A stretch of 64,000 bases of DNA from Streptacidiphilus jiangxiensis (lineage in GTDB: Bacteria; Actinomycetota; Actinomycetes; Streptomycetales; Streptomycetaceae). Below the pieces are notes generated by a model. The model ran no database searches. It saw only the letters and a list, made by a program, of their open reading frames with translations, and had not been told where the DNA came from. The position numbers and the translations under genes are program-made. The stretch spans positions 62,001 to 126,000 of the forward strand of contig NZ_FOAZ01000012.1 in assembly GCF_900109465.1 (NCBI RefSeq). Direction: 5' to 3'. Below are positions 1 through 64,000 of the stretch, piece after piece (position 1 is the first letter of the stretch; every line of letters begins with the position of its first letter).

Positions 1-682
1 GCACCGTCGGCGTGGAGTTGTAGCCCGACTTGTCGAAGTCCGACTGCACGGCGGTGACCCAACTGCCGAACGTGTTGCCGTTCACGCAGGACTCGAACGA
101 GGGTGAGTCCAGGCCCGGCACCTGCTTGGCCAGGCTGATCAGGATCGACTTGTCGGCCCAGGCGTCCTCCGTCTCCTGCGGCTGGTTGGCGTAGAGGACG
201 TCGTGGTAGTTGTGGAAGAGCCCGACGTTCTGGGCGCAGGCCAGCGCGTTGGCCGCGTTCTTCGAGCCCGTGCCGCCGTCGTGGCGGTCGATGAACGAGG
301 CGATGTGGTACTGGATCTGGATCTTGCCCTGGGCCAGCAGCTGGTTCATCGTCGTCTTCATGCCGGTCTCGAACTGCTCGCAGGCGGGGCAGCGCGGGTC
401 CTCGTAGATGGTCACCGTGCTGGGCGCGTTGGTCGCCCCGACGGGGATCAGCAGTCGGGTGTTGCCGACGGTTCCGGCCGGTGCGTCCTTGGCCGCGTCG
501 TAGCTGCTGGAACGGCCGTTCTGCACCACGATGCCGATCACCACGGCGGCCGCGATGACGACCAGGGCCGCGAGGATGACGGTGAGCTGCCGCTTCTTGC
601 GGGCCGCCGCCTCCTGCTTGGCGCGTTCCTCCTGCATGCGCTCGCGCGCACTGCGCTTGCCGCCATCGTTCTTGTTGCTCAT
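1..682 (-). CDS. DsbA-family thiol-disulfide oxidoreductase, membrane-anchored (3' end cut by window)
   Basis: The frame is open from an ATG at 682 to the left edge, so the C-terminus is missing. The protein begins MSNKNDGGKRSARERMQEER, a basic cytoplasmic tail, followed by one membrane segment at about residues 33-52. The extracytoplasmic part has a thioredoxin-fold active site, EDPRCPACEQFE, with an intact CPAC pair, and then the helical insertion typical of DsbA-like proteins. Such proteins oxidise or isomerise disulfides in exported proteins. It lies 29 bp downstream of a MauE-type membrane protein and near a second thioredoxin-like gene, so the three probably form one redox unit. The fold is clear; the substrate is unknown. 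Confidence 0.88.
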   Translation of the reverse strand, partial: MSNKNDGGKRSARERMQEERAKQEAAARKKRQLTVILAALVVIAAAVVIGIVVQNGRSSSYDAAKDAPAGTVGNTRLLIPVGATNAPSTVTIYEDPRCPACEQFETGMKTTMNQLLAQGKIQIQYHIASFIDRHDGGTGSKNAANALACAQNVGLFHNYHDVLYANQPQETEDAWADKSILISLAKQVPGLDSPSFESCVNGNTFGSWVTAVQSDFDKSGYNSTPTV

Positions 683-711
683 CAGGTCTTCTGTTCTGTC
701 GGACTGTTGAC

Positions 712-1245
712 TCACGCTGCCAGCCACCCGTCGAGAGAGAGGCGCGTCTTGGGGCGCCAGATCAGCCAGCCGGAGAGCAGGAGGAAGCCGCAGTCGCGCA
801 GGATCTCCTGCCAGTAGGCGGTCTGCGAGGCGGCCACCGCGCCGCCGCCGCCGAAGCAGCCGCAGTCGATGGAGATCCCACGCGCCCACACGGACGCGAT
901 CGCGCCGATGTAGACCAGGAGCAGCACGCCCGAGATGACCGCCGCGATCCGGGTGCCGAGGCCGACCAGGAGCAGCAGCGCGAGGGCGATCTCCAGGAAC
1001 GGCAGCCCGTAGCCGAAGGGCTTCACCAGCCCCTCGGGCAGGATCCGGTAGACACGCACGGCCTGGGCCGCCGCCTGCGGATCGGAGATCTTCGCGAGCC
1101 CCGCCCAGGCCCAGACGACGGCCAGGCCGAGACGTACGGCCGTGCCGATCCAGGCGACCACAGTCACCCCCCTCCCCGTTCCGGGCGATACCTCCCCGGC
1201 TTGGTCATTTGGGACCAATCCTGCCTTATGTTCCTTTAGGGGCAT
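712..1245 (-). CDS. MauE/DoxX-family integral membrane redox protein
   Basis: 177 residues with four hydrophobic segments (about residues 28-48, 73-95, 100-122 and 148-165) and a cysteine motif, DCGCFGGGG, between the third and fourth. This matches MauE/DoxX-type proteins, which are thought to pass electrons across the membrane to DsbA-like partners. The ATG at 1245 has a GGAG eight bases upstream, inside the end of the preceding gene, so the two are translationally close. The downstream neighbour is the CPAC thioredoxin-like protein. The family is fairly clear; the redox role is inferred from family and context. Confidence 0.8.
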   Translation of the reverse strand: MPLKEHKAGLVPNDQAGEVSPGTGRGVTVVAWIGTAVRLGLAVVWAWAGLAKISDPQAAAQAVRVYRILPEGLVKPFGYGLPFLEIALALLLLVGLGTRIAAVISGVLLLVYIGAIASVWARGISIDCGCFGGGGAVAASQTAYWQEILRDCGFLLLSGWLIWRPKTRLSLDGWLAA

Positions 1246-1248
1246 GCG

Positions 1249-2115
1249 TTATTCTCCGCGATTCGCAGCATTCTCCACAAAGCGCTGGAGCGCGGCCGGA
1301 TCGTCGAGCAGCTCCGGATGCGCCCACAGGTCGACCTCAGCGCCGTTCAGCAGCATCGACGGAGTGCCGTGGTGCACCCCCGCGCTGTCGTAGAGGTGTT
1401 GGGCGGCGTCGATCCACGGCTTCCAGTAGAGCGTGCGCACCTCGGAGTCGAAGGCCGCCGACCGCAGTCCGGGGACGGTCGCGGCCAGGGCGAGCAGTCG
1501 GTCGGTGGTGAAACCGTCCACCTCCTCGGGGCCCTGATTGGCCAGGAGCAGCGCGTGGAACAGCGCGAACCCGCCGTGGGCGAGTGCACCGCGCGCCGCG
1601 TCGGCGGCCGAGACGGCGCCGGGACCGGGCAGACGTTCGTCGAGTGACGACTCGATGACGTAGTGGACGAGCAGCCGATGACGGGCGATCAGGCTGCGCA
1701 GCATCGGCCCCTGCCGCCCCTCGAACTTGGCCGTCTCGGAGCAGCGGTAGTCCTCGAAGAGGGTCATCTGCACGGGCGCGTCCGGGTATCCGACGTCGAT
1801 GGTGACGCCGTCGGGGTCGAGCCTGGCCGGCAGGCCGAGGGCGACGGAGCGGTCCGGAACTCCCGCGAACACCGGGCCCGACTGCGGCTTGCCCGGCTTG
1901 GCCGGCGTGGGCGCCTTGGCCGGCGTGGGCGACTTGGCCGGAGCGGGTCTGCCGGCGGCCTGCTGATGGTGGTGCCGGCCGCTGGAGTGCTGGGTGTGGT
2001 GCGCCTGCGCCTGCGCGAGCGCCTGGTTGACGGTGGATTCGGCGGCCACCGCCACGGTGAGCGCGACGGCGGCAAGGGCGGCCCGGGCCGCCCTGCTGCG
2101 CTGGGGATTCGGCAC
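1249..2115 (-). CDS. Secreted thioredoxin-like (DsbA-type) protein with incomplete CxxC
   Basis: From the GTG at 2115 the product is 288 residues: a hydrophobic signal or anchor at about 10-27, a His-rich patch (HHTQHSSGRHHH), a Pro/Ala/Lys linker with repeated PTPAK units, then a DsbA-like domain (DAPVQMTLFEDYRC onward) ending in an HHGTPSMLLNG cis-proline segment. The active-site equivalent reads CSET, so the second cysteine is gone. The GTG has a GGAGGA only about three bases upstream, which is tight; an upstream ATG at 2175 is an alternative. It leads the redox trio. A non-oxidase role, such as binding or chaperoning, is possible. Confidence 0.75.
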   Translation of the reverse strand: MPNPQRSRAARAALAAVALTVAVAAESTVNQALAQAQAHHTQHSSGRHHHQQAAGRPAPAKSPTPAKAPTPAKPGKPQSGPVFAGVPDRSVALGLPARLDPDGVTIDVGYPDAPVQMTLFEDYRCSETAKFEGRQGPMLRSLIARHRLLVHYVIESSLDERLPGPGAVSAADAARGALAHGGFALFHALLLANQGPEEVDGFTTDRLLALAATVPGLRSAAFDSEVRTLYWKPWIDAAQHLYDSAGVHHGTPSMLLNGAEVDLWAHPELLDDPAALQRFVENAANRGE

Positions 2116-2242
2116 GGGTCCTCCACGGCTGGCCTCGGACTCCCCCGGCACCTCCCCCGATCCGATCATGCGCACGGGCCGACGGTCCCCCGGCGCGCGC
2201 CACGCGACCGTTCACCGGAACGAGGGAGCGCAGACGGCAGCA

Positions 2243-2278
2243 CGAAGGGGGCGCGGACCGAAGTCCACGCCCCCTTCG
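2243..2278 (-). terminator. Hairpin terminator after trpA
   Basis: The arms 2243-2253 (CGAAGGGGGCG) and 2268-2278 are perfect reverse complements over 11 bp, with four further inner pairs (GGAC/GTCC). The hairpin sits 25 bp beyond the trpA stop and before the thioredoxin gene, so it probably ends the trp transcript. There is no U run, as is common in streptomycetes. Confidence 0.75.
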
Positions 2279-2302
2279 TCGACGCTCGTCGGAGACGGGT
2301 CG

Positions 2303-3112
2303 TCAGCGCTTGCGCACGCCCTGGGCCAGTTCGGCGGCCAGCTCGCGGACCGCGGCGTGGCCGGCCTCCTCCGAGGCGGCGTCCAGCATCCGCTGGACGA
2401 AGGCCGAGCCGACGATGACGCCGTCCGCGAAGGCGGCGACCTCGGCCGCCTGCACGGCGTCGGAGACGCCGAGGCCGACGCAGACCGGCAGCTCGGTGGT
2501 GGCACGGGTCCGCGCCACCAGGTCCTCGGCCAGCTCGCCGACCTGGGTCCGGGTGCCGGTGACGCCCATGACGGCGGCGGCGTAGACGAAGCCGGTGCCC
2601 TTGGCGGTGATGGTCGCCAACCGCTCGTCCCGACTGGACGGCGCCACCACGAAGACCGTCGCCAGGCCGTGTTCGGCCGCGGCGGCGAGCCACTCGTCCG
2701 CCTCCTCGACCGGCAGGTCCGGCAGGATGCAGCCGGCGCCGCCCGCGGCCGCCAGGTCGGCGGCGAAACGGGCCTGGCCGTAGTGGTCGACCGGGTTCCA
2801 GTAGGTCATGCAGAGCACCGGCACGGTCGGGTTTGCCGCGGTGATCGTGCGGATCGTCTCCAGCACGTCCTTGGTGCGGACCCCGCCGCGCAGCGCGATG
2901 TCGTCGGCGGTCTGGATGGTCGGACCGTCCAGCACCGGGTCGCTGTGCGGCAGACCGATCTCGACGACGTCCGCGCCGCCGTCGATCAGCGCCTGCACCG
3001 TCGGCACGGCGCCCGCGACGCTGGGGAAGCCGGCCGGGAGGTAGCCGATCAGCGCGGCGCGGTTCTCCGCCCTGGCGGCGGCGAGCGTCTGGTCCAGCAG
3101 GGCGTTCGTCAC
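2303..3112 (-). CDS. trpA: Tryptophan synthase alpha chain
   Basis: 269 residues from a GTG at 3112 whose first bases overlap the trpB stop (GTGA), implying translational coupling. TrpA cleaves indole-3-glycerol phosphate to indole and glyceraldehyde 3-phosphate within the alpha2-beta2 complex with TrpB. The family motifs are visible: [11 protein letters not shown] near the N-terminus, [19 protein letters not shown] carrying the catalytic Glu and Asp, and the phosphate-binding GLGVSD and [10 protein letters not shown] segments. Length is normal. It is the last gene of the trpC-trpM-trpB-trpA run and is followed by a hairpin terminator. Confidence 0.97.
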
Positions 3113-4356
3113 TTGGCACCGCCGGAAGCGTTGTCGGAGTCGGAAGCGTTGTCGGTGTCGAGCAGGCCGAAGTACTCGGCGGCGGTGTGCATGTCCTTGT
3201 CCCCGCGTCCGGAGAGGTTGACCAGGATGACCGCGTCCGGGCCCAGTTCGCGGCCCAGCTCCAGGGCGCCGGCCAGCGCGTGGGAGGACTCGATGGCCGG
3301 GATGATGCCCTCGGTGCGCGACAGCAGCCGCAGCGCGTTCATCGCGTCGGCATCCGTGCACGGCCGGTACTCGGCACGGCCGGTGTCCTTGAGGAAGGAG
3401 TGCTCCGGGCCGACGCCCGGGTAGTCCAGGCCGGCCGAGATCGAGTGCGACTCGATGGTCTGGCCGTCCTCGTCCTGCAGCACGTAGGTGCGCGAGCCGT
3501 GCAGCACGCCCGGGTCGCCCTTGGTCAGCGTCGCGGCGTGGCGCGGGGTCTCGACGCCCTCACCGGCCGCCTCGATGCCGATCAGCCGGACGCCCGCGTC
3601 CGGGATGAAGTCGTAGAACACGCCCATGGCGTTCGAGCCGCCGCCGACACAGGCCACGACCGCGTCCGGCAGCTTGCCGGTGCGGTCCAGCACCTGCGCG
3701 CGGGCCTCCTGGCCGATGACGCGGTGGAAGTCGCGGACCATCATCGGGAACGGGTGCGGCCCGGCCACGGTGCCGAAGAGGTAGTGCGTGGAGTCGACGT
3801 TGGCGACCCAGTCGCGGAACGCCTCGTTGATCGCGTCCTTGAGGGTCCGGCTGCCGGACGTGACCGGCACGACCTCGGCGCCGAGCATGCGCATCCGGGC
3901 GACGTTCAGCGCCTGGCGCCGGGTGTCGACCTCACCCATGTAGATGGTGCACTCCATGCCGAAGAGCGCGGCGGCGGTCGCCGTGGCGACGCCGTGCTGA
4001 CCGGCGCCGGTCTCCGCGATCAGGCGGTTCTTGCCCATCCGCCGGGTGAGCAGCGCCTGACCCAGCACGTTGTTGATCTTGTGAGAGCCGGTGTGGTTGA
4101 GGTCCTCGCGCTTGAGCAGGATGCGGGCGCCGCCCGCCTCGGCCGAGAAGCGGCGGACGTCGGTGAGCGGGCTCGGGCGGCCCGTGTAGTCCTTGAGCAG
4201 GGCGTTCAGCTCGGCGGCGAATGCCGGGTCGGCCTTGGCCTTCTCGTACTCGTCGGCCACCTGCTCGACGGCGGCGACCAGCGCCTCCGGAATGAAGCGG
4301 CCACCGTACGCGCCGAAGTAACCGCGCGCGTCGGGGACGGATGTCACGTCGGACAT
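3109..4356 (-). CDS. trpB: Tryptophan synthase beta chain
   Basis: 415 residues, normal for the family. It condenses indole with L-serine using pyridoxal phosphate. The PLP lysine lies in [14 protein letters not shown], and the glycine-rich phosphate loop is [10 protein letters not shown]. The ATG at 4356 follows a GGGA tract. The C-terminal tail is rich in Asp, Asn and Ser ([12 protein letters not shown]) and is probably unstructured. The gene overlaps trpA by four bases and lies 90 bp after trpM. Confidence 0.98.
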
Positions 4357-4446
4357 GGGAGTTCCCTTGGGATGTGAACGGAGGTGGGCAGGCGTGCGCG
4401 AAGCCGCGCCTCCACGCCGAGCCGATCGTCCGGTGGGACCATCGTC

Positions 4447-4629
4447 TCAGTGGGGCGCGTTGCTCCGCATGCGCTGCCATCGCCGACCGGGAACCTGTCC
4501 GGGCTCGGCACCGATCACATACCGCACGCGACGACCCAGCACCCGCCGAGCGGGCGCACGACACCCGCGCGGCTTGCAGCCGCGCTGCAGACCGGCATAG
4601 CCGGGCTGGTGGATGGTGTCGACGGTCAC
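4447..4629 (-). CDS. trpM: TrpM-like small protein of the trp operon
   Basis: A 60-residue basic protein between trpC and trpB, starting at a GTG (VTVDTIHQPGYAGLQRG) with an AGGA about nine bases upstream. Its core, GCRAPARRVLGRRVRYVIG followed by EPGQVPGRRW, is the conserved block of the small protein TrpM (also called TrpX), found at this place in streptomycete trp operons and described as a modulator of tryptophan synthesis. Two cysteines (GCKPRGC) could bind metal, but that is speculation. The position and motif make the gene real despite its size; an ATG at 4668 gives a 73-residue alternative. Confidence 0.82.
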   Translation of the reverse strand: MTVDTIHQPGYAGLQRGCKPRGCRAPARRVLGRRVRYVIGAEPGQVPGRRWQRMRSNAPH

Positions 4630-4657
4630 GTGGGCGATCCTAGCGGACGGGAAGACG

Positions 4658-5464
4658 TCAGCGGCCATGCCGCAGGGCCGGGTGGGCGCCGGCGGCGACG
4701 AGGTCGGCGACGGCGGCCTTGGGGTCCTTGCCGGTGACCAGGGACTCGCCGACCAGCACCGCGTCGGCGCCCTCGTTCGCGTAGGCGATCAGGTCGTGCG
4801 GCCCGCGCACGCCGGACTCCGCGACCTTCACGATGTGCGACGGGATCGCGTGCGCCACGTTGGCGAACGTGTCGCGGTCGACCTCGAGCGTCTTCAGGTT
4901 GCGGGCGTTCACACCGATGATCCGGGCGCCGGCGTCGACCGCGCGGGCGATCTCCTCCTCGTCGTGGACCTCGACCAGCGGCGTGAGGCCGATGGACTCG
5001 GCGCGCTCGATCAACGAGACCAGGGCCTCCTGGTCCAGCGCGGCGACGATCAGCAGGGCCAGGTCCGCGCCGTACGCGCGGGCCTCCCACAGCTGGTAGG
5101 AGGTGACGATGAAGTCCTTGCGCAGGATCGGCGTGTCGACCGCCGCCCGGACGGCCTTGAGGTCCGCCAGCGAGCCGCCGAACCGGCGCTGCTCGGTGAG
5201 GACGGAGATCGCGGCCGCGCCGCCCGCCGCGTAGTCGCGGGCCAGCGCCGCGGGGTCCGCGATCGCGGCCAGCGCGCCCTTGGAGGGGCTGGAGCGCTTG
5301 ACCTCGCAGATCACCGAGACACCCTCGCCGCCGAGGGCGGCCACGCCGTCCTTGGCCTCGGGCGCCTTGGCGGCGAGCTCCTTGAGCTCGTCCAGCGAGA
5401 CCTGGGCCTGACGCTCGGCGAGGTCCTCACGGACTCCGGCGATGATCTCGTCGAGCACGCTCAC
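4658..5464 (-). CDS. trpC: Indole-3-glycerol phosphate synthase
   Basis: 268 residues from a GTG at 5464 ([18 protein letters not shown]). It closes the ring of CdRP to give indole-3-glycerol phosphate. The TIM-barrel motifs are present: [10 protein letters not shown] with the catalytic Lys, [21 protein letters not shown] and [10 protein letters not shown]. The frame continues upstream without a stop, but homology begins here. A single-domain enzyme with no fused TrpF, as is usual in actinobacteria. It starts the trpC-trpM-trpB-trpA run; the 158 bp upstream hold no tryptophan-rich leader peptide that I can see. Confidence 0.97.
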
Positions 5465-5622
5465 TCGGGGCCCCCATTCGTCGGGTCGGTTGGTGGTCTC
5501 GCACAATCCGGCGTCGCTCGGATGCCTGTCTGTCGATGACCTGGATCGATGGTATCCGTCCGGCTGCGCAGAGTCTGAATCGAGCGCGCGTCCGTCTCGC
5601 CCTCCGGACGGCCCCGGGGGCC

Positions 5623-6036
5623 TCACGGAGCGAGAAAAGCGCCGGTGGGAAGGTTGCGCACCAGGGTGAAGAGAAGGACGAGGACGACTGCCACCACCGG
5701 CCACGGACGGCCCAGGCGGAGCGCCGGACGCGGCCTGCCGCGCAGCGCGGACAGGGCCCAGAGCATCCAGTAGGAGGCGGTGAATCCGCACAGGGCGACC
5801 ACGAGCACGTTGTCGTGCAGGGCGGTGCCGAGATCGCCGCGGGTGAGCGCGTGGACGGCGCGAAGTCCGCCGCAGCCCGGACACCACCACCCGGTCAGGG
5901 CCAGGAACGGACAGACGGGGTAGTGGCCGGGCCGGTTCGGGTCGACGGCGCCGACGTAGGCCGTCGCGGCCGCACCCAGGCCGAGCAGCCCCAGCGGGAG
6001 CCGCGAGGACGCGAGAGGGTTCGGGGCAGCGGTCAC
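5623..6036 (-). CDS. DUF2752-family membrane protein
   Basis: 137 residues from a GTG. The signature of the family, [20 protein letters not shown], follows a first hydrophobic segment (about 14-30), and two more membrane segments follow (about 75-97 and 112-130). The function of the family is unknown; the CxxCGG motif suggests a structural or redox-active loop. In streptomycetes this gene commonly sits just upstream of trpC, as here (158 bp away), without any shown role in tryptophan synthesis. Confidence 0.85.
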
Positions 6037-6058
6037 GCCCCGATTCTGATACCGATCA

Positions 6059-6086
6059 GGCGGCGGTCCCGGAAGGACCCGCCGCC
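6059..6086 (-). terminator. Candidate hairpin after the HGxxPAAW-type gene
   Basis: GGCGGCGG at 6059-6066 pairs with CCGCCGCC at 6079-6086, with TCC/GGA inside and one bulged base. It lies between the HGxxPAAW-type gene and the DUF2752 gene on the minus strand, so it may end or attenuate the trpE-led transcript. Confidence 0.55.
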
Positions 6087-6120
6087 GTGTCGGAAGAACT
6101 CGGGCCGCGGCCCGTGCCGT

Positions 6121-6177
6121 GAGCCGAGATCCGGACCCTGAGCCGTGGACCGGCCCCTGAGCCGAGGACCGGGCTCA
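6121..6177. repeat. Three imperfect 19-bp tandem repeats
   Basis: Units begin at 6121, 6140 and 6159. Each starts GAGCCG and continues with a GGACC-type core. The third runs into the stop codon of the small HGxxPAAW-type gene. Confidence 0.7.
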
Positions 6178-6423
6178 GGCGGAGACGCTGGTGCCGGCGG
6201 TCTCCTTGGCGGCCGCGACGGCGTGGGCGTCAGGCTTCTTGCCGAAGCCGGCGGCCGACATCGCCTTGCCGACGACCGCACCGGCAGCAGCCACGACGAG
6301 GCCGATGACGACGATGATCGGCGTCGGCACGACCATCCCGTAGGCGGCGACGCAGAAGCCGACGAAGGAGACGCCGACGCCGGTCCAGGCGGCGGTCGTG
6401 TGTCCGTGGGCGTTTGCCGACAT
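6175..6423 (-). CDS. Small HGxxPAAW-type membrane protein
   Basis: 82 residues from the ATG at 6423 (MSANAHGHTTAAW). Streptomycetes carry a family of small proteins with HGxxPAAW at the N-terminus and two membrane segments, located between trpE and trpC. Here the proline is threonine (codon ACC). Hydrophobic segments lie at about 15-32 and 36-57 and the tail is Ala/Lys rich. Function unknown. An upstream in-frame ATG at 6453 would add ten residues outside the conserved start. Confidence 0.75.
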   Translation of the reverse strand: MSANAHGHTTAAWTGVGVSFVGFCVAAYGMVVPTPIIVVIGLVVAAAGAVVGKAMSAAGFGKKPDAHAVAAAKETAGTSVSA

Positions 6424-6493
6424 GTACTGCTCCTCGTTCCAGGACTCTCCCACCCGGAGAGTTCTTCCGATCCATTGTCCCGTATCGGCGAGC

Positions 6494-7288
6494 TCAGCTC
6501 GCAGTGGGGTCCTCGCCGCGGTCCAGCGCCTTCCACAGGTCCGCCGGCGTCTGCGCGGCGGCTGCCCCGGAGGCGGCGCCGGAGCGGCTCGGCGAGGCCT
6601 TGCCGCGCTTGCCCGCCGGGGCGTCGTAGCGGGCCGACATGCCGGGCCAGGCGGCCCCGCGCAGCACCGTCAGCGCACCGGCCGCGAGGACCAGGGCGCC
6701 GCCGAGGACCGCGAGCCACGGCGCGGCCGTGTGGGTCAGCAAGCCGGCCGCGACGTCGGCGAGGCCCACCGAGCGGGCCGCCTTGTCGTCCAGCACGCGG
6801 CTGTCGGAGCCGAGCGCCGCGCTCACCGCGGCGGCGACGGCACCGACGCCCGCGAGCGCGACCAGGCCGCCGAGCAGGCGGCGGGCCCGGCCGCGCACCG
6901 CGAAGACCGCGACCACCGAGGCGAGACCGACCAGCGCCATGGCCCCCGGCACGCCGGTGACCTCGCTGCCCTTGGCGACGACGGTCCGGGTGACCCCCTG
7001 GGCCTGCACCTGGCCGGAGACCCAGGTCTGGCCGGCGGCGACGAGCAGCAGCGTCGCCCCGGCGACGGCGAACAGCAGCGTGACGGCAAGACTGCGGCGG
7101 CCGGCCTTCGTCCGCGCGGACGCCCGCTCCGGCACGCCCTCGACGCCCTCAACGGACTCGACGGACTCGACGGACTCGGGGGCTTCGACGGACTCGACCG
7201 ACGCGACGCCTTCGGCCGTCTCGGCGGTCTCGGCGGTCTCGGCGGTCTCGGCGGTCTCGGCGGGGGCGCTGGTCTGATCGGGGCTCAC
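6494..7288 (-). CDS. Trp-operon-associated membrane protein (TIGR02234 type)
   Basis: 264 residues from a GTG at 7288 that overlaps the trpE stop (GTGA). The first 50 residues are low complexity, rich in ETA and ESV tripeptide repeats. Four hydrophobic segments follow (about 60-80, 103-124, 130-152, 182-205) and a charged tail. It matches the actinobacterial membrane protein that travels with trpE (TIGR02234). Function unknown; coupling to trpE suggests a role linked to tryptophan or to the membrane under the same control. The repeat-rich N-terminus varies easily and could differ between strains. Confidence 0.82.
7218..7262. repeat. Five perfect 9-bp tandem repeats inside a gene
   Basis: The unit GTCTCGGCG occurs five times in a row (7218, 7227, 7236, 7245, 7254). 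On the coding minus strand it encodes the ETA tripeptide repeats of the trp-associated membrane protein. Being a multiple of three, copy changes would keep the frame. Confidence 0.9.
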
Positions 7289-8853
7289 CGCTCCAGTGTG
7301 CCCTGCGCCCCCGCGACGGCCGGACGCAGGGTCGCCGCCGCGGCGACGGCGCGCAGGACGGCGGCGGCCTTGTTGCGGCACTCCGTGTCCTCGCTCGCCG
7401 GGTCGGAGTCGGCGACGACGCCCGCGCCCGCCTGGACGTAGGCCTTGCCGCCGCGGATCAGCGCGGTGCGGATGGCGATCGCGGTGTCGGAGTCGCCGGC
7501 GAAGTCGAAGTAGCCGACGCAGCCGCCGTACAGGCCGCGGCGGGTGGGCTCCAGCTCCTCGATGATCTGCATGGCGCGCGGCTTGGGCGCGCCGGAGAGG
7601 GTCCCGGCCGGGAAGCAGGCGGTGAGCACGTCGAAGGCGGTCCGCTCGGGAGCCACGCGGCCGGTGACGGTGGAGACGATGTGCATCACGTGGCTGAAAC
7701 GCTCGATGGTCATGAAGTCGACCACCTCGACGCTGCCGGGCTCGCAGACGCGGCCCAGGTCGTTGCGGCCGAGGTCCACCAGCATCAGGTGCTCGGCACG
7801 TTCCTTCGGGTCGGCCAGCAGCTCCGAGGCCAGGTCCGCGTCGCGCTCGGGCGTGGCGCCGCGCGGGCGGGTACCGGCGATGGGATGCACCATCGCCTCG
7901 CCGTCCTCGACCTTGACCAGCGCCTCCGGGCTGGAGCCGACGATGTCGAAGGGCTCCTCGTCGGGGCCGGGCGCGCCGAAGCGGAACAGGTACATGTACG
8001 GGCTGGGGTTGGTGGTCCGCAGCACCCGGTAGACGTCGAGCGCGCTCGCCGGGCAGTCGACCTCGAACCGCTGCGAGGGCACCACCTGGAACGCCTCGCC
8101 CGCACGGATCCGCTCCTTCACCGCCTCGACCGCGGCGCGGTAGGGCTCGCCGCCGAAGGGCGAGACGGCGTCGACCGAGGTCACCGGGCTGAGCACGGCT
8201 GCGCCCGCCTCGGTCGGCTGGGCGAGGTCCGCGGTCATCCGGTCCAGGCGCGCCACCGCGTCGGCCCAGGCCCCGTCGACGCCCGTGGGGCGGTCGTCGC
8301 GGTTGACGGCGTTGGCGATCAGCAGCACGGACCCGTCGGTGTGGTCCAGCACGGCGATGTCGTCGGCGAAGAGCATGGTGAGCTCGGGCAGCCGCAGGTC
8401 GTCCGGGGCGATCTCGGGCAGGCGCTCCAGGCGCCGCACGATGTCGTAGCCCAGGTAGCCGACCAGGCCGCCGGTGAACGGCGGCAGCTCGCCGTCGGCG
8501 TGCAGGTCGCGCGGGCCGCGCAGGGCCTCGATGGTCGCCCGGAGCACCTGGAGCGGGTCACCGGAGGTGGGCACGCCGACGGGCGGGGTGCCGATCCAGC
8601 GGGCGCGGCCCTCGGTGTCGACGGTCAGCCGCGCGCTGCTGCGCACGCCCACGAAGGAGTACCGGGACCAGTGGCGGCCCTGCTCGGCGCTCTCCAGCAG
8701 GAAGGTGTTGGGCCGCTCCCCCGCGAGCTTGCGGTAGACGCCGACGGGTGTGTCGCCGTCGGCCAGCAGCCGCCGGGTCACCGGGATCACCCGGCGGTCC
8801 ACGGCGAGCTTGCGGAAGGTGTCGAGGTCGGGAGAGACGCTGCCGCTGGTCAT
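7285..8853 (-). CDS. trpE: Anthranilate synthase component I
   Basis: 522 residues, normal for a stand-alone TrpE. It makes anthranilate from chorismate using ammonia supplied by a TrpG partner, which is not in this window. The N-terminal LLES motif ([19 protein letters not shown]) is part of the tryptophan feedback site, so the enzyme should be feedback sensitive. The C-terminal chorismate-binding domain shows [19 protein letters not shown] and [11 protein letters not shown]. It lies 58 bp after hisI, possibly on one transcript, and overlaps the next gene by four bases. I see no tryptophan-codon leader in the gap. Confidence 0.98.
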
Positions 8854-8911
8854 GCCCCGGAAGCGTAGCGGCTCGGCGCGACCGGGAGCCCGTTGTCTCA
8901 GTCCCCGTGTC

Positions 8912-9289
8912 TCAGCCCCCGGCGACCGGGAGCGTCCCCGCGTCGAAGCAGGTGCGGTCGCCCGTGTGACAGGCGGCGCCGACCTGGTCGACCCGGACGA
9001 GCACGGTGTCGCCGTCGCAGTCCAGGGCGACCGACTTGACCAGCTGCGCGTGGCCGGAGGTGTCGCCCTTGACCCAGTACTCGGAGCGGCTGCGGCTCCA
9101 GTAGGTGCAGCGCCCGGTGGTCAGGGTGCGGTGCAGCGCCTCGTCGTCCATCCAGCCCATCATCAGCACCTCGCCGGTGTCGTACTGCTGGGCGATGGCG
9201 GGGACCAGACCGTGGGCGTCGCGCTTGAGGCGGGCGGCGATCGCCGGGTCGAGGTCGGTGGTGTTCGGGGCGGCAGGCGTGGCAGGCAT
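8912..9289 (-). CDS. hisI: Phosphoribosyl-AMP cyclohydrolase
   Basis: 125 residues. It hydrolyses phosphoribosyl-AMP, the third step of histidine synthesis. The zinc-binding residues and motifs are present: [25 protein letters not shown] and CHTGDRTCF. It is a single-domain enzyme without a fused HisE. Its start faces the septum-formation-like gene, so the roughly 70-bp gap should contain divergent promoters. It is separated from the main his operon by about 11 kb. Confidence 0.96.
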
Positions 9290-9358
9290 GCCTTCATGGT
9301 AGGCAACGGCCGGGACGCACTCTGTTGCCGATGCACGCCAGGCGGCATGCTGGGGCCC

Positions 9359-9925
9359 ATGGGGCTCTCAGGGGGGTTCGGAAGGCTGCACCGTTCGCGT
9401 TCCGGTCTGGCGGCGACGCTGGTGGCGGTGCTCGCGGTGGCCGCGCTGGTACTGGTGTTCGCGCTGCGGTCGAAACCGGCCGTCGTGGCACGGCCGGTCT
9501 CCTCCTCGCCGTCGCCGGTGCGGACCTCGGCACCGCCGTCGCCGTCCGCGATGCCGACGCTGCCGAACACGTTCTCCTACATCTCGCTCCAGCCGGGTGA
9601 CTGCTTCGACTCCCCGGCGTTCTCCCGGAGCCTCACCACGCTGACCAAGCGCACGTGCACCACGCCGCACGACGCCGAGGTGACCCAACTGGTCGCACTG
9701 CCGACCGGCTTGGCGGACTACGCCTCGATCGTCCACAAGGCGCTGGAGCTGTGCGAGCCGCTGGACGCGGCCGCGTTCGAGAAGCAGAGCATCAAGTCGC
9801 TCCAGTACTACGAGCTCTACCCGAGCCTGACCGAGTACCAGGGCGGGCGACACACCGTCACCTGCGCTCTCTCCGGCGGGAGTTACCAGGGCGCGACGAA
9901 GTTGACAGCGCCGCTGGCGCATTGA
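9359..9925 (+). CDS. Membrane-anchored protein with septum-formation-like domain
   Basis: 188 residues from the ATG at 9359; an ATG at 9347 would add four. One membrane segment lies at about residues 18-37 ([16 protein letters not shown]), followed by a Ser/Pro-rich linker to about 70. The outer domain contains [10 protein letters not shown] and [11 protein letters not shown], the pattern of the actinobacterial septum-formation domain (Septum_form), with four cysteines that may pair. The role of this family is poorly known. It is transcribed away from hisI. Confidence 0.68.
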
Positions 9926-9934
9926 GGGTCGGCA

Positions 9935-9950
9935 AGTTGGTCTAGTCCTA
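9935..9950 (+). promoter_or_regulatory. DasR-responsive-element-like site before the chitinase gene
   Basis: The 16 bases at 9935-9950 contain TTGGTCTAGTCC, close to the 16-bp DasR operator of streptomycetes (core TGGTCTAGACCA). A TTGACG at 9951-9956 lies directly downstream and could be the -35 hexamer. Chitinase promoters in the genus typically carry such a site overlapping the promoter. The match is good but not perfect on the right half. Confidence 0.6.
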
Positions 9951-10069
9951 TTGACGCAGGCTCATGAACGTTGTTTCGTAGACCCGCCAGGCCTGGACGC
10001 ACGGACACCCCCACACCCCCACACCCTTGGGCCCACACCCCTTGGGGCAGTTCCGAAGGGATCTCTGTC

Positions 10070-11785
10070 ATGCGCTTGGCGAGATTCACCGGCTCCGCGT
10101 GCGCACTCGCGCTCGCCACCGCCGGAGCGGTCGGCGCGCTGGCCCCCACCAGCAGCGCCGCCGCGACCAGCGTCTACTCCGTGGCCCCCTACGTCGACAT
10201 GTCGAACGGCCAGGAGCCGCTGCTCGACACCGCGATCACCGGCCACCATCTGAAGGCCTACACGGCCGCCTTCGTCCTCGGCGAGGGCTGCAACCAGATC
10301 TGGGGCGACACGCTCCCCATCGGCGCCGACTCCTACACCGACCCGGAGATCGCCAAGGCGAAGTCCGAGGGCGCCTCGGTGATCATCTCCTCCGGCGGCG
10401 CCAGCGGCGAACCGCTCGCCTGGACCTGCACCACCCAGAGCAGCATCGACGCCGGCTACCAGGCGATCATCAACGACTACGGCGTCACCCAGCTCGACTT
10501 CGACGTCGAGGGCGCGGCCGTGGCCGACACCGCCTCCGCCGCCCGCCAGATGCAGGCCATGAAGGACCTGAAGGCGAGCAACCCGAACCTCCAGTTCTCC
10601 ATGACGCTCCCGGTGCTGACCAGCGGCCTGACCGGCGACGGGGTCAACATCCTCAAGGCCGCCAAGAACGCCGGCATCAAGATCGACGTGGTCAACATCA
10701 TGACCATGGACTACTACGCCGGCAGCGGAACCGAGATGGGCCAGGGCGCGGTCTCCGCCGCCCAGGCCACCCTGGCGCAGATGCAGTCCGTCGACCCGTC
10801 CTACACCTACGCCAACCTCGGCATCACGCCGATGATCGGCAAGAACGACGACGGCTCGACGTTCACCCTCGCCGACGCGCAGACGGTGGAGAACTTCGCC
10901 GCGAGCAACGGCGTCGGCCGCCTCGCCTTCTGGTCCGCGAACCGGGACCAGCCGTGCAGCGGCAGCGCCAACTCGCTCTCCACCTGCAGCGAGATCAGCC
11001 AGAACAGCCTTGCCTTCACCGACGCCTTCGTGCCCTACGAGGGCAGCTCGGGCGGCGGCGGGGGCGGCACCTCCAGCGACTTCTCACTCTCCCTCTCCCC
11101 CGGCTCGGCCTCGGTCGCCCAGGGCGGCAGCGCGACGGCGAGCGTCGCGACGGCCGTCACCGCGGGCAGCGCGGAGAGCGTCGCCCTGTCCGCGTCCGGC
11201 GCGCCTTCGGGCGTGAGCGTCTCCTTCTCGCCGACCTCGGTCACCTCCGGCGGCAGCTCGACCCTGACGGCCACCGTCGGCTCCTCGGTCGCGGCCGGCA
11301 CCTACCCGATCACGGTGACCGGCACCGCCTCCTCCGGCACCCACACCGCCACCTACTCCCTCACCGTCACCAGCTCCGGCGGCGGGGGCGGCGGCACCGG
11401 CGGCGGAGCCCTGACCAACGCGGGCTTCGAGTCCGGCAGCCTGAGCCCGTGGACCTGCCAGTCCGGCAGCGCGGTCGTGAGCAGCCCGGTGCACTCCGGC
11501 AGCCACGCGCTCCAGGTCACCCCCTCGTCCAGCACCACGGGCGAGTGCGACCAGACCGTCACCCTGCAGCCCAACCACAGCTACACGCTGACCGGTTGGG
11601 TCCAGGGCCCGTACGCCTACATCGGCGTCAGCGGCGGCGCGAGCGGCAGCACCTGGTCCAACAGCACCAGTTGGAACCAGTTGACGGTCTCCTTCACCAC
11701 CGGCAGCAGCGGCACCGTCACCGTCTTCGTCCACGGCTGGTACGGCCAGGGGAACGTCTACGCGGACGACTTCACCCTGGGCTAG
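10070..11785 (+). CDS. Secreted family 18 chitinase with C-terminal carbohydrate-binding module
   Basis: 571 residues from the ATG at 10070 (GAAGGG upstream). A signal peptide ends near AAATS at about residue 31. The GH18 barrel (about 35-325) contains QLDFDVEG with the catalytic Glu; the outermost Asp of the usual DxxDxDxE motif is Thr here. Substrate-site MTMDYY and a closing [11 protein letters not shown] segment are present. A Gly-rich linker leads to an Ig-like domain (about 345-440), a second Gly-rich linker, and a carbohydrate-binding module beginning [14 protein letters not shown]. It should degrade chitin outside the cell. A DasR-like site and a strong terminator bracket it. Confidence 0.92.
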
Positions 11786-11804
11786 CACGGCGCAGTGCAG
11801 CAAC

Positions 11805-11838
11805 GAGGTGCCCGGCCGGATCCCCGGCCGGGCACCTC
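11805..11838 (+). terminator. Strong hairpin terminator after the chitinase gene
   Basis: Perfect 15-bp stem: 11805-11819 (GAGGTGCCCGGCCGG) pairs with 11824-11838 around the loop ATCC. It begins 20 bases past the stop codon. Confidence 0.88.
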
Positions 11839-12208
11839 TGCTTGACCAACTTCCGGGGCATTCCCCCGGGCCCGACCAACGAGCGGCGAGCGTCGCGAGC
11901 AGACCGGCCGGCTGGCCGGCCGGCTGGTCGGCTGGCTGGCTGGCTGGCTGGCTGGCCGACGCTGCTGGTCACCGTCCTCGACGCCCGACGGAACGGCGTC
12001 GCCACGGCTCACGCCGGTCGCGGTGGTCATGGCCTGCGCGGCCGCGTAGGCCGTCACCTCGCTCATCCTGGGCCTGTTCGGCCTGAACCGCGTCCTGACC
12101 GCCATGTCCGCGCACGGCGCCGACGGTCGTGGGGAACGCCGGGTCCTGCTCGCCGTCGGCGGCCGCCGCAGCGGCCCCGCTGGCTCTGACGGTCGCCCGG
12201 GCGCCGCG
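11839..12208. other. Gap without a recognisable gene, with a (GGCT)6 microsatellite
   Basis: The 370 bp between the chitinase terminator and the CAP-protein gene hold no convincing reading frame. Six perfect GGCT units run from 11930 to 11953 within a GGC-rich tract. A short hydrophobic stretch on the plus strand (LILGLFGLNRVLTAMSA, from 12065) is preceded in frame by a TAG at 12047-12049 and has no start, so it is at best a remnant. Confidence 0.6.
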
Positions 12209-13099
12209 TCAGTCGGAGAAGTCCTGCGTCATGTAGACCGTCCCGTCGCTCGTCCGCTGGACCACGATGCCGATGTGGCGGAAGGAACTACTGAGGATGT
12301 TCCGGCGGTGGCCGTCGTCGGGCGGCTGCTCGGCCAGCATGCTGCGGGTCAGGCCCACCGCCATCGAGGCGATGGCCGCGTCGGTGTCCGCCTGGGGTCC
12401 GCCCTCGCCGATGTTCTCGCCGCAGGCGCCCCACTGGACCCCCGCGTCGGTGATCCGGGTGCCGAGGTCGGCCTCGCCCGGGCACTGGTGCGACAGGCCG
12501 CAGCCGCCCATCATCACCGCGTTGTGGGCCCCGGCGCTGCGGGTGAGTCCGTCGGTCAGCGTGTAGGCGGGCAGCCCGGCCTGGGCGCGGGCCTGGTTGA
12601 TGACGGCCAGCACCTGCTGCACCGCGTAGGAGTTGCCCGCCCCCGAAGGCACCGAGACGGACCCGCCGGTCCCGCCCGCCCCGGCCGACGTCTGCTGGGT
12701 GGACGTCTGCTGGGTCGGCGTCGCGGCGGCGCGGCTCGGCCGGGAGCTCGGCTTGGCGGCACGGGTCGTGGTGGGTCGGGCCGACCGGCTGGGTGTGGCG
12801 GAGGAAGAGGCGGAGGTCGAGGCGGAGGCACTGCCGGACGCCGTGTCCGGGGCCGCCGAGCCGAGCGTCGGGGCGGCCGGAGCGCTGCTCACCTCCGGAC
12901 CGGTGAAGGCGGTGTTGAGGACGAACGCCCCGACCGACCCGGCACACACCACCGCGGCGACGGCCACCAGGGGTGTTATCGGTCCACGCCTGCGCTTGCG
13001 GTGCCGATTGCCCGCGCGCCGCAGGGTCTCCCGCTGGTCCGTCTGCCACTCCCCGGCCCGCCAGTCCCCGGCCCGCCGGTCCTCTGCCTGCCAGTCCAT
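12209..13099 (-). CDS. Membrane-anchored CAP-domain (SCP-like) protein
   Basis: 296 residues from the ATG at 13099, chosen because a GGAGG lies seven bases upstream; an ATG at 13138 lacks this. A basic, Trp-containing cytoplasmic tail leads to one membrane segment (about 43-62), then a Ser/Thr/Ala/Pro linker to about 150. The CAP domain shows GAHNAVM, CGENIGEG and HRRNIL. Extracellular CAP proteins have been linked to lipid binding, proteolysis or stress, but the role here is unknown. It diverges from an ECF sigma gene 123 bp away, which may control it. Confidence 0.87.
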   Translation of the reverse strand: MDWQAEDRRAGDWRAGEWQTDQRETLRRAGNRHRKRRRGPITPLVAVAAVVCAGSVGAFVLNTAFTGPEVSSAPAAPTLGSAAPDTASGSASASTSASSSATPSRSARPTTTRAAKPSSRPSRAAATPTQQTSTQQTSAGAGGTGGSVSVPSGAGNSYAVQQVLAVINQARAQAGLPAYTLTDGLTRSAGAHNAVMMGGCGLSHQCPGEADLGTRITDAGVQWGACGENIGEGGPQADTDAAIASMAVGLTRSMLAEQPPDDGHRRNILSSSFRHIGIVVQRTSDGTVYMTQDFSD

Positions 13100-13222
13100 C
13101 GTCGTGCCTCCGTCGTCGGTTCGGTTTCGTTCCGTCACTTCGGAGATCCGAGAAAAATCATCCGGTCACACAAAATGCCGATCGAATCCGGAACCCTCGC
13201 GGACCGGCGGACAGGAAGAGAC

Positions 13223-13846
13223 GTGGAACTCTCAACGCGCGCCCGCATCAGGGCGGGGGACGCTCGCGCCTTCGCCGACCTCTTCGACGCCCACGCGCAG
13301 GCCGTCTACCGGCACGCGGTCCGATCGACGGCGGACTGGGCGACCGCCGAGGACGTCGTCTCGCTGACCTTCCTGGAGGCGTGGCGGCTACGTGAGCGCG
13401 TGCAGCCGGACGGCGGCAGTCTCCTGCCGTGGCTGCTCGGCATCGCCACGAACGTGCTGCGCAACACCCGGCGCACCGCGCGGCGGCACCAGGCCGCCCT
13501 GGCGCGGCTGCCCGCCCACGAGGCGGTCCCGGACTTCGCCGACGAGCTGGTGGGTCGGATCCAGGACGCCGAGGAACTCGCGGCGGCTCGCACGGCCTTG
13601 GCGTCGCTGCGCAGCGGCGACCGCGAGGTCTTCACGCTCTGCGTCTGGTCGGGACTCGGCTACGCCGAGGCGGCCGAGGCGCTGGGGGTGCCCGTCGGCA
13701 CCGTCCGCTCCCGGCTCTCGCGCGCACGCACGCGGCTGCGCGAACGGGCAGAGGCAGAACTCGGCCGGGAACTGCCGGGCAGCCACGGACAGGAACAGGT
13801 GGGACGCCGACCGGCGTCCCGGTCGAAGCAGGAGAAGTCATCATGA
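13223..13846 (+). CDS. ECF-type RNA polymerase sigma factor
   Basis: 207 residues from a GTG at 13223 with AGGAAG just upstream; an ATG at 13175 is a longer alternative with no ribosome binding site. Region 2 (FADLFDAHAQAVYRHAVRST to EDVVSLTFLEAWR) and region 4 (LRSGDREVFTLCVW to VPVGTVRSRLSRARTRLRE) are both clear. The stop overlaps the start of the next gene (ATGA), so the two are coupled. No zinc-type anti-sigma is adjacent; the coupled gene may be the partner. The target promoter is unknown. Confidence 0.9.
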   Translation: MELSTRARIRAGDARAFADLFDAHAQAVYRHAVRSTADWATAEDVVSLTFLEAWRLRERVQPDGGSLLPWLLGIATNVLRNTRRTARRHQAALARLPAHEAVPDFADELVGRIQDAEELAAARTALASLRSGDREVFTLCVWSGLGYAEAAEALGVPVGTVRSRLSRARTRLRERAEAELGRELPGSHGQEQVGRRPASRSKQEKSS

Positions 13847-14856
13847 GCGCCCCTCCGCCCAGCCGCGAACCGCTGCCGGCCCCCGGTGACCCCCTGCTCC
13901 CTGCCCACCGCCACGTCCTGCTCCGGGAGCACCTCATGCGTGAGATCGAGAGCCAGTCCGCCGCACCGGCACCCGCGCGCCGACGACCGGTGCGCCGCTT
14001 CGTCCTCACCACGGTCGCGGCCGCCGCCGCAGCGGCACTGGTGACGGTCCTCTCCATCGACGGGCGGCCCGTCGGAGGCCATCCGCTCGGGGCTGCTCCT
14101 CCGGTCAGCCCGGGCCACACCGTTTCCTCGCCCTCGCCGGCGCAGAGCCGTCCCTCGGACAGCCACACCCAGGCCGTGGCCCTGCTGGAGCAGGTGGCCG
14201 ACGTGGCCTCGGTGCAGAGCCTGCCCGCGGTCCGCGACGACCAGTTCGTGTACTCCGACCGCATCTGGGCGGTCCAGGACGACAAGCATCCGGGCGGCCC
14301 CCTCTCCCGACCGCACCGGGTCCAGGCCTGGTACTCGGCGGACGGCAGCCGTCCCGGGCTGGAGATCGCCTTCGGTCAGCGGTCGACGGTCCCGCCGCCC
14401 CCGCTCCCCGGTTTCCACATGCCGACCTACACCTTCCTGGCTTCGCTGCCGACCGACCCCAAGGCGCTGCTCGCCCAGATCTACGCGCAGCCCTCGGGAG
14501 ACGAACCCCGTGATGCCGCAGCCCTGGACTCGATCACCTTCATGCTGTTCGAGACGATGCCGCCGCCGAAGCTCGCTGCGGGGCTGTATCGGGCGGCTGC
14601 GATGATTCCCGGCATCACGGCGCAACCGGAACGCGTCGATCCCACGACCGGTCGTCACGTCATCGGCCTGTCCTGGCGGGCCGCGGACGACGGTGTCATG
14701 ACGAGTTGGCTCTTCGACAGCGACCGGAAGACCTTCCTCGGGTACGAGCAGGTCCAGGGCCCCAGCGACCACCCTGTGGAGAAGCAGGGCTTCGTCTTCG
14801 AGTACCTGGCCGTCCTGGACCGCGCGATCGTCGACCGGCCGGGGCAACTGCCCTGA
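13843..14856 (+). CDS. CU044_5270-type membrane-anchored protein coupled to the sigma factor
   Basis: 337 residues; the ATG overlaps the sigma stop and has a GGAG upstream. A cytoplasmic N-terminus of about 45 residues precedes one membrane segment (RRFVLTTVAAAAAAALVTVL, about 47-66), then an outer domain of about 250 residues with Trp and Pro motifs (RIWAVQDDKHP, GLSWRAADDG). It resembles the CU044_5270 family often encoded next to ECF sigma genes. By position it may sequester or sense for the sigma factor, but no known anti-sigma domain is visible. Confidence 0.7.
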   Translation: MSAPPPSREPLPAPGDPLLPAHRHVLLREHLMREIESQSAAPAPARRRPVRRFVLTTVAAAAAAALVTVLSIDGRPVGGHPLGAAPPVSPGHTVSSPSPAQSRPSDSHTQAVALLEQVADVASVQSLPAVRDDQFVYSDRIWAVQDDKHPGGPLSRPHRVQAWYSADGSRPGLEIAFGQRSTVPPPPLPGFHMPTYTFLASLPTDPKALLAQIYAQPSGDEPRDAAALDSITFMLFETMPPPKLAAGLYRAAAMIPGITAQPERVDPTTGRHVIGLSWRAADDGVMTSWLFDSDRKTFLGYEQVQGPSDHPVEKQGFVFEYLAVLDRAIVDRPGQLP

Positions 14857-14867
14857 CACACAGGCCG

Positions 14868-14910
14868 CGTGCGGGGACGCTCCGCTCGGGGGAGGGAGCG
14901 TCCCCGCACG
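14868..14910 (+). terminator. Hairpin terminator after the sigma-factor operon
   Basis: Perfect 16-bp stem between 14868-14883 (CGTGCGGGGACGCTCC) and 14895-14910, with an 11-base loop, 11 bases past the stop of the CU044_5270-type gene. Confidence 0.88.
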
Positions 14911-14960
14911 CCCGCGGCCGGTGCCGTTGAATCCGCGACGGATCCGCCTACGCTTGCCCC

Positions 14961-15593
14961 ATGTCGAATCTGGGACGCCGTGAGCGCCTGCTGCTGGCCG
15001 ATCTGCTGGAGGGTGTCGGCCCGGACGCGCCGACGCTGTGCGAGGGGTGGCGGACCGTGGACCTGGCCGCGCACGTCGTGGTGCGGGAGCGGCGGCCCGA
15101 TGCCGCGGGCGGGATCCTGATCAAGCCGCTGGCGGCACGGCTCGCGCGGGTGCAGGCGGAGTACGCGGCCAAGCCCTACGCGGAGTTGGTCGAGGCGATC
15201 CGGGTGGGGCCGCCGGCCTACTCGCCGTTCCGGCTCCCGGGGGCCGAGGACGCGGGCAACACCATCGAGTTCTTCGTCCACGGCGAGGACGTGCGGCGCG
15301 CGCAGGCGGACTGGTCGCCGCGGGTGCTGGATCCGGAGCTGAGCGAGTTCCTGTGGAAGCGGCTGGCGGGCACGGCGCGCCTGAACGGGCGCAGGTCGCC
15401 GGTCGGGCTGGTGCTGCGACGCCGCGACGGGCAGACCACGGTGGCCCGCAAGGGAGCGCCGGTGGTCACGGTGACGGGCGAACCGGGTGAGCTGCTGCTG
15501 TTCATGATGGGCCGCCAGTCGGACGCGCACGTCGAGTACGACGGCCCCGAGGACGCGGTGGCGCAGGTCGCGGCGGCGAAGTTCGGGGTCTAG
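14961..15593 (+). CDS. TIGR03085-family protein (DinB/maleylpyruvate-isomerase-like fold)
   Basis: 210 residues. The opening [20 protein letters not shown] followed by LCEGWRTVDLAAHVVVRERRP is the metal-binding helical-bundle start of the mycothiol-dependent maleylpyruvate isomerase/DinB-like superfamily, subgroup TIGR03085. Candidate metal ligands are His in AAHVV and in FFVHGEDVRRAQ. Members may be mycothiol-linked transferases, but the substrate is unknown. It converges on the PucR-type gene; both stop codons are read from the same CTAG palindrome. Confidence 0.85.
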   Translation: MSNLGRRERLLLADLLEGVGPDAPTLCEGWRTVDLAAHVVVRERRPDAAGGILIKPLAARLARVQAEYAAKPYAELVEAIRVGPPAYSPFRLPGAEDAGNTIEFFVHGEDVRRAQADWSPRVLDPELSEFLWKRLAGTARLNGRRSPVGLVLRRRDGQTTVARKGAPVVTVTGEPGELLLFMMGRQSDAHVEYDGPEDAVAQVAAAKFGV

Positions 15594-16834
15594 TCGGGGC
15601 TCCGGCCCCGGGCTCCGGCGGCTCTGGTCGCGGGCGCCGGCCCCGGGGCCTGGTTCCGGGCCCGCAGCGCGATCTCCAGCTCGAAGCGCACGTCGGTGTC
15701 GGCCAGCGCAGGGCCGAAGATGCGTTGCACCTGGTGCAGGCGCTGCCGCGCGGTCTGTGGGTGGATGCCCAGGCGCGCGGCGACGTCGGGGGCGCTGCCG
15801 CGGTTGGTCTGCAGCCAGGCGAGCAGGGTGTCGCCGAGGCGCTGACGCTGCTTGGGCGTCAGCTCGTCGAGTGGACGCAGCCGACGGGCGGCGATCAGGC
15901 GCACCAGCGGCGGGTCGGCGAGCAGGAGCAGCGCCGCGAGGTGCTCCTCGCCGTCGACGACACCGCCGGCCGACCCGGCCGACCCCTGGCCGGTCGGCCG
16001 CGGCAGGGCGGCGCGCAGCGCGCGGGCCCAGCGCAGGGAGTCTCCGGCCTGGTGGGGCGGGACGGTCGGGCCGATCACCCCGCCGCGTTCCTCCAGCAGC
16101 GCGCGGACCTGGCCGTCGCGCAGGTAGAGGTCGGGCTCGGGGACGAGCAGCCAGGGGTCCGGCCCGTCGAGCTCGGCCAGGACCAGGTCGGGCAGGCCCC
16201 GGCGGCGCCCGCCGGTCCGGCGGGCGGGGTCCTCGGGGGTGAGCGCGACCGCGCACAGCTGCCAGGGCAGCGGCCAGTCGGCGAGCTCGGCGGCGTGGTC
16301 CAGTTCGGCGCCGCGGGTGCCCAGGGCCAGCAGCGCCAGCAGTTGGGAGCGGGAGCGGCCGAGCGCGCCGGCCTCGTCGGCCTGGGCCTGGGCGTAGCCG
16401 CGGACGGAGGCGGCGGCCAGTTCGTCGATGTGCGCGAAGATCGCCTCCGCCAGGACCACGAGCTGCTCGGTGCCGAGGCCGACGCGGCGGGCGACGCGCG
16501 CGTAACGGCGCCAGGCGACGCGGGCACCGAGACGGTAGGCGGCCTGCAACGCGTCGAGGCTGCGGCCCTCGGCGAGCTCGCCACGGCCGAGCGCGCGGTA
16601 GACGCGCATGCGCTCGGGATTGTCGTTCCGCGCGCCCTCGATCAGTTCGGCGAATTCGGCGAGCGCACTCTCGACACCGTGCTGGATTCCCGCACCGAAT
16701 TGCCCCGCGAGCGGCCGGGAGAATTCGGGCACCTGCTGCCTGATCTCTCTGATGATTTCCGCGGCGGTGGTCTGCTGTTCCTTGCGCAGCTCCGCCGCGA
16801 GCCCTCTGGGCAGGGCGCCCCACGGCCCGGTCAA
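15590..16834 (-). CDS. PucR-type transcriptional regulator with C-terminal helix-turn-helix
   Basis: 414 residues from a TTG at 16834, chosen because GGAGGGAG lies about eight bases upstream; a TTG at 16849 would place this sequence inside the gene. An N-terminal helical region (about 5-160, rich in Glu and Ala) and a central GGDEF-like region precede the PucR C-terminal helix-turn-helix: LGDTLLAWLQTNRGSAPDVA, then LGIHPQTARQRLHQVQRIFG. Members regulate carbon, purine or lipid genes. The paired operator-like palindromes upstream, facing the lipase gene, suggest it controls itself and the lipase. Confidence 0.88.
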   Translation of the reverse strand: MTGPWGALPRGLAAELRKEQQTTAAEIIREIRQQVPEFSRPLAGQFGAGIQHGVESALAEFAELIEGARNDNPERMRVYRALGRGELAEGRSLDALQAAYRLGARVAWRRYARVARRVGLGTEQLVVLAEAIFAHIDELAAASVRGYAQAQADEAGALGRSRSQLLALLALGTRGAELDHAAELADWPLPWQLCAVALTPEDPARRTGGRRRGLPDLVLAELDGPDPWLLVPEPDLYLRDGQVRALLEERGGVIGPTVPPHQAGDSLRWARALRAALPRPTGQGSAGSAGGVVDGEEHLAALLLLADPPLVRLIAARRLRPLDELTPKQRQRLGDTLLAWLQTNRGSAPDVAARLGIHPQTARQRLHQVQRIFGPALADTDVRFELEIALRARNQAPGPAPATRAAGARGRSPD

Positions 16835-16850
16835 GGCTGCTCCCTCCAAC

Positions 16851-16886
16851 GTTACCGGCCAGTATGAAGTGATGTTACTGGCCAGT
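16851..16886. promoter_or_regulatory. Two tandem palindromic operator-like sites
   Basis: GTTACCGGCCAGT (16851-16863) and GTTACTGGCCAGT (16874-16886) repeat 23 bp apart, about two helical turns. The second contains the perfect palindrome ACTGGCCAGT. They lie between the PucR regulator and the lipase gene, directly upstream of the regulator's ribosome binding site. Confidence 0.7.
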
Positions 16887-17072
16887 CAATAGGCGCGCGG
16901 GGGCCGGTTCCGCTCGCTTTCGTGAGCGTTTTGCATGCTCGCCGGACGGGATGCGCACACCTGGATGCACGATTCGCCTTCGCACCGTTTTTCTTCTTGA
17001 CCGCCCCCTCGTCCCGGCTCCACGATCTCCGCCGAAATCGACACGCAATACCGGCTCAGGACGGAGTCCACG

Positions 17073-18020
17073 ATGCGTAGGTCCACGATGCGCAGAAGAA
17101 CCATGGGCGTGACAGCGGCCGTGCTCGCGGTGAGCGCCTTCGCGGCGCAGACCGCTGCCGCCGCCTGGTATCCCGTCAACTTCCACTTCGCCACCGGATT
17201 CACCGCCGGCTTCTTCACCCCGGGCAGCGCGCCCGCCGGTGCGGACGACTGGAGCTGCAAGCCGTCGGCCGCCCACCCGGAACCGGTGGTCCTCGTGCAC
17301 GGCACGCTGGAGAACCAGGACGACAACTGGGGCGGCGCCGCGCCGCTGCTCGCCGACAACGGCTACTGCGTCTACACCTTCGACTACGGCGGCCCCGCCT
17401 CCTGGTCGCCGATCCAGGGCGTGAACTCCGTCGAGGACGGCGCGGCGGTGCTCTCCTCCTTCGTCGACCAGGTGCTCGCCTCGACCGGCGCCGCCAAGGT
17501 CGACATCGTCGGCCACTCCCAGGGCGGCATGCTGCCGCGCTACTACATCAAGGACCTGGGCGGCGCGGCCAAGGTCGCCAAGCTGGTCGCCCTCTCCCCC
17601 ACCAACCAGGGCACCACCCTGGACGGGATCACCGAACTGGGCCGCAAGCTCGGCGTGCTGGAGCCGGCGAACGACTTCCTGTCGGTCCCGTGCGACGCCT
17701 GCGTGGAACAGGAGATCGGCTCGTCCTTCCTCACCGCGCTCAACGCGGGCGGTGAGACCGTGCCCGGTATCGCCTACACGGTGGTCGGGACCAAGGACGA
17801 CGAGGTCGTCACCCCCTACACCAACGCCTTCCTGCCCGCCGCGCCCAACGTCGTGAACCTCACCGTGCAGGACCAGTGCGCGCTGGACCAGTCCGACCAC
17901 CTGGAGATCGCCTACGACCCGGTGGCCCTCACGGACGTGCTCAACGCCCTCGACCCGGCGCACCCGCAGCCGGTCCCGTGCGAGGTCGTCCTGCCGGTGA
18001 CCGGCCCGCTCGTCGGCTGA
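17073..18020 (+). CDS. Secreted triacylglycerol lipase/esterase (alpha/beta hydrolase)
   Basis: 315 residues. The twin-arginine-like, very basic start (MRRSTMRRRTMG) precedes a signal peptide ending near TAAAA (about residue 33). The oxyanion segment is PVVLVHGTLENQDDNW and the nucleophile elbow is VGHSQGGMLPRYY, with the catalytic His probably in DQSDHLEIAYD and an acid in VVGTKDDEVVTP. Cysteines at several places could form disulfides. It acts outside the cell on lipid esters. The promoter region holds the paired palindromes next to the PucR gene. Confidence 0.92.
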   Translation: MRRSTMRRRTMGVTAAVLAVSAFAAQTAAAAWYPVNFHFATGFTAGFFTPGSAPAGADDWSCKPSAAHPEPVVLVHGTLENQDDNWGGAAPLLADNGYCVYTFDYGGPASWSPIQGVNSVEDGAAVLSSFVDQVLASTGAAKVDIVGHSQGGMLPRYYIKDLGGAAKVAKLVALSPTNQGTTLDGITELGRKLGVLEPANDFLSVPCDACVEQEIGSSFLTALNAGGETVPGIAYTVVGTKDDEVVTPYTNAFLPAAPNVVNLTVQDQCALDQSDHLEIAYDPVALTDVLNALDPAHPQPVPCEVVLPVTGPLVG

Positions 18021-18029
18021 GCCCGGGCG

Positions 18030-20279
18030 CTACCGCTTCGACGCGGGCTCGGACATCGCCTGGTGGAGCGCCGACTCGCCCTCGGTGTCCAGGTGCGGCA
18101 GGATCCGGTCCAGCCACCGGGGCGCCCACCAGGCGTGCCGTCCGAGCAGCGTCATCACGGCCGGCACCAGCAGCAGCCGGACGACGGTGGCGTCCACCAG
18201 GACGCTGACGGCCAGACCCAGCCCCAGCATCTTCACCACGATGTTGTCGCTCAGGATGAAGGCCGCGAAGACGCTGAACATGATCAGTGCCGCACAGGTG
18301 ATCACCCGGGCGGTGATCTCCAGACCGTAGGCGACGCTGTCCTCGGCCCGCTGGGTGCGGATCCACGCCTCGTGCACCCGGGAGAGAAGGAAGATCTCGT
18401 AGTCCATGCTCAGCCCGAAGATGATCGCGAACATCATCATCGGCACGTAGCTCTCGATCGGCACCTTGCCGGCGACGCCCAGCGCCGAGCCGCCCCACCC
18501 CCACTGGAAGACCGCGACCACCACGCCGTAGGAGGCGCCGATCGAGAACAGGTTCAGCACGGCGGCCTTCACCGCGACCAGCAGGCCCCGGAAGACCGCG
18601 AGGATGATCAGGAAGGCGAGACAGACCACGACCACGATGATCAGGGCCAGCCGGGAGCTGATGATCTCGGTGAAGTCCTGCTGGGCCGCGGTCACCCCGG
18701 TCACGTAGGTGGTGGCCGCCGTCCCCTTGGCGCCCTGCGGCAGCGACACGTCCTTGAGGTGGTTGAACAGGTGCGTCGTGTCCGCGGCCTGCGGTCGCTG
18801 GGTCGAGATCGCCGTGCCGGTCAGCACGTTGCCGTTGCTGGTGGCCTGGAGCGGGCTGATGCTCGCCGCGTTCGGCACCCCGGTCAGCGCCTTCTGCAGG
18901 TTGGAGGCCAACGTGGAGCGCTGACTCGACGGCACGTTCGTCTGGTCCACGACGAGGGTGAGCGGCCCGTTGGCGCCCGGCCCGAAGCCCTGGCTGATCA
19001 GGTCGAAGGCGCGGCGGTCGGTGAAGGAGGTCGGGTCGGCGCCGTCGTCGATGTGGTCGAGCCGCATCGAGAACAGCGGGATCGCCAGGATGCCGAGCAC
19101 CAGCACGCCGGCCGCCAGGAACCACCACGGGCGGTGTTCGACGCGCTTGGCGTAGCGGTGCCAGAAGCCGTGCTGCTGCTCGCCTGACTTCTTGCCGGCG
19201 TCCTCGCCGGCCACCGGCCCGCCCTCGGCCACGGGGGTCTTCAGGCAGAAGCGGTCGATCCGGCGCCCGATCAGGCCCGCCAGGGCGGGCACCAGGGTGA
19301 GCGCGCCCGCCACCGCGGTGACCACGGTGACCGCTGCCGCGATGCCGAGCCGGCCGATGAAGCTCAGGCCCGACACGTACAGTCCGGCCAGGGCCACGAT
19401 GACGGTGCAGCCGGAGACCAGGACGGCGCGTCCACTGGTGGTGACCGCCACGCCGGCCGCGATGTGGGGCTCCACCCGGTCCATGATCAGCTGTCGGTAG
19501 CGGGTGATCAGGAACAGTGCGTAGTCGATGCCCACGCCGAGCCCGATCATGGTGGCCAGGGTCGGCGACACGCTGGCGAAGTCGATGGCGGCCGCCAGCA
19601 GGCTCAGACAGCTGAGCCCGACGATGACGCTGATCAGCGCCGTCACCAAAGGCAGTCCGGCCGCGATCAGGCTGCCGAAGCCGACGATCAGGACCACGAT
19701 CGCCACCGCGAAGCCGATGGCCTCACTGGTCAGGTCCTTGGTGTGCGGCCGGGCCGCCTCGCCGAGCGGTCCGCCGTACTCGACCTGCACCCCCGCCGAA
19801 CGCAGCGGCGCCACCGCGGCGTCGACCCCGTTCAGGTAGTCCGTTCCCAGCGCGCTGGGGTTCTGGTCGAAGCGGACGGTGATGTACCCGATCGTTCCGT
19901 CCTTGGACAGCGCGCCGGTCTGGGTCGTGGTGCCGGAGGAGTTCGTCTGCGGCAGTGGGTTCTGCACCGACAGGACGTGGTCAAGCTTCTGCAGCGAGGC
20001 GACCGCCTGGTTCACCTGGGTGGTGAAGTCCGTCAGCGGCTTCGCGTCGTGCAGCACCACCTGGGCGCTGGTGCCGCCGATGGTGGGCGCGTTCGCTTGG
20101 AGGACGTCGGCCCCCTTCTGCGACTGACTGTCGGGGAGGCTGAAGTCGTCCGAATAGGTGCCGCCAAAGCTGTTCTGGAGCCCGTGGAGCACTCCCAGGC
20201 CCGCCAGCCACACCACGATCACGATGATCGCGTGACGGGCACACCATTCGCCGAGTCGCTGCAGGATGCCTTTGTGCAC
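18030..20279 (-). CDS. MMPL-family (RND-type) membrane transporter
   Basis: 749 residues from a GTG. It has the MMPL layout: one N-terminal membrane helix (about 15-35), an outer domain (about 40-180), five to six helices (about 185-350), a second outer domain (about 405-550), and a final helical block. The paired motifs GVGIDYALFLITRYR and GLSMDYEIFLLSRVHE mark the two halves. Such proteins export lipids or hydrophobic compounds using the proton gradient. It converges on the lipase gene with nine bases between, and lies just downstream of hisF with a hairpin in between. Confidence 0.93.
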   Translation of the reverse strand: MHKGILQRLGEWCARHAIIVIVVWLAGLGVLHGLQNSFGGTYSDDFSLPDSQSQKGADVLQANAPTIGGTSAQVVLHDAKPLTDFTTQVNQAVASLQKLDHVLSVQNPLPQTNSSGTTTQTGALSKDGTIGYITVRFDQNPSALGTDYLNGVDAAVAPLRSAGVQVEYGGPLGEAARPHTKDLTSEAIGFAVAIVVLIVGFGSLIAAGLPLVTALISVIVGLSCLSLLAAAIDFASVSPTLATMIGLGVGIDYALFLITRYRQLIMDRVEPHIAAGVAVTTSGRAVLVSGCTVIVALAGLYVSGLSFIGRLGIAAAVTVVTAVAGALTLVPALAGLIGRRIDRFCLKTPVAEGGPVAGEDAGKKSGEQQHGFWHRYAKRVEHRPWWFLAAGVLVLGILAIPLFSMRLDHIDDGADPTSFTDRRAFDLISQGFGPGANGPLTLVVDQTNVPSSQRSTLASNLQKALTGVPNAASISPLQATSNGNVLTGTAISTQRPQAADTTHLFNHLKDVSLPQGAKGTAATTYVTGVTAAQQDFTEIISSRLALIIVVVVCLAFLIILAVFRGLLVAVKAAVLNLFSIGASYGVVVAVFQWGWGGSALGVAGKVPIESYVPMMMFAIIFGLSMDYEIFLLSRVHEAWIRTQRAEDSVAYGLEITARVITCAALIMFSVFAAFILSDNIVVKMLGLGLAVSVLVDATVVRLLLVPAVMTLLGRHAWWAPRWLDRILPHLDTEGESALHQAMSEPASKR

Positions 20280-20300
20280 CCGTCCAGTTCAGAGCCGTAC

Positions 20301-20332
20301 CGAAGGCCCCGCAATCCGGACGGGGCCGTTCG
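20301..20332 (-). terminator. Hairpin terminator after hisF
   Basis: GGCCCCG (20305-20311) pairs with CGGGGCC (20321-20327); outer CGAA/TTCG adds four pairs across a one-base bulge. It lies 12 bp beyond the hisF stop, before the MMPL gene. Confidence 0.65.
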
Positions 20333-20344
20333 GATGTCGTGCCG

Positions 20345-21118
20345 TCAGATCCGGACGGGGTGGCCCGCCTCGCGCAGCGACTGCTTCACCTGGGCGATCG
20401 TCAGATCGCCGAAGTGGAAGACGCTCGCCGCCAGCACCGCGTCCGCGCCCGCACCGACGGCGGGGGCGAAGTCGGCCAGCTTGCCGGCGCCGCCGCTCGC
20501 GATGACCGGGACGGAGACCGCCTTGCGCACCCCGGCGATCATCTCCAGGTCGTAGCCGTCCTTGGTGCCGTCCGCGTCCATGGAGTTCAGCAGGATCTCG
20601 CCCGCGCCGAGCTCCGCCGCCCGCGTCGCCCACTCGACCGCGTCGATGCCGGTGCCGGTGCGGCCGCCGTGCGTGGTGACCTCGAAGCCGGACGCCGTCT
20701 CCGTCCCGTCCTGCACCCTGCGCGCGTCCACCGACAGCACCAGCACCTGGCGGCCGAAGCGCTGCGCGATCTCGCGGATCAGCTCGGGCCGGGCGATCGC
20801 CGCGGTGTTGACGCCGACCTTGTCCGCGCCCGCGCGCAGCAGCTTGTCGACGTCGTCGACGCTCCGCACGCCGCCACCGACGGTGAGCGGGATGAAGACC
20901 TGCTCGGCCGTGCGGCGCACGATGTCGTACGTGGTCTCCCGGTCGCCGGAGGACGCGGTGATGTCCAGGAAGGTCAACTCGTCCGCGCCCTGGGCGTCGT
21001 AGAGCTTGGCCAGCTCGACCGGGTCGCCCGCGTCACGCAGGTTCTGGAAGTTGACGCCCTTGACCACCCGACCGGCGTCGACGTCCAGACAGGGGATCAC
21101 GCGGACCGCGAGGGTCAT
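20345..21118 (-). CDS. hisF: Imidazole glycerol phosphate synthase cyclase subunit
   Basis: 257 residues from the ATG at 21118, overlapping the ridA stop (ATGA). With HisH it makes imidazole glycerol phosphate and AICAR. The two catalytic Asp motifs are visible: [14 protein letters not shown] and [15 protein letters not shown], plus phosphate-binding GGGVRS and ASGGAGK. It ends the his operon here; hisI lies about 11 kb further on the same strand. Confidence 0.97.
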
Positions 21119-21522
21119 GGGGAGAGCTCCAAGTTCTTCTTGTACGCGTCGACCTCGACCGCGACGCTCATCCGGGAGTCGACGAGGGCGTTGATGACGA
21201 CCATCGTGCAGGCCGGCCGGACCTCCCCCAGGATGTCCCGGTGGGCCCGGCCGACCTCGTCGGTGTCGCGCGCGTGGGTCACGTAGAGACGGGTGCGGAC
21301 CACGTCCGCCTTGCCGAGGCCGAAGCGGGAGAGCGCGTCCAGGGCGACCCCGAAGGCGGCGACGGCCTGGTCGTAGGGCGAACCCTCGAACCGGACCGTC
21401 CCGTCGTCCCAGGCGGTGCAGCCCGAGACGAACACGAAGTCGCCTATCGCGACGGCACGTGTGAAGCCGTACTGCTCCTCCCACGGGGAGTACCCGCCCA
21501 CGTGCCGCCGATCCTGCGTCAT
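21115..21522 (-). CDS. RidA/YjgF-family reactive-intermediate deaminase
   Basis: 135 residues from the ATG at 21522, with GGAGG seven bases upstream. The family motifs are [36 protein letters not shown] and [15 protein letters not shown]-type ending. RidA proteins hydrolyse reactive enamine/imine compounds released by PLP enzymes. The usual catalytic Arg appears in [10 protein letters not shown]. Overlap with hisF by four bases and place between priA and hisF tie it to histidine synthesis, perhaps protecting HisC or another PLP enzyme. Confidence 0.9.
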
Positions 21523-21541
21523 CCCGCGACCTCCGTCGGTG

Positions 21542-22279
21542 TCAGGACACTGCTGCGAGCGCCTCTTCGAGCGTGAACGCCTGCGCGTAGAGGGCCTTGC
21601 CCACAATGGCCCCCTCCACACCTTCCGGCACCAGCGTCGCGATGTCACGCAGGTCCTGCAGCGAGGACACGCCGCCGGAGGCGACGACGGCCCGGTCGGT
21701 GGCCGCGCAGACGTTGCGCAGCAGCTGGAGGTTGGGGCCGGTCAGCGTGCCGTCCTTGTCGACGTCGGTGACGACGTAGCGGGCGCAGCCCTCGGCGTCC
21801 AGGCGGGCCAGCGCCTCGTACAGGTCGCCGCCCTCGCTGGTCCAGCCGCGGCCGCGCAGCGTGGTGCCGACCACGTCGAGGCCCACCGCGATCCGGTCGC
21901 CGTACTCGGCGATGACCTTGGCGACCCACTCCGGGGACTCCAGGGCGGCGGTGCCGAGGTTGACCCGGGCACAGCCGGTGGCGAGCGCGGCACGCAGCGA
22001 GGCGTCGTCGCGGATACCGCCGGACAGCTCGACCTTGACGTCGAGTCGGCCGGTGACCTCGGCGAGCAGTTCGCGGTTGTCGCCGGTGCCGAAGGCGGCG
22101 TCGAGGTCGACCAGGTGGATCCACTCGGCGCCGGCGTTCTGCCAGGCCAGGGCGGCGGCCAGCGGCTCGCCGTAGGAGGTCTCCGAGCCGGAGGCGCCCT
22201 TGACCAGGCGCACGGCCTGGCCGTCGCGGACGTCGACGGCGGGGAGAAGGACGAGCTTCTCGGCAGAGGGGGTGCTCAC
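21542..22279 (-). CDS. priA: Bifunctional ProFAR isomerase / PRA isomerase (HisA/TrpF)
   Basis: 245 residues from a GTG overlapping the hisH stop (GTGA). Sequence is HisA-like, with the catalytic Asp pair in [18 protein letters not shown] and [15 protein letters not shown], and phosphate loops GGIRDD and ASGGVSS. In actinobacteria this enzyme, PriA, also performs the TrpF step, because no separate trpF exists. None is found in this window's trp operon. It therefore couples the two pathways. Confidence 0.95.
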
Positions 22280-22911
22280 AGCGTCTCGATCCAGTTCTTC
22301 AGGAGGGCGGCGCCGGCGTCGCCGGACTTCTCGGGGTGGAACTGCGTGGCGGAGAGCGGGCCGTTCTCCACCGCGGCGACGAACGGCTCGCCGTGCTCGG
22401 CCCAGGTGACCTTGGGCGGGCGCAGCTGCTCGATCGGGTTCATCTCCCAGTGGCGGACGCCGTAGGAGTGCACGAAGTAGTACCGGGCGTCCTCGGGCAG
22501 CCCGGCGAAGAGGACGGTGTCCTCGGCCGGGGTGACCGTGTTCCAGCCCATGTGCGGCACCACCGGCGCGCGCAGCGGCTCGACGGTGCCGGGCCACTCG
22601 TCGCAGCCCTCCGTCTCGACGCCGTGCTCGACGCCGTGCGCGAAGAGGATCTGCATGCCGACGCAGATGCCCAGCACCGGGCGGCCGCCGGAGAGGCGGC
22701 GGCCGATCAGCCGGTCGCCCTTGACGGCCTTCAGGCCCTCCATGCAGGCGGCGAACGCGCCGACGCCCGGCACCAGCAGGCCGTCGGCGTTGAGCGCCTC
22801 CGTGAAGTCGGAGGTGATGACGGCCTCCGCGCCGACGCGCTCCAGGGCGCGCTGCGCGGAGCGGACGTTGCCGGAGCCGTAGTCGAGGACGACCACGCTC
22901 TTGGCGGTCAT
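22276..22911 (-). CDS. hisH: Imidazole glycerol phosphate synthase glutaminase subunit
   Basis: 211 residues. A class I glutamine amidotransferase supplying ammonia to HisF. The nucleophile Cys is in [10 protein letters not shown], the His and Glu in [14 protein letters not shown], and the oxyanion strand in VPGVGAF. It lies between the small membrane protein gene and priA. Confidence 0.97.
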
Positions 22912-22939
22912 GGGTTACGTCCCTTCCGGGTCGAGCGGG

Positions 22940-23092
22940 TCAGATGCGCAGGGCGCCTGCGGCCAGGCTCATCAGGCCGCAGATGGCGAGCAGCACGATG
23001 ACGCCCTTGGGCAGCTTCTGCTTCCAGAAGGAGTACGCGCCGCCGCAGAGGAACAGGCCGAGGAAGATCAGAACAAACGAGGTACCGCTCAC
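22940..23092 (-). CDS. Small membrane protein in the his operon
   Basis: 50 residues from a GTG at 23092 with a GGAG eight bases upstream (VSGTSFVLIFLGLFLCGGAY). Two hydrophobic segments (about 5-20 and 29-46) with a short basic loop, WKQKLPKG, give a hairpin-like membrane protein. Its ribosome binding site, intergenic fit and place between hisB and hisH support a real gene; streptomycetes commonly have a short reading frame here. Function unknown. Confidence 0.7.
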   Translation of the reverse strand: MSGTSFVLIFLGLFLCGGAYSFWKQKLPKGVIVLLAICGLMSLAAGALRI

Positions 23093-23180
23093 AGTGCTAT
23101 CTCCATGATCGCTTCTCCGCCCGCTCGGCGAAGGTGCAGCTTCGAGGCGAAAGTGGAGATCGTGGCCTCGCGGTCGTCGC

Positions 23181-23777
23181 TCACAGTGCGCCCTTGGTCG
23201 ACGGGATGATGCCCGCCGCGCGGGGGTCCAGCTCGCTCGCGTAGCGCAGGGCGCGGGCGAGAGCCTTGAACTGGGCCTCGACGATGTGGTGGGCGTTACG
23301 CCCATACGGTACGTGGACGTGGAGGGCGACCTGCGCCTGGGCCACGAAGGACTCCAGGATGTGCCGGGTCATGGTGGTGTCGTAGGACCCGATCATCGGG
23401 GCCATGCCCGCGGGCTCGGTGTGCACCAGGTACGGGCGGCCGGAGAGGTCCACGGTCACCTGGGCGAGCGACTCGTCCAGCGGCACCGAGGCGTCGGCGA
23501 AGCGGCGGATGCCCACCTTGTCGCCCAGCGCCTGCCGGAAGGCGGCACCCAGCGCGAGGGAGGTGTCCTCGATGGTGTGGTGGGTGTCGATGTGCAGGTC
23601 GCCGTCGGTCTTGATGGTGAGGTCGAAGAAGCCGTGGCGGCCGAGCTGGTCGAGCATGTGGTCGTAGAAGCCGACGCCGGTGGAGATGTCGGTCTTCCCG
23701 GTGCCGTCCAGGTCTATCTCGACCTTGACGGAGGTCTCCTTGGTGGTGCGCTCGACACTGCCGATGCGGTGGGACAT
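23181..23777 (-). CDS. hisB: Imidazoleglycerol-phosphate dehydratase
   Basis: 198 residues, the monofunctional bacterial form with no phosphatase domain. Metal-binding motifs are in GFYDHMLDQLGRHG, DTHHTIEDTSLALG and RNAHHIVEAQFKALARALR. The ATG at 23777 is preceded by AAGGAG within the end of hisC; the gap to hisC is four bases. Confidence 0.97.
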   Translation of the reverse strand: MSHRIGSVERTTKETSVKVEIDLDGTGKTDISTGVGFYDHMLDQLGRHGFFDLTIKTDGDLHIDTHHTIEDTSLALGAAFRQALGDKVGIRRFADASVPLDESLAQVTVDLSGRPYLVHTEPAGMAPMIGSYDTTMTRHILESFVAQAQVALHVHVPYGRNAHHIVEAQFKALARALRYASELDPRAAGIIPSTKGAL

Positions 23778-23781
23778 GTGC

Positions 23782-24891
23782 TCAAAGCTCCTTGATGGCA
23801 GTGCGGACGGCGTCGAGGAAGGCGTCGTTCTCGGCGGGGGTGCCCGCGGTGACGCGCAGACGGCCGGGCACACCGTTGTCGCGCACCAGCACGCCCTGGT
23901 CGAGAATCGCCTGCCAGACGGCTCGGGTGTTCTGGAATCGGCCGAACTGCACGAAGTTGGCGTCGGAGTCGGTGACCTCCAGACCCATCGTGCGCAGCTC
24001 GGTGACGATGCGGTCGCGCTCCGACTTCAGCTTCTCGACGTACCCGAGCAGGACGTCGGTGAAGTCCAGCGCGGCCAGCGCCGTCGCCTGGGTGACGGCC
24101 GACAGGTGGTAGGGCAGCCGGACCAGCTGCACGGCGTCGACGACGGCCGGGGTGGCGGCGAAGTAGCCCAGCCGCAGGCCCGCGGCGCCGAACGCCTTGG
24201 ACATGGTGCGGGTGACCACCATGAGCGGACGCCCGTCCAGCAGCGACAGCAGCGAGGGCTGGTGCGAGAACTCGACGTAGGCCTCGTCCACGATGACCAG
24301 GGTCGGCTTGACCGACTGCGCCGCGTCGTAGAGCCGCTCGACCGCGCCGCGCGCGAGCGCGGTACCGGTGGGGTTGTTGGGCGAGCAGAGGAACAGCACG
24401 TCGGGACGCTCGGCGACGAGCGCCGCGACGGCGGCGTCCTCGTCGATGGTGAAGTCCTCGTTGCGCGGCCCCTCGATCCAGCGGGTGCCGGTGCCGCGCG
24501 AGATCAGGTCGTGCATCTGGTACGTCGGCGAGAAGCCGAGCGCGGTGCGCCCGGAGCCGCCGAAGGTCTGCATCAGCTGCTGGATGATCTCGTTGGAGCC
24601 GTTGGCGGCCCAGACCTGCTCCTTGGTCACCGCGTGGCCGGTGGAGCCGGTCAGGTACGCCGCCAGTCGGGTGCGCAGCTCGACCGCGTCGCGGTCGGGG
24701 TAGCGGTTGAGGTTCCGGGCGGCCTCGGCGACCCGCTCCGCGATCCGGGCGACGAGGTCGTCCGGCAGGGAGTACGGGTTCTCGTTGGTGTTCAGCAGCA
24801 CCGGCACGTGCAGCTGCGGCGCGCCGTAGGGGGACTTGCCCTTGAGCTCGTCGCGGATGGGCAGGTCGTCGATGTTGGTGATGTCGGTCAC
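23782..24891 (-). CDS. hisC: Histidinol-phosphate aminotransferase
   Basis: 369 residues from a GTG overlapping the hisD stop (GTGA). A fold-type I PLP enzyme that transaminates imidazole acetol phosphate with glutamate. The PLP lysine is in [16 protein letters not shown] and the substrate-contact region in [23 protein letters not shown] is the family motif. A frame extension to 24909 is not needed. Confidence 0.97.
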
Positions 24892-26195
24892 TGGTTGGGC
24901 ACCGTCCACTCGAAGCGGGCACGGATGGCGTCACCGTGGCCCGGAAGGTCCTCTGCGTTGGCGAGCGTGACCACGTGCCCGGCCACCTCGGCCAGGGCGT
25001 CGCGGTCGTAGCTGACCACATGGATGCCGCGCAGGAAGGACTGGACGGAGAGCCCGGAGGAGTGACAGGCGCAGCCACCGGTCGGCAGGACGTGGTTGGA
25101 GCCGGCCGCGTAGTCGCCCAGCGAGACGGGCGCGAACGGGCCGACGAAGACCGCGCCCGCGTTGATCACGCGCGCGGCGACCGCCTCGGCGTCGGCGGTC
25201 TGGATCTCCAGGTGCTCGGCCGCGTAGGCGTTGACCAGCGCGAGGCCCTGCTCCAGGTCGCGGACCAGCACGATGCCGGACTGCGGACCGGCCAGCGCGG
25301 TGGCGATGCGCTCGCTGTGCTTGGTCGCCTCGACCTGCTTGGGCAGCTCGGCCTCGACCGCCTCGGCCAGCGCGACCGAGTCGGTGACCAGCACGGCGGC
25401 GGCCATCGGGTCGTGCTCGGCCTGGCTGATCATGTCGGCGGCGACGTGGCGCGGGTCGGCGGTGGCGTCCGCGAGGATCGCGATCTCCGTCGGCCCGGCC
25501 TCGGCGTCGATGCCGATCCGGCCCTTGAGCAGACGCTTGGCGGACGCGACCCAGATGTTGCCCGGGCCGGTGACCAGGTTGACCGGACGGCACTCGCCGG
25601 CGCCGTAGGCGAACATCGCGATCGCCTGGGCACCGCCGACGGAGTAGACCTCGTCGACGCCCAGCAGCGCGCACGCCGCCAGGATCGTCGGGTGCGGCAG
25701 GCCGCCGAACTCCTTCTGGGGAGGCGACGTCACGGCCAGGGAGCCGACACCGGCCTCCTGCGCGGGGACGACGTTCATCACGACCGAGGACGGGTAGACG
25801 GCCAGGCCGCCCGGCACGTACAGGCCGACCCGCTCGACCGGCACCCAGCGCTCGGTGACGGTGCCGCCGGGCACCACCTGGGTGGTGTGGTCCGTGCGGC
25901 GCTGCTCGCGGTGCACCAGGCGGGCGCGGCGGATCGACTCCTCCAGCGCGGCCCGGACGGCGGGGTCCAGCGTCTCCAGGGCGGCGGTGATCGTCGCCTT
26001 GGGCACGCGGATGTCGGTCAGCCGAACCCCGTCGAAGCGCTCCGTGATCTCGATCAGCGCCTCGACGCCCCGATGATGGACGTCCTCGCAGATGGGCCGC
26101 ACCTTCTCCAGGGCGGCCTCGACATCGAGCTCGGCGCGCGGCAGCACGGCGCGCGGGTCCTCGGTGGAGCTGCGGAGGTCGATTCGAGAAATCAC
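24888..26195 (-). CDS. hisD: Histidinol dehydrogenase
   Basis: 435 residues from a GTG at 26195. It oxidises histidinol to histidine in two NAD-dependent steps with zinc. Motifs: [42 protein letters not shown], and [17 protein letters not shown]. First gene of the his operon. No ribosome binding site precedes the GTG, and a TAGACT hexamer ends seven bases before it, so the mRNA is probably leaderless. Confidence 0.97.
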
Positions 26196-26202
26196 AGTGT
26201 CA

Positions 26203-26208
26203 AGTCTA
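26203..26208 (-). promoter_or_regulatory. Probable -10 hexamer of a leaderless his-operon promoter
   Basis: On the minus strand TAGACT lies seven bases before the hisD GTG. This matches the -10 of streptomycete housekeeping promoters and would start the transcript at the start codon. No clear TTGACA-like -35 was seen. Confidence 0.55.
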
Positions 26209-26453
26209 GTGAGCCCTGGGAAAAGACTGCCGTGGCATATCACTCTCTGATACAGCTGCTGAGACACGCGGTGACATCATCAGTCCGCGGACGCGGCCCG
26301 ACACGTTCGGCCGCGCCGGGCTCGCCGCGAACGCCGGGCGGGGGCAGCGTGGTGAAGGTCTCCGGTCCCCGAGCCGGGGACGCCCGAGCGCCCGTACCGG
26401 CGAGCTGCCCCGAGCGCGAACCGGTACGGGCACCTGCTGCCTTGGATTACCCG

Positions 26454-26459
26454 TACTCT
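26454..26459 (+). promoter_or_regulatory. Possible -10 hexamer before the Lon-like gene
   Basis: TACTCT ends eight bases before the GTG at 26468, and no ribosome binding site precedes that codon. This would place the transcript start at or next to the start codon. Weaker than the hisD case. Confidence 0.35.
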
Positions 26460-26467
26460 TGCGCACT

Positions 26468-27178
26468 GTGACGGAACGGCTCCCCCTCTTCCCGCTGGGC
26501 TCGGTGCTCTATCCGGGGCTGGTGCTCCCCCTGCACGTCTTCGAGGAGCGCTACCGACGGCTGATGGCCGACCTGTCCGCCCAGCCGGAGCCGCACCGGT
26601 TCGGCGTCGTCGCCATCCGCGACGGCCGCGAGGTCGCGCCGACCGGTGTGGAGGCCGCCTCCCCCGCGCTGGCCGGGCTCGGACCCGACCCGCACCGGGC
26701 CCTGTTCGAGATCGGCTGCGTCGCCGAGATCGCGCAGCTCCAGCCGCACCGCGACGGCCGCTACGAGCTGATCGCCACCGGCACCACCCGTTTCCGCATC
26801 CTCTCCATTGACGCGACCGGTCCTTACCTGACGGCCGAGGTCGAGGACGTCCCGGAGGAGACCGGGCCCGACGCCCAGATCCTCGCGGCGGGCGTGGAGC
26901 GGGTCTTCCGCAGCTACCGCAAGCGGCTCGCGGGCGCCCAGGACAGCACGGTGGCGGGCGAGCAGGAGCTCCCGACCGACCCGAACATCCTGTCGTACCT
27001 GGTGGCGGCGGCGTCCGTGCTGGACACCCACGACAAGCAGCGGCTGCTGGCCGCCGCGAGCGCGGGCGACCGGCTGCGCGCCGAGATGCGCATGCTGCGC
27101 CGCGAGGCCGCGGTCCTCGCCAAGCTGCCCTCGCTCCCGGCCGTGGAGCTGACCCGCCAGGCCTTCAGCCCGAACTAG
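26468..27178 (+). CDS. Lon N-terminal-domain (substrate-binding) protein
   Basis: 236 residues from the GTG at 26468 (VTERLPLFPLGSVLYPGLVL). The whole protein is a single Lon substrate-binding domain: PLHVFEERYR, FGVVAIRDGREV, FEIGCVAEI, and a helical C-terminal half. It has no ATPase or protease part. Such stand-alone proteins are common in bacteria; proposed roles are adaptor or peptide binding, unproven. The stop codon overlaps the AGGAG of the downstream YbaK gene, so the two are probably cotranscribed. Confidence 0.9.
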   Translation: MTERLPLFPLGSVLYPGLVLPLHVFEERYRRLMADLSAQPEPHRFGVVAIRDGREVAPTGVEAASPALAGLGPDPHRALFEIGCVAEIAQLQPHRDGRYELIATGTTRFRILSIDATGPYLTAEVEDVPEETGPDAQILAAGVERVFRSYRKRLAGAQDSTVAGEQELPTDPNILSYLVAAASVLDTHDKQRLLAAASAGDRLRAEMRMLRREAAVLAKLPSLPAVELTRQAFSPN

Positions 27179-27186
27179 GAGCCCGC

Positions 27187-27681
27187 GTGGCCAAGAAGAG
27201 CAAGGGCGGACAGGGCACGCCCGCCACCGTCGCCCTCGAGAGGGCCGGGGTCGCCTTCACCGTCCACGACTACGTGCACGACCCGGCCGCCGAGTCCTAC
27301 GGCGGCGAGGCCGCCCACGCCCTGGGCATCGCACCGGAGCGGGTCTTCAAGACGCTGGTCGCCGAGGTCGACGGCGCGCTCGTGGTGGGCGTCGTGCCCG
27401 TCGCCGGGCAGCTGGACCTGAAGGCGCTGGCCGCCGCTCTGGGCGGCAAGCGGGCGGCGATGGCCGATCCCGCGGCGGCGGAGCGCAGCAGCGGGTACGT
27501 GCGCGGTGGCATCTCGCCGCTCGGGCAGCGCAAGGCGCTGCCGACGGTCCTGGACGCCTCCGCCACCGACCACCCGACCGTGTTCGTCTCGGCCGGCCGC
27601 CGCGGTCTGGAGGTCGAGCTGTGCCCGCACGACCTGGCGACCCTCACCAAGGCCGTGCTGGCCCCGATCAGCCGACGCTGA
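27187..27681 (+). CDS. ybaK: YbaK/ProX-family aminoacyl-tRNA deacylase
   Basis: 164 residues from a GTG with AGGAG five bases upstream. YbaK hydrolyses Cys-tRNA(Pro) in trans, keeping cysteine out of proline codons. The catalytic Lys region is ERVFKTLVAEVDG and the binding-loop segments are RGGISPLGQRKALPTVLD and FVSAGRRGLEVEL. The 3' end overlaps the convergent secreted-protein gene by 14 bp. Confidence 0.93.
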   Translation: MAKKSKGGQGTPATVALERAGVAFTVHDYVHDPAAESYGGEAAHALGIAPERVFKTLVAEVDGALVVGVVPVAGQLDLKALAAALGGKRAAMADPAAAERSSGYVRGGISPLGQRKALPTVLDASATDHPTVFVSAGRRGLEVELCPHDLATLTKAVLAPISRR

Positions 27682-28426
27682 CCTGCGCCGCGGTGCTGGT
27701 CACCGGCACCGACCAGTCCTTGCCCGCGTAGTACCAGGCGTAGGTGCCGGTCGTGGTGGCCTTGGTCTCCGCCCGCATGTAGCCGTGCGAGTCCGTCCTG
27801 GTGCGGGCGACCGTCTGCCAGGTGGAGCCACCGGCCGCCTTGAAGCGCAGCTGCACCGGCTGGCCCGGATTCCAGGCCCACAGCCCGGTCTTCCAGTCCG
27901 GCTGCATCAGCTGGCCCTCGATGTCGAGGACGGTGCCCGCGGTGGCGCTGGACTGGGTACCGGTCAGCGTGGCGTAGCCGTCCTTCTTGATGAAGAACTT
28001 GCCGGCCGTGTCGGACTCGAAGCGGTCCCCGTCGTTGGCGGTCGCGGTGGCCTGGACGTACCACTGGCCGGCCATGTTGTCGTAGATGTCGTGCTTGGCC
28101 AGGTCCACCGTGAACGAGCCGGTGCAGACCGAGACGGTCCTGCTCTTCGCCACGCAGGGCGCGGGCGTGGGCCGCAGCACCCCGTAGTTGCTGCCCCAGA
28201 CGCCGATCTTGTCGACGGACCTGATACCCGACTTGTCCTCGGCGGTGATGGCGAACGTCACAGTCGTGGCGTCGGTGCCCTTGAGCACGACCGGCTGTCC
28301 CTCGTTCACCACCACGTGGGTGATCCGGGTCGAGCCGCTGGACTGCTGCTCGCCGATCGAGGGCAGCACGATGCCGCCCACCGCGAGCACGCCGGAGGCC
28401 AGCAGGAGCACGGACCGTCTGCGCAT
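27668..28426 (-). CDS. Secreted protein of unknown function
   Basis: 252 residues from the ATG at 28426 (MRRRSVLLLASGVLAVGG), preceded by an AGGAAGAGGAAG tract. A signal peptide ends near residue 25-30. The mature part looks like two beta-sandwich domains: a first with VVVNEGQPVVLKGTDATTVT and cysteines in APCVAKS and SVCTGS, a second with WNPGQPVQLRFKAAGG. I do not recognise the family. The 3' end overlaps ybaK tail to tail by 14 bp. Confidence 0.72.
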   Translation of the reverse strand: MRRRSVLLLASGVLAVGGIVLPSIGEQQSSGSTRITHVVVNEGQPVVLKGTDATTVTFAITAEDKSGIRSVDKIGVWGSNYGVLRPTPAPCVAKSRTVSVCTGSFTVDLAKHDIYDNMAGQWYVQATATANDGDRFESDTAGKFFIKKDGYATLTGTQSSATAGTVLDIEGQLMQPDWKTGLWAWNPGQPVQLRFKAAGGSTWQTVARTRTDSHGYMRAETKATTTGTYAWYYAGKDWSVPVTSTAAQVSVG

Positions 28427-28597
28427 CTTCCTCTTCCTCGATCGACCGTCGACCGGCTGCCGACCGGACGTCGACCGCACCCATTGTCCCCGACCCGGCG
28501 CACCACCCGTCCGCCCCCGTGCGACGGGTGCCCGCGAGCGGCGTAGGCTCTACGCGGTCCGGGTCTCCCCCAGCGCGCCCGGCCGGTGAGGGAGCTC

Positions 28598-29620
28598 GTG
28601 AGCACGGTGGACACGGTGGCAGCAGGACAGCGGGCGGCGACGGCCGCCGCCGCGACCGCCGTCTGCTGCGTCGTGCGGGACGTCGTGAAGACCTACCGGG
28701 TCGGCCGCGGTACGAAGGCCACGCAGGTGCGGGCGAACGACGGCGTCTCGCTGGAGATCGCCCGCGGCGAGGTCTTCGGCCTGCTGGGCCCCAACGGCGC
28801 CGGCAAGTCGACCCTGGTCCGCCAGCTGACCGGCCTGCTGCGGCCGGACTCCGGCCGGATCGAGATCCTCGGCCACGACATCGTCCGCCACCCGGACCGG
28901 GCCTCCCGGCTGCTCTCCTACCTCGGCCAGGAGTCCACGGCGTTGGACGAGCTGACCGTGCACCTCGCCATCGAGACCACCGCCCGGCTGCGCGGCCTGT
29001 CGGCCACCGCCGCCCGCGCCACGACCGCCGACGTGATCGACGAGCTGGGGCTCGGCCCGATCGCCGGCCGCCCGCTGGCCAAGCTCTCCGGCGGCCAGCG
29101 CCGCCTCGCCTGCTTCGGGGCCGCACTCGCCGGTATGCGCCCGCTGCTGGTCCTGGACGAGCCGACGACGGGCATGGATCCGGTCGCCCGCCGCGCGGTC
29201 TGGTCCGCCGTCGACCGCCGCCGCAGCGCCGACGGCACGACGGTGCTGCTGGTCACCCACAACGTCATCGAGGCCGAGACGGTGCTGGACCGTGTCGCCG
29301 TCGTCGACGAGGGCCGGATCATCGCCTGCGACACCCCGGGTGGGCTGAAGGCGATGGTCGACGGCTCCGTCCGGCTCGACCTGGTCTGGCGCGACGAGGC
29401 ACCCACCACGCTGCCGCTGGTCGCCGCGCTGGCCACCCGCGCCGCCGTCAGCGGTCGCCGCTGGACCGTGCGCACCGACCCCGGCGAGGCCCGCGAGCTG
29501 GTCGCCCAGGTCACCGCCGGCCCGGCGTTCGCGGCGCTCGACGACTTCTCGCTCTCCACGCCCAGCCTGGAGGACGTCTACCTGCTGCTCGGCGGCCGTC
29601 ACGAGGGGCTGGAGAAGTGA
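28598..29620 (+). CDS. ABC transporter ATP-binding protein
   Basis: 340 residues from a GTG at 28598; an in-frame GTG at 28586 is an alternative, and GAGGGAG lies very close upstream of the chosen one. Walker A is GPNGAGKST, the signature LSGGQRR, Walker B LLVLDEPTTGMD and the switch His in LLVTHNV. The C-terminal 90 residues follow the DrrA/NatA pattern of drug or lipid export systems. The stop overlaps the permease start (GTGA), so the two form one exporter. Confidence 0.93.
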   Translation: MSTVDTVAAGQRAATAAAATAVCCVVRDVVKTYRVGRGTKATQVRANDGVSLEIARGEVFGLLGPNGAGKSTLVRQLTGLLRPDSGRIEILGHDIVRHPDRASRLLSYLGQESTALDELTVHLAIETTARLRGLSATAARATTADVIDELGLGPIAGRPLAKLSGGQRRLACFGAALAGMRPLLVLDEPTTGMDPVARRAVWSAVDRRRSADGTTVLLVTHNVIEAETVLDRVAVVDEGRIIACDTPGGLKAMVDGSVRLDLVWRDEAPTTLPLVAALATRAAVSGRRWTVRTDPGEARELVAQVTAGPAFAALDDFSLSTPSLEDVYLLLGGRHEGLEK

Positions 29621-30399
29621 GCGTTCCCCTCCCCGCGATCGAGCTCGCACCGCGCGCGGGCCTGCTGCCCTCCCTCGGCGCGGTCTACCGGGCCCAGCTC
29701 TCCCGAGCCCGGGTGGCCCGCATCCCGTTGCTGTTCGTGGCCACGTTCCAGTCCATCGGGATCCTGGTCATGATGCGCGGAGTCGTCGGCGCGCACGACA
29801 CCGAGGCGGCGCGGGACGTCGTGGCCGGCTCGGCGGTGCTGGTGGTCGCGTTCGTCGCGCTGAACCTCTTCGCCCAGTACTTCGGCAAGCTCCGCGCGAC
29901 GGGCGGCCTGGACCACTACGCGACGCTGCCGGTCCCGGCGGCCTCCGTGGTGCTCGGCACGGCGGGCGCGTACGCGTCGTTCACGGTGCCCGGCACGCTG
30001 GTGACGGCGGCCGTCGGCTGCGCGATGTTCCAGCTGCCGTGGGTGCACGCATGGATCCTGCTGGTCGTCATCCCGCTCGCCGGCGCGGCCCTGGCCGGGG
30101 TCGGCGCGGCGCTCGGCCTCCTGGCGCCCCGGCAGGAGATCGCGACACTGCTCGGCCAACTCGGCATGTCGGCGGCACTGCTGCTGGGTGTCCTCCCGGC
30201 GAGCCACATGCCGACCGCGATCCGCTGGCTGCGCGACCTGCTGCCGTCCACCTACGGCGTCGAGGCCTTCGCCCGCACGTTCGCTCCGCAGCCCGACTGG
30301 GCGGTGGTGGTGGCGGACCTCGCCGTCTGCGCCGCCGTCGGCGTGCTGTCGCTGACGCTGGCCACCTGGGCGTACCGCAGGGCCGCGACCCGGGCCTGA
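29617..30399 (+). CDS. ABC-2-type transporter permease
   Basis: 260 residues from a GTG within the stop of the ATPase gene. Six hydrophobic segments are seen (about 36-56, 66-86, 107-130, 135-158, 165-185, 232-252), as in DrrB/ABC-2 permeases. With the ATPase it would form a homodimeric export pump. Substrate unknown; no resistance or biosynthetic gene lies nearby. Confidence 0.9.
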   Translation: MSVPLPAIELAPRAGLLPSLGAVYRAQLSRARVARIPLLFVATFQSIGILVMMRGVVGAHDTEAARDVVAGSAVLVVAFVALNLFAQYFGKLRATGGLDHYATLPVPAASVVLGTAGAYASFTVPGTLVTAAVGCAMFQLPWVHAWILLVVIPLAGAALAGVGAALGLLAPRQEIATLLGQLGMSAALLLGVLPASHMPTAIRWLRDLLPSTYGVEAFARTFAPQPDWAVVVADLAVCAAVGVLSLTLATWAYRRAATRA

Positions 30400-30472
30400 G
30401 CACGGCGCCGAGCTCGGCCCGGAGCGCGGGTCCGTCCGCGCGGCGGCCGGACGGACGTGCGACCATGTCCCG

Positions 30473-31150
30473 GTGACCGCACCCAACGCCCCCGAGGGCC
30501 ACAGCCAGCCTCCGTCCGTGCCTCCGGTTCCGCCCGGTGCCGACCAGGTGTGGGCCCCCACCACGGACGCCCCGCGGCCGCGTCCCGACTACCGCCGCGA
30601 GATCCTCGTCGGCCTCGCCCTGGTGGTCGGTTCGGCCGTCGCCGGGGTGCTGTTCGGTCTGCTGTGGCACGCGGTGGCGCCTCGGGTCCCGCTCTACTCC
30701 GACGGCACGGCGGTCTACCTGCGCGACCCCGAGGGTGAGCAGCAGATCGCGGCCGACGGCTGGTTCGCCCTCATCGGCGGCTGCTTCGGCGTGGTCACGG
30801 CGGCCCTGGCGTACTGGCTCACCCGCAGGCGCGGGGCGGGCCTCGCGGTCCCGATCGGCCTCACCCTGGGCGGCCTCGCGGCCGGCTGGGTCGCCTGGCA
30901 ACTGGGCACGCACCTCGGTCAGACGGACATCCTGAAGCTGGCCGCGACCGTGCCGAAGAACACCGACTTCTCGCGTCCGCTCCAACTCGGGGCGAAGACC
31001 GCGATCGTGGCCTGGCCGATGGCGGCGCTGCTGACCTTCCTCGCCGCGACGGCCCTGTTCACGCCGAAGGACGAGCCCCACCTGCCGCACCCGCTGCCGC
31101 CGCAGCCGCCACTGGACCCTCGGTCGCCGCAGCAGCCGCAGGAGCACTGA
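30473..31150 (+). CDS. Four-helix membrane protein, possibly DUF2567
   Basis: 225 residues from a GTG. A Pro-rich N-terminus of about 40 residues precedes four hydrophobic segments (about 45-66, 94-114, 122-144, 180-200). The first external loop has VPLYSDGTAVYLRDPEGEQQ and a later loop QTDILKLAATVPKNTDF. This resembles the actinobacterial DUF2567 family, with moderate confidence. The Pro-rich tail overlaps the convergent AraC gene by 92 bp. Confidence 0.72.
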   Translation: MTAPNAPEGHSQPPSVPPVPPGADQVWAPTTDAPRPRPDYRREILVGLALVVGSAVAGVLFGLLWHAVAPRVPLYSDGTAVYLRDPEGEQQIAADGWFALIGGCFGVVTAALAYWLTRRRGAGLAVPIGLTLGGLAAGWVAWQLGTHLGQTDILKLAATVPKNTDFSRPLQLGAKTAIVAWPMAALLTFLAATALFTPKDEPHLPHPLPPQPPLDPRSPQQPQEH

Positions 31151-32051
31151 GCGCACGGTAGCGGCCCGGCGTCACGCCGAACTCCCGCTGGAACGCGTGC
31201 GAGAGGGCGTACGGGGTGCCGTAGCCGACCCGGCGCGCCACGCCGCCCAGCGGGTCGGTGGTCCCCCGCAGCAGTTCCGCGGCCAAGGTGAGCCGCCACC
31301 AGGTGAGGTAGGCCATGGGCGGGCGGCCCACCAGGGCCGAGAACCGACGGGCGAGCGTGGGCCGGGACACGCCCACCTCCTCCGCGAGGCGCTCGTTGGT
31401 CCACGGCGCCGCCGGATCGGTGTGCAGAGCTCGCAGCGCCGCGGAGGTCACCGGGTCCGCCAGCACCGCAGGCCAGGCACCGCTCGCGCCCTCGTCCAGC
31501 CGGGCGCGGATCATGTAGACGAGGAGCAGGTCCAGCAGGCTGGGCAGCGCGATGCAGGCACCCGGCCGGCGCTCGTCCAGCTCCCGGCCCAACAGGTCGA
31601 TCGCGGCCCGCAGTTCGGGGTGGCTGCCGACGCGGTTCGGCAGGTGGATCACCTGCGGCAGCTCCGCGAGCAGCGGATGGACCCGACTTCGGTCGAGCCG
31701 GTACTTGCCGCACAACAGCTCCACCTCGCCGGGCCCGGGCCGCTGCACGCGCGGCACCCGCCCCTCGGCCCAGGCCTCGAACGGCACGGCGTGCCGCGTC
31801 TGGGCCGGGTCGGCGTCGACGTCCGCGAGGACGTGCCCCGCGCCGTGCGGCAGCAGCACCGCATCGCCCGGCCCGAGCACGACCGTCCCACCGTCCTCGG
31901 TGAGCAGCCGGCAGCCGCCCGTCAGCACCACGTGGAAACCCGCACCGTCGTAGGGCGCCAGCCGCGTGCACCAACTCCCCCCGACCCGCACCCGGTTCGA
32001 GGAGGGCCGCCCGATCTGGACGGCTCTGATCGCGTCACTCACCACGTCCAT
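31059..32051 (-). CDS. AraC-family transcriptional regulator
   Basis: 330 residues from the ATG at 32051 (MDVVSDAIRAVQIGRPSS). An N-terminal cupin-type domain (about 20-100, with LGPGDAVLLPHGAGH) leads to two C-terminal helix-turn-helix motifs: WTNERLAEEVGVSRPTLARR and GGVARRVGYGTPYALSHAFQ, ending REFGVTPGRYRA. An Ala-rich tail of about 30 residues lies beyond the domain, antisense to the end of the upstream membrane-protein gene. It diverges from an MBL-fold gene and probably controls it. Confidence 0.92.
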   Translation of the reverse strand: MDVVSDAIRAVQIGRPSSNRVRVGGSWCTRLAPYDGAGFHVVLTGGCRLLTEDGGTVVLGPGDAVLLPHGAGHVLADVDADPAQTRHAVPFEAWAEGRVPRVQRPGPGEVELLCGKYRLDRSRVHPLLAELPQVIHLPNRVGSHPELRAAIDLLGRELDERRPGACIALPSLLDLLLVYMIRARLDEGASGAWPAVLADPVTSAALRALHTDPAAPWTNERLAEEVGVSRPTLARRFSALVGRPPMAYLTWWRLTLAAELLRGTTDPLGGVARRVGYGTPYALSHAFQREFGVTPGRYRALSAPAAAAATEGPVAAAAAAGAAGGARPSA

Positions 32052-32089
32052 GCCCTCAGCGTACGCGCATGAGCGCCTTGCGTATTCGG

Positions 32090-32118
32090 ATGAGCCGATC
32101 ACGCATTGAGCGGCTCAT
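32090..32118. promoter_or_regulatory. Palindromic operator-like site between AraC and MBL genes
   Basis: ATGAGCCG (32090-32097) and CGGCTCAT (32111-32118) are perfect 8-bp inverted arms around a 13-base spacer. A further ATGAGCG occurs at 32069. The site sits in the 90-bp gap between the divergent genes. Confidence 0.6.
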
Positions 32119-32141
32119 GGCGCGGCCCTTAGCGTCGAGAC

Positions 32142-33032
32142 ATGAGCACTGAACCTGTGGAAGGCACGATGGTGGGCGGAGTCGAGATCCTCCGGGCGGT
32201 CGAGTGGCAGGACGCCTACGTCCCCGCCCGTCAGCTGGTCCCGGACTCCCGGGAGGCGGAGTGGCAGGACAACGCCGGCTGGCTGGCCCCCGACCACTGG
32301 CGGCCGGAGACCGACCAGGCCGTGGTCACCCTGCAGACCTGGGTGCTGCGCAGCGCCGGCCGCACGGTCCTGGTGGACACCGGCGTGGGCAACGGCCGCG
32401 AGCGGCCGGGCTCACCGTTGTTCCATCGCCGCGAGGGCGACTTCCTGGGGCGACTGGCCGCGGTGGGCGTGCGCCCGGAGGACGTGGACGTCGTGGTCAA
32501 CACCCATCTGCACGCCGACCACGTCGGCTGGAACACGCGCAGCGTGGACGGGGAGTGGGTGCCCACCTTCCCGAACGCCCGCTACCTGCTGCCCGCGGCG
32601 GACGACGCCTACTACGGCCCGGCGGGCGGCTACGGCGGCGGCCGACGGGTGGACGACAGGCTCCTCCACGAGGACAGCGTGGCCCCGATCGCCCGAGCCG
32701 GGCAGTTGGAGCTGTGGGAGGACAGCCTCCGCATCGACGAGCACCTCACCCTGGAAGCCGCCCCGGGCCACACCCCCGGCTCTTCGGTCCTCCGTCTCGC
32801 CTCCGGCACGAACCGTGCCGTCTTCGTCGGCGACATGCTGCACAGCCCGGTCCAGATCCTCGACCCCTCCCACAGCAGCTGCTTCTGCCTCGACCCGGCA
32901 CAGGCGGCCACCACCCGCCGTCGAATCCTGGAACGTGCGGCGGACCAACGGGAGCTGGTCATCCCGGCGCACTTCGGTGGCACCGGCATGGTCGAAGTGC
33001 ACCGGGCCGGCACTGGATTCCGCGTCAGCTAG
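32142..33032 (+). CDS. MBL-fold metallo-hydrolase
   Basis: 296 residues from the ATG at 32142. The zinc-binding signature is NTHLHADHVGWN, with further ligands in EAAPGHTPGSSV, VFVGDMLHSP and IPAHFGGTG. The order matches glyoxalase II/lactonase-type MBL enzymes. Substrate unknown: quorum lactones, glyoxalase products or others are all possible. It is transcribed away from the AraC regulator. Confidence 0.9.
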   Translation: MSTEPVEGTMVGGVEILRAVEWQDAYVPARQLVPDSREAEWQDNAGWLAPDHWRPETDQAVVTLQTWVLRSAGRTVLVDTGVGNGRERPGSPLFHRREGDFLGRLAAVGVRPEDVDVVVNTHLHADHVGWNTRSVDGEWVPTFPNARYLLPAADDAYYGPAGGYGGGRRVDDRLLHEDSVAPIARAGQLELWEDSLRIDEHLTLEAAPGHTPGSSVLRLASGTNRAVFVGDMLHSPVQILDPSHSSCFCLDPAQAATTRRRILERAADQRELVIPAHFGGTGMVEVHRAGTGFRVS

Positions 33033-33055
33033 GCGCACCCCTGGGGGGTAGCAAC

Positions 33056-36613
<3,558 letters not shown>

Positions 36614-36753
36614 GGCGGACAAGACTCCCTCAGGCAGTCGGCGGCGGTGAAGAACTCAGCCTACCCGCGCCACACGTGCCGACGGGCACCGCACGCGCAA
36701 CATCCTGCGCGGGATACTGTGACCTCCACAATAGGTGGACGAAACGGACATGA

Positions 36754-37779
36754 ATGGACCTGAAGGTGCTCAGCCAGCTGATCGCCGTCACGGCGACGAT
36801 CGGCCTGACACTGCTCATCGGCTGGCTGGTCGACAAGCTGCTGCAGCGGGTCGCGGCGAAGCACCCGGAGACGACGGTCTGGCCCCTGCTGCGGCGCTGC
36901 CGGATCCCGCTCCAGTTCGTCGTCTGCCTCTCGCTGCTCCTCGCGAACGCGCCCCTGGCCCAGCTGTTCGACCAGCACGCGGACGACGTCCGGCACGGCC
37001 TGCTCCTGGCGCTGATCGCCTCCGCCGGCTGGCTGCTCAACCGGGTGCTCGCCGCCGTGCTCTCCGGCTTCTTCAGCCGCTACCAGGAGGTCTCCGACGA
37101 CCCCTCCCGGGTCCAGCGGGTCCGCACCCAGGTCGTCATGCTGCGGCGGACCGCCGGCGCCCTGGTGATCCTGGTCACCGTCGGCGCGATGCTGCTCACC
37201 TTCCAGGAGATGCGCACCCTCGGCGCCTCCCTGCTCGCCTCGGCGGGCCTGATCGGCATCGTCGCCGGCATCGCGGCACAGAACACCCTCGGCAACTTCT
37301 TCGCCGGTCTGGTGATCGCCTTCGGCGACCTGGTCCGGATCGGCGACACGGTCGTGGTCGAGGGCCAGCAGGGCGTCGTGGAGGAGATCACCCTCTCCTA
37401 CCTGGTGGTCCGCCTGTGGGACCAGCGTCGCCTGGTGGTGCCGGTCTCCTACTTCGTCAGCCGCCCGTTCGAGAACTGGACCCGGGCCGACCCGCACACC
37501 ACCGGCTCGATCCTGCTCCACCTCGACCACACCACGCCGGTCGCCGAGCTGCGCGAGCAGTTCCACCGGCTGCTGCTGGACAGCAAGGAGTGGGACGGCC
37601 GCGACTGGGGCCTGGTGGTCTTCGACACCACCCCCTCCACGATCGTCGTCCGCGCCACGATGACCACCCGCAACCCGGACGACGCCTTCGTCCTCAAGGC
37701 CCACGCCCGCGAGTCCCTCATCGCCTGGCTCCGCGACCACCACCCGGACGCCCTCCCCCGCGTCCGCACGGGCGGGTAG
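36754..37779 (+). CDS. MscS-family mechanosensitive channel
   Basis: 341 residues. Four hydrophobic segments (about 7-28, 48-68, 85-105, 130-150) lead to the pore helix and the conserved MscS segment: GIVAGIAAQNTLGNFFAGLVIAF, then DLVRIGDTVVVEGQQGVVEEI and VPVSYFVSRPFENWTR. The C-terminal domain is cytoplasmic and ends in basic residues. It releases solutes on osmotic downshift. A small-conductance subtype is probable; no cyclic-nucleotide domain is present. Confidence 0.92.
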   Translation: MDLKVLSQLIAVTATIGLTLLIGWLVDKLLQRVAAKHPETTVWPLLRRCRIPLQFVVCLSLLLANAPLAQLFDQHADDVRHGLLLALIASAGWLLNRVLAAVLSGFFSRYQEVSDDPSRVQRVRTQVVMLRRTAGALVILVTVGAMLLTFQEMRTLGASLLASAGLIGIVAGIAAQNTLGNFFAGLVIAFGDLVRIGDTVVVEGQQGVVEEITLSYLVVRLWDQRRLVVPVSYFVSRPFENWTRADPHTTGSILLHLDHTTPVAELREQFHRLLLDSKEWDGRDWGLVVFDTTPSTIVVRATMTTRNPDDAFVLKAHARESLIAWLRDHHPDALPRVRTGG

Positions 37780-37794
37780 CCGGGACAGGCTCGG

Positions 37795-38775
37795 TCACCT
37801 GACGGGCCGCCGGTTGGCCAGCATCACCCCGGCCGCGACCAGCGCGGTGCCGGCCAGGACGGGGACGGTCAGCGGTTCGCCGAGCAGCGGAACGGCGGCC
37901 GCGGCCGTCAGTACGGGGCTGAGGCTGCCGACGGTGGTGCACCGTTCGGGGCCGAGGCGGCGGATCGCGGTGGCGTAGAAGAGGCCGGAGCAGATGCCGG
38001 TGCCGACGCCCTGGACGAGGAGGAAGACGAGCACGTCGTGCGGCGCGGCGTGGGTGAGCAGCGTGCTGGGCAGCACACCGAGCAGGGCCGCCAGGGCGAT
38101 GACGGCGAAGGTGGGGACGCAGAGCAGACCCATGGACCCGACGGGGTCGAGCGAGATCTCGCGCAGGCCGACCGTGTAGATCGCCCAGAGTCCGCTGGCG
38201 AGCAGCAGCAGGCCGACCCCCGCGAGGGTACGCCCGTCGACTCCCGCCAGATCGGGCGCCACCAGGGCGAGTGCGCCCAGACCGATGAGCCCGAGGCCCG
38301 CGCGCTGCAGCCCGCGCGGCACCCGGCCGGTGCGGACCGCGAGCGCGGCGACGAAGAGCGGGACCATCCCCGGCACCAGCGCGCCGACGAACGCCGCCGA
38401 GGTGAGCGCGCCGCCGTAGGTCGCCGCCAGGTAGAAGGGGACGCCGCCCCCGAGGACGATCTTCAGGGCGGCTGCCGGGCGCAGGCCCGCCGCGCGGGTG
38501 AACTGCCCACGGCGCCGCCACAGCGCCGGGGCCAGCACCAACGCCGGCAGCCCGAAGCGGATCAGCGCCGCGTCCGCCGGGCGCAGCGAGGAGGCGGCGA
38601 GCGCCCTGTCGCTGAGCGCGAACGCGCTCCACAGGCAGACCGTCGCCACCAGCGCGGCGACGCCGAGGGGGTCGGCCGTCCGCCGCCCGGTCGGACGGCC
38701 CGCCGCGGGCTCGACGGCGAGCGTCCGCTCCACGGCGGACTCGGTCGTCAGGGGCGTGACGGAGATCGGGGGCAT
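37795..38775 (-). CDS. DMT-superfamily (EamA) metabolite exporter
   Basis: 326 residues from the ATG at 38775, with a GGAG ten bases upstream. Ten hydrophobic segments in two repeated EamA halves are visible, starting at about 38 (VAALVATVCLWSAFALSD). Such proteins export amino acids or related metabolites. The gene diverges from an Lrp/AsnC regulator, which is a common arrangement for amino-acid exporters. Substrate unknown. Confidence 0.9.
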   Translation of the reverse strand: MPPISVTPLTTESAVERTLAVEPAAGRPTGRRTADPLGVAALVATVCLWSAFALSDRALAASSLRPADAALIRFGLPALVLAPALWRRRGQFTRAAGLRPAAALKIVLGGGVPFYLAATYGGALTSAAFVGALVPGMVPLFVAALAVRTGRVPRGLQRAGLGLIGLGALALVAPDLAGVDGRTLAGVGLLLLASGLWAIYTVGLREISLDPVGSMGLLCVPTFAVIALAALLGVLPSTLLTHAAPHDVLVFLLVQGVGTGICSGLFYATAIRRLGPERCTTVGSLSPVLTAAAAVPLLGEPLTVPVLAGTALVAAGVMLANRRPVR

Positions 38776-38881
38776 GGCGGCGTGACTCCACTGGCTGCCG
38801 GAAACGGCGGGAACGCGAGCAATGCTATGGCGACAGGCGTGGCATGCGATTGCTAAAAATGTCTCCAGAGACCAGCCAAGA

Positions 38882-38894
38882 GGCAGAATCTGCC
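38882..38894. promoter_or_regulatory. Perfect palindrome between the EamA exporter and Lrp regulator
   Basis: GGCAGAATCTGCC is a 13-bp perfect palindrome centred on A at 38888 and flanked on both sides by GCCAAGA-like sequence. It lies 35 bp before the Lrp start, as expected for an Lrp-family operator. Confidence 0.6.
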
Positions 38895-38929
38895 AAGACT
38901 CCACGATCTGAACAGAAGGCAGGAGAACC

Positions 38930-39418
38930 ATGGACGCCGTCGATCGGTCGATCGTCCGCGAGCTGCAGCAGGACGGCCGCCTGACCAACCAGGAGCTGGC
39001 GGACCGCGTCCGGCTCTCCCCCTCGCCGTGCCTGCGCCGGGTGCGCCGGCTCGAGGAGGCGGGCGTGATCGAGGGCTACACGGCCCTGGTGGACCAGTCC
39101 GTCTTCGGCCTGCCGGTCACCGCCTTCGTGCGGATCGGGCTGGAGCGGCACAACGCGGCGAGCGTGGAGGCCTTCGAGGAGCACGTCCAGCGGATCGACC
39201 ACATCCAGGACTGCTACCTGATGGCGGGCAGCACCGACTACCTGCTCCGCATCGTGGTCGAGGACCTCCAGGCCTACGAGCGCCTGGTCCGCACCCGCCT
39301 GCACGCGATCCCCGGCATCGCCTCCATCGAGTCCGAGTTCGCCTTCGGCAGCGTCAAGCACACGCGGGTCTTCCCGCAGCCGGCGCCCTTCCGGCCGGCG
39401 ACGGAGGACCGACTCTAG
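38930..39418 (+). CDS. Lrp/AsnC-family transcriptional regulator
   Basis: 162 residues. N-terminal helix-turn-helix: LTNQELADRVRLSPSPCLRRVRRLEEAGVIEGYTA; C-terminal RAM ligand-binding domain with QDCYLMAGSTDYLLRIV. It probably senses an amino acid and controls the divergent EamA exporter. It converges on an amino-acid permease gene; both stops share one CTAG. Confidence 0.95.
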   Translation: MDAVDRSIVRELQQDGRLTNQELADRVRLSPSPCLRRVRRLEEAGVIEGYTALVDQSVFGLPVTAFVRIGLERHNAASVEAFEEHVQRIDHIQDCYLMAGSTDYLLRIVVEDLQAYERLVRTRLHAIPGIASIESEFAFGSVKHTRVFPQPAPFRPATEDRL

Positions 39419-40845
39419 GATTCCCGGCTCCTGATGGCGTACCAGCCGGCCGTCAGGGCCGCCGTGATGGGGACGATCAGCAGGATCGTCCAACGACCGA
39501 CCGTGCCGCCGGAGACGCCCATCTCGACGACGACGAAGAGCAGGAACGCGATCGTGACGAGCTCGACCCAGGGCGAGAAGCCCAGGCGGTAGGAGGGGCG
39601 CTCCGCGTGGCCCGCACGGGCGCGGCGGACGAAGAGGGCGTGGCAGACCATGATCATGATCCAGGTGGAGATGACGCCCAGCGAGGCGATGTTGACCACG
39701 ATCTCGAAGGCCTCGCCCGGCAGCCAGGCGTTGAGCCCGACGCCGATCAGTGCCGCGCCCGCCGTCAGGAAGATGCCGCCGTAGGGCACCGCGCGAGCGG
39801 ACATCCGGCCGGTGAAGGCCGGCGCGGAGCCGGACGCGGCCAGCGAGCGCAGGATGCGGCCGGTGGAGTAGAGGCCGGAGTTGAGGCTGGACATGGCCGC
39901 CGTCAGCACGACGGCGTTCATGATGCCGCCGATGCCCGGCACGCCCAGCTTGGCGAAGACCGTGACGAAGGGGCTCTCCGAGGCGGAGTACGAGCTCCAC
40001 GGGAGCAGCAGCACCAGCATGACGATGGAGCCGACGTAGAAGACGAGGATGCGCCAGGTGATCGAGTTGATCGCCTTGGGGACGATCTTCGCCGGCTCGG
40101 CCGTCTCGCCCGCCGTGACGCCGACCATCTCGATCGCCGCGTAAGCGAAGACGACGCTCTGCAGCACCACGATCATCTGGACCACGCCGCGCGGGAACCA
40201 CCCGCCGTTGTCGCTGATCATGTGCAGGCCCGGCACCTGGCCGGCGATCGGGTGCTGGGTGGCCAGCAGCACCACGCCCACCACCAGGAAGAGCACGATC
40301 GCCGCGACCTTGACGATGGCGAACCAGAACTCCATCTCGCCGAAGAGCCGTACCGAGATCAGGTTGATCGAGAGCACCACGGCCAGCGCGACCAGCGCCA
40401 GCACCCACTGCGGGACGGAGGTGAAGGCGTCCCAGTAGTGCACGTAGAGGGCGACGGCGGTGATGTCCGCCATTCCGGTGGTCGACCAGTTCAGCACGTA
40501 CATCCAGCCCGCGATGTACGCGCCCTTCTCGCCCAGGAACTCCCGCGCGTAGCTGACGAACGAGCCCGACGAGGGCCGGTGCAGCACCAGCTCGCCGAGC
40601 GCGCGCACCACCAGGAACGCGAAGACACCCGCCACCGCGTAGGAGATCGCCAGCGAGGGCCCCGCCTTGGCCAGGTTGCCGCCCGCGCCGAGGAAGAGAC
40701 CGGTGCCGATCGCACCGCCGATGGCGATCATGCTGATGTGGCGCGGCTTCAGCGTCTTGGCATAGCCGGCGTCGCCGTCGTCGTGGAGGTCGACGTCGGC
40801 GTGCTGGGAGGTGGCGCCGGACGTGGTCTGCGGGTCGGTGCTCAC
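39415..40845 (-). CDS. Amino-acid permease (AAT/APC family, asparagine-permease-like)
   Basis: 476 residues from a GTG preceded by AAAGG. Twelve hydrophobic segments; first-helix motif AIGGAIGTGLFLGAGGNLAKAGP and the family segment SSGSFVSYAREFLG. The pattern is closest to AnsP/GabP-type permeases that import asparagine or related amino acids with protons; the exact substrate is not settled. The cytoplasmic N-terminus is acidic (HADVDLHDDGDAGYAKTLKP). Confidence 0.9.
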   Translation of the reverse strand: MSTDPQTTSGATSQHADVDLHDDGDAGYAKTLKPRHISMIAIGGAIGTGLFLGAGGNLAKAGPSLAISYAVAGVFAFLVVRALGELVLHRPSSGSFVSYAREFLGEKGAYIAGWMYVLNWSTTGMADITAVALYVHYWDAFTSVPQWVLALVALAVVLSINLISVRLFGEMEFWFAIVKVAAIVLFLVVGVVLLATQHPIAGQVPGLHMISDNGGWFPRGVVQMIVVLQSVVFAYAAIEMVGVTAGETAEPAKIVPKAINSITWRILVFYVGSIVMLVLLLPWSSYSASESPFVTVFAKLGVPGIGGIMNAVVLTAAMSSLNSGLYSTGRILRSLAASGSAPAFTGRMSARAVPYGGIFLTAGAALIGVGLNAWLPGEAFEIVVNIASLGVISTWIMIMVCHALFVRRARAGHAERPSYRLGFSPWVELVTIAFLLFVVVEMGVSGGTVGRWTILLIVPITAALTAGWYAIRSRES

Positions 40846-40882
40846 AGGGGCCTTTCGTGACGGGGGCGTGACGGGAGGCGGC

Positions 40883-42472
40883 TCAGCGTTCGCTGCGCAG
40901 GTCGAGCTGGCGGATGACGCGGTCGACGAGCTCCGGGTCGGCTCCCGGCTCCATCCGGGCCACCTGCATCTCCTCGCGGGAGGCGGCGAGCATCTCGGAC
41001 TCGACCCGGCGCAGGGTCTTGAAGGCCCGGACGCGCTGCTTCCACTCCTCGCGCTGCTGTTCGTCGTAGATGTCGGGGCGGCTGCGGGCCAGCCGGTCGA
41101 CCTGCCGCTGCTTGAGGCGGTCGACGAGCTCGTCCGGCAGCTCCTCGTGCGTCGCCATCTCCTTCAGACGCACCAGCCCGGCCCGGGAGGCCCGGTACCA
41201 CAGGCGCCGCTCCTCGTGGTCCTCCGCGTCCTCGTCCCGGCCCAGGTGCAGCCAGCGCACGACCAGCGGCAGCGTCAGGCCCTGGACCACGAGCGTGAAG
41301 ATGACCACGGAGAAGGCGATGAAGACGATCTCGTAGCGCAGCGGGAACGGCTTGCCGTCGTGCCCGGTGAACGGGATGGCCAGCGCGAGCGCCACCGAGG
41401 CGACGCCGCGCATGCCCGCCCACCACAGCACCACGGACTCCCGCCAGCCGAGCGGCGTCACGTCTTCGCGACGGCCGAGACGCCGGTCCAACCAGGCGGC
41501 GAACCACGAGCCGGGCAGCAGCCACAGGAACCGCACGCCGACCACGACGACGATGACGAGTGCCGCGTCGCCGATCATCGAGGGCCAGCTGCTGCCGACC
41601 TCGTGCAGCACGCTGGACCACTCCAGGCCGATCAGGCCGAAGGCCATGCCGGAGATCAGCAGCTCCACGACGTCCCAGAACGCGGAGCCGACCAGGCGGA
41701 AGGAGACGTCGTCCGCGCCGACGGCCCGGTCGTTGATCCACAGCGCGCAGACCAGCACCGCCAGCACTCCGGAGCCGTGCAGCTGGTCGGCGAGCACGTA
41801 GGCGGCGAACGGGACCAGCAGGCTGAGGCCGACCTGGAGCGTCGCGTCGCTCAGCATCGCTATGACCTTGCCGCTCAGCCAGCCGATGCCGACGCCGAAG
41901 ACGAGGGCGAGCACGGCCGAGAGCAGGAGGCGCAGCGCCGCGTGGAGGGTGGAGAACTGACCGGTCACCACCGCGTCGACGGCGAGGGCGTAGACCACGA
42001 GCGCGGTGACGTCGTTGAACAGGCCCTCGGTCTCCAGGATGCCGAGCAGGCGGCGCGGCAGCCCGACGCTCTGCGCGACCGCGCCTGCCGCGATCGGGTC
42101 CGGCGGGGAGATCATCGCGCCGAGCGCCACGGCGGCGGCGACCGGCAGCGCCGGGGTGATCCAGTGCATCGCGCCCGCCACGGCCGCGGTGGTGACCAGC
42201 ACCAGGGCGACGGCCAGCAGCAGGATGACGCGCGCGTTCTGCAGGTAGTAGCGCGCCGTGGAGCGCTGCGCGGACGCGTAGATCAGCGGCGGCAGCACGA
42301 GCGGGAGGATCAGGTCCGGCTCGATGTGCACGTTCGGCACGAACGGCAGCAGCGCGAGCACGATGCCGAGGAGGGTCATCAGCACCGGCTGCGGCAGGTG
42401 GATCCGCTCGGCGAGCGGGGTGGTGACGATGGCGCAGAGAAAAACCGTGAAGAGAAGGATCAGCTGCGCCAC
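40883..42472 (-). CDS. Na+/H+ antiporter, CPA1 family
   Basis: 529 residues from a GTG. About twelve hydrophobic segments, with the CPA1 motifs ISPPDPIAAGAV and ETEGLFNDVTALVVYA (the ND pair of the ion site) and WWAGMRGVASVALALAIP. A cytoplasmic C-terminal tail of about 130 charged residues, probably helical, follows. It exchanges sodium or potassium for protons for pH and salt control. It lies just downstream of the GNAT gene. Confidence 0.93.
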   Translation of the reverse strand: MAQLILLFTVFLCAIVTTPLAERIHLPQPVLMTLLGIVLALLPFVPNVHIEPDLILPLVLPPLIYASAQRSTARYYLQNARVILLLAVALVLVTTAAVAGAMHWITPALPVAAAVALGAMISPPDPIAAGAVAQSVGLPRRLLGILETEGLFNDVTALVVYALAVDAVVTGQFSTLHAALRLLLSAVLALVFGVGIGWLSGKVIAMLSDATLQVGLSLLVPFAAYVLADQLHGSGVLAVLVCALWINDRAVGADDVSFRLVGSAFWDVVELLISGMAFGLIGLEWSSVLHEVGSSWPSMIGDAALVIVVVVGVRFLWLLPGSWFAAWLDRRLGRREDVTPLGWRESVVLWWAGMRGVASVALALAIPFTGHDGKPFPLRYEIVFIAFSVVIFTLVVQGLTLPLVVRWLHLGRDEDAEDHEERRLWYRASRAGLVRLKEMATHEELPDELVDRLKQRQVDRLARSRPDIYDEQQREEWKQRVRAFKTLRRVESEMLAASREEMQVARMEPGADPELVDRVIRQLDLRSER

Positions 42473-42479
42473 ACAGGCA

Positions 42480-42950
42480 TCATGCCAGACGTTTCGTCAT
42501 ACTCCGGTGCGGAATGCCCGCGTCGGGGTACTCCTCCCCAAAAGCGACATAACCCAAGCGCTCGTAGAAGCCGAGTGCCTGCACCTGGGCGTGCAGCTCC
42601 AGCTCCACGCCGCCGCGCTCGCGTCCCGCCGCCTCGATCGCGCGCACCAGCGCCACCCCGAGGCCGGTGCCGCGCGCCTGCTGACGCACCGCCAGCCGGC
42701 CGAGCAGCACGACGCCCTCACGGCCGGTCTCGGCCAGCGCCTGCGGACCGTGGATCAACCGGCCGGTGCCGAGCGGCGTCCCGTCCGCCGCGCGGGCGAG
42801 CACGTGGACGCTGGTGGCGTCGAGGTCGTCGTACTCCAGCTCGACGGGGACCTGCTGCTCCTCGACGAAGACCTCGTAGCGGACGCTGCGCACGTCCGCC
42901 ATGTCCGCCTCGGCCGCGACCTCGATCGAGACGTCCTCAGCTCTCCGCAC
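42480..42950 (-). CDS. GNAT-family N-acetyltransferase, ElaA-like
   Basis: 156 residues from a GTG at 42950 with GGAG seven bases upstream. ElaA-type start [20 protein letters not shown], acetyl-CoA site [21 protein letters not shown] and C-terminal [17 protein letters not shown]. Acceptor unknown. The start lies 14 bp inside the rluD 3' end, so the two are coupled. Confidence 0.87.
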
Positions 42951-43875
42951 TGATGATCTCCAGGGCGCGGGCCAGGTCGGCGGGGTAGTCGCTGGTGAAC
43001 TCGACCCACTCGCCCGTCCCCGGGTGCTGGAAGCCGAGCGAGACGGCGTGCAGCCACTGCCGGGTCAGGCCCAGGCGCTTGGCCAGGGTCGGGTCGGCGC
43101 CGTAGGTGGTGTCGCCGACGCAGGGGTGGCGCAGCGCCGACATGTGGACCCGGATCTGGTGGGTGCGGCCCGTCTCCAGCTTGATGTCCAGCAGCGAGGC
43201 GGCGCGGTAGGCCTCGATCAGGTCGTAGTGGGTGATCGACGGCTTGCCACCGGCGACGACCGCCCACTTCCAGTCGCTGCTGGGGTGGCGGTCGATCGGG
43301 GCGTCGACGGTGCCGGACAGCGGGTCCGGGTGGCCCTGGACCAGGGCGTTGTAGCGCTTCTCCGGCACCCGGTCGCGGAACTGCTGCTTGAGCGAGGTGT
43401 AGGCGTGCTCGGACTTGGCGACGACCATCAGGCCGGAGGTGCCGACGTCCAGGCGGTGCACCACGCCCTGGCGCTCGGCGGCGCCGGAGGTGGAGATGCG
43501 GTAGCCCGCCCCGGCGAGGCCGCCGATGACGGTGGGGCCGGTCCAGCCCGGGCTCGGGTGGGCGGCGACGCCGACCGGCTTGTCCACGAGGACGAAGTGC
43601 TCGTCGTCGTAGACGATCTTCATGTTGTCGATCTTCTCGGCGACGATCTGCACCGGCGCCGGCGGAGCCGGGATCTCGACCTCCAGCCAGGCGCCCGCGG
43701 TCACCCGGTCGGACTTGCCGACCTCGGCACCGTCCACGGTGACCTTGCCCTCGGCGGCCAGCTCGGCGGCCTTCGTCCGGGAGAAGCCGAACATACGGGC
43801 GATGGCGGCGTCGACACGCTCGCCCTCGAGGCCGTCGGGCACGGGCAGGGCGCGGATCTGGGGAACGGTGCTCAC
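42937..43875 (-). CDS. rluD: RluD-family 23S rRNA pseudouridine synthase
   Basis: 312 residues from a GTG at 43875. An N-terminal S4 RNA-binding domain (about 15-75) precedes the catalytic domain, with the nucleophilic Asp in [18 protein letters not shown]. RluD makes pseudouridines in helix 69. No ribosome binding site precedes the GTG and CATACT ends seven bases upstream, suggesting a leaderless transcript. Confidence 0.95.
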
Positions 43876-43882
43876 CGTAACG

Positions 43883-43888
43883 AGTATG
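43883..43888 (-). promoter_or_regulatory. Probable -10 hexamer for leaderless rluD
   Basis: CATACT on the minus strand ends seven bases before the GTG, the same spacing as at hisD. No -35 of good match was seen. Confidence 0.45.
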
Positions 43889-44085
43889 CCGTATGGGAGG
43901 GGTGCACCCGGCCTTGCTGCCGCCGCCCCGAGCTGCGGCTTGTTATCTGATTTTGACCCAACTGTGCAGCCGAACGGCCTATTGGGAGTGAGAGGATGCG
44001 GACTCAATTCACGCAGGGGCGGGACGCATAAAGGTGTGCAGACCCTCCTTCGGCGTGCTCATACATCGCAGGAGGACCCACCCTC

Positions 44086-45030
44086 ATGGCTCGTTCCGTC
44101 TCGCAGCGTCTCCTCCTCGCCGGCTCCGTGGCCGTGGTCGGCTCGCTGATCCTCACGGGTTGTGGCAGCTCCAAGATCGACGGAAACACCGGTGCCGCCC
44201 CCAACGCCTCGCAGTCGGTGAACGCGGAGGGCACCGACGCGGCGCTGGTCGCCATGGTCCCGGCCGCGCTGAAGACCAAGGGCACCGTCGTCATCGGCAG
44301 CGACACCACCTACGCGCCGTCCGAGTTCAAGAACGCCCAGGGCCAGATCGTCGGCTTCGACGTGGAGCTCGGCACTGCGATCATGAAGAAGCTGGGCCTC
44401 AAGGCCGAGTTCCAGAGCGCGAGCTTCGACAGCATCCTCGGCGGCATCGTCGCGAAGAAGTACGACCTCGGCATGTCCTCCTTCACGGACAACAAGCAGC
44501 GCGAGCAGCAGGTCGACCTGGTCGACTACTACAACGCGGGCGAGGCCATCGCGACCCTGACCGGCAACCCGGACAAGCTGACCGGTCAGGCGGCCGACCT
44601 GTGCGGCATCAAGGTCTCGGTGCAGACCGCCACCACCGAGTCCGACGAGATCAAGAACGTGATCAACCCGGCCTGCAAGAAGGCGGGCAAGCCGGTCGTC
44701 CCGGGCGACGGCAACCAGTTCGACGCGCAGACCGACGCGACCTCGGCGCTGATCGCCAAGCGCGACCAGGCCATGATGGCCGACTCCCCGGTCATCGACT
44801 ACGCCGTGCAGCAGAGCAACGGCCAGCTGATCAAGATCGGCCAGGACTACAACACCGCCCCCTACGGTCTCGCCGTGCCCAAGGGCGACGGCCAGTTCGC
44901 CCAGGCCATCGCCGGCGCCATCAAGGACCTGATCCAGGACGGCACCTACAACCAGATCCTGACCAAGTGGGCCGTCCAGCCCGGCGCGATCACCGCCGAC
45001 AAGGTCGTCGTCAACGGCGCCACCAGCTGA
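44086..45030 (+). CDS. Amino-acid ABC transporter substrate-binding lipoprotein
   Basis: 314 residues. Lipoprotein signal with lipobox LTGC, lipidated Cys26. Family 3 solute-binding fold: VVIGSDTTYAPSEFKNAQG, VGFDVELGTAIMKKLG, DLGMSSFTDNKQRE. It captures a polar amino acid at the membrane surface. First of a three-gene importer with the permease and ATPase downstream. The 210 bp upstream are AT-richer and hold no gene. Confidence 0.93.
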   Translation: MARSVSQRLLLAGSVAVVGSLILTGCGSSKIDGNTGAAPNASQSVNAEGTDAALVAMVPAALKTKGTVVIGSDTTYAPSEFKNAQGQIVGFDVELGTAIMKKLGLKAEFQSASFDSILGGIVAKKYDLGMSSFTDNKQREQQVDLVDYYNAGEAIATLTGNPDKLTGQAADLCGIKVSVQTATTESDEIKNVINPACKKAGKPVVPGDGNQFDAQTDATSALIAKRDQAMMADSPVIDYAVQQSNGQLIKIGQDYNTAPYGLAVPKGDGQFAQAIAGAIKDLIQDGTYNQILTKWAVQPGAITADKVVVNGATS

Positions 45031-45067
45031 CCCGCCCCGGCACTCCCCACGTAAGGCATAGAGAATC

Positions 45068-46012
45068 GTGACGCTTCCTCAGGACGCGGCGCCCCCGGAC
45101 CGGGGGCGCCCCGAGGAGATACGGGCCGTACCCGTCCGGCACCCCGGACGCTGGGTGGCCGTGGTCGTCATCGCCGTGCTGGCGGCGATGCTCGGTCATC
45201 TGATGGTCACCAGTTCCGTCCTGCACTGGGACGTGGTCGGCCAGATCTTCACCTACCCCACCGTGCTCGCGGGCGTCGGCCGGACGCTGGAGCTGACCGC
45301 GCTGGCCATGGTGATCGGCATCGTCGGCGGCGTCCTGCTCGCCGTGATGCGCCTGTCGAAGAACCCGGTGCTCTCCGGGGCCTCCTGGATCTACATCTGG
45401 GTCTTCCGCGGCACGCCGGTCCTGGTCCAGCTGTTCTTCTGGAACTTCCTCGGTGCTCTGGTCCCCAAGGTCGGCATCGGCATCCCGTTCGGGCCGACCT
45501 TCGCCTCGTGGAACTACAACGACCTGGTCGGCCTGTTCACCGCGGCGACGCTGGCCCTCGGGCTCAACGAGGCGGCGTACTTCGCCGAGATCGTCCGCGC
45601 CGGCATCCTGTCGGTCGACGAGGGCCAGGCCGAGGCGGCCTCCTCGCTCGGGCTCACCCACGCGCAGACGCTGTGGCGGATCGTGCTGCCCCAGGCCATG
45701 CGCGTGATCATCCCGCCGGCCGGCAACGAGACCATCTCGATGCTGAAGACCACCTCACTGGTCTCCGCGATCGCGCTCGAAGAGCTGACCCGCGCCGGCC
45801 AGGACATCGCCTCGCGCACCTTCTACGAGATCCCGGCCCTGGTCGCGATCAGCTTCTGGTACCTGCTGATGACCTCGATCCTGTCCATCGGGCAGTACTA
45901 CGTCGAGCGGTACTACTCACGCGGCACCAACCGCGTCCTGCCGGACACCCCCTGGCAGAAGGTCCGCAAGAACCTGCTGAGCTTCCAGCGCCACGAGGGA
46001 GCCGTCGGATGA
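45068..46012 (+). CDS. Polar amino-acid ABC transporter permease
   Basis: 314 residues from a GTG. A hydrophilic start is followed by membrane segments and the HisM/GlnP signature [23 protein letters not shown], then [26 protein letters not shown]. It overlaps the ATPase gene by four bases (ATGA). Confidence 0.95.
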
Positions 46013-46776
46013 GCATCGAACCCATGGTCCGCGCCGAGCAGGTGCACAAGTCCTACGGGCAGGTCGAGGTGCTCAAGGGCATCGACCTGGAGGTCCAGCC
46101 GGGGCAGGTGTTCTGCCTGGTCGGCCCGTCCGGCTCGGGCAAGTCCACCTTCCTGCGCTGCATCAACCACCTGGAGAAGATCAACGCCGGACGGCTCTAC
46201 GTCGACGGCGAGCTGGTCGGCTACCAGGAGAAGAACGGCAAGCTCCACGAGCTGCCCGACCGCGTGGTCGCGCAGAAGCGCCGGGACATCGGCATGGTGT
46301 TCCAGCGGTTCAACCTGTTCCCGCACATGACCGCGCTGGAGAACATCACCGAGGCGCCCACCCAGGTCAAGAAGGTGCCGAAGGCCCAGGCGCGCGAGCA
46401 GGCGATGGAGCTGCTGACCAAGGTCGGGCTGGCCGACAAGGCCGGAAACTACCCCTCCCAGCTCTCCGGCGGCCAGCAGCAGCGCGTCGCCATCGCCCGC
46501 GCGCTGGCGATGGAGCCCAAGCTGATGCTCTTCGACGAGCCCACCTCCGCGCTCGACCCCGAGCTGGTCGGTGACGTCCTGGACGTCATGCGCGGCCTGG
46601 CCGAGGACGGGATGACCATGATCGTGGTCACCCACGAGATGGGCTTCGCCCGGGAGGTCGGCGACTCGCTGGTCTTCATGGACGGCGGCGTCGTGGTCGA
46701 GTCCGGCCACCCCCGGGAGGTGCTCACCAACCCGCAGCACGAGCGCACCCAGGCCTTCCTGTCCAAGGTCCTGTAG
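46009..46776 (+). CDS. Polar amino-acid ABC transporter ATP-binding protein
   Basis: 255 residues. Walker [11 protein letters not shown]-loop [15 protein letters not shown], signature LSGGQQQR, Walker [15 protein letters not shown] and switch His in [11 protein letters not shown]. GlnQ/HisP-type partner of the preceding permease and binding protein. An unusual charged insert, [20 protein letters not shown], sits between Walker A and the Q-loop. Confidence 0.96.
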
Positions 46777-46790
46777 CCCCGCGCGACGCG

Positions 46791-46823
46791 AAAGGGCGCC
46801 CGGCCTGTGGCCGGGCGCCCTTT
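46791..46823. terminator. Bidirectional hairpin between the ABC importer and lspA
   Basis: Perfect 15-bp stem: 46791-46805 (AAAGGGCGCCCGGCC) with 46809-46823, loop TGT. The flanking A and T tracts let it work on both strands. Confidence 0.92.
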
Positions 46824-46835
46824 CACATGCACGCG

Positions 46836-47477
46836 CTACTTGTCGCGCTGCACGCTGCCGTCCGGGTTGGTGCCCAGGAAGGAGAGCAGCACGACCAGGA
46901 TGCCGCCGCAGACGATGGCCGAGTCGGCCAGGTTGAAGACGGCGAAGTGCTTGACCGAGATGAAGTCGACGACCTCGCCCCGGAACAGCCCCGGCGAGCG
47001 CATGATGCGGTCGGTCAGGTTGCCGAAGGCGCCACCCAGCAGCAGGCCGAGGGCGACCGCCCAGGGCAGGCTGTACAGACGCCGGGAGAGCCGGATGATC
47101 ACGACGATGACCGTGGCCGCGATGAGCGTGAACACGATGGTCATCGCCTGGCCCATGCCGAACGCCGCACCCGGGTTGCGGATCACCGCGAGCTGCACCC
47201 AGTCACCGATCAGGCGGATCGGGTCCTTGTGCTCCAACTGCGCGACGACCAGCAGCTTGCTGCCGAGATCCAGCAGGTAGGCGAGCAGGGCGACGCTCAG
47301 CAGCACGCCGATCCGACGCTTCTTCGCCGTCGTCTCGGGCGCTTCGTCGAGCTGCACGTCTTCTTCCGGCTCAGTCGAGGCGGGAGCGTCGGCCTCGGCG
47401 TTCTGGTGACCCTGGGTACTGATGATGCGCTCCGCGTGACCGTATCGGGTGGGCTGTCGCCGTCGAGGGTACGGCAC
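46836..47477 (-). CDS. lspA: Lipoprotein signal peptidase
   Basis: 213 residues from a GTG at 47477 with GGAGG six bases upstream. It cleaves the signal peptide of prolipoproteins in the membrane. Four membrane segments; the catalytic Asp pair is in [12 protein letters not shown] and [13 protein letters not shown] charged N-terminal extension of about 60 residues precedes the first helix, as in streptomycetes. The ribosome binding site is buried in a hairpin. Confidence 0.95.
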
Positions 47478-47482
47478 GCCAT

Positions 47483-47514
47483 GCCTCCGGCGCGGCCTGG
47501 GCCGCGCCGGAGGC
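47483..47514 (-). terminator. Hairpin between the TraR/DksA gene and lspA
   Basis: Perfect 14-bp stem, 47483-47496 with 47501-47514, four-base loop. It ends the upstream transcript or, on read-through, folds over the lspA ribosome binding site (complement of 47484-47489). Confidence 0.75.
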
Positions 47515-47523
47515 GGTGCCGAA

Positions 47524-47988
47524 TCAGTAACGGCGTTCCTGCTTCTGCTTGCACTCCACGCACAGCGTGGCGCGTGGGAAGGCCTGCACCCTCGCCTTGC
47601 CGATCGCCTTGCCGCAGGACTCGCAGAACCCGAACTGGGACCCGGCGATCCGCAGCAGCGCGCGCTCGGTCTGGGCGAGCATGTCGCGGGCGTTGGCCGC
47701 GAGGGAGAGCTCGTGCTCCCGCGAGATGTTCTTGGTGCCGGCATCGACCTGGTCGTCGCCCGCGCCGTCGCCGGAGTCGCGCATCAGACCGCTGACGGCC
47801 TCCTCGGCCGTCTGGATCTCGGCCCGCAGGTCCGCCGCCTCGGCCGTGAGCTCGGCCTGCAGCTCCATGACCTCCTCCGCGGTCCACGGCTCCTCGCCAG
47901 GGCGGACCGGGAGCGAGGCCGGGTCCAACCGCGCGCCGGTGGCCTGGTGGGTCGTCCGGGTGGCCGCGGTGGTCTTGTTTCGCGTCAC
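47524..47988 (-). CDS. TraR/DksA-type zinc-finger protein
   Basis: 154 residues from a GTG at 47988 with GGGGGAGAG upstream; an ATG at 48066 would add 26 residues. A coiled-coil part ([20 protein letters not shown], about 45-110) leads to a four-Cys zinc finger, [14 protein letters not shown] then CVECK. DksA-type proteins bind RNA polymerase's secondary channel with ppGpp. Whether this acidic-tip version does so is unknown. Confidence 0.88.
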
Positions 47989-48066
47989 GATGCTCTCCCC
48001 CGGGTCTCCCACGGACACTCCGGCACGGCGTGTCCCGCCAGCTCGGCTCCTTGCCTTGTCCGCCAT

Positions 48067-48370
48067 TCCCTCGACCCCTTCGTGCATGACTGACCGGCAC
48101 TCTGTCGGTGCCGGAACGATAAGCCGTGGCGAATGCCACCACAACGGGACATACCGGAGTACGTCCTTCCTCTCGCCTGGCTGCACCAGTGCGGTTGCCC
48201 GGGCCGCGTGGTCCTGCAGCATGTAGGACGAGTGGACGAAGGAAGTTGTGCCCAGAACGTGACGCGATAATCGCCCGGTGTGTCCGTTACCGGCGCGTCA
48301 CCTCACGAGGGGCGCGCGCGGTAGTGCAGGAAATCACCTTGCCGCGCCCTATAGACTGCTTGGCAGCAAG
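48067..48370. other. Non-coding gap before the ileS leader
   Basis: No reading frame here has a ribosome binding site or recognisable product. A TAGACT at 48352-48357 is a good -10 hexamer for the T-box transcript, which would begin near 48364; no clear -35 is seen. Confidence 0.5.
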
Positions 48371-48632
48371 GCGTGGATGGGGACGAGTACCGCCGCACGC
48401 AGCCGATAGAGACCCGGGGACGGTGGAAGCCCGGGGGTGTGCGCAGCGGGAAGATCACCCCGGAGCCGCCGGAGGAAAGGCGCAGGTCACCCGCGCCGAG
48501 TAGAACCGGCCGCTGACCCCAATGAGGGGGTCGTGCCGCTACGGCGCGACCAAGGAGGGTGGTACCGCGGGGCGCTCGTCCGCCTCGTCCCTCCGTCGGA
48601 GACAGCAGTAGAGCCGTTCCGCCGGAGGAAGC
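48371..48632 (+). promoter_or_regulatory. T-box leader (tRNA-Ile) controlling ileS
   Basis: The conserved T-box AGGGTGGTACCGCG is at 48556-48569. Upstream lies a full Stem I: GGACGAGTA (48381-48389; GA motif and specifier-loop 5' side), AGAGA bulge (48408-48412), apical GGTGGAA (48422-48428; GNUGNRA motif) and a candidate Ile specifier ATC at 48454-48456. No U-run terminator is seen. CCCTCC (48589-48594) can pair with GGAGGG (48554-48559) or, shifted by a base, with CGGAGG of the ileS ribosome binding site (48623-48628), so control is probably translational. Confidence 0.9.
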
Positions 48633-51776
<3,144 letters not shown>

Positions 51777-51779
51777 TCC

Positions 51780-52313
51780 ATGACGGACATTCAGGTTCTG
51801 CGCGCGGCCGACCGCGTGGCCAGTCCCTGGAAGAACGGCGGCGGCGTGACCCGCGAGGTCGCGTCGTCGCCGTCGGGGACGGCGGATTTCGACTGGCGGG
51901 TCTCGCTGGCCGACGTCGCCTCCGGCGGGCCGTTCTCCTTCTTCGAGGGCATCGACCGGATCATCACCGTCGTCCAGGGCGAGGGCATGGCCCTCACCGT
52001 CGACGGGGTCGAGACGGTCGTCTCGGAGCGGTTCCGGCCGTTCGCCTTCTCCGGCGACGCGGCGACCGAGTGCCGCCTGCTGGGCGGCCCGCTGGTCGAC
52101 TTCAACGTGATGACGCGCCGCGGCGCGGTCTCGGCCGAGGTCACCATGTGCACGGACAGCACGGAGGTCACCGGCCCGGCGCTGGTGGTCGTCCTGGCCG
52201 GCAAGGCCTGGGTCGACGAGATCCCGCTCGCCGAGCTCGACGCGGCCCGCGTCGAAGAGGGCACGGTACTCGTCGATGCGAAGGGCGTGACCGCTGTGGT
52301 CACCCTGCACTAG
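51780..52313 (+). CDS. HutD/Ves-family cupin protein
   Basis: 177 residues starting just after ileS. Motifs PWKNGGGVTREVASSPSG, FDWRVSLADVASGGPFS and RIITVVQGEGMALTVDG define the HutD/Ves family of double cupins. In other bacteria HutD is linked to histidine use or cold response; here no hut genes are nearby, so the role is open. The close spacing to ileS suggests cotranscription. Confidence 0.88.
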   Translation: MTDIQVLRAADRVASPWKNGGGVTREVASSPSGTADFDWRVSLADVASGGPFSFFEGIDRIITVVQGEGMALTVDGVETVVSERFRPFAFSGDAATECRLLGGPLVDFNVMTRRGAVSAEVTMCTDSTEVTGPALVVVLAGKAWVDEIPLAELDAARVEEGTVLVDAKGVTAVVTLH

Positions 52314-52320
52314 CCCCGTC

Positions 52321-52423
52321 AGGGGCGCGAGGAACTGCGCGACAAGCCACTGATGAGCAGATGGTCCTCAACGCGCAGGGCCATCCGCACCGGGTGGTTT
52401 CTCGCGCAGTTCCTCGCGCCCCT
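52321..52423. repeat. Palindromic intergenic element, copy 1
   Basis: Perfect 22-bp inverted arms, 52321-52342 (AGGGGCGCGAGGAACTGCGC then GA) and 52402-52423, around a 59-bp interior. The interior, read on the minus strand, closely matches the interior of the copy at 61132-61235. Confidence 0.92.
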
Positions 52424-52444
52424 GGATAGTGCAACTAAAGGAAC

Positions 52445-52477
52445 GGCCCCCACCTCCGGTCTCCGGAAGTGGGGGCC
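52445..52477. terminator. Hairpin between hutD-like gene and divIVA
   Basis: 52445-52459 (GGCCCCCACCTCCGG) pairs with 52463-52477 with one mismatch, loop TCT; a T tract follows on the plus strand. It serves the two convergent genes. Confidence 0.85.
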
Positions 52478-52492
52478 TTTTCGGCGAGAGAC

Positions 52493-53716
52493 TTAGTTCT
52501 CGTCGTCCTGGTCGATCAGGAACCCGCGCATCGGCTGGGGCGCCTGCTGCAGCGGGGGCTGCGGGCGGACCGCGGCCATCGGCTGCGTCATCGCGGCCGG
52601 CGGAGCCGGCTGCGCGCCGGCCGGCTGGAACGCGTTGCCACCGAAGGACGGGCCGTTCTGGCCGCCGCCGAAGGACTGCTGGCCGCCGAAGGTCTGACCG
52701 CCCATGGACTGGCCGCCGCCGAAGGACGGGCCACCGGCACTCATCGGGGAGGCGCCGACCGGGCTCATCGCGGGCTGGGACAGGGGAGCAGCCGGCGGGA
52801 GCGAAGCCGTGGCCGGAGTGCGCGGCGGCGCGAGGCTGTCGTCCGCCTGGGACTCCAGCTGACGCAGCTGCGTCTCCAGGTAGGACTTCAGACGCGTGCG
52901 GTACTCACGCTCGAACGCACGCAGGTCCTCGACCTTGCGCTCCAGCGTGGCCCGCGCGGACTCCAGGGAGCCCATCGCGACGCGGTGCTTCTCCTGGGCG
53001 TCCCGCTCCAGCGCGTCCGCCTTGGCGCGGGCGTCGCGCTCCAGACCCTCGGCGCGGCTGCGGGCCTCGCCGACGATCTTGTTGGCCTCGGAGCGGGCCT
53101 CGGCGATCGCCTGGTCGGCGGTCTGCTGGGCCAGGGCGAGGACACGGGCAGCGGAGTCGTTGTTCGGCTGCGGCTGCTGCATCATCGGCTGCGGCTGCTG
53201 CATGGGGGCGAGGCCGCCCATGGTGTGGCCGCCCATCGGACCGGCCATCTGCGGGGCCGGCTGGAGCTGCGGAGCACCCGGGCCCGGGAGGGCCGGCTGA
53301 CCGCCGGGCAGCTGCGGCTGGCCGGGGTGGCCCATCTGCTGCTGCATGTGCGGCGGCATGCCCTGCGGGGGCATCCCCTGCTGCGGAACCGGCGGGCCGG
53401 ATATGGCGGCGGGCACGGGCGCGCCCGGACGCTGCTGCTGCGGGTGGCCCTGCTGCGGGTGCTGCCCGTCCTGGGGACCGGGGCCCGGCAGCTCGCGACG
53501 CTGCTGCTGCTGGTTCTGCGCGGCCTGCTGGTTCTGCGCGGCCGCACGGGTCGCCGCGGCCAGCTTGGCGCGCAGGTCCTCGTTCTCGCGCAGCAGGCGA
53601 GTCAGCTCGCCTTCGACCTCGTCGAGGAAGGCGTCGACCTCGTCCTCGTCATAGCCTTCGCGGAGGCGGACGGTCGTGAACTGCTTGTTCCGAACGTCCT
53701 CGGGGGTCAATGCCAT
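52493..53716 (-). CDS. divIVA: Polar-growth scaffold DivIVA
   Basis: 407 residues. DivIVA N-terminal domain (MALTPEDVRNKQFTTVRLRE, about 1-60) directs membrane binding; a Gln/Pro/Met-rich linker (about 61-185); a long coiled coil (about 186-300, ARVLALAQQTADQAIAEARS onward); and a Gly/Gln/Pro-rich tail ending DQDDEN. It marks hyphal tips and recruits wall synthesis; in streptomycetes it is essential. Last gene of the division cluster on the minus strand. Confidence 0.95.
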   Translation of the reverse strand: MALTPEDVRNKQFTTVRLREGYDEDEVDAFLDEVEGELTRLLRENEDLRAKLAAATRAAAQNQQAAQNQQQQRRELPGPGPQDGQHPQQGHPQQQRPGAPVPAAISGPPVPQQGMPPQGMPPHMQQQMGHPGQPQLPGGQPALPGPGAPQLQPAPQMAGPMGGHTMGGLAPMQQPQPMMQQPQPNNDSAARVLALAQQTADQAIAEARSEANKIVGEARSRAEGLERDARAKADALERDAQEKHRVAMGSLESARATLERKVEDLRAFEREYRTRLKSYLETQLRQLESQADDSLAPPRTPATASLPPAAPLSQPAMSPVGASPMSAGGPSFGGGQSMGGQTFGGQQSFGGGQNGPSFGGNAFQPAGAQPAPPAAMTQPMAAVRPQPPLQQAPQPMRGFLIDQDDEN

Positions 53717-53762
53717 TTCTTCACCTCAACGTGATCGTCGGACACCTGGGCATCTGCGTAGG

Positions 53763-54047
53763 TCACAGCTGCCCCACGACCTGGATCAAGATCAACACAA
53801 TGATGATCAGCAGCATGAAGGCAAGGTCGAGGGCTGCGCCCCCGATCCGCACCGGCGGGATCCACCGTCGCAACAACTTGAGCGGCGGATCCGTGACGGT
53901 GTAGATGCTCTCCAGCACGACGACCATGGCTCGGCCCGGTCGCCAGTCGCGGGCGAAGAACTGGACCCAGTCCATCACCATGCGTGCCAGGAGCAGGACG
54001 AAGAAACACATCAAGACGATGTACAGCACCTGCCATACAACGCTCAC
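53763..54047 (-). CDS. ylmG: YggT-family membrane protein (YlmG/SepG)
   Basis: 94 residues from a GTG. Two membrane segments (about 5-22 and 73-92) around YTVTDPPLKLLRRWIPPVR, the family motif. In streptomycetes the product at this site (SepG) helps place the Z ring and affects spore compaction. Between sepF and divIVA as expected. Confidence 0.9.
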   Translation of the reverse strand: MSVVWQVLYIVLMCFFVLLLARMVMDWVQFFARDWRPGRAMVVVLESIYTVTDPPLKLLRRWIPPVRIGGAALDLAFMLLIIIVLILIQVVGQL

Positions 54048-54074
54048 CGTGTCTCCCCTCGCCCTTCATGCCTG

Positions 54075-54671
54075 TCAGCTCTGGTTGAAGAACCCGCCCT
54101 CGGCGATCCGTGCCTTGTCCTCCGCCGTTACATCGACGTTAGCAGGAGACAGCAGGAACACCTTCTGCGTCACGCGCTCGATGCTGCCGTGAAGCCCGAA
54201 GACGAGTCCAGCCGCGAAGTCTACGAGGCGCTTGGCATCCGTGTCGTCCATCTCCGTGAGATTCATGATCACAGGAGTGTTGTCACGGAAGTGTTCCCCG
54301 ATGGTACGGGCCTCGTTGTAGGTTCGCGGGTGGAGCGTGGTGATGCGGTAAGGCTCCCGCTCGGAGGCGGTCTTGGACGTGATCACCGGGGCGCTCTTCT
54401 CGACGGGACGACGTTCGGGTGTGATGGACGCCACTGGCGCGATGCGCGGCTCGGGCGCCCGCATCGGGGCGACGACGGCCGAGGCCGCCACCGGCGCGGC
54501 GGCCGGGACGCTCACAGGCGCGGCCGGACGCGGGACCTCCTCGGTCCGCCCGGTCCGCAGCGGCTCGGGCTCGTGGTCGTAGTCGTCGTCCGGGTCGTAA
54601 CCCTGGGCGTCGTAGCCATCGTCCTCCACGAGACCGAGGTAGACCGCCATCTTGCGCATTGCGCCGGCCAT
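54075..54671 (-). CDS. sepF: Cell-division protein SepF
   Basis: 198 residues. N-terminal membrane-binding helix ([17 protein letters not shown]), an acidic linker (Asp/Tyr, then Ala/Pro/Val), then the SepF core (about 105-190): [40 protein letters not shown]. It anchors FtsZ to the membrane in the absence of ftsA, which fits an actinobacterium. Confidence 0.96.
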
Positions 54672-54800
54672 ACTCCTGTCCTCCGCTCTGTGGTGGATCG
54701 GCCTGGGGAGGTTCCACGATCCACGGTTCTTCCCCGGCCCGCCGGGGAGATTCTGGAATGTCCGGATTTGTTCTCCGGTCTGATCTTCTAACCGGTGACG

Positions 54801-55538
54801 TTACCGGAGCGTCGGCCGCGCACCCAGTACCGCCGTACCGATGCGCACGTGTGTCGCACCGGCAGCAATGGCCTCTTCCAGGTCTCCTGACATCCCGGCA
54901 GAGACCATCGTGGCACCAGGGTGCGTCCCCCGTACGCGGGATGCGATTTCCGCGAGACGGCCGAAGGCCCTGCGTGGATCGTCTGCGAACGGACCGACGA
55001 GCGGCGCCACCGCCATCACACCGTCAAGTCGCAGTCCTGGAGCGGCCGCTACGGTCTCGGCCAGCGCCTCCACCTCGCTCGGCGCGACCCCGCCGCGGTG
55101 GGCCCCCTCCGGGGTCTCCGACTCCAGACCGACCTGGATCAGACAGCCCACGTCGGCCCGCCCGCTTTTGACCACTTCCGCGGAGAGTGCGTCGACGAGC
55201 CGGAGCCGGTCCACGGAATGCACACGGTCGGCGTATCGGAGAACGGAACGGACTTTGTTGGTCTGCAATTGCCCCACAAAATGCCAACTGAGGGGCAGAT
55301 CCTTGCATTCCTCCGCTTTTGGCGCGGCGTCCTGGTCGCGGTTCTCCGCGACGTCCCGGACGCCCAGCTCGGCGAGCAGGCGGGTGTCGGAGGCCGGGTA
55401 GGTCTTGGTGACGACCACCAGGGTGACCTCGTCGCGGGGGCGCGCGGCCGCGGCGCAGGCGGCGTCGATGCGCGCCTTCACGGCGGCGAGGTTTGTCCGG
55501 AGTTCAGCCAGACGCTCCGCAGATGTCAGATTTGTCAC
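54801..55538 (-). CDS. yggS: PLP homeostasis protein (YggS/YlmE family)
   Basis: 245 residues from a GTG overlapping the pgeF stop (GTGA). PLP-binding Lys in LVVVTKTYPAS; HFVGQLQTNK and the phosphate-binding end RIGTAVLGAR. It has no known catalysis and buffers PLP. Upstream neighbour pgeF; the 129 bp to sepF hold no gene. Confidence 0.94.
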   Translation of the reverse strand: MTNLTSAERLAELRTNLAAVKARIDAACAAAARPRDEVTLVVVTKTYPASDTRLLAELGVRDVAENRDQDAAPKAEECKDLPLSWHFVGQLQTNKVRSVLRYADRVHSVDRLRLVDALSAEVVKSGRADVGCLIQVGLESETPEGAHRGGVAPSEVEALAETVAAAPGLRLDGVMAVAPLVGPFADDPRRAFGRLAEIASRVRGTHPGATMVSAGMSGDLEEAIAAGATHVRIGTAVLGARPTLR

Positions 55539-56266
55539 TTGGGATCCCACCAGATGTAGCTCGCCAGACGGCCGGTAAGAGAGGCCCGACGGTAAGAGAA
55601 GTGATGCTCGGACTCGAGGGTGCAGACGTGCTCGCTCGCACGCACGGTCACGCCCTGCCGCGCGAGTTGGCCGGTGACGCCGGCCGGGATGTCGAGGGAC
55701 GGGGTGCCCCAGCCGGTCTCGGCGTACGCCTCCGGGGTTCGGGCGGCGACCTCCGCACGCAGCGGGTCCGGCACCTCGTAGCAGCGTCCGCAGACGCTCG
55801 GACCGATCACGGCCTCGATCTTCTCGGCGCCGAGCTCGCGCATCAGCGCGACGACGGTGTCGGCGACGCCCTTGTGCAGCCCCGGCCGCCCGACATGGGC
55901 GGCACCGACGACTCCGGCCTCGGGGTCGGCAAGCAGGATCGGCGTGCAGTCGGCCGTGAGGACCGCGAGCGCGAGTCCCTGGGTCCGCGTCGCGACACAG
56001 TCCACGGACGGAGCCTCTCCGTCCGGTTGCCGCCCGCTCGCGATGAAGCCCTCGGCGCCGTGGACCTGGTTCATCCAGACCACGTCCGCCGGGTCGATCC
56101 CGAGCGCGTTCGCCGCGAGCCTCCGGTTCTCCCGGACGGCCGTGGGATCGTCGCCCACCGCACCGCCGAGGTTCAACTCGGCGTAGGGCTCCGCACTCAC
56201 CCCGCCCCACCGGTCCGTGAAGGCGGCGTGGACTCCATGCCCCAGGTCAATCCGCTGGCCGATCAT
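55535..56266 (-). CDS. pgeF: Peptidoglycan editing factor PgeF (YlmD/YfiH)
   Basis: 243 residues. Zinc-binding motifs NQVHGAE, VLTADCTPILL and AAHVGRPGLHKGVAD; SVCGRCYEVPDPLR follows. PgeF removes L-Ser wrongly placed in the muropeptide stem; homologues (laccase-domain) also act on purines. The stretch usually written HAGWRG is HVGRPG here. Confidence 0.93.
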   Translation of the reverse strand: MIGQRIDLGHGVHAAFTDRWGGVSAEPYAELNLGGAVGDDPTAVRENRRLAANALGIDPADVVWMNQVHGAEGFIASGRQPDGEAPSVDCVATRTQGLALAVLTADCTPILLADPEAGVVGAAHVGRPGLHKGVADTVVALMRELGAEKIEAVIGPSVCGRCYEVPDPLRAEVAARTPEAYAETGWGTPSLDIPAGVTGQLARQGVTVRASEHVCTLESEHHFSYRRASLTGRLASYIWWDPK

Positions 56267-56288
56267 GGGATCACCTTATGGCACAGCA

Positions 56289-56321
56289 AATCCCCCGGAG
56301 CGCGGAGCGCTCCGGGGGATT
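56289..56321 (-). terminator. Hairpin terminator after ftsZ
   Basis: Perfect 15-bp stem: 56289-56303 with 56307-56321, loop GGA. It lies 14 bp past the ftsZ stop and before pgeF, so ftsZ can be transcribed apart from the genes downstream. Confidence 0.88.
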
Positions 56322-56334
56322 CGGGCACGACGAC

Positions 56335-57561
56335 TTACTTCAGGAAGTCCGGAACGTCGAGCTCCTCCGCCGCCGAGTCGACGTACGGCGGGCGCGGGGG
56401 CGCCTGCTGCGGGACCGGGGGGATGGTGGGCTCGGCCGTCGGACGCGGGGCGTCCTCCGCGCGGGGGACGCTGCCGAGCGTGTGCATGCTGCGGCCCGTG
56501 GCCGTCGAGCCGACCGCCGAGGATCCGGCGGACGCCGCGCGCGGGAAGTCCGGCGTCGCGGAGCGCTCGGTCGTCGCGGAGCGCACGACGGGCTCACGGA
56601 CGATCGGGGTCGGCTGCCCGCCGTCGAAGCCGGCGGCGATGACGGTGACGCGGACCTCGTCGCCGAGCGCGTCGTCGATGACCGCGCCGAAGATGATGTT
56701 CGCCTCGGGGTGCGCGGCCTCGCTGACCAGCTGGGCCGACTCGTTGATCTCGAACAGGCCGAGGTCGGAGCCGCCGGAGATGGAGAGCAGCACGCCGCGG
56801 GCGCCGTCGATGGACGCCTCCAGCAGCGGCGAGGAGATCGCCATGACCGCCGCCGCCTTCGCGCGGTCCTCGCCGCGCGCCGAGCCGATGCCCATGAGCG
56901 CGGAGCCCGCGCCACTCATCACGGACTTCACGTCCGCGAAGTCGAGGTTGATCAGGCCGGGGGTGGTGATCAGGTCGGTAATGCCCTGAACACCGGAGAG
57001 CAGCACCTGGTCGGCGCTGCGGAACGCGTCCAGCACGCTGACCTGGCGGTCGGAGATGGAGAGCAGGCGGTCGTTCGGGATGACGATGAGGGTGTCGACC
57101 TCCTCGCGCAGCTGCGCGATGCCGTCCTCCGCCTGGTTGGCGCGGCGGCGGCCCTCGAAGGTGAACGGGCGGGTGACCACGCCGATCGTCAGCGCGCCGA
57201 GCGAGCGCGCGATGTTGGCGACCACGGGGGCACCGCCGGTGCCCGTGCCGCCGCCCTCGCCGGCCGTCACGAAGACCATGTCGGCCCCCTTGAGGACCTC
57301 CTCGATCTCCTCGCGGTGGTCCTCGGCCGCCTTGCGGCCGACCTCGGGGTTGGCGCCGGCGCCGAGGCCACGGGTGAGCTCACGGCCCACGTCGAGCTTC
57401 ACGTCGGCGTCGCTCATCAGCAGCGCCTGGGCATCGGTGTTGATCGCGATGAACTCGACGCCCTTGAGCCCGACCTCGATCATCCGGTTGATGGCGTTGA
57501 CGCCGCCGCCGCCGATACCGACGACCTTGATGACTGCGAGGTAGTTCTGCGGTGCTGCCAC
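56335..57561 (-). CDS. ftsZ: Cell-division GTPase FtsZ
   Basis: 408 residues from a GTG with GAGAGG upstream. Tubulin signature GGGTGTG at residues 103-109; [13 protein letters not shown] binds nucleotide; synergy loop [12 protein letters not shown] variable Pro/Arg/Ala linker (about 317-395) precedes the C-terminal peptide DVPDFLK, which binds partners such as SepF. It forms the Z ring at vegetative septa and the ladders of sporulating hyphae. Confidence 0.98.
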
Positions 57562-57597
57562 GTCGAAGGCCTCTCGCCTCGGATCTGTCTACTCACC

Positions 57598-57614
57598 CTA
57601 AACATGAGGTTTAG
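57598..57614. promoter_or_regulatory. Palindrome close upstream of ftsZ
   Basis: CTAAAC (57598-57603) and GTTTAG (57609-57614) are inverted arms around ATGAG, 37 bp before the ftsZ start. Confidence 0.5.
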
Positions 57615-57644
57615 AGTTAATGCTATGTCACTGCTGCATTATCC

Positions 57645-57661
57645 ACTGTCACTAGGACAGT
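57645..57661. promoter_or_regulatory. Second palindrome upstream of ftsZ
   Basis: ACTGTC (57645-57650) and GACAGT (57656-57661) flank ACTAG, 84 bp before the ftsZ start. A GACAC, the core of the WhiA consensus, lies further up at 57688-57692. Confidence 0.5.
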
Positions 57662-57788
57662 AGGCATCGAGCCTTGCCGGTTCAACGGACACGCCGAGCA
57701 AGCAACCATTTATTGTTGAGCCTATGTGATCTAAGGGCCGTGCGCGTACACGGGGGTCAACAAGCGTCACGGCTCAGTGGACAGTCCG

Positions 57789-58568
57789 TCAAGACCGAAG
57801 TGCCGGATCTGTCGGTGCGCTCACGTCGTACCCCCTGGCGTCCTGCTTCAGGAGCGCTCCCAGCACCACCGCCTTGCGGGCGCTCTGCTCGGGGCTGCCC
57901 CAATAGACCGTGCCCGAAGGACCGTTGAGGGTCAGCTCGATGTCGTCGTACGAGTGGACGACGACCGCCGCAGTACGCCGGGCCAGCGCCGCCGGGAGGG
58001 AGCGCGCCACCTCCACCGCGCCGGCGACCAGTACCTGCTCGGGGAACTGGGCGAGCTCCCCCTTGCCCGCCGCCGAGAGCGCGAGCTGCACGACGGGGAC
58101 ACCGGGCGGCGCGGCCGGCAGCGTGGCGAAGCGCACGCCCGCGGTGTCCTCCAACGTGAACGTGCCGTTCGCGCCGCGGACCGCGGCGACCGGCGTGCGC
58201 TCGGTGACGGTGATGGTGACCGCGTGCGGCCAGGAGGTGGTCACGTCGGCGTGGTCGACCCGGGGCAGGGCCTTCTCGACCCGCGCCTCGACCGCCCCGG
58301 TGTCCAGCCGCTCCAGCGGACCGCCCAGCGGCACCTGGGCGGCCTGCAGCACCTGATCCCTGGTCAGCGCCTTCGCCCCGATCACGCTGACGGTGCGCAC
58401 GTCGAAGACCGAGGAGAACCAGACCAGCCAGATCCCCGTGCCCAGCAGCACGGCGACCAGCCCGCTCAGCACCGCGATGCCGCGCCGGGACAGCTTGAGC
58501 CTGGGCCGTGGCGCCTGTTCGGCACCCGCCTCGGCCCGGTCCTCCTCGACCCCGACGTACTCAGCCAC
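57789..58568 (-). CDS. ftsQ: Cell-division protein FtsQ
   Basis: 259 residues from a GTG at 58568; a GTG at 58580 would add four. A cytoplasmic start of about 28 residues, one membrane helix (about 30-50), then the POTRA domain (FDVRTVSVIGAKALTRDQVL) and beta domain. It links FtsW to the divisome. The start overlaps the murG end; 227 bp separate it from ftsZ, which has its own promoter region. Confidence 0.94.
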   Translation of the reverse strand: MAEYVGVEEDRAEAGAEQAPRPRLKLSRRGIAVLSGLVAVLLGTGIWLVWFSSVFDVRTVSVIGAKALTRDQVLQAAQVPLGGPLERLDTGAVEARVEKALPRVDHADVTTSWPHAVTITVTERTPVAAVRGANGTFTLEDTAGVRFATLPAAPPGVPVVQLALSAAGKGELAQFPEQVLVAGAVEVARSLPAALARRTAAVVVHSYDDIELTLNGPSGTVYWGSPEQSARKAVVLGALLKQDARGYDVSAPTDPALRS

Positions 58569-59667
58569 GCCGGCGACCACCCCGATGGGCGTCGATCGCC
58601 TCGTACACCATCTGCGCCAGCAACTGGTCCGCGTCGCGGCGGCCGAACTCGGCGGCGGCGTGGGACATCTGCCACAGGCGCTGCGGGTCGGTCAGCACCG
58701 GCAGGACGTTCTGCAGCACCCACTCCGGGGTCAGCTCGGCGTCGTCGATCAGCAGGCCGCCGCCCGCGCGGACGACCGGCTGGGCGTTCAGGCGCTGCTC
58801 GCCGTTGCCGATCGGCAGCGGCACGAAGACGCCCGGCAGACCGACGGCCGCCAGCTCGGCGACGGTCATCGCGCCGGCCCGGCAGAGCATCAGGTCGGCG
58901 GCGGCGTAGGCGAGATCCATCCGGTCCAGGTACGGCAGCGCCCGGTAGGGCGGCATACCGGGCAGGTCGCCCACCGGCGGCAGCTCGTTCTTCGGGCCGA
59001 CCGCGTGCAGGATCTGCACGCCGTACTGCTGCAGGCGCGGCGCCACGGCCTGGATCGTCTCGTTCAGACGTCGGGCCCCCTGCGAGCCGCCGGAGACCAG
59101 CAGCGTGGGCAGGTTCTGCTCCAGCCCGAAGTACTGGCGCGCCTGCGGGCGGGCCATGCCGCGGTCCAGGTTGGCGATGGTCTGCCGCAGCGGGATGCCG
59201 ATGTAGCGGGCCTTCGGGAACTTGCTGTCCGGGGTCGCCACGGCCACGAAGTCGGTGTAGCGGGAGCCGATCTTGTTGGCGACGCCGGGACGGGCGTTGG
59301 CCTCGTGGATGACGATCGGCACGCCGCTGCGCTTGGCCGCGAAGTAGGCCGACATGGAGACGTAGCCGCCGAAGCCGACGACGGCGTCGGCCTTGGTGCG
59401 CTCCAGGATGTCCTGCACGGCCTTGACGGTGTTCCGCAGCCGGCCCGGCAGCGTGATCAGGTCACCGGAGGGCTTGCGCGGCAGCGCGACCTTGGGGATC
59501 AGCGCGAGCTCGTAGCCGCGCTCGGGCACCAGCCGCGTCTCCAGCCCCGACTCGGTGCCGAGAGCGGTGATGCCGACCGTGGGGTCGTTGCGCCGCAGAG
59601 CGTCAGCCAACGCGAGTGCGGGCTCGATATGACCGGCGGTACCACCGCCGGCGAGGACCACATGCAC
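58561..59667 (-). CDS. murG: Lipid II-forming GlcNAc transferase
   Basis: 368 residues. It adds GlcNAc to lipid I on the inner membrane face. Motifs GGGTAGHIEPALALADAL, GFGGYVSMSAYFAAK, IHEANARPGVANK, GGSQGARRLNE and CRAGAMTVAELAA. It lies between ftsW and ftsQ; murC is not here, as in other streptomycetes. Confidence 0.98.
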   Translation of the reverse strand: MHVVLAGGGTAGHIEPALALADALRRNDPTVGITALGTESGLETRLVPERGYELALIPKVALPRKPSGDLITLPGRLRNTVKAVQDILERTKADAVVGFGGYVSMSAYFAAKRSGVPIVIHEANARPGVANKIGSRYTDFVAVATPDSKFPKARYIGIPLRQTIANLDRGMARPQARQYFGLEQNLPTLLVSGGSQGARRLNETIQAVAPRLQQYGVQILHAVGPKNELPPVGDLPGMPPYRALPYLDRMDLAYAAADLMLCRAGAMTVAELAAVGLPGVFVPLPIGNGEQRLNAQPVVRAGGGLLIDDAELTPEWVLQNVLPVLTDPQRLWQMSHAAAEFGRRDADQLLAQMVYEAIDAHRGGRRRG

Positions 59668-59673
59668 CGAAAT

Positions 59674-60963
59674 TCACCGCTCCTTGTGGGGCCACCGGAG
59701 GAACCGGCGCCGATCCTGCTTGTCTGTCTTGCCCTTGCCCTTGCGCCTGCTCCGCGCGGCGAGTGCCGCCTTCGCGCTCGGCTCGCTGCGTGCGAAGCAG
59801 AGCAGCAGGCCGACCGCGAACATGGTCGGCAGCAGGGCGGAACCGCCGTAGGAGAACATCGGGAGGGGAACGCCCGCGATGGGCAGGAGTTCCAGCGCCG
59901 CCCCAATGTTGATCATGGCCTGGGCCATGATCCAGGTGGTGGCGCCTCCCGCTGCGTACCTGATGAACGGCTCCTTCGTGCGTACGGCCACGCGGATACC
60001 CGCATACCCTAGTGCCGCGAAGAGAACGAGGACCGACACCGTCCCCGCGAGACCCAGCTCCTCACCGGTCACGGCGAAGATGAAGTCGGTGTGCGGCTCG
60101 GGCAGCTGACCCCATTTCTGCACACTCGCGCCGATCCCGGTCCCGAAGATCCCGCCGGAGGCGAGCGCCCAGATGCCGTGCACGGCCTGGAAGCAGGAGC
60201 CGTCCGCGCCGACGTGCGTCGCGCCGATGCAGGACAGGCGCGAGAGCCGGTGCGGCACGGTGATGATGAGCAGGGCGCTGACCAGCAGCGCGAGCAACGC
60301 GCTGGCACTGAACAGGCGCGCGGGCGCGCCGGCCATCCAGAGCAGACCGAAGAGCAGCGCACAGATGATCATCGCGGTGCCCATGTCGCCGCCGGCCAGG
60401 ACGAGCGCGAGCAGCAGCAGGCCCACCGGGACGAGCGGGATGAGCAGGTGCTTCCACTCCCCGAGAGTTTTCATCTGTTGTTTACGGGTGAGCAGATCGG
60501 CGGCCCACAGGACGAGCGCGAGCTTGGCGAACTCCGAGGGCTGGATCTGGAAGAACCCGCCCAGCCGGATCCAGTTCCGGTTGCCGTTCACGGCGACCCC
60601 GATGCCCGGCACCATCACGGCGAGCAGCAGCAGGATCACCCCGAGCAGCAGCGGGTACGCGAGCGCACGGTGCACACGCACCGGGAGGCGCACGGCCAGG
60701 TACATCAGTCCTGCGCCCAGGACGATGGAGATGAGCTGCTTCTTGAAGTAGTAGTCGAAGGGGAGGCCTTCGAGGCGTGCCTGGATCTGCGAGGCGGAGA
60801 ACACCATCAGCAGACCGAGGACGAGAATCAGCGCGGCGGAGCCCAGGATCAGGTAATACGGCGTCAGCGGCCGTTCCAGACCCTTCTGGAAGCGTCTCCA
60901 GGCGCTCTGCAGCCGCGTGAACCGGCTGTAGGACCGGAAGGTTGCGACGTTCGCTTCCGGCAC
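59674..60963 (-). CDS. ftsW: Lipid II polymerase FtsW
   Basis: 429 residues from a GTG. A cytoplasmic N-terminus of about 38 residues, about ten membrane helices, the NRNWIRLGGFFQIQPSE loop and the conserved FAVTGEELG and PLPMFSYGGSALL motifs of SEDS glycosyltransferases. The C-terminus is strongly basic. It makes septal glycan strands. Confidence 0.97.
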   Translation of the reverse strand: MPEANVATFRSYSRFTRLQSAWRRFQKGLERPLTPYYLILGSAALILVLGLLMVFSASQIQARLEGLPFDYYFKKQLISIVLGAGLMYLAVRLPVRVHRALAYPLLLGVILLLLAVMVPGIGVAVNGNRNWIRLGGFFQIQPSEFAKLALVLWAADLLTRKQQMKTLGEWKHLLIPLVPVGLLLLALVLAGGDMGTAMIICALLFGLLWMAGAPARLFSASALLALLVSALLIITVPHRLSRLSCIGATHVGADGSCFQAVHGIWALASGGIFGTGIGASVQKWGQLPEPHTDFIFAVTGEELGLAGTVSVLVLFAALGYAGIRVAVRTKEPFIRYAAGGATTWIMAQAMINIGAALELLPIAGVPLPMFSYGGSALLPTMFAVGLLLCFARSEPSAKAALAARSRRKGKGKTDKQDRRRFLRWPHKER

Positions 60964-61131
60964 TTCGGTGGTCCTCTCCCCTGCGCTTACGCCTACCGGC
61001 GACTGACCCTACCGGGTTAAACGCCAGGAGCCAGTTGCAACACGTCAGGGCGCGGGCCTCCACCGATTCGCGGCTCCGCCGCCGGAGCGCGAGCGGGTCG
61101 GTCAAGCTGCCGCAGCCAGTGGCGAACGCCC
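60964..61131. other. Gap between murD and ftsW
   Basis: 168 bp between the ftsW start and the palindromic element. No reading frame is supported. A promoter for ftsW could lie here on the minus strand, but no hexamer pair stands out. Confidence 0.4.
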
Positions 61132-61235
61132 AGGGGCGCGGGGAACTGCGCGAGAAACCACCGGCGTACGGATGGCCCTGCTCGGTGAGGACCATCCGCA
61201 TGTCGGTGGCTTGTCGCGCAGTTCCCCGCGCCCCT
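61132..61235. repeat. Palindromic intergenic element, copy 2, inside the division cluster
   Basis: Perfect 22-bp inverted arms, 61132-61153 (AGGGGCGCGGGGAACTGCGC then GA) and 61214-61235, around a 60-bp interior sharing blocks such as GGATGGCCCTG and GAGGACCAT with the reverse complement of copy 1. Confidence 0.92.
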
Positions 61236-61248
61236 TGGCTGAGTGCAA

Positions 61249-62673
61249 CTACAGCGCGTGCACGGCGGCGGCGAAGAGGTCGCCGCGTTCGCCGTAATTC
61301 GTGAACATGTCCATCGATGCGCAGGCCGGCGCCAGCAGGACCGTGTCACCCGGTTCGGCGAAGCCGGACGCCGCGTTGACGACGGCTTCCATCGCCGCCG
61401 CGCCCACGACGCCGTCGGGGAGTTCGAAGACGGGCAGGTGCGGCGCGTGGGCGTCCAGCGCCGCGCGGATCACCGCCCGGTCCGCGCCCATGAGGACCGC
61501 GGCACGCAGGCGGGGGGCCGCCGCGGCGACGAGGCCGTCCATCTCCGCGCCCTTGGCCAGGCCGCCGGCGATCCAGACCACCGACTCGTACGCGGCCAGC
61601 GACGCGGCAGCGGCATGCGGGTTGGTCGCCTTGGAGTCGTCGACGTAGGCGACGCCGTCCACCTCCGCGACGAACGCGATGCGGTGGGCGTCCGGCCGGA
61701 ACGCCCGCAGGCCGTCCCGCACCGCCCGCGGCTCGACCCCGTAGGCCCGCGCCAGGGCGGCGGCCGCGAGCGCGTCCGCGATGTTGTGCGGGGCACTGGG
61801 CTGGACGTCCTCCACGGACGCCAGCTCTGCGGCCGCGTGCCGCCGGTCGGGGATGAATGCCCGGTCGACGAGCAGGCCGTCCACCACTCCCAGCTGCGCG
61901 AGCGCCGGAGCGCCCAGCGTGAAGCCGACCGCGCGGCAGCCCTCCTCGACCTCGGCCTCGCGCACCAGCTCCTCCGTCGCCGGGTCGGCGACGTTGTAGA
62001 CGCAGGCGACGACGTTGCCCTCGTAGATCCGCCCCTTGTCCGCCGCGTAGGCCTCCATGGAGCCATGCCAGTCGAGGTGGTCGGGGGCGATGTTGAGGAC
62101 GACCGCCGAGTAGGGGTGGACGCTCGGCGCCCAGTGCAACTGGTAGCTGGAGAGCTCGACCGCGAGGACGTCGTACGGCTCCTCCGCGAGCACCGCCTCC
62201 AGCACGGAGACGCCGACGTTGCCGACGGCGGCCGTGCGCCTGCCCGCGGCGGTGAGGATCGAGGCGAGCATCCGGACCGTCGTGGTCTTGCCGTTGGTGC
62301 CGGTGATGGCGAGCCAGGGTGCGGGCTCGCCGGTGGCGGGGTGCGGGCGGCGCAGGCGCCAGGCGAGCTCGACGTCGCCCCAGATCGGGATGTCCAGTTT
62401 CTCGGCCACCTGGAAGAGCGGCGAGTACGGCGGCCAACCGGGCGCGGTGACGATCAGGTCGGTCTCGTCGGGCAGGGAGTCACCGTCGCCCAGGCGCACG
62501 GTGACGCCGAGGGCGCGTAGCTCCTCGGCCTGGGCCTGCTGCCGTGGGCCGTCACCGCCGTCGACGACGGTGACCACCGCGCCGAGGCCGTGCAGCACCT
62601 TGGCCGCCGGGACGCCGGAGACGCCCAGCCCGGCCACCGTGACGTGCAGGTTCTCCCAGTTCATCTGGTCCAT
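61249..62673 (-). CDS. murD: UDP-MurNAc-alanine:D-glutamate ligase
   Basis: 474 residues from the ATG at 62673; a second ATG at 62664 is possible, and GAGGG lies close to the first. ATP site ITGTNGKTTT; LNIAPDHLDWHG and DSKATNPHAA are the Mur-ligase motifs. It adds D-Glu to the stem peptide. The start lies 17 bp after the mraY stop. Confidence 0.97.
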   Translation of the reverse strand: MDQMNWENLHVTVAGLGVSGVPAAKVLHGLGAVVTVVDGGDGPRQQAQAEELRALGVTVRLGDGDSLPDETDLIVTAPGWPPYSPLFQVAEKLDIPIWGDVELAWRLRRPHPATGEPAPWLAITGTNGKTTTVRMLASILTAAGRRTAAVGNVGVSVLEAVLAEEPYDVLAVELSSYQLHWAPSVHPYSAVVLNIAPDHLDWHGSMEAYAADKGRIYEGNVVACVYNVADPATEELVREAEVEEGCRAVGFTLGAPALAQLGVVDGLLVDRAFIPDRRHAAAELASVEDVQPSAPHNIADALAAAALARAYGVEPRAVRDGLRAFRPDAHRIAFVAEVDGVAYVDDSKATNPHAAAASLAAYESVVWIAGGLAKGAEMDGLVAAAAPRLRAAVLMGADRAVIRAALDAHAPHLPVFELPDGVVGAAAMEAVVNAASGFAEPGDTVLLAPACASMDMFTNYGERGDLFAAAVHAL

Positions 62674-62690
62674 GCCCTCACCGCTGTCGG

Positions 62691-63752
62691 TCAAGATGTG
62701 ACCCAGCCAGCGTAGAAGAGGCCGAGGCCGACGGCGACGCACAGTCCCTGAATGATCCAGAAGCGCACCACGATGAGCACCTCCGACCACCCCTTCAACT
62801 CGAAGTGGTGTTGGAGTGGTGCCATCTTGAAGACGCGCTTGCCGGTCATCCGGAACGAACTCACCTGGATGATGACGGACAGGGTGATCAGCACGAAGAG
62901 GCCGCCCAGGATGGCGAGCAGCATCTCGGTGTGGGAGCAGATCGCCAGACCGGCCAGCGCGCCACCGAGGGCGAGGGACCCGGTGTCACCCATGAAGATC
63001 TTGGCGGGCGAGGTGTTCCACCACAGGAAGCCGAAGCAGGCGCCCATCAGCGCGGCCGCGACGACCGCGAGGTCGAGCGGGTCGCGGACCTGGTAGCACT
63101 GCGCGCCGGCGGTGATCGCGGAGCCGCAGTTCTGGCCGTACTCCCAGATGCCGATGAAGACGTAGGCGCCGAAGACCATCACCGAGGCGCCCGTGGCCAG
63201 GCCGTCCAGACCGTCGGTGAGGTTCACGCCGTTGGACATGGCCAGGATCATGAAGATCGCCCAGATGGCGAACAGCACCGGGCCGAGCGACCAGCCGAAG
63301 TCGGTCACGAAGGAGAGCTTCGTGGAGGCGGGCGTGGTACCGGAGTGGTCCGGGAAGCGCAGCGCACCCACCGCGAAGACGATGCCGACGATCAGCTGCC
63401 CGGCCATCTTGGCCTTGGCGCGCAGACCGAGCGAGCGCTGCTTGACGATCTTGATGTAGTCGTCCAGGAAGCCGACCAGGCCCATGCCCGCGAACAGGAA
63501 CAGCACCAGCAGGCCCGAGGCGGTGAACTCGGTCCCCATGATCAGGTGCGTGAGCAGGTAGGCGACCAGCGTCGCCAGGATGAAGGCGATACCACCCATG
63601 GTGGGCGTGCCGCGCTTGCTGTGGTGCGCCTGCGGGCCGTCGTCGCGGATCATCTGGCCGTAGCCGTGGCGGGCCAGGATCCGGATCAGGATGGGAGTGC
63701 CGACCAGCGAGAGGAACAGGCCGAACGCCGCGGCGAAGAGGATCGCCTTCAT
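62691..63752 (-). CDS. mraY: Phospho-MurNAc-pentapeptide translocase
   Basis: 353 residues; the ATG at 63752 overlaps the murF stop (TGATG). It makes lipid I on undecaprenyl phosphate. Motifs [28 protein letters not shown] and [14 protein letters not shown]. Ten hydrophobic segments. Confidence 0.98.
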
Positions 63753-64000
63753 CAACGCCCTGCCTCCCCGTTGGCGTCCTGCGCAAGCAGGGCCGCAGCC
63801 ACCTTCTCCAGGCCCACCGAACGGGACGCCTTCACCAGGACCACGTCCCCCGGTCGGACCTGCTCACGGAGCAGCTCGATCGCGCTATCCGCGTCGGGCA
63901 CCAGCACCGATTCCTCACCCCACGAACCTTCGTTCCTCGCGCCAAGCTCCATGCAGGCCGCTTCCCGGCCGCCCACCGCGACCAGGGTCGCGATGTTGAG
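63752..64000 (-). CDS. murF: UDP-MurNAc-tripeptide:D-Ala-D-Ala ligase, C-terminal part (cut by window)
   Basis: The last 82 residues are visible before the right edge: [19 protein letters not shown] and [20 protein letters not shown], the C-terminal motif of MurF. It adds D-Ala-D-Ala to the UDP precursor. The stop overlaps the mraY start, so the two are coupled. Confidence 0.93.

Follow-up and report, generated by a model that had tools for sequence, protein, structure and literature searches.

Which kind of switch, if any, controls ileS in Streptacidiphilus jiangxiensis is the question raised by the DNA immediately upstream of this gene. In the window analyzed here (the whole stretch of 64,000 nucleotides), an earlier note had recognized ahead of ileS all the main parts of a T-box with an Ile ATC specifier, together with two mutually exclusive pairings over the ribosome binding site. 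Our follow-up analysis indicates that this leader is very probably a T-box riboswitch of the translational type that combines a long Stem I with a Stem II and senses tRNA-Ile(GAU). Judged by sequence comparison, it is best read as a conserved, unexceptional representative of an established switch type, common to nearly all the close relatives examined. The features on which the argument draws are the following.

48371..48466, + strand: segment holding the distal Stem I elements and the specifier (cmscan alignment and pairs; most helices present in the RNAalifold consensus of 60 leaders)
48408..48429, + strand: distal Stem I elements, AGAGA at 48408-48412 and GGTGGAAG at 48422-48429 (cmscan alignment; motif in 60/60 family leaders)
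48454..48456, + strand: specifier codon ATC (Ile), invariant in 60/60 family leaders
48469..48509, + strand: Stem II (sequence; consensus columns 112-116/189-193 and 123-126/177-180, several changed on both sides)
48529..48551, + strand: Stem III (sequence; covarying consensus helix, columns 214-221/263-270)
48554..48594, + strand: anti-sequestrator, with helix A1 (48554-48559/48589-48594), a bulge from TGGT 48560-48563 and helix A2 from 48567/48588 (covariation)
48590..48628, + strand: sequestrator hairpin, CCTCCG 48590-48595 with CGGAGG 48623-48628, then 48597-48600/48618-48621 (minimum free energy fold of the isolated 3' region; 60 leaders)
48624..48628, + strand: ileS Shine-Dalgarno GGAGG, 4 nt 5' of the ATG (sequence)
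48633..51776, + strand: ileS, isoleucyl-tRNA synthetase (IleRS), 1047 aa (ORF; TIGR00392)

In the cmscan alignment, 46 nt separate the start of the distal module from the ATC specifier, which sits in an internal loop. GGTGGAAG at 48422-48429 is presumably the elbow-binding IDTM, and we tentatively take the two halves of Stem II, GGAGGAA and GAGTAGAA, to be S-turn-like. IDTM is the name given to the elbow-binding element of distal Stem I in a published account (PMC7583486). Further downstream, helix A1 joins GGAGGG (48554-48559) to CCCTCC (48589-48594), and the arm shared by both alternative pairings is 48590-48594; the positions previously assigned to GGAGGG, CCCTCC, CCTCCG and CGGAGG, as well as the ileS start at 48633, all proved correct. 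Upstream of the leader lies a divergent ORF of 232 aa (47524-48222, minus strand), with a putative C4 zinc-finger-like C-terminus that would resemble those of DksA/TraR proteins.

The T-box model RF00230 aligned over its full length (model 1-219) at 48365-48595, with 57.8 bits and an E-value of 5.2e-12 for 601 bases searched (1.9e-11 in a search of the whole genome, in which the ileS leader is the better of two matches). A default Rfam scan of the window listed nothing, the gathering score of 93 lying above the 57.8 bits of the leader. In the family of the window (f1), all 61 genomes have RF00230 matches at E<=0.1 and none exceeds the gathering cut-off; the low score hence goes with the lineage and gives no sign of decay here. 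Among 14 named control genomes, 6 (including an archaeon) also passed the E<=0.1 threshold, which is therefore loose, so that the position before ileS is decisive. In practice, the default Rfam threshold will miss the ileS T-box in family f1, where 60 genomes have one and 0/61 reach the cut-off.

The ORF 3' of the leader is indeed an IleRS (TIGR00392, 906.6 bits for a cut-off of 621.4), the start of which is 98% identical to that of Streptacidiphilus pinicola over 300 residues; the next-best named IleRS matches are from Streptomyces and, lower, from Actinacidiphila and Embleya. The specifier ATC at 48454-48456 matches this gene. Moreover, a pattern search found in the genome a tRNA-Ile gene with anticodon gat, and the 3' end of the examined tRNA-Ile(gat) gene reads ...GGCCCACCA, i.e., ACCA, complementary to the TGGT bulge as a TGGN bulge should be to an NCCA tRNA end. 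Each T-box feature that sequence can address, tRNA binding aside, was thus found, and the claim that all the main parts and an Ile specifier are present is borne out by the full-length RF00230 match and the IleRS downstream.

In the mechanism that we propose, the anticodon of tRNA-Ile(GAU) would pair with the ATC specifier while distal Stem I and Stem II hold the tRNA. An uncharged tRNA would pair through its ACCA end with the TGGT bulge and stabilize the anti-sequestrator (GGAGGG:CCCTCC and A2), which would leave the ileS Shine-Dalgarno free and allow IleRS to be made. With charged tRNA the anti-sequestrator would not be stabilized, and the same CCTCC arm would pair with the Shine-Dalgarno and shut translation off. 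That uncharged tRNA-Ile favors GGAGGG:CCCTCC and frees the Shine-Dalgarno, as the earlier note proposed, is supported by the comparative tests below and matches the published translational mechanism.

Covariation of the two alternative pairings was examined in an alignment of 60 ileS leaders, one per genome, from 60 of the 61 family f1 genomes; in the genome left out (G022), no ileS match adjoins the match retrieved (L017). The specifier and the T-box core are invariant in all 60 leaders, which is more than chance would produce. In the anti-sequestrator, 98.5% of the cells are paired, compared with 56-62% for slid structures, and 79 cells are changed on both sides as against 29.1 in shuffles, a value reached in 0 of 500 shuffles. 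Helix A1 is 100% paired in 60/60 leaders; one of its pairs alone changes on both sides, with 14 changes that are partly common by descent. In the sequestrator, 95.3% of the cells are paired (31-64% when slid) and 13 are changed on both sides (3.6 in shuffles, 0/500 as high). Two sequestrator pairs are changed on both sides; 396 of 500 shuffles do as well by this measure and by the count of pair types. Beyond its first five pairs, the sequestrator has five that are broken in 7, 3, 8, 1 and 9 of the 60 leaders. The one column at which the anti-arm, the shared arm and the Shine-Dalgarno arm vary together reads GCG in 42 leaders, ATA in 7, ATG in 7 and GTG in 4, and both pairings survive there in 60/60, through few independent events that kin leaders share. 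Run unprompted on the same 60 leaders, RNAalifold recovered the main T-box stems and did not draw the sequestrator in its consensus; it added pairs foreign to the T-box fold, namely two specifier bases with columns 25-26, and columns 5-7 with columns 195-197. The expected covariation of the arms is accordingly present, and comparison of the leaders argues strongly for the anti-sequestrator and more weakly for the sequestrator. A sequestrator that covers the Shine-Dalgarno and excludes the anti-sequestrator, as in a translational T-box, was found, covariation being the weaker part of this evidence.

The complementarity of the shared arm to the ribosome site was also compared across the class. 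An IleRS match was present in 143 of the 148 genomes sampled, 11 of them in family f1; outside this family, with three genomes excluded for weak or partial matches, 130 loci in 129 genomes were available. ileS served as anchor for 125 of these loci and not for the other five, and a T-box motif was found in 106 of the 125 and in none of the remaining 19. The class counts leave out the duplicate family loci L080-L090 (L081 being from a family genome outside the 60), IleRS matches that are weak or incomplete (G064, G124 and G139), and a second piece of G073. Together with the 60 family leaders, the 106 make a set of 166. The shared arm binds its own 3' region more strongly than those of other families in 139/166 leaders and, for family means, in 26 of 30 (Wilcoxon p 3.9e-5, these means being partly non-independent and duplex energies crude); a Shine-Dalgarno-like motif lies within the best duplex in 139/166. 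When the swapped regions were of like GC content and length, a control that could be run for 152 of the 166 leaders, 20 of 28 families kept the advantage (p 3.8e-4); it is reversed in 4/30 families in the first comparison and missing in 8/28 with matched swaps. The A1 pairs are complete (6/6) in 154 of the 166 leaders and number 5/6 in 12, a circular count in that the shared arm was chosen for its pairing with the anti-arm, and one therefore set aside as evidence. Conservation of the T-box on the one hand and of the Shine-Dalgarno on the other makes the core CCTCC:GGAGG pairing expected anyway, and the swap test tackles this expectation solely through the flanking pairs.

This last point bears on the main alternative, namely that the leader controls transcription through an intrinsic or Rho-dependent terminator and that its pairing with the Shine-Dalgarno is incidental. 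A long Stem I with a Stem II is the mark of Class I, which according to one paper generally acts on transcription (PMC10482949), and the match of CCTCC to GGAGG follows from two conserved motifs. A simple consensus scan of 48150-48700 for terminator-like hairpins of the intrinsic type with a T run (Rho-dependent sites being outside its scope) found 0, with 0.2 expected, and between T-box and start codon a run of at least five T's occurs in just 4 of the 166 leaders, while the shared arm and its own ribosome site outdo cross-family swaps in most families. Transcription termination was thus rejected as the mode, there being no terminator-like site in that interval and T runs in so few leaders, and we regard it as highly unlikely; on this count too, the alternative raised beforehand has not materialized. 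The four leaders with such T runs (L142, L147, L152 and L154) all belong to family f25. That the leader is a relic, with its parts retained and ileS constitutive, would fit a score below the Rfam gathering cut-off, but is extremely unlikely, as the low score is a trait of a lineage in which all 61 genomes match and none reaches the cut-off, and the specifier, the T-box core and both pairings at the variable column are kept in 60/60.

A working translational T-box hence remains the preferred reading, and its support is comparative, not energetic. Indeed, single-sequence folding was dropped as evidence: the minimum free energy structure of the whole leader gives neither T-box state cleanly (z -2.09, 4 of 200 shuffles equally stable), and the isolated 3' region is barely more stable than its shuffles (z -0.8 to -1.2). 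In the model of the 3' region, the sequestered state (-41.0 kcal/mol) is better than the anti-sequestrator (-35.4 kcal/mol) by 5.6 kcal/mol, so that OFF is the modeled default without tRNA, as would be expected if tRNA must pay for the opening.

How the leader compares with known T-boxes was assessed against published work. For actinobacterial ileS genes, T-boxes have been described in which hairpins sequester the Shine-Dalgarno (Seliverstov et al., 2005; PMC1262725). The window leader shares with them the ileS target, the T-box sequence, the anti-sequestrator and a Shine-Dalgarno-sequestering hairpin in place of a terminator, and, judged from that text, nothing essential differs. The same two-state translational mechanism appears in PMC7583486, and the translational mechanism in PMC7778990 is consistent with the reading made here. 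Four T-box classes, set by Stem I and Stem II, are distinguished in PMC10482949; the class II model of TBDB, which covers translational T-boxes and was searched for in Actinobacteria, is not the Class II of that scheme (PMC7778990). With the ileS T-boxes of Nocardia farcinica and Mycobacterium tuberculosis, the leader has in common the ileS target, a Stem II with S-turn and a translational output (PMC7583486 and PMC10482949). The N. farcinica element is named there as belonging to Class III, a class with a short Stem I that lacks the elbow-binding module and with the specifier in the apical loop, whereas the specifier of the window leader is in an internal loop; neither the short hairpin Stem I nor the apical-loop specifier of the ultrashort form was found in it. 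With Class I T-boxes such as that of Bacillus subtilis tyrS, it shares a long Stem I with distal module, a Stem II and an internal-loop specifier, and it differs from them in its 3' part, which covers the ribosome site, while Class I T-boxes generally control transcription termination (PMC10482949). By our motif rules, the distal Stem I module and Stem II are present in 60/60 family leaders, that of the window included. We infer from these features a Class I architecture combined with a putative translational output.

The full-length Stem I had been noted beforehand as a contrast to the ultrashort one of some actinobacterial ileS leaders. The contrast is correct, but the feature is not special: a long Stem I was found in 60/60 leaders inside the family and in 55 of the 105 classified outside it, the others being ultrashort (44) or neither (6). 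This classification relies on our own motif rules and on genomes drawn evenly from the class and left unweighted, and one of the 106 T-box leaders, cut by a contig end, is unclassified. While few translational T-boxes are described as having a canonical long Stem I, most being intermediate or ultrashort, in the review PMC7583486, these counts suggest that the long form is common among translational ileS T-boxes. A divergent IleRS group (L191-L219, 29 loci, E weaker than 1e-84) yielded 24 anchored loci with 33-57% identity in the anchoring alignment, and their leaders comprise 0 long, 23 ultrashort and 1 other. Long and ultrashort forms co-occur within each of four families (f11, f14, f19 and f28), which suggests repeated change. 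Under the same rules, 80 named loci, which overlap the class genomes in part and were kept out of the class counts, gave 63 long leaders with Stem II, 1 long without it, 9 ultrashort, 1 other and 6 without T-box motif. In genome G045, an ultrashort-Stem-I leader of ileS type (L078, about 1000-1370) precedes a short broken frame that, by eye, resembles an IleRS start; the ileS locus of the same genome (L065) has the long form.

Among the 55 long leaders outside the family, Stem II is present in 47, partial in motif in 2 and lacking in 6 (L125, L129, L148, L185, L187 and L189); further leaders of this kind are L289, from a named Frankiales MAG, and L312. Stem II is present in all 50 leaders without the long form, a few of which were read by eye, and 0 of the 105 classified leaders lack both modules. 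In the Stem II-less leaders the linkers were read directly; the specifier is ATC, and it lies 57-85 nt from the T-box core. A pattern search of class genomes retrieved such leaders in 5 of 394, and a reversed control pattern retrieved none; these 5 are four of the five genomes holding the six loci plus a new one (L312), and only one of the 5 reaches 90% completeness with contamination no higher than 5%. The link to ileS was made by protein match for all Stem II-less leaders except L312, for which it is sequence resemblance alone. Three genomes of one genus (g27) display three architectures, i.e., long with Stem II (L188), ultrashort with Stem II (L181) and long without Stem II (L187 and L189). 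The latter two are separate ileS loci of G110, both Stem II-less, in an assembly with 7% contamination. Comparing the loss of Stem II in long and in other leaders gives a Fisher value of 0.027 with the two partial-motif leaders left out, a test that ignores kinship and is merely suggestive.

In PMC10482949, a long Stem I without Stem II is called glycine-specific, and no report of Ile-specific leaders lacking Stem II was found in the literature searched, most subscription papers lying outside its reach. The Stem II-less ileS leaders of these relatives are more novel than the window's own element, the window itself holding little that is new beyond a clear and conserved instance of a switch already known. 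It is an evenly balanced proposition that the window leader represents, in its complete form, a modular series in which either the elbow-binding part of Stem I or Stem II has been lost repeatedly, even in one genus, and never both, and which includes Ile-specific translational leaders without Stem II. If this is true, an AU-rich codon would be readable without Stem II when the contact with the tRNA elbow is kept. Natural leaders that miss one of the tRNA-holding modules would moreover be matched RNAs for asking what Stem II does.

Other T-boxes came to light beside the ileS leaders. A second one in the genome of the window (L002, contig C59, reverse strand 1501-1741) has, by eye, a GAC specifier and a TGGC bulge; the first 160 residues of the gene that follows resemble aspartate--tRNA(Asn) ligase, below the model cut-off, and in several relatives genes of similar appearance are preceded by leaders like this one. 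Another T-box, with, by eye, a TCC (Ser) specifier and a TGGC bulge (L008, 1501-1734), comes from a genome of the same genus and stands before a serS-like gene, of which 160 residues were searched and scored below the model cut-off.
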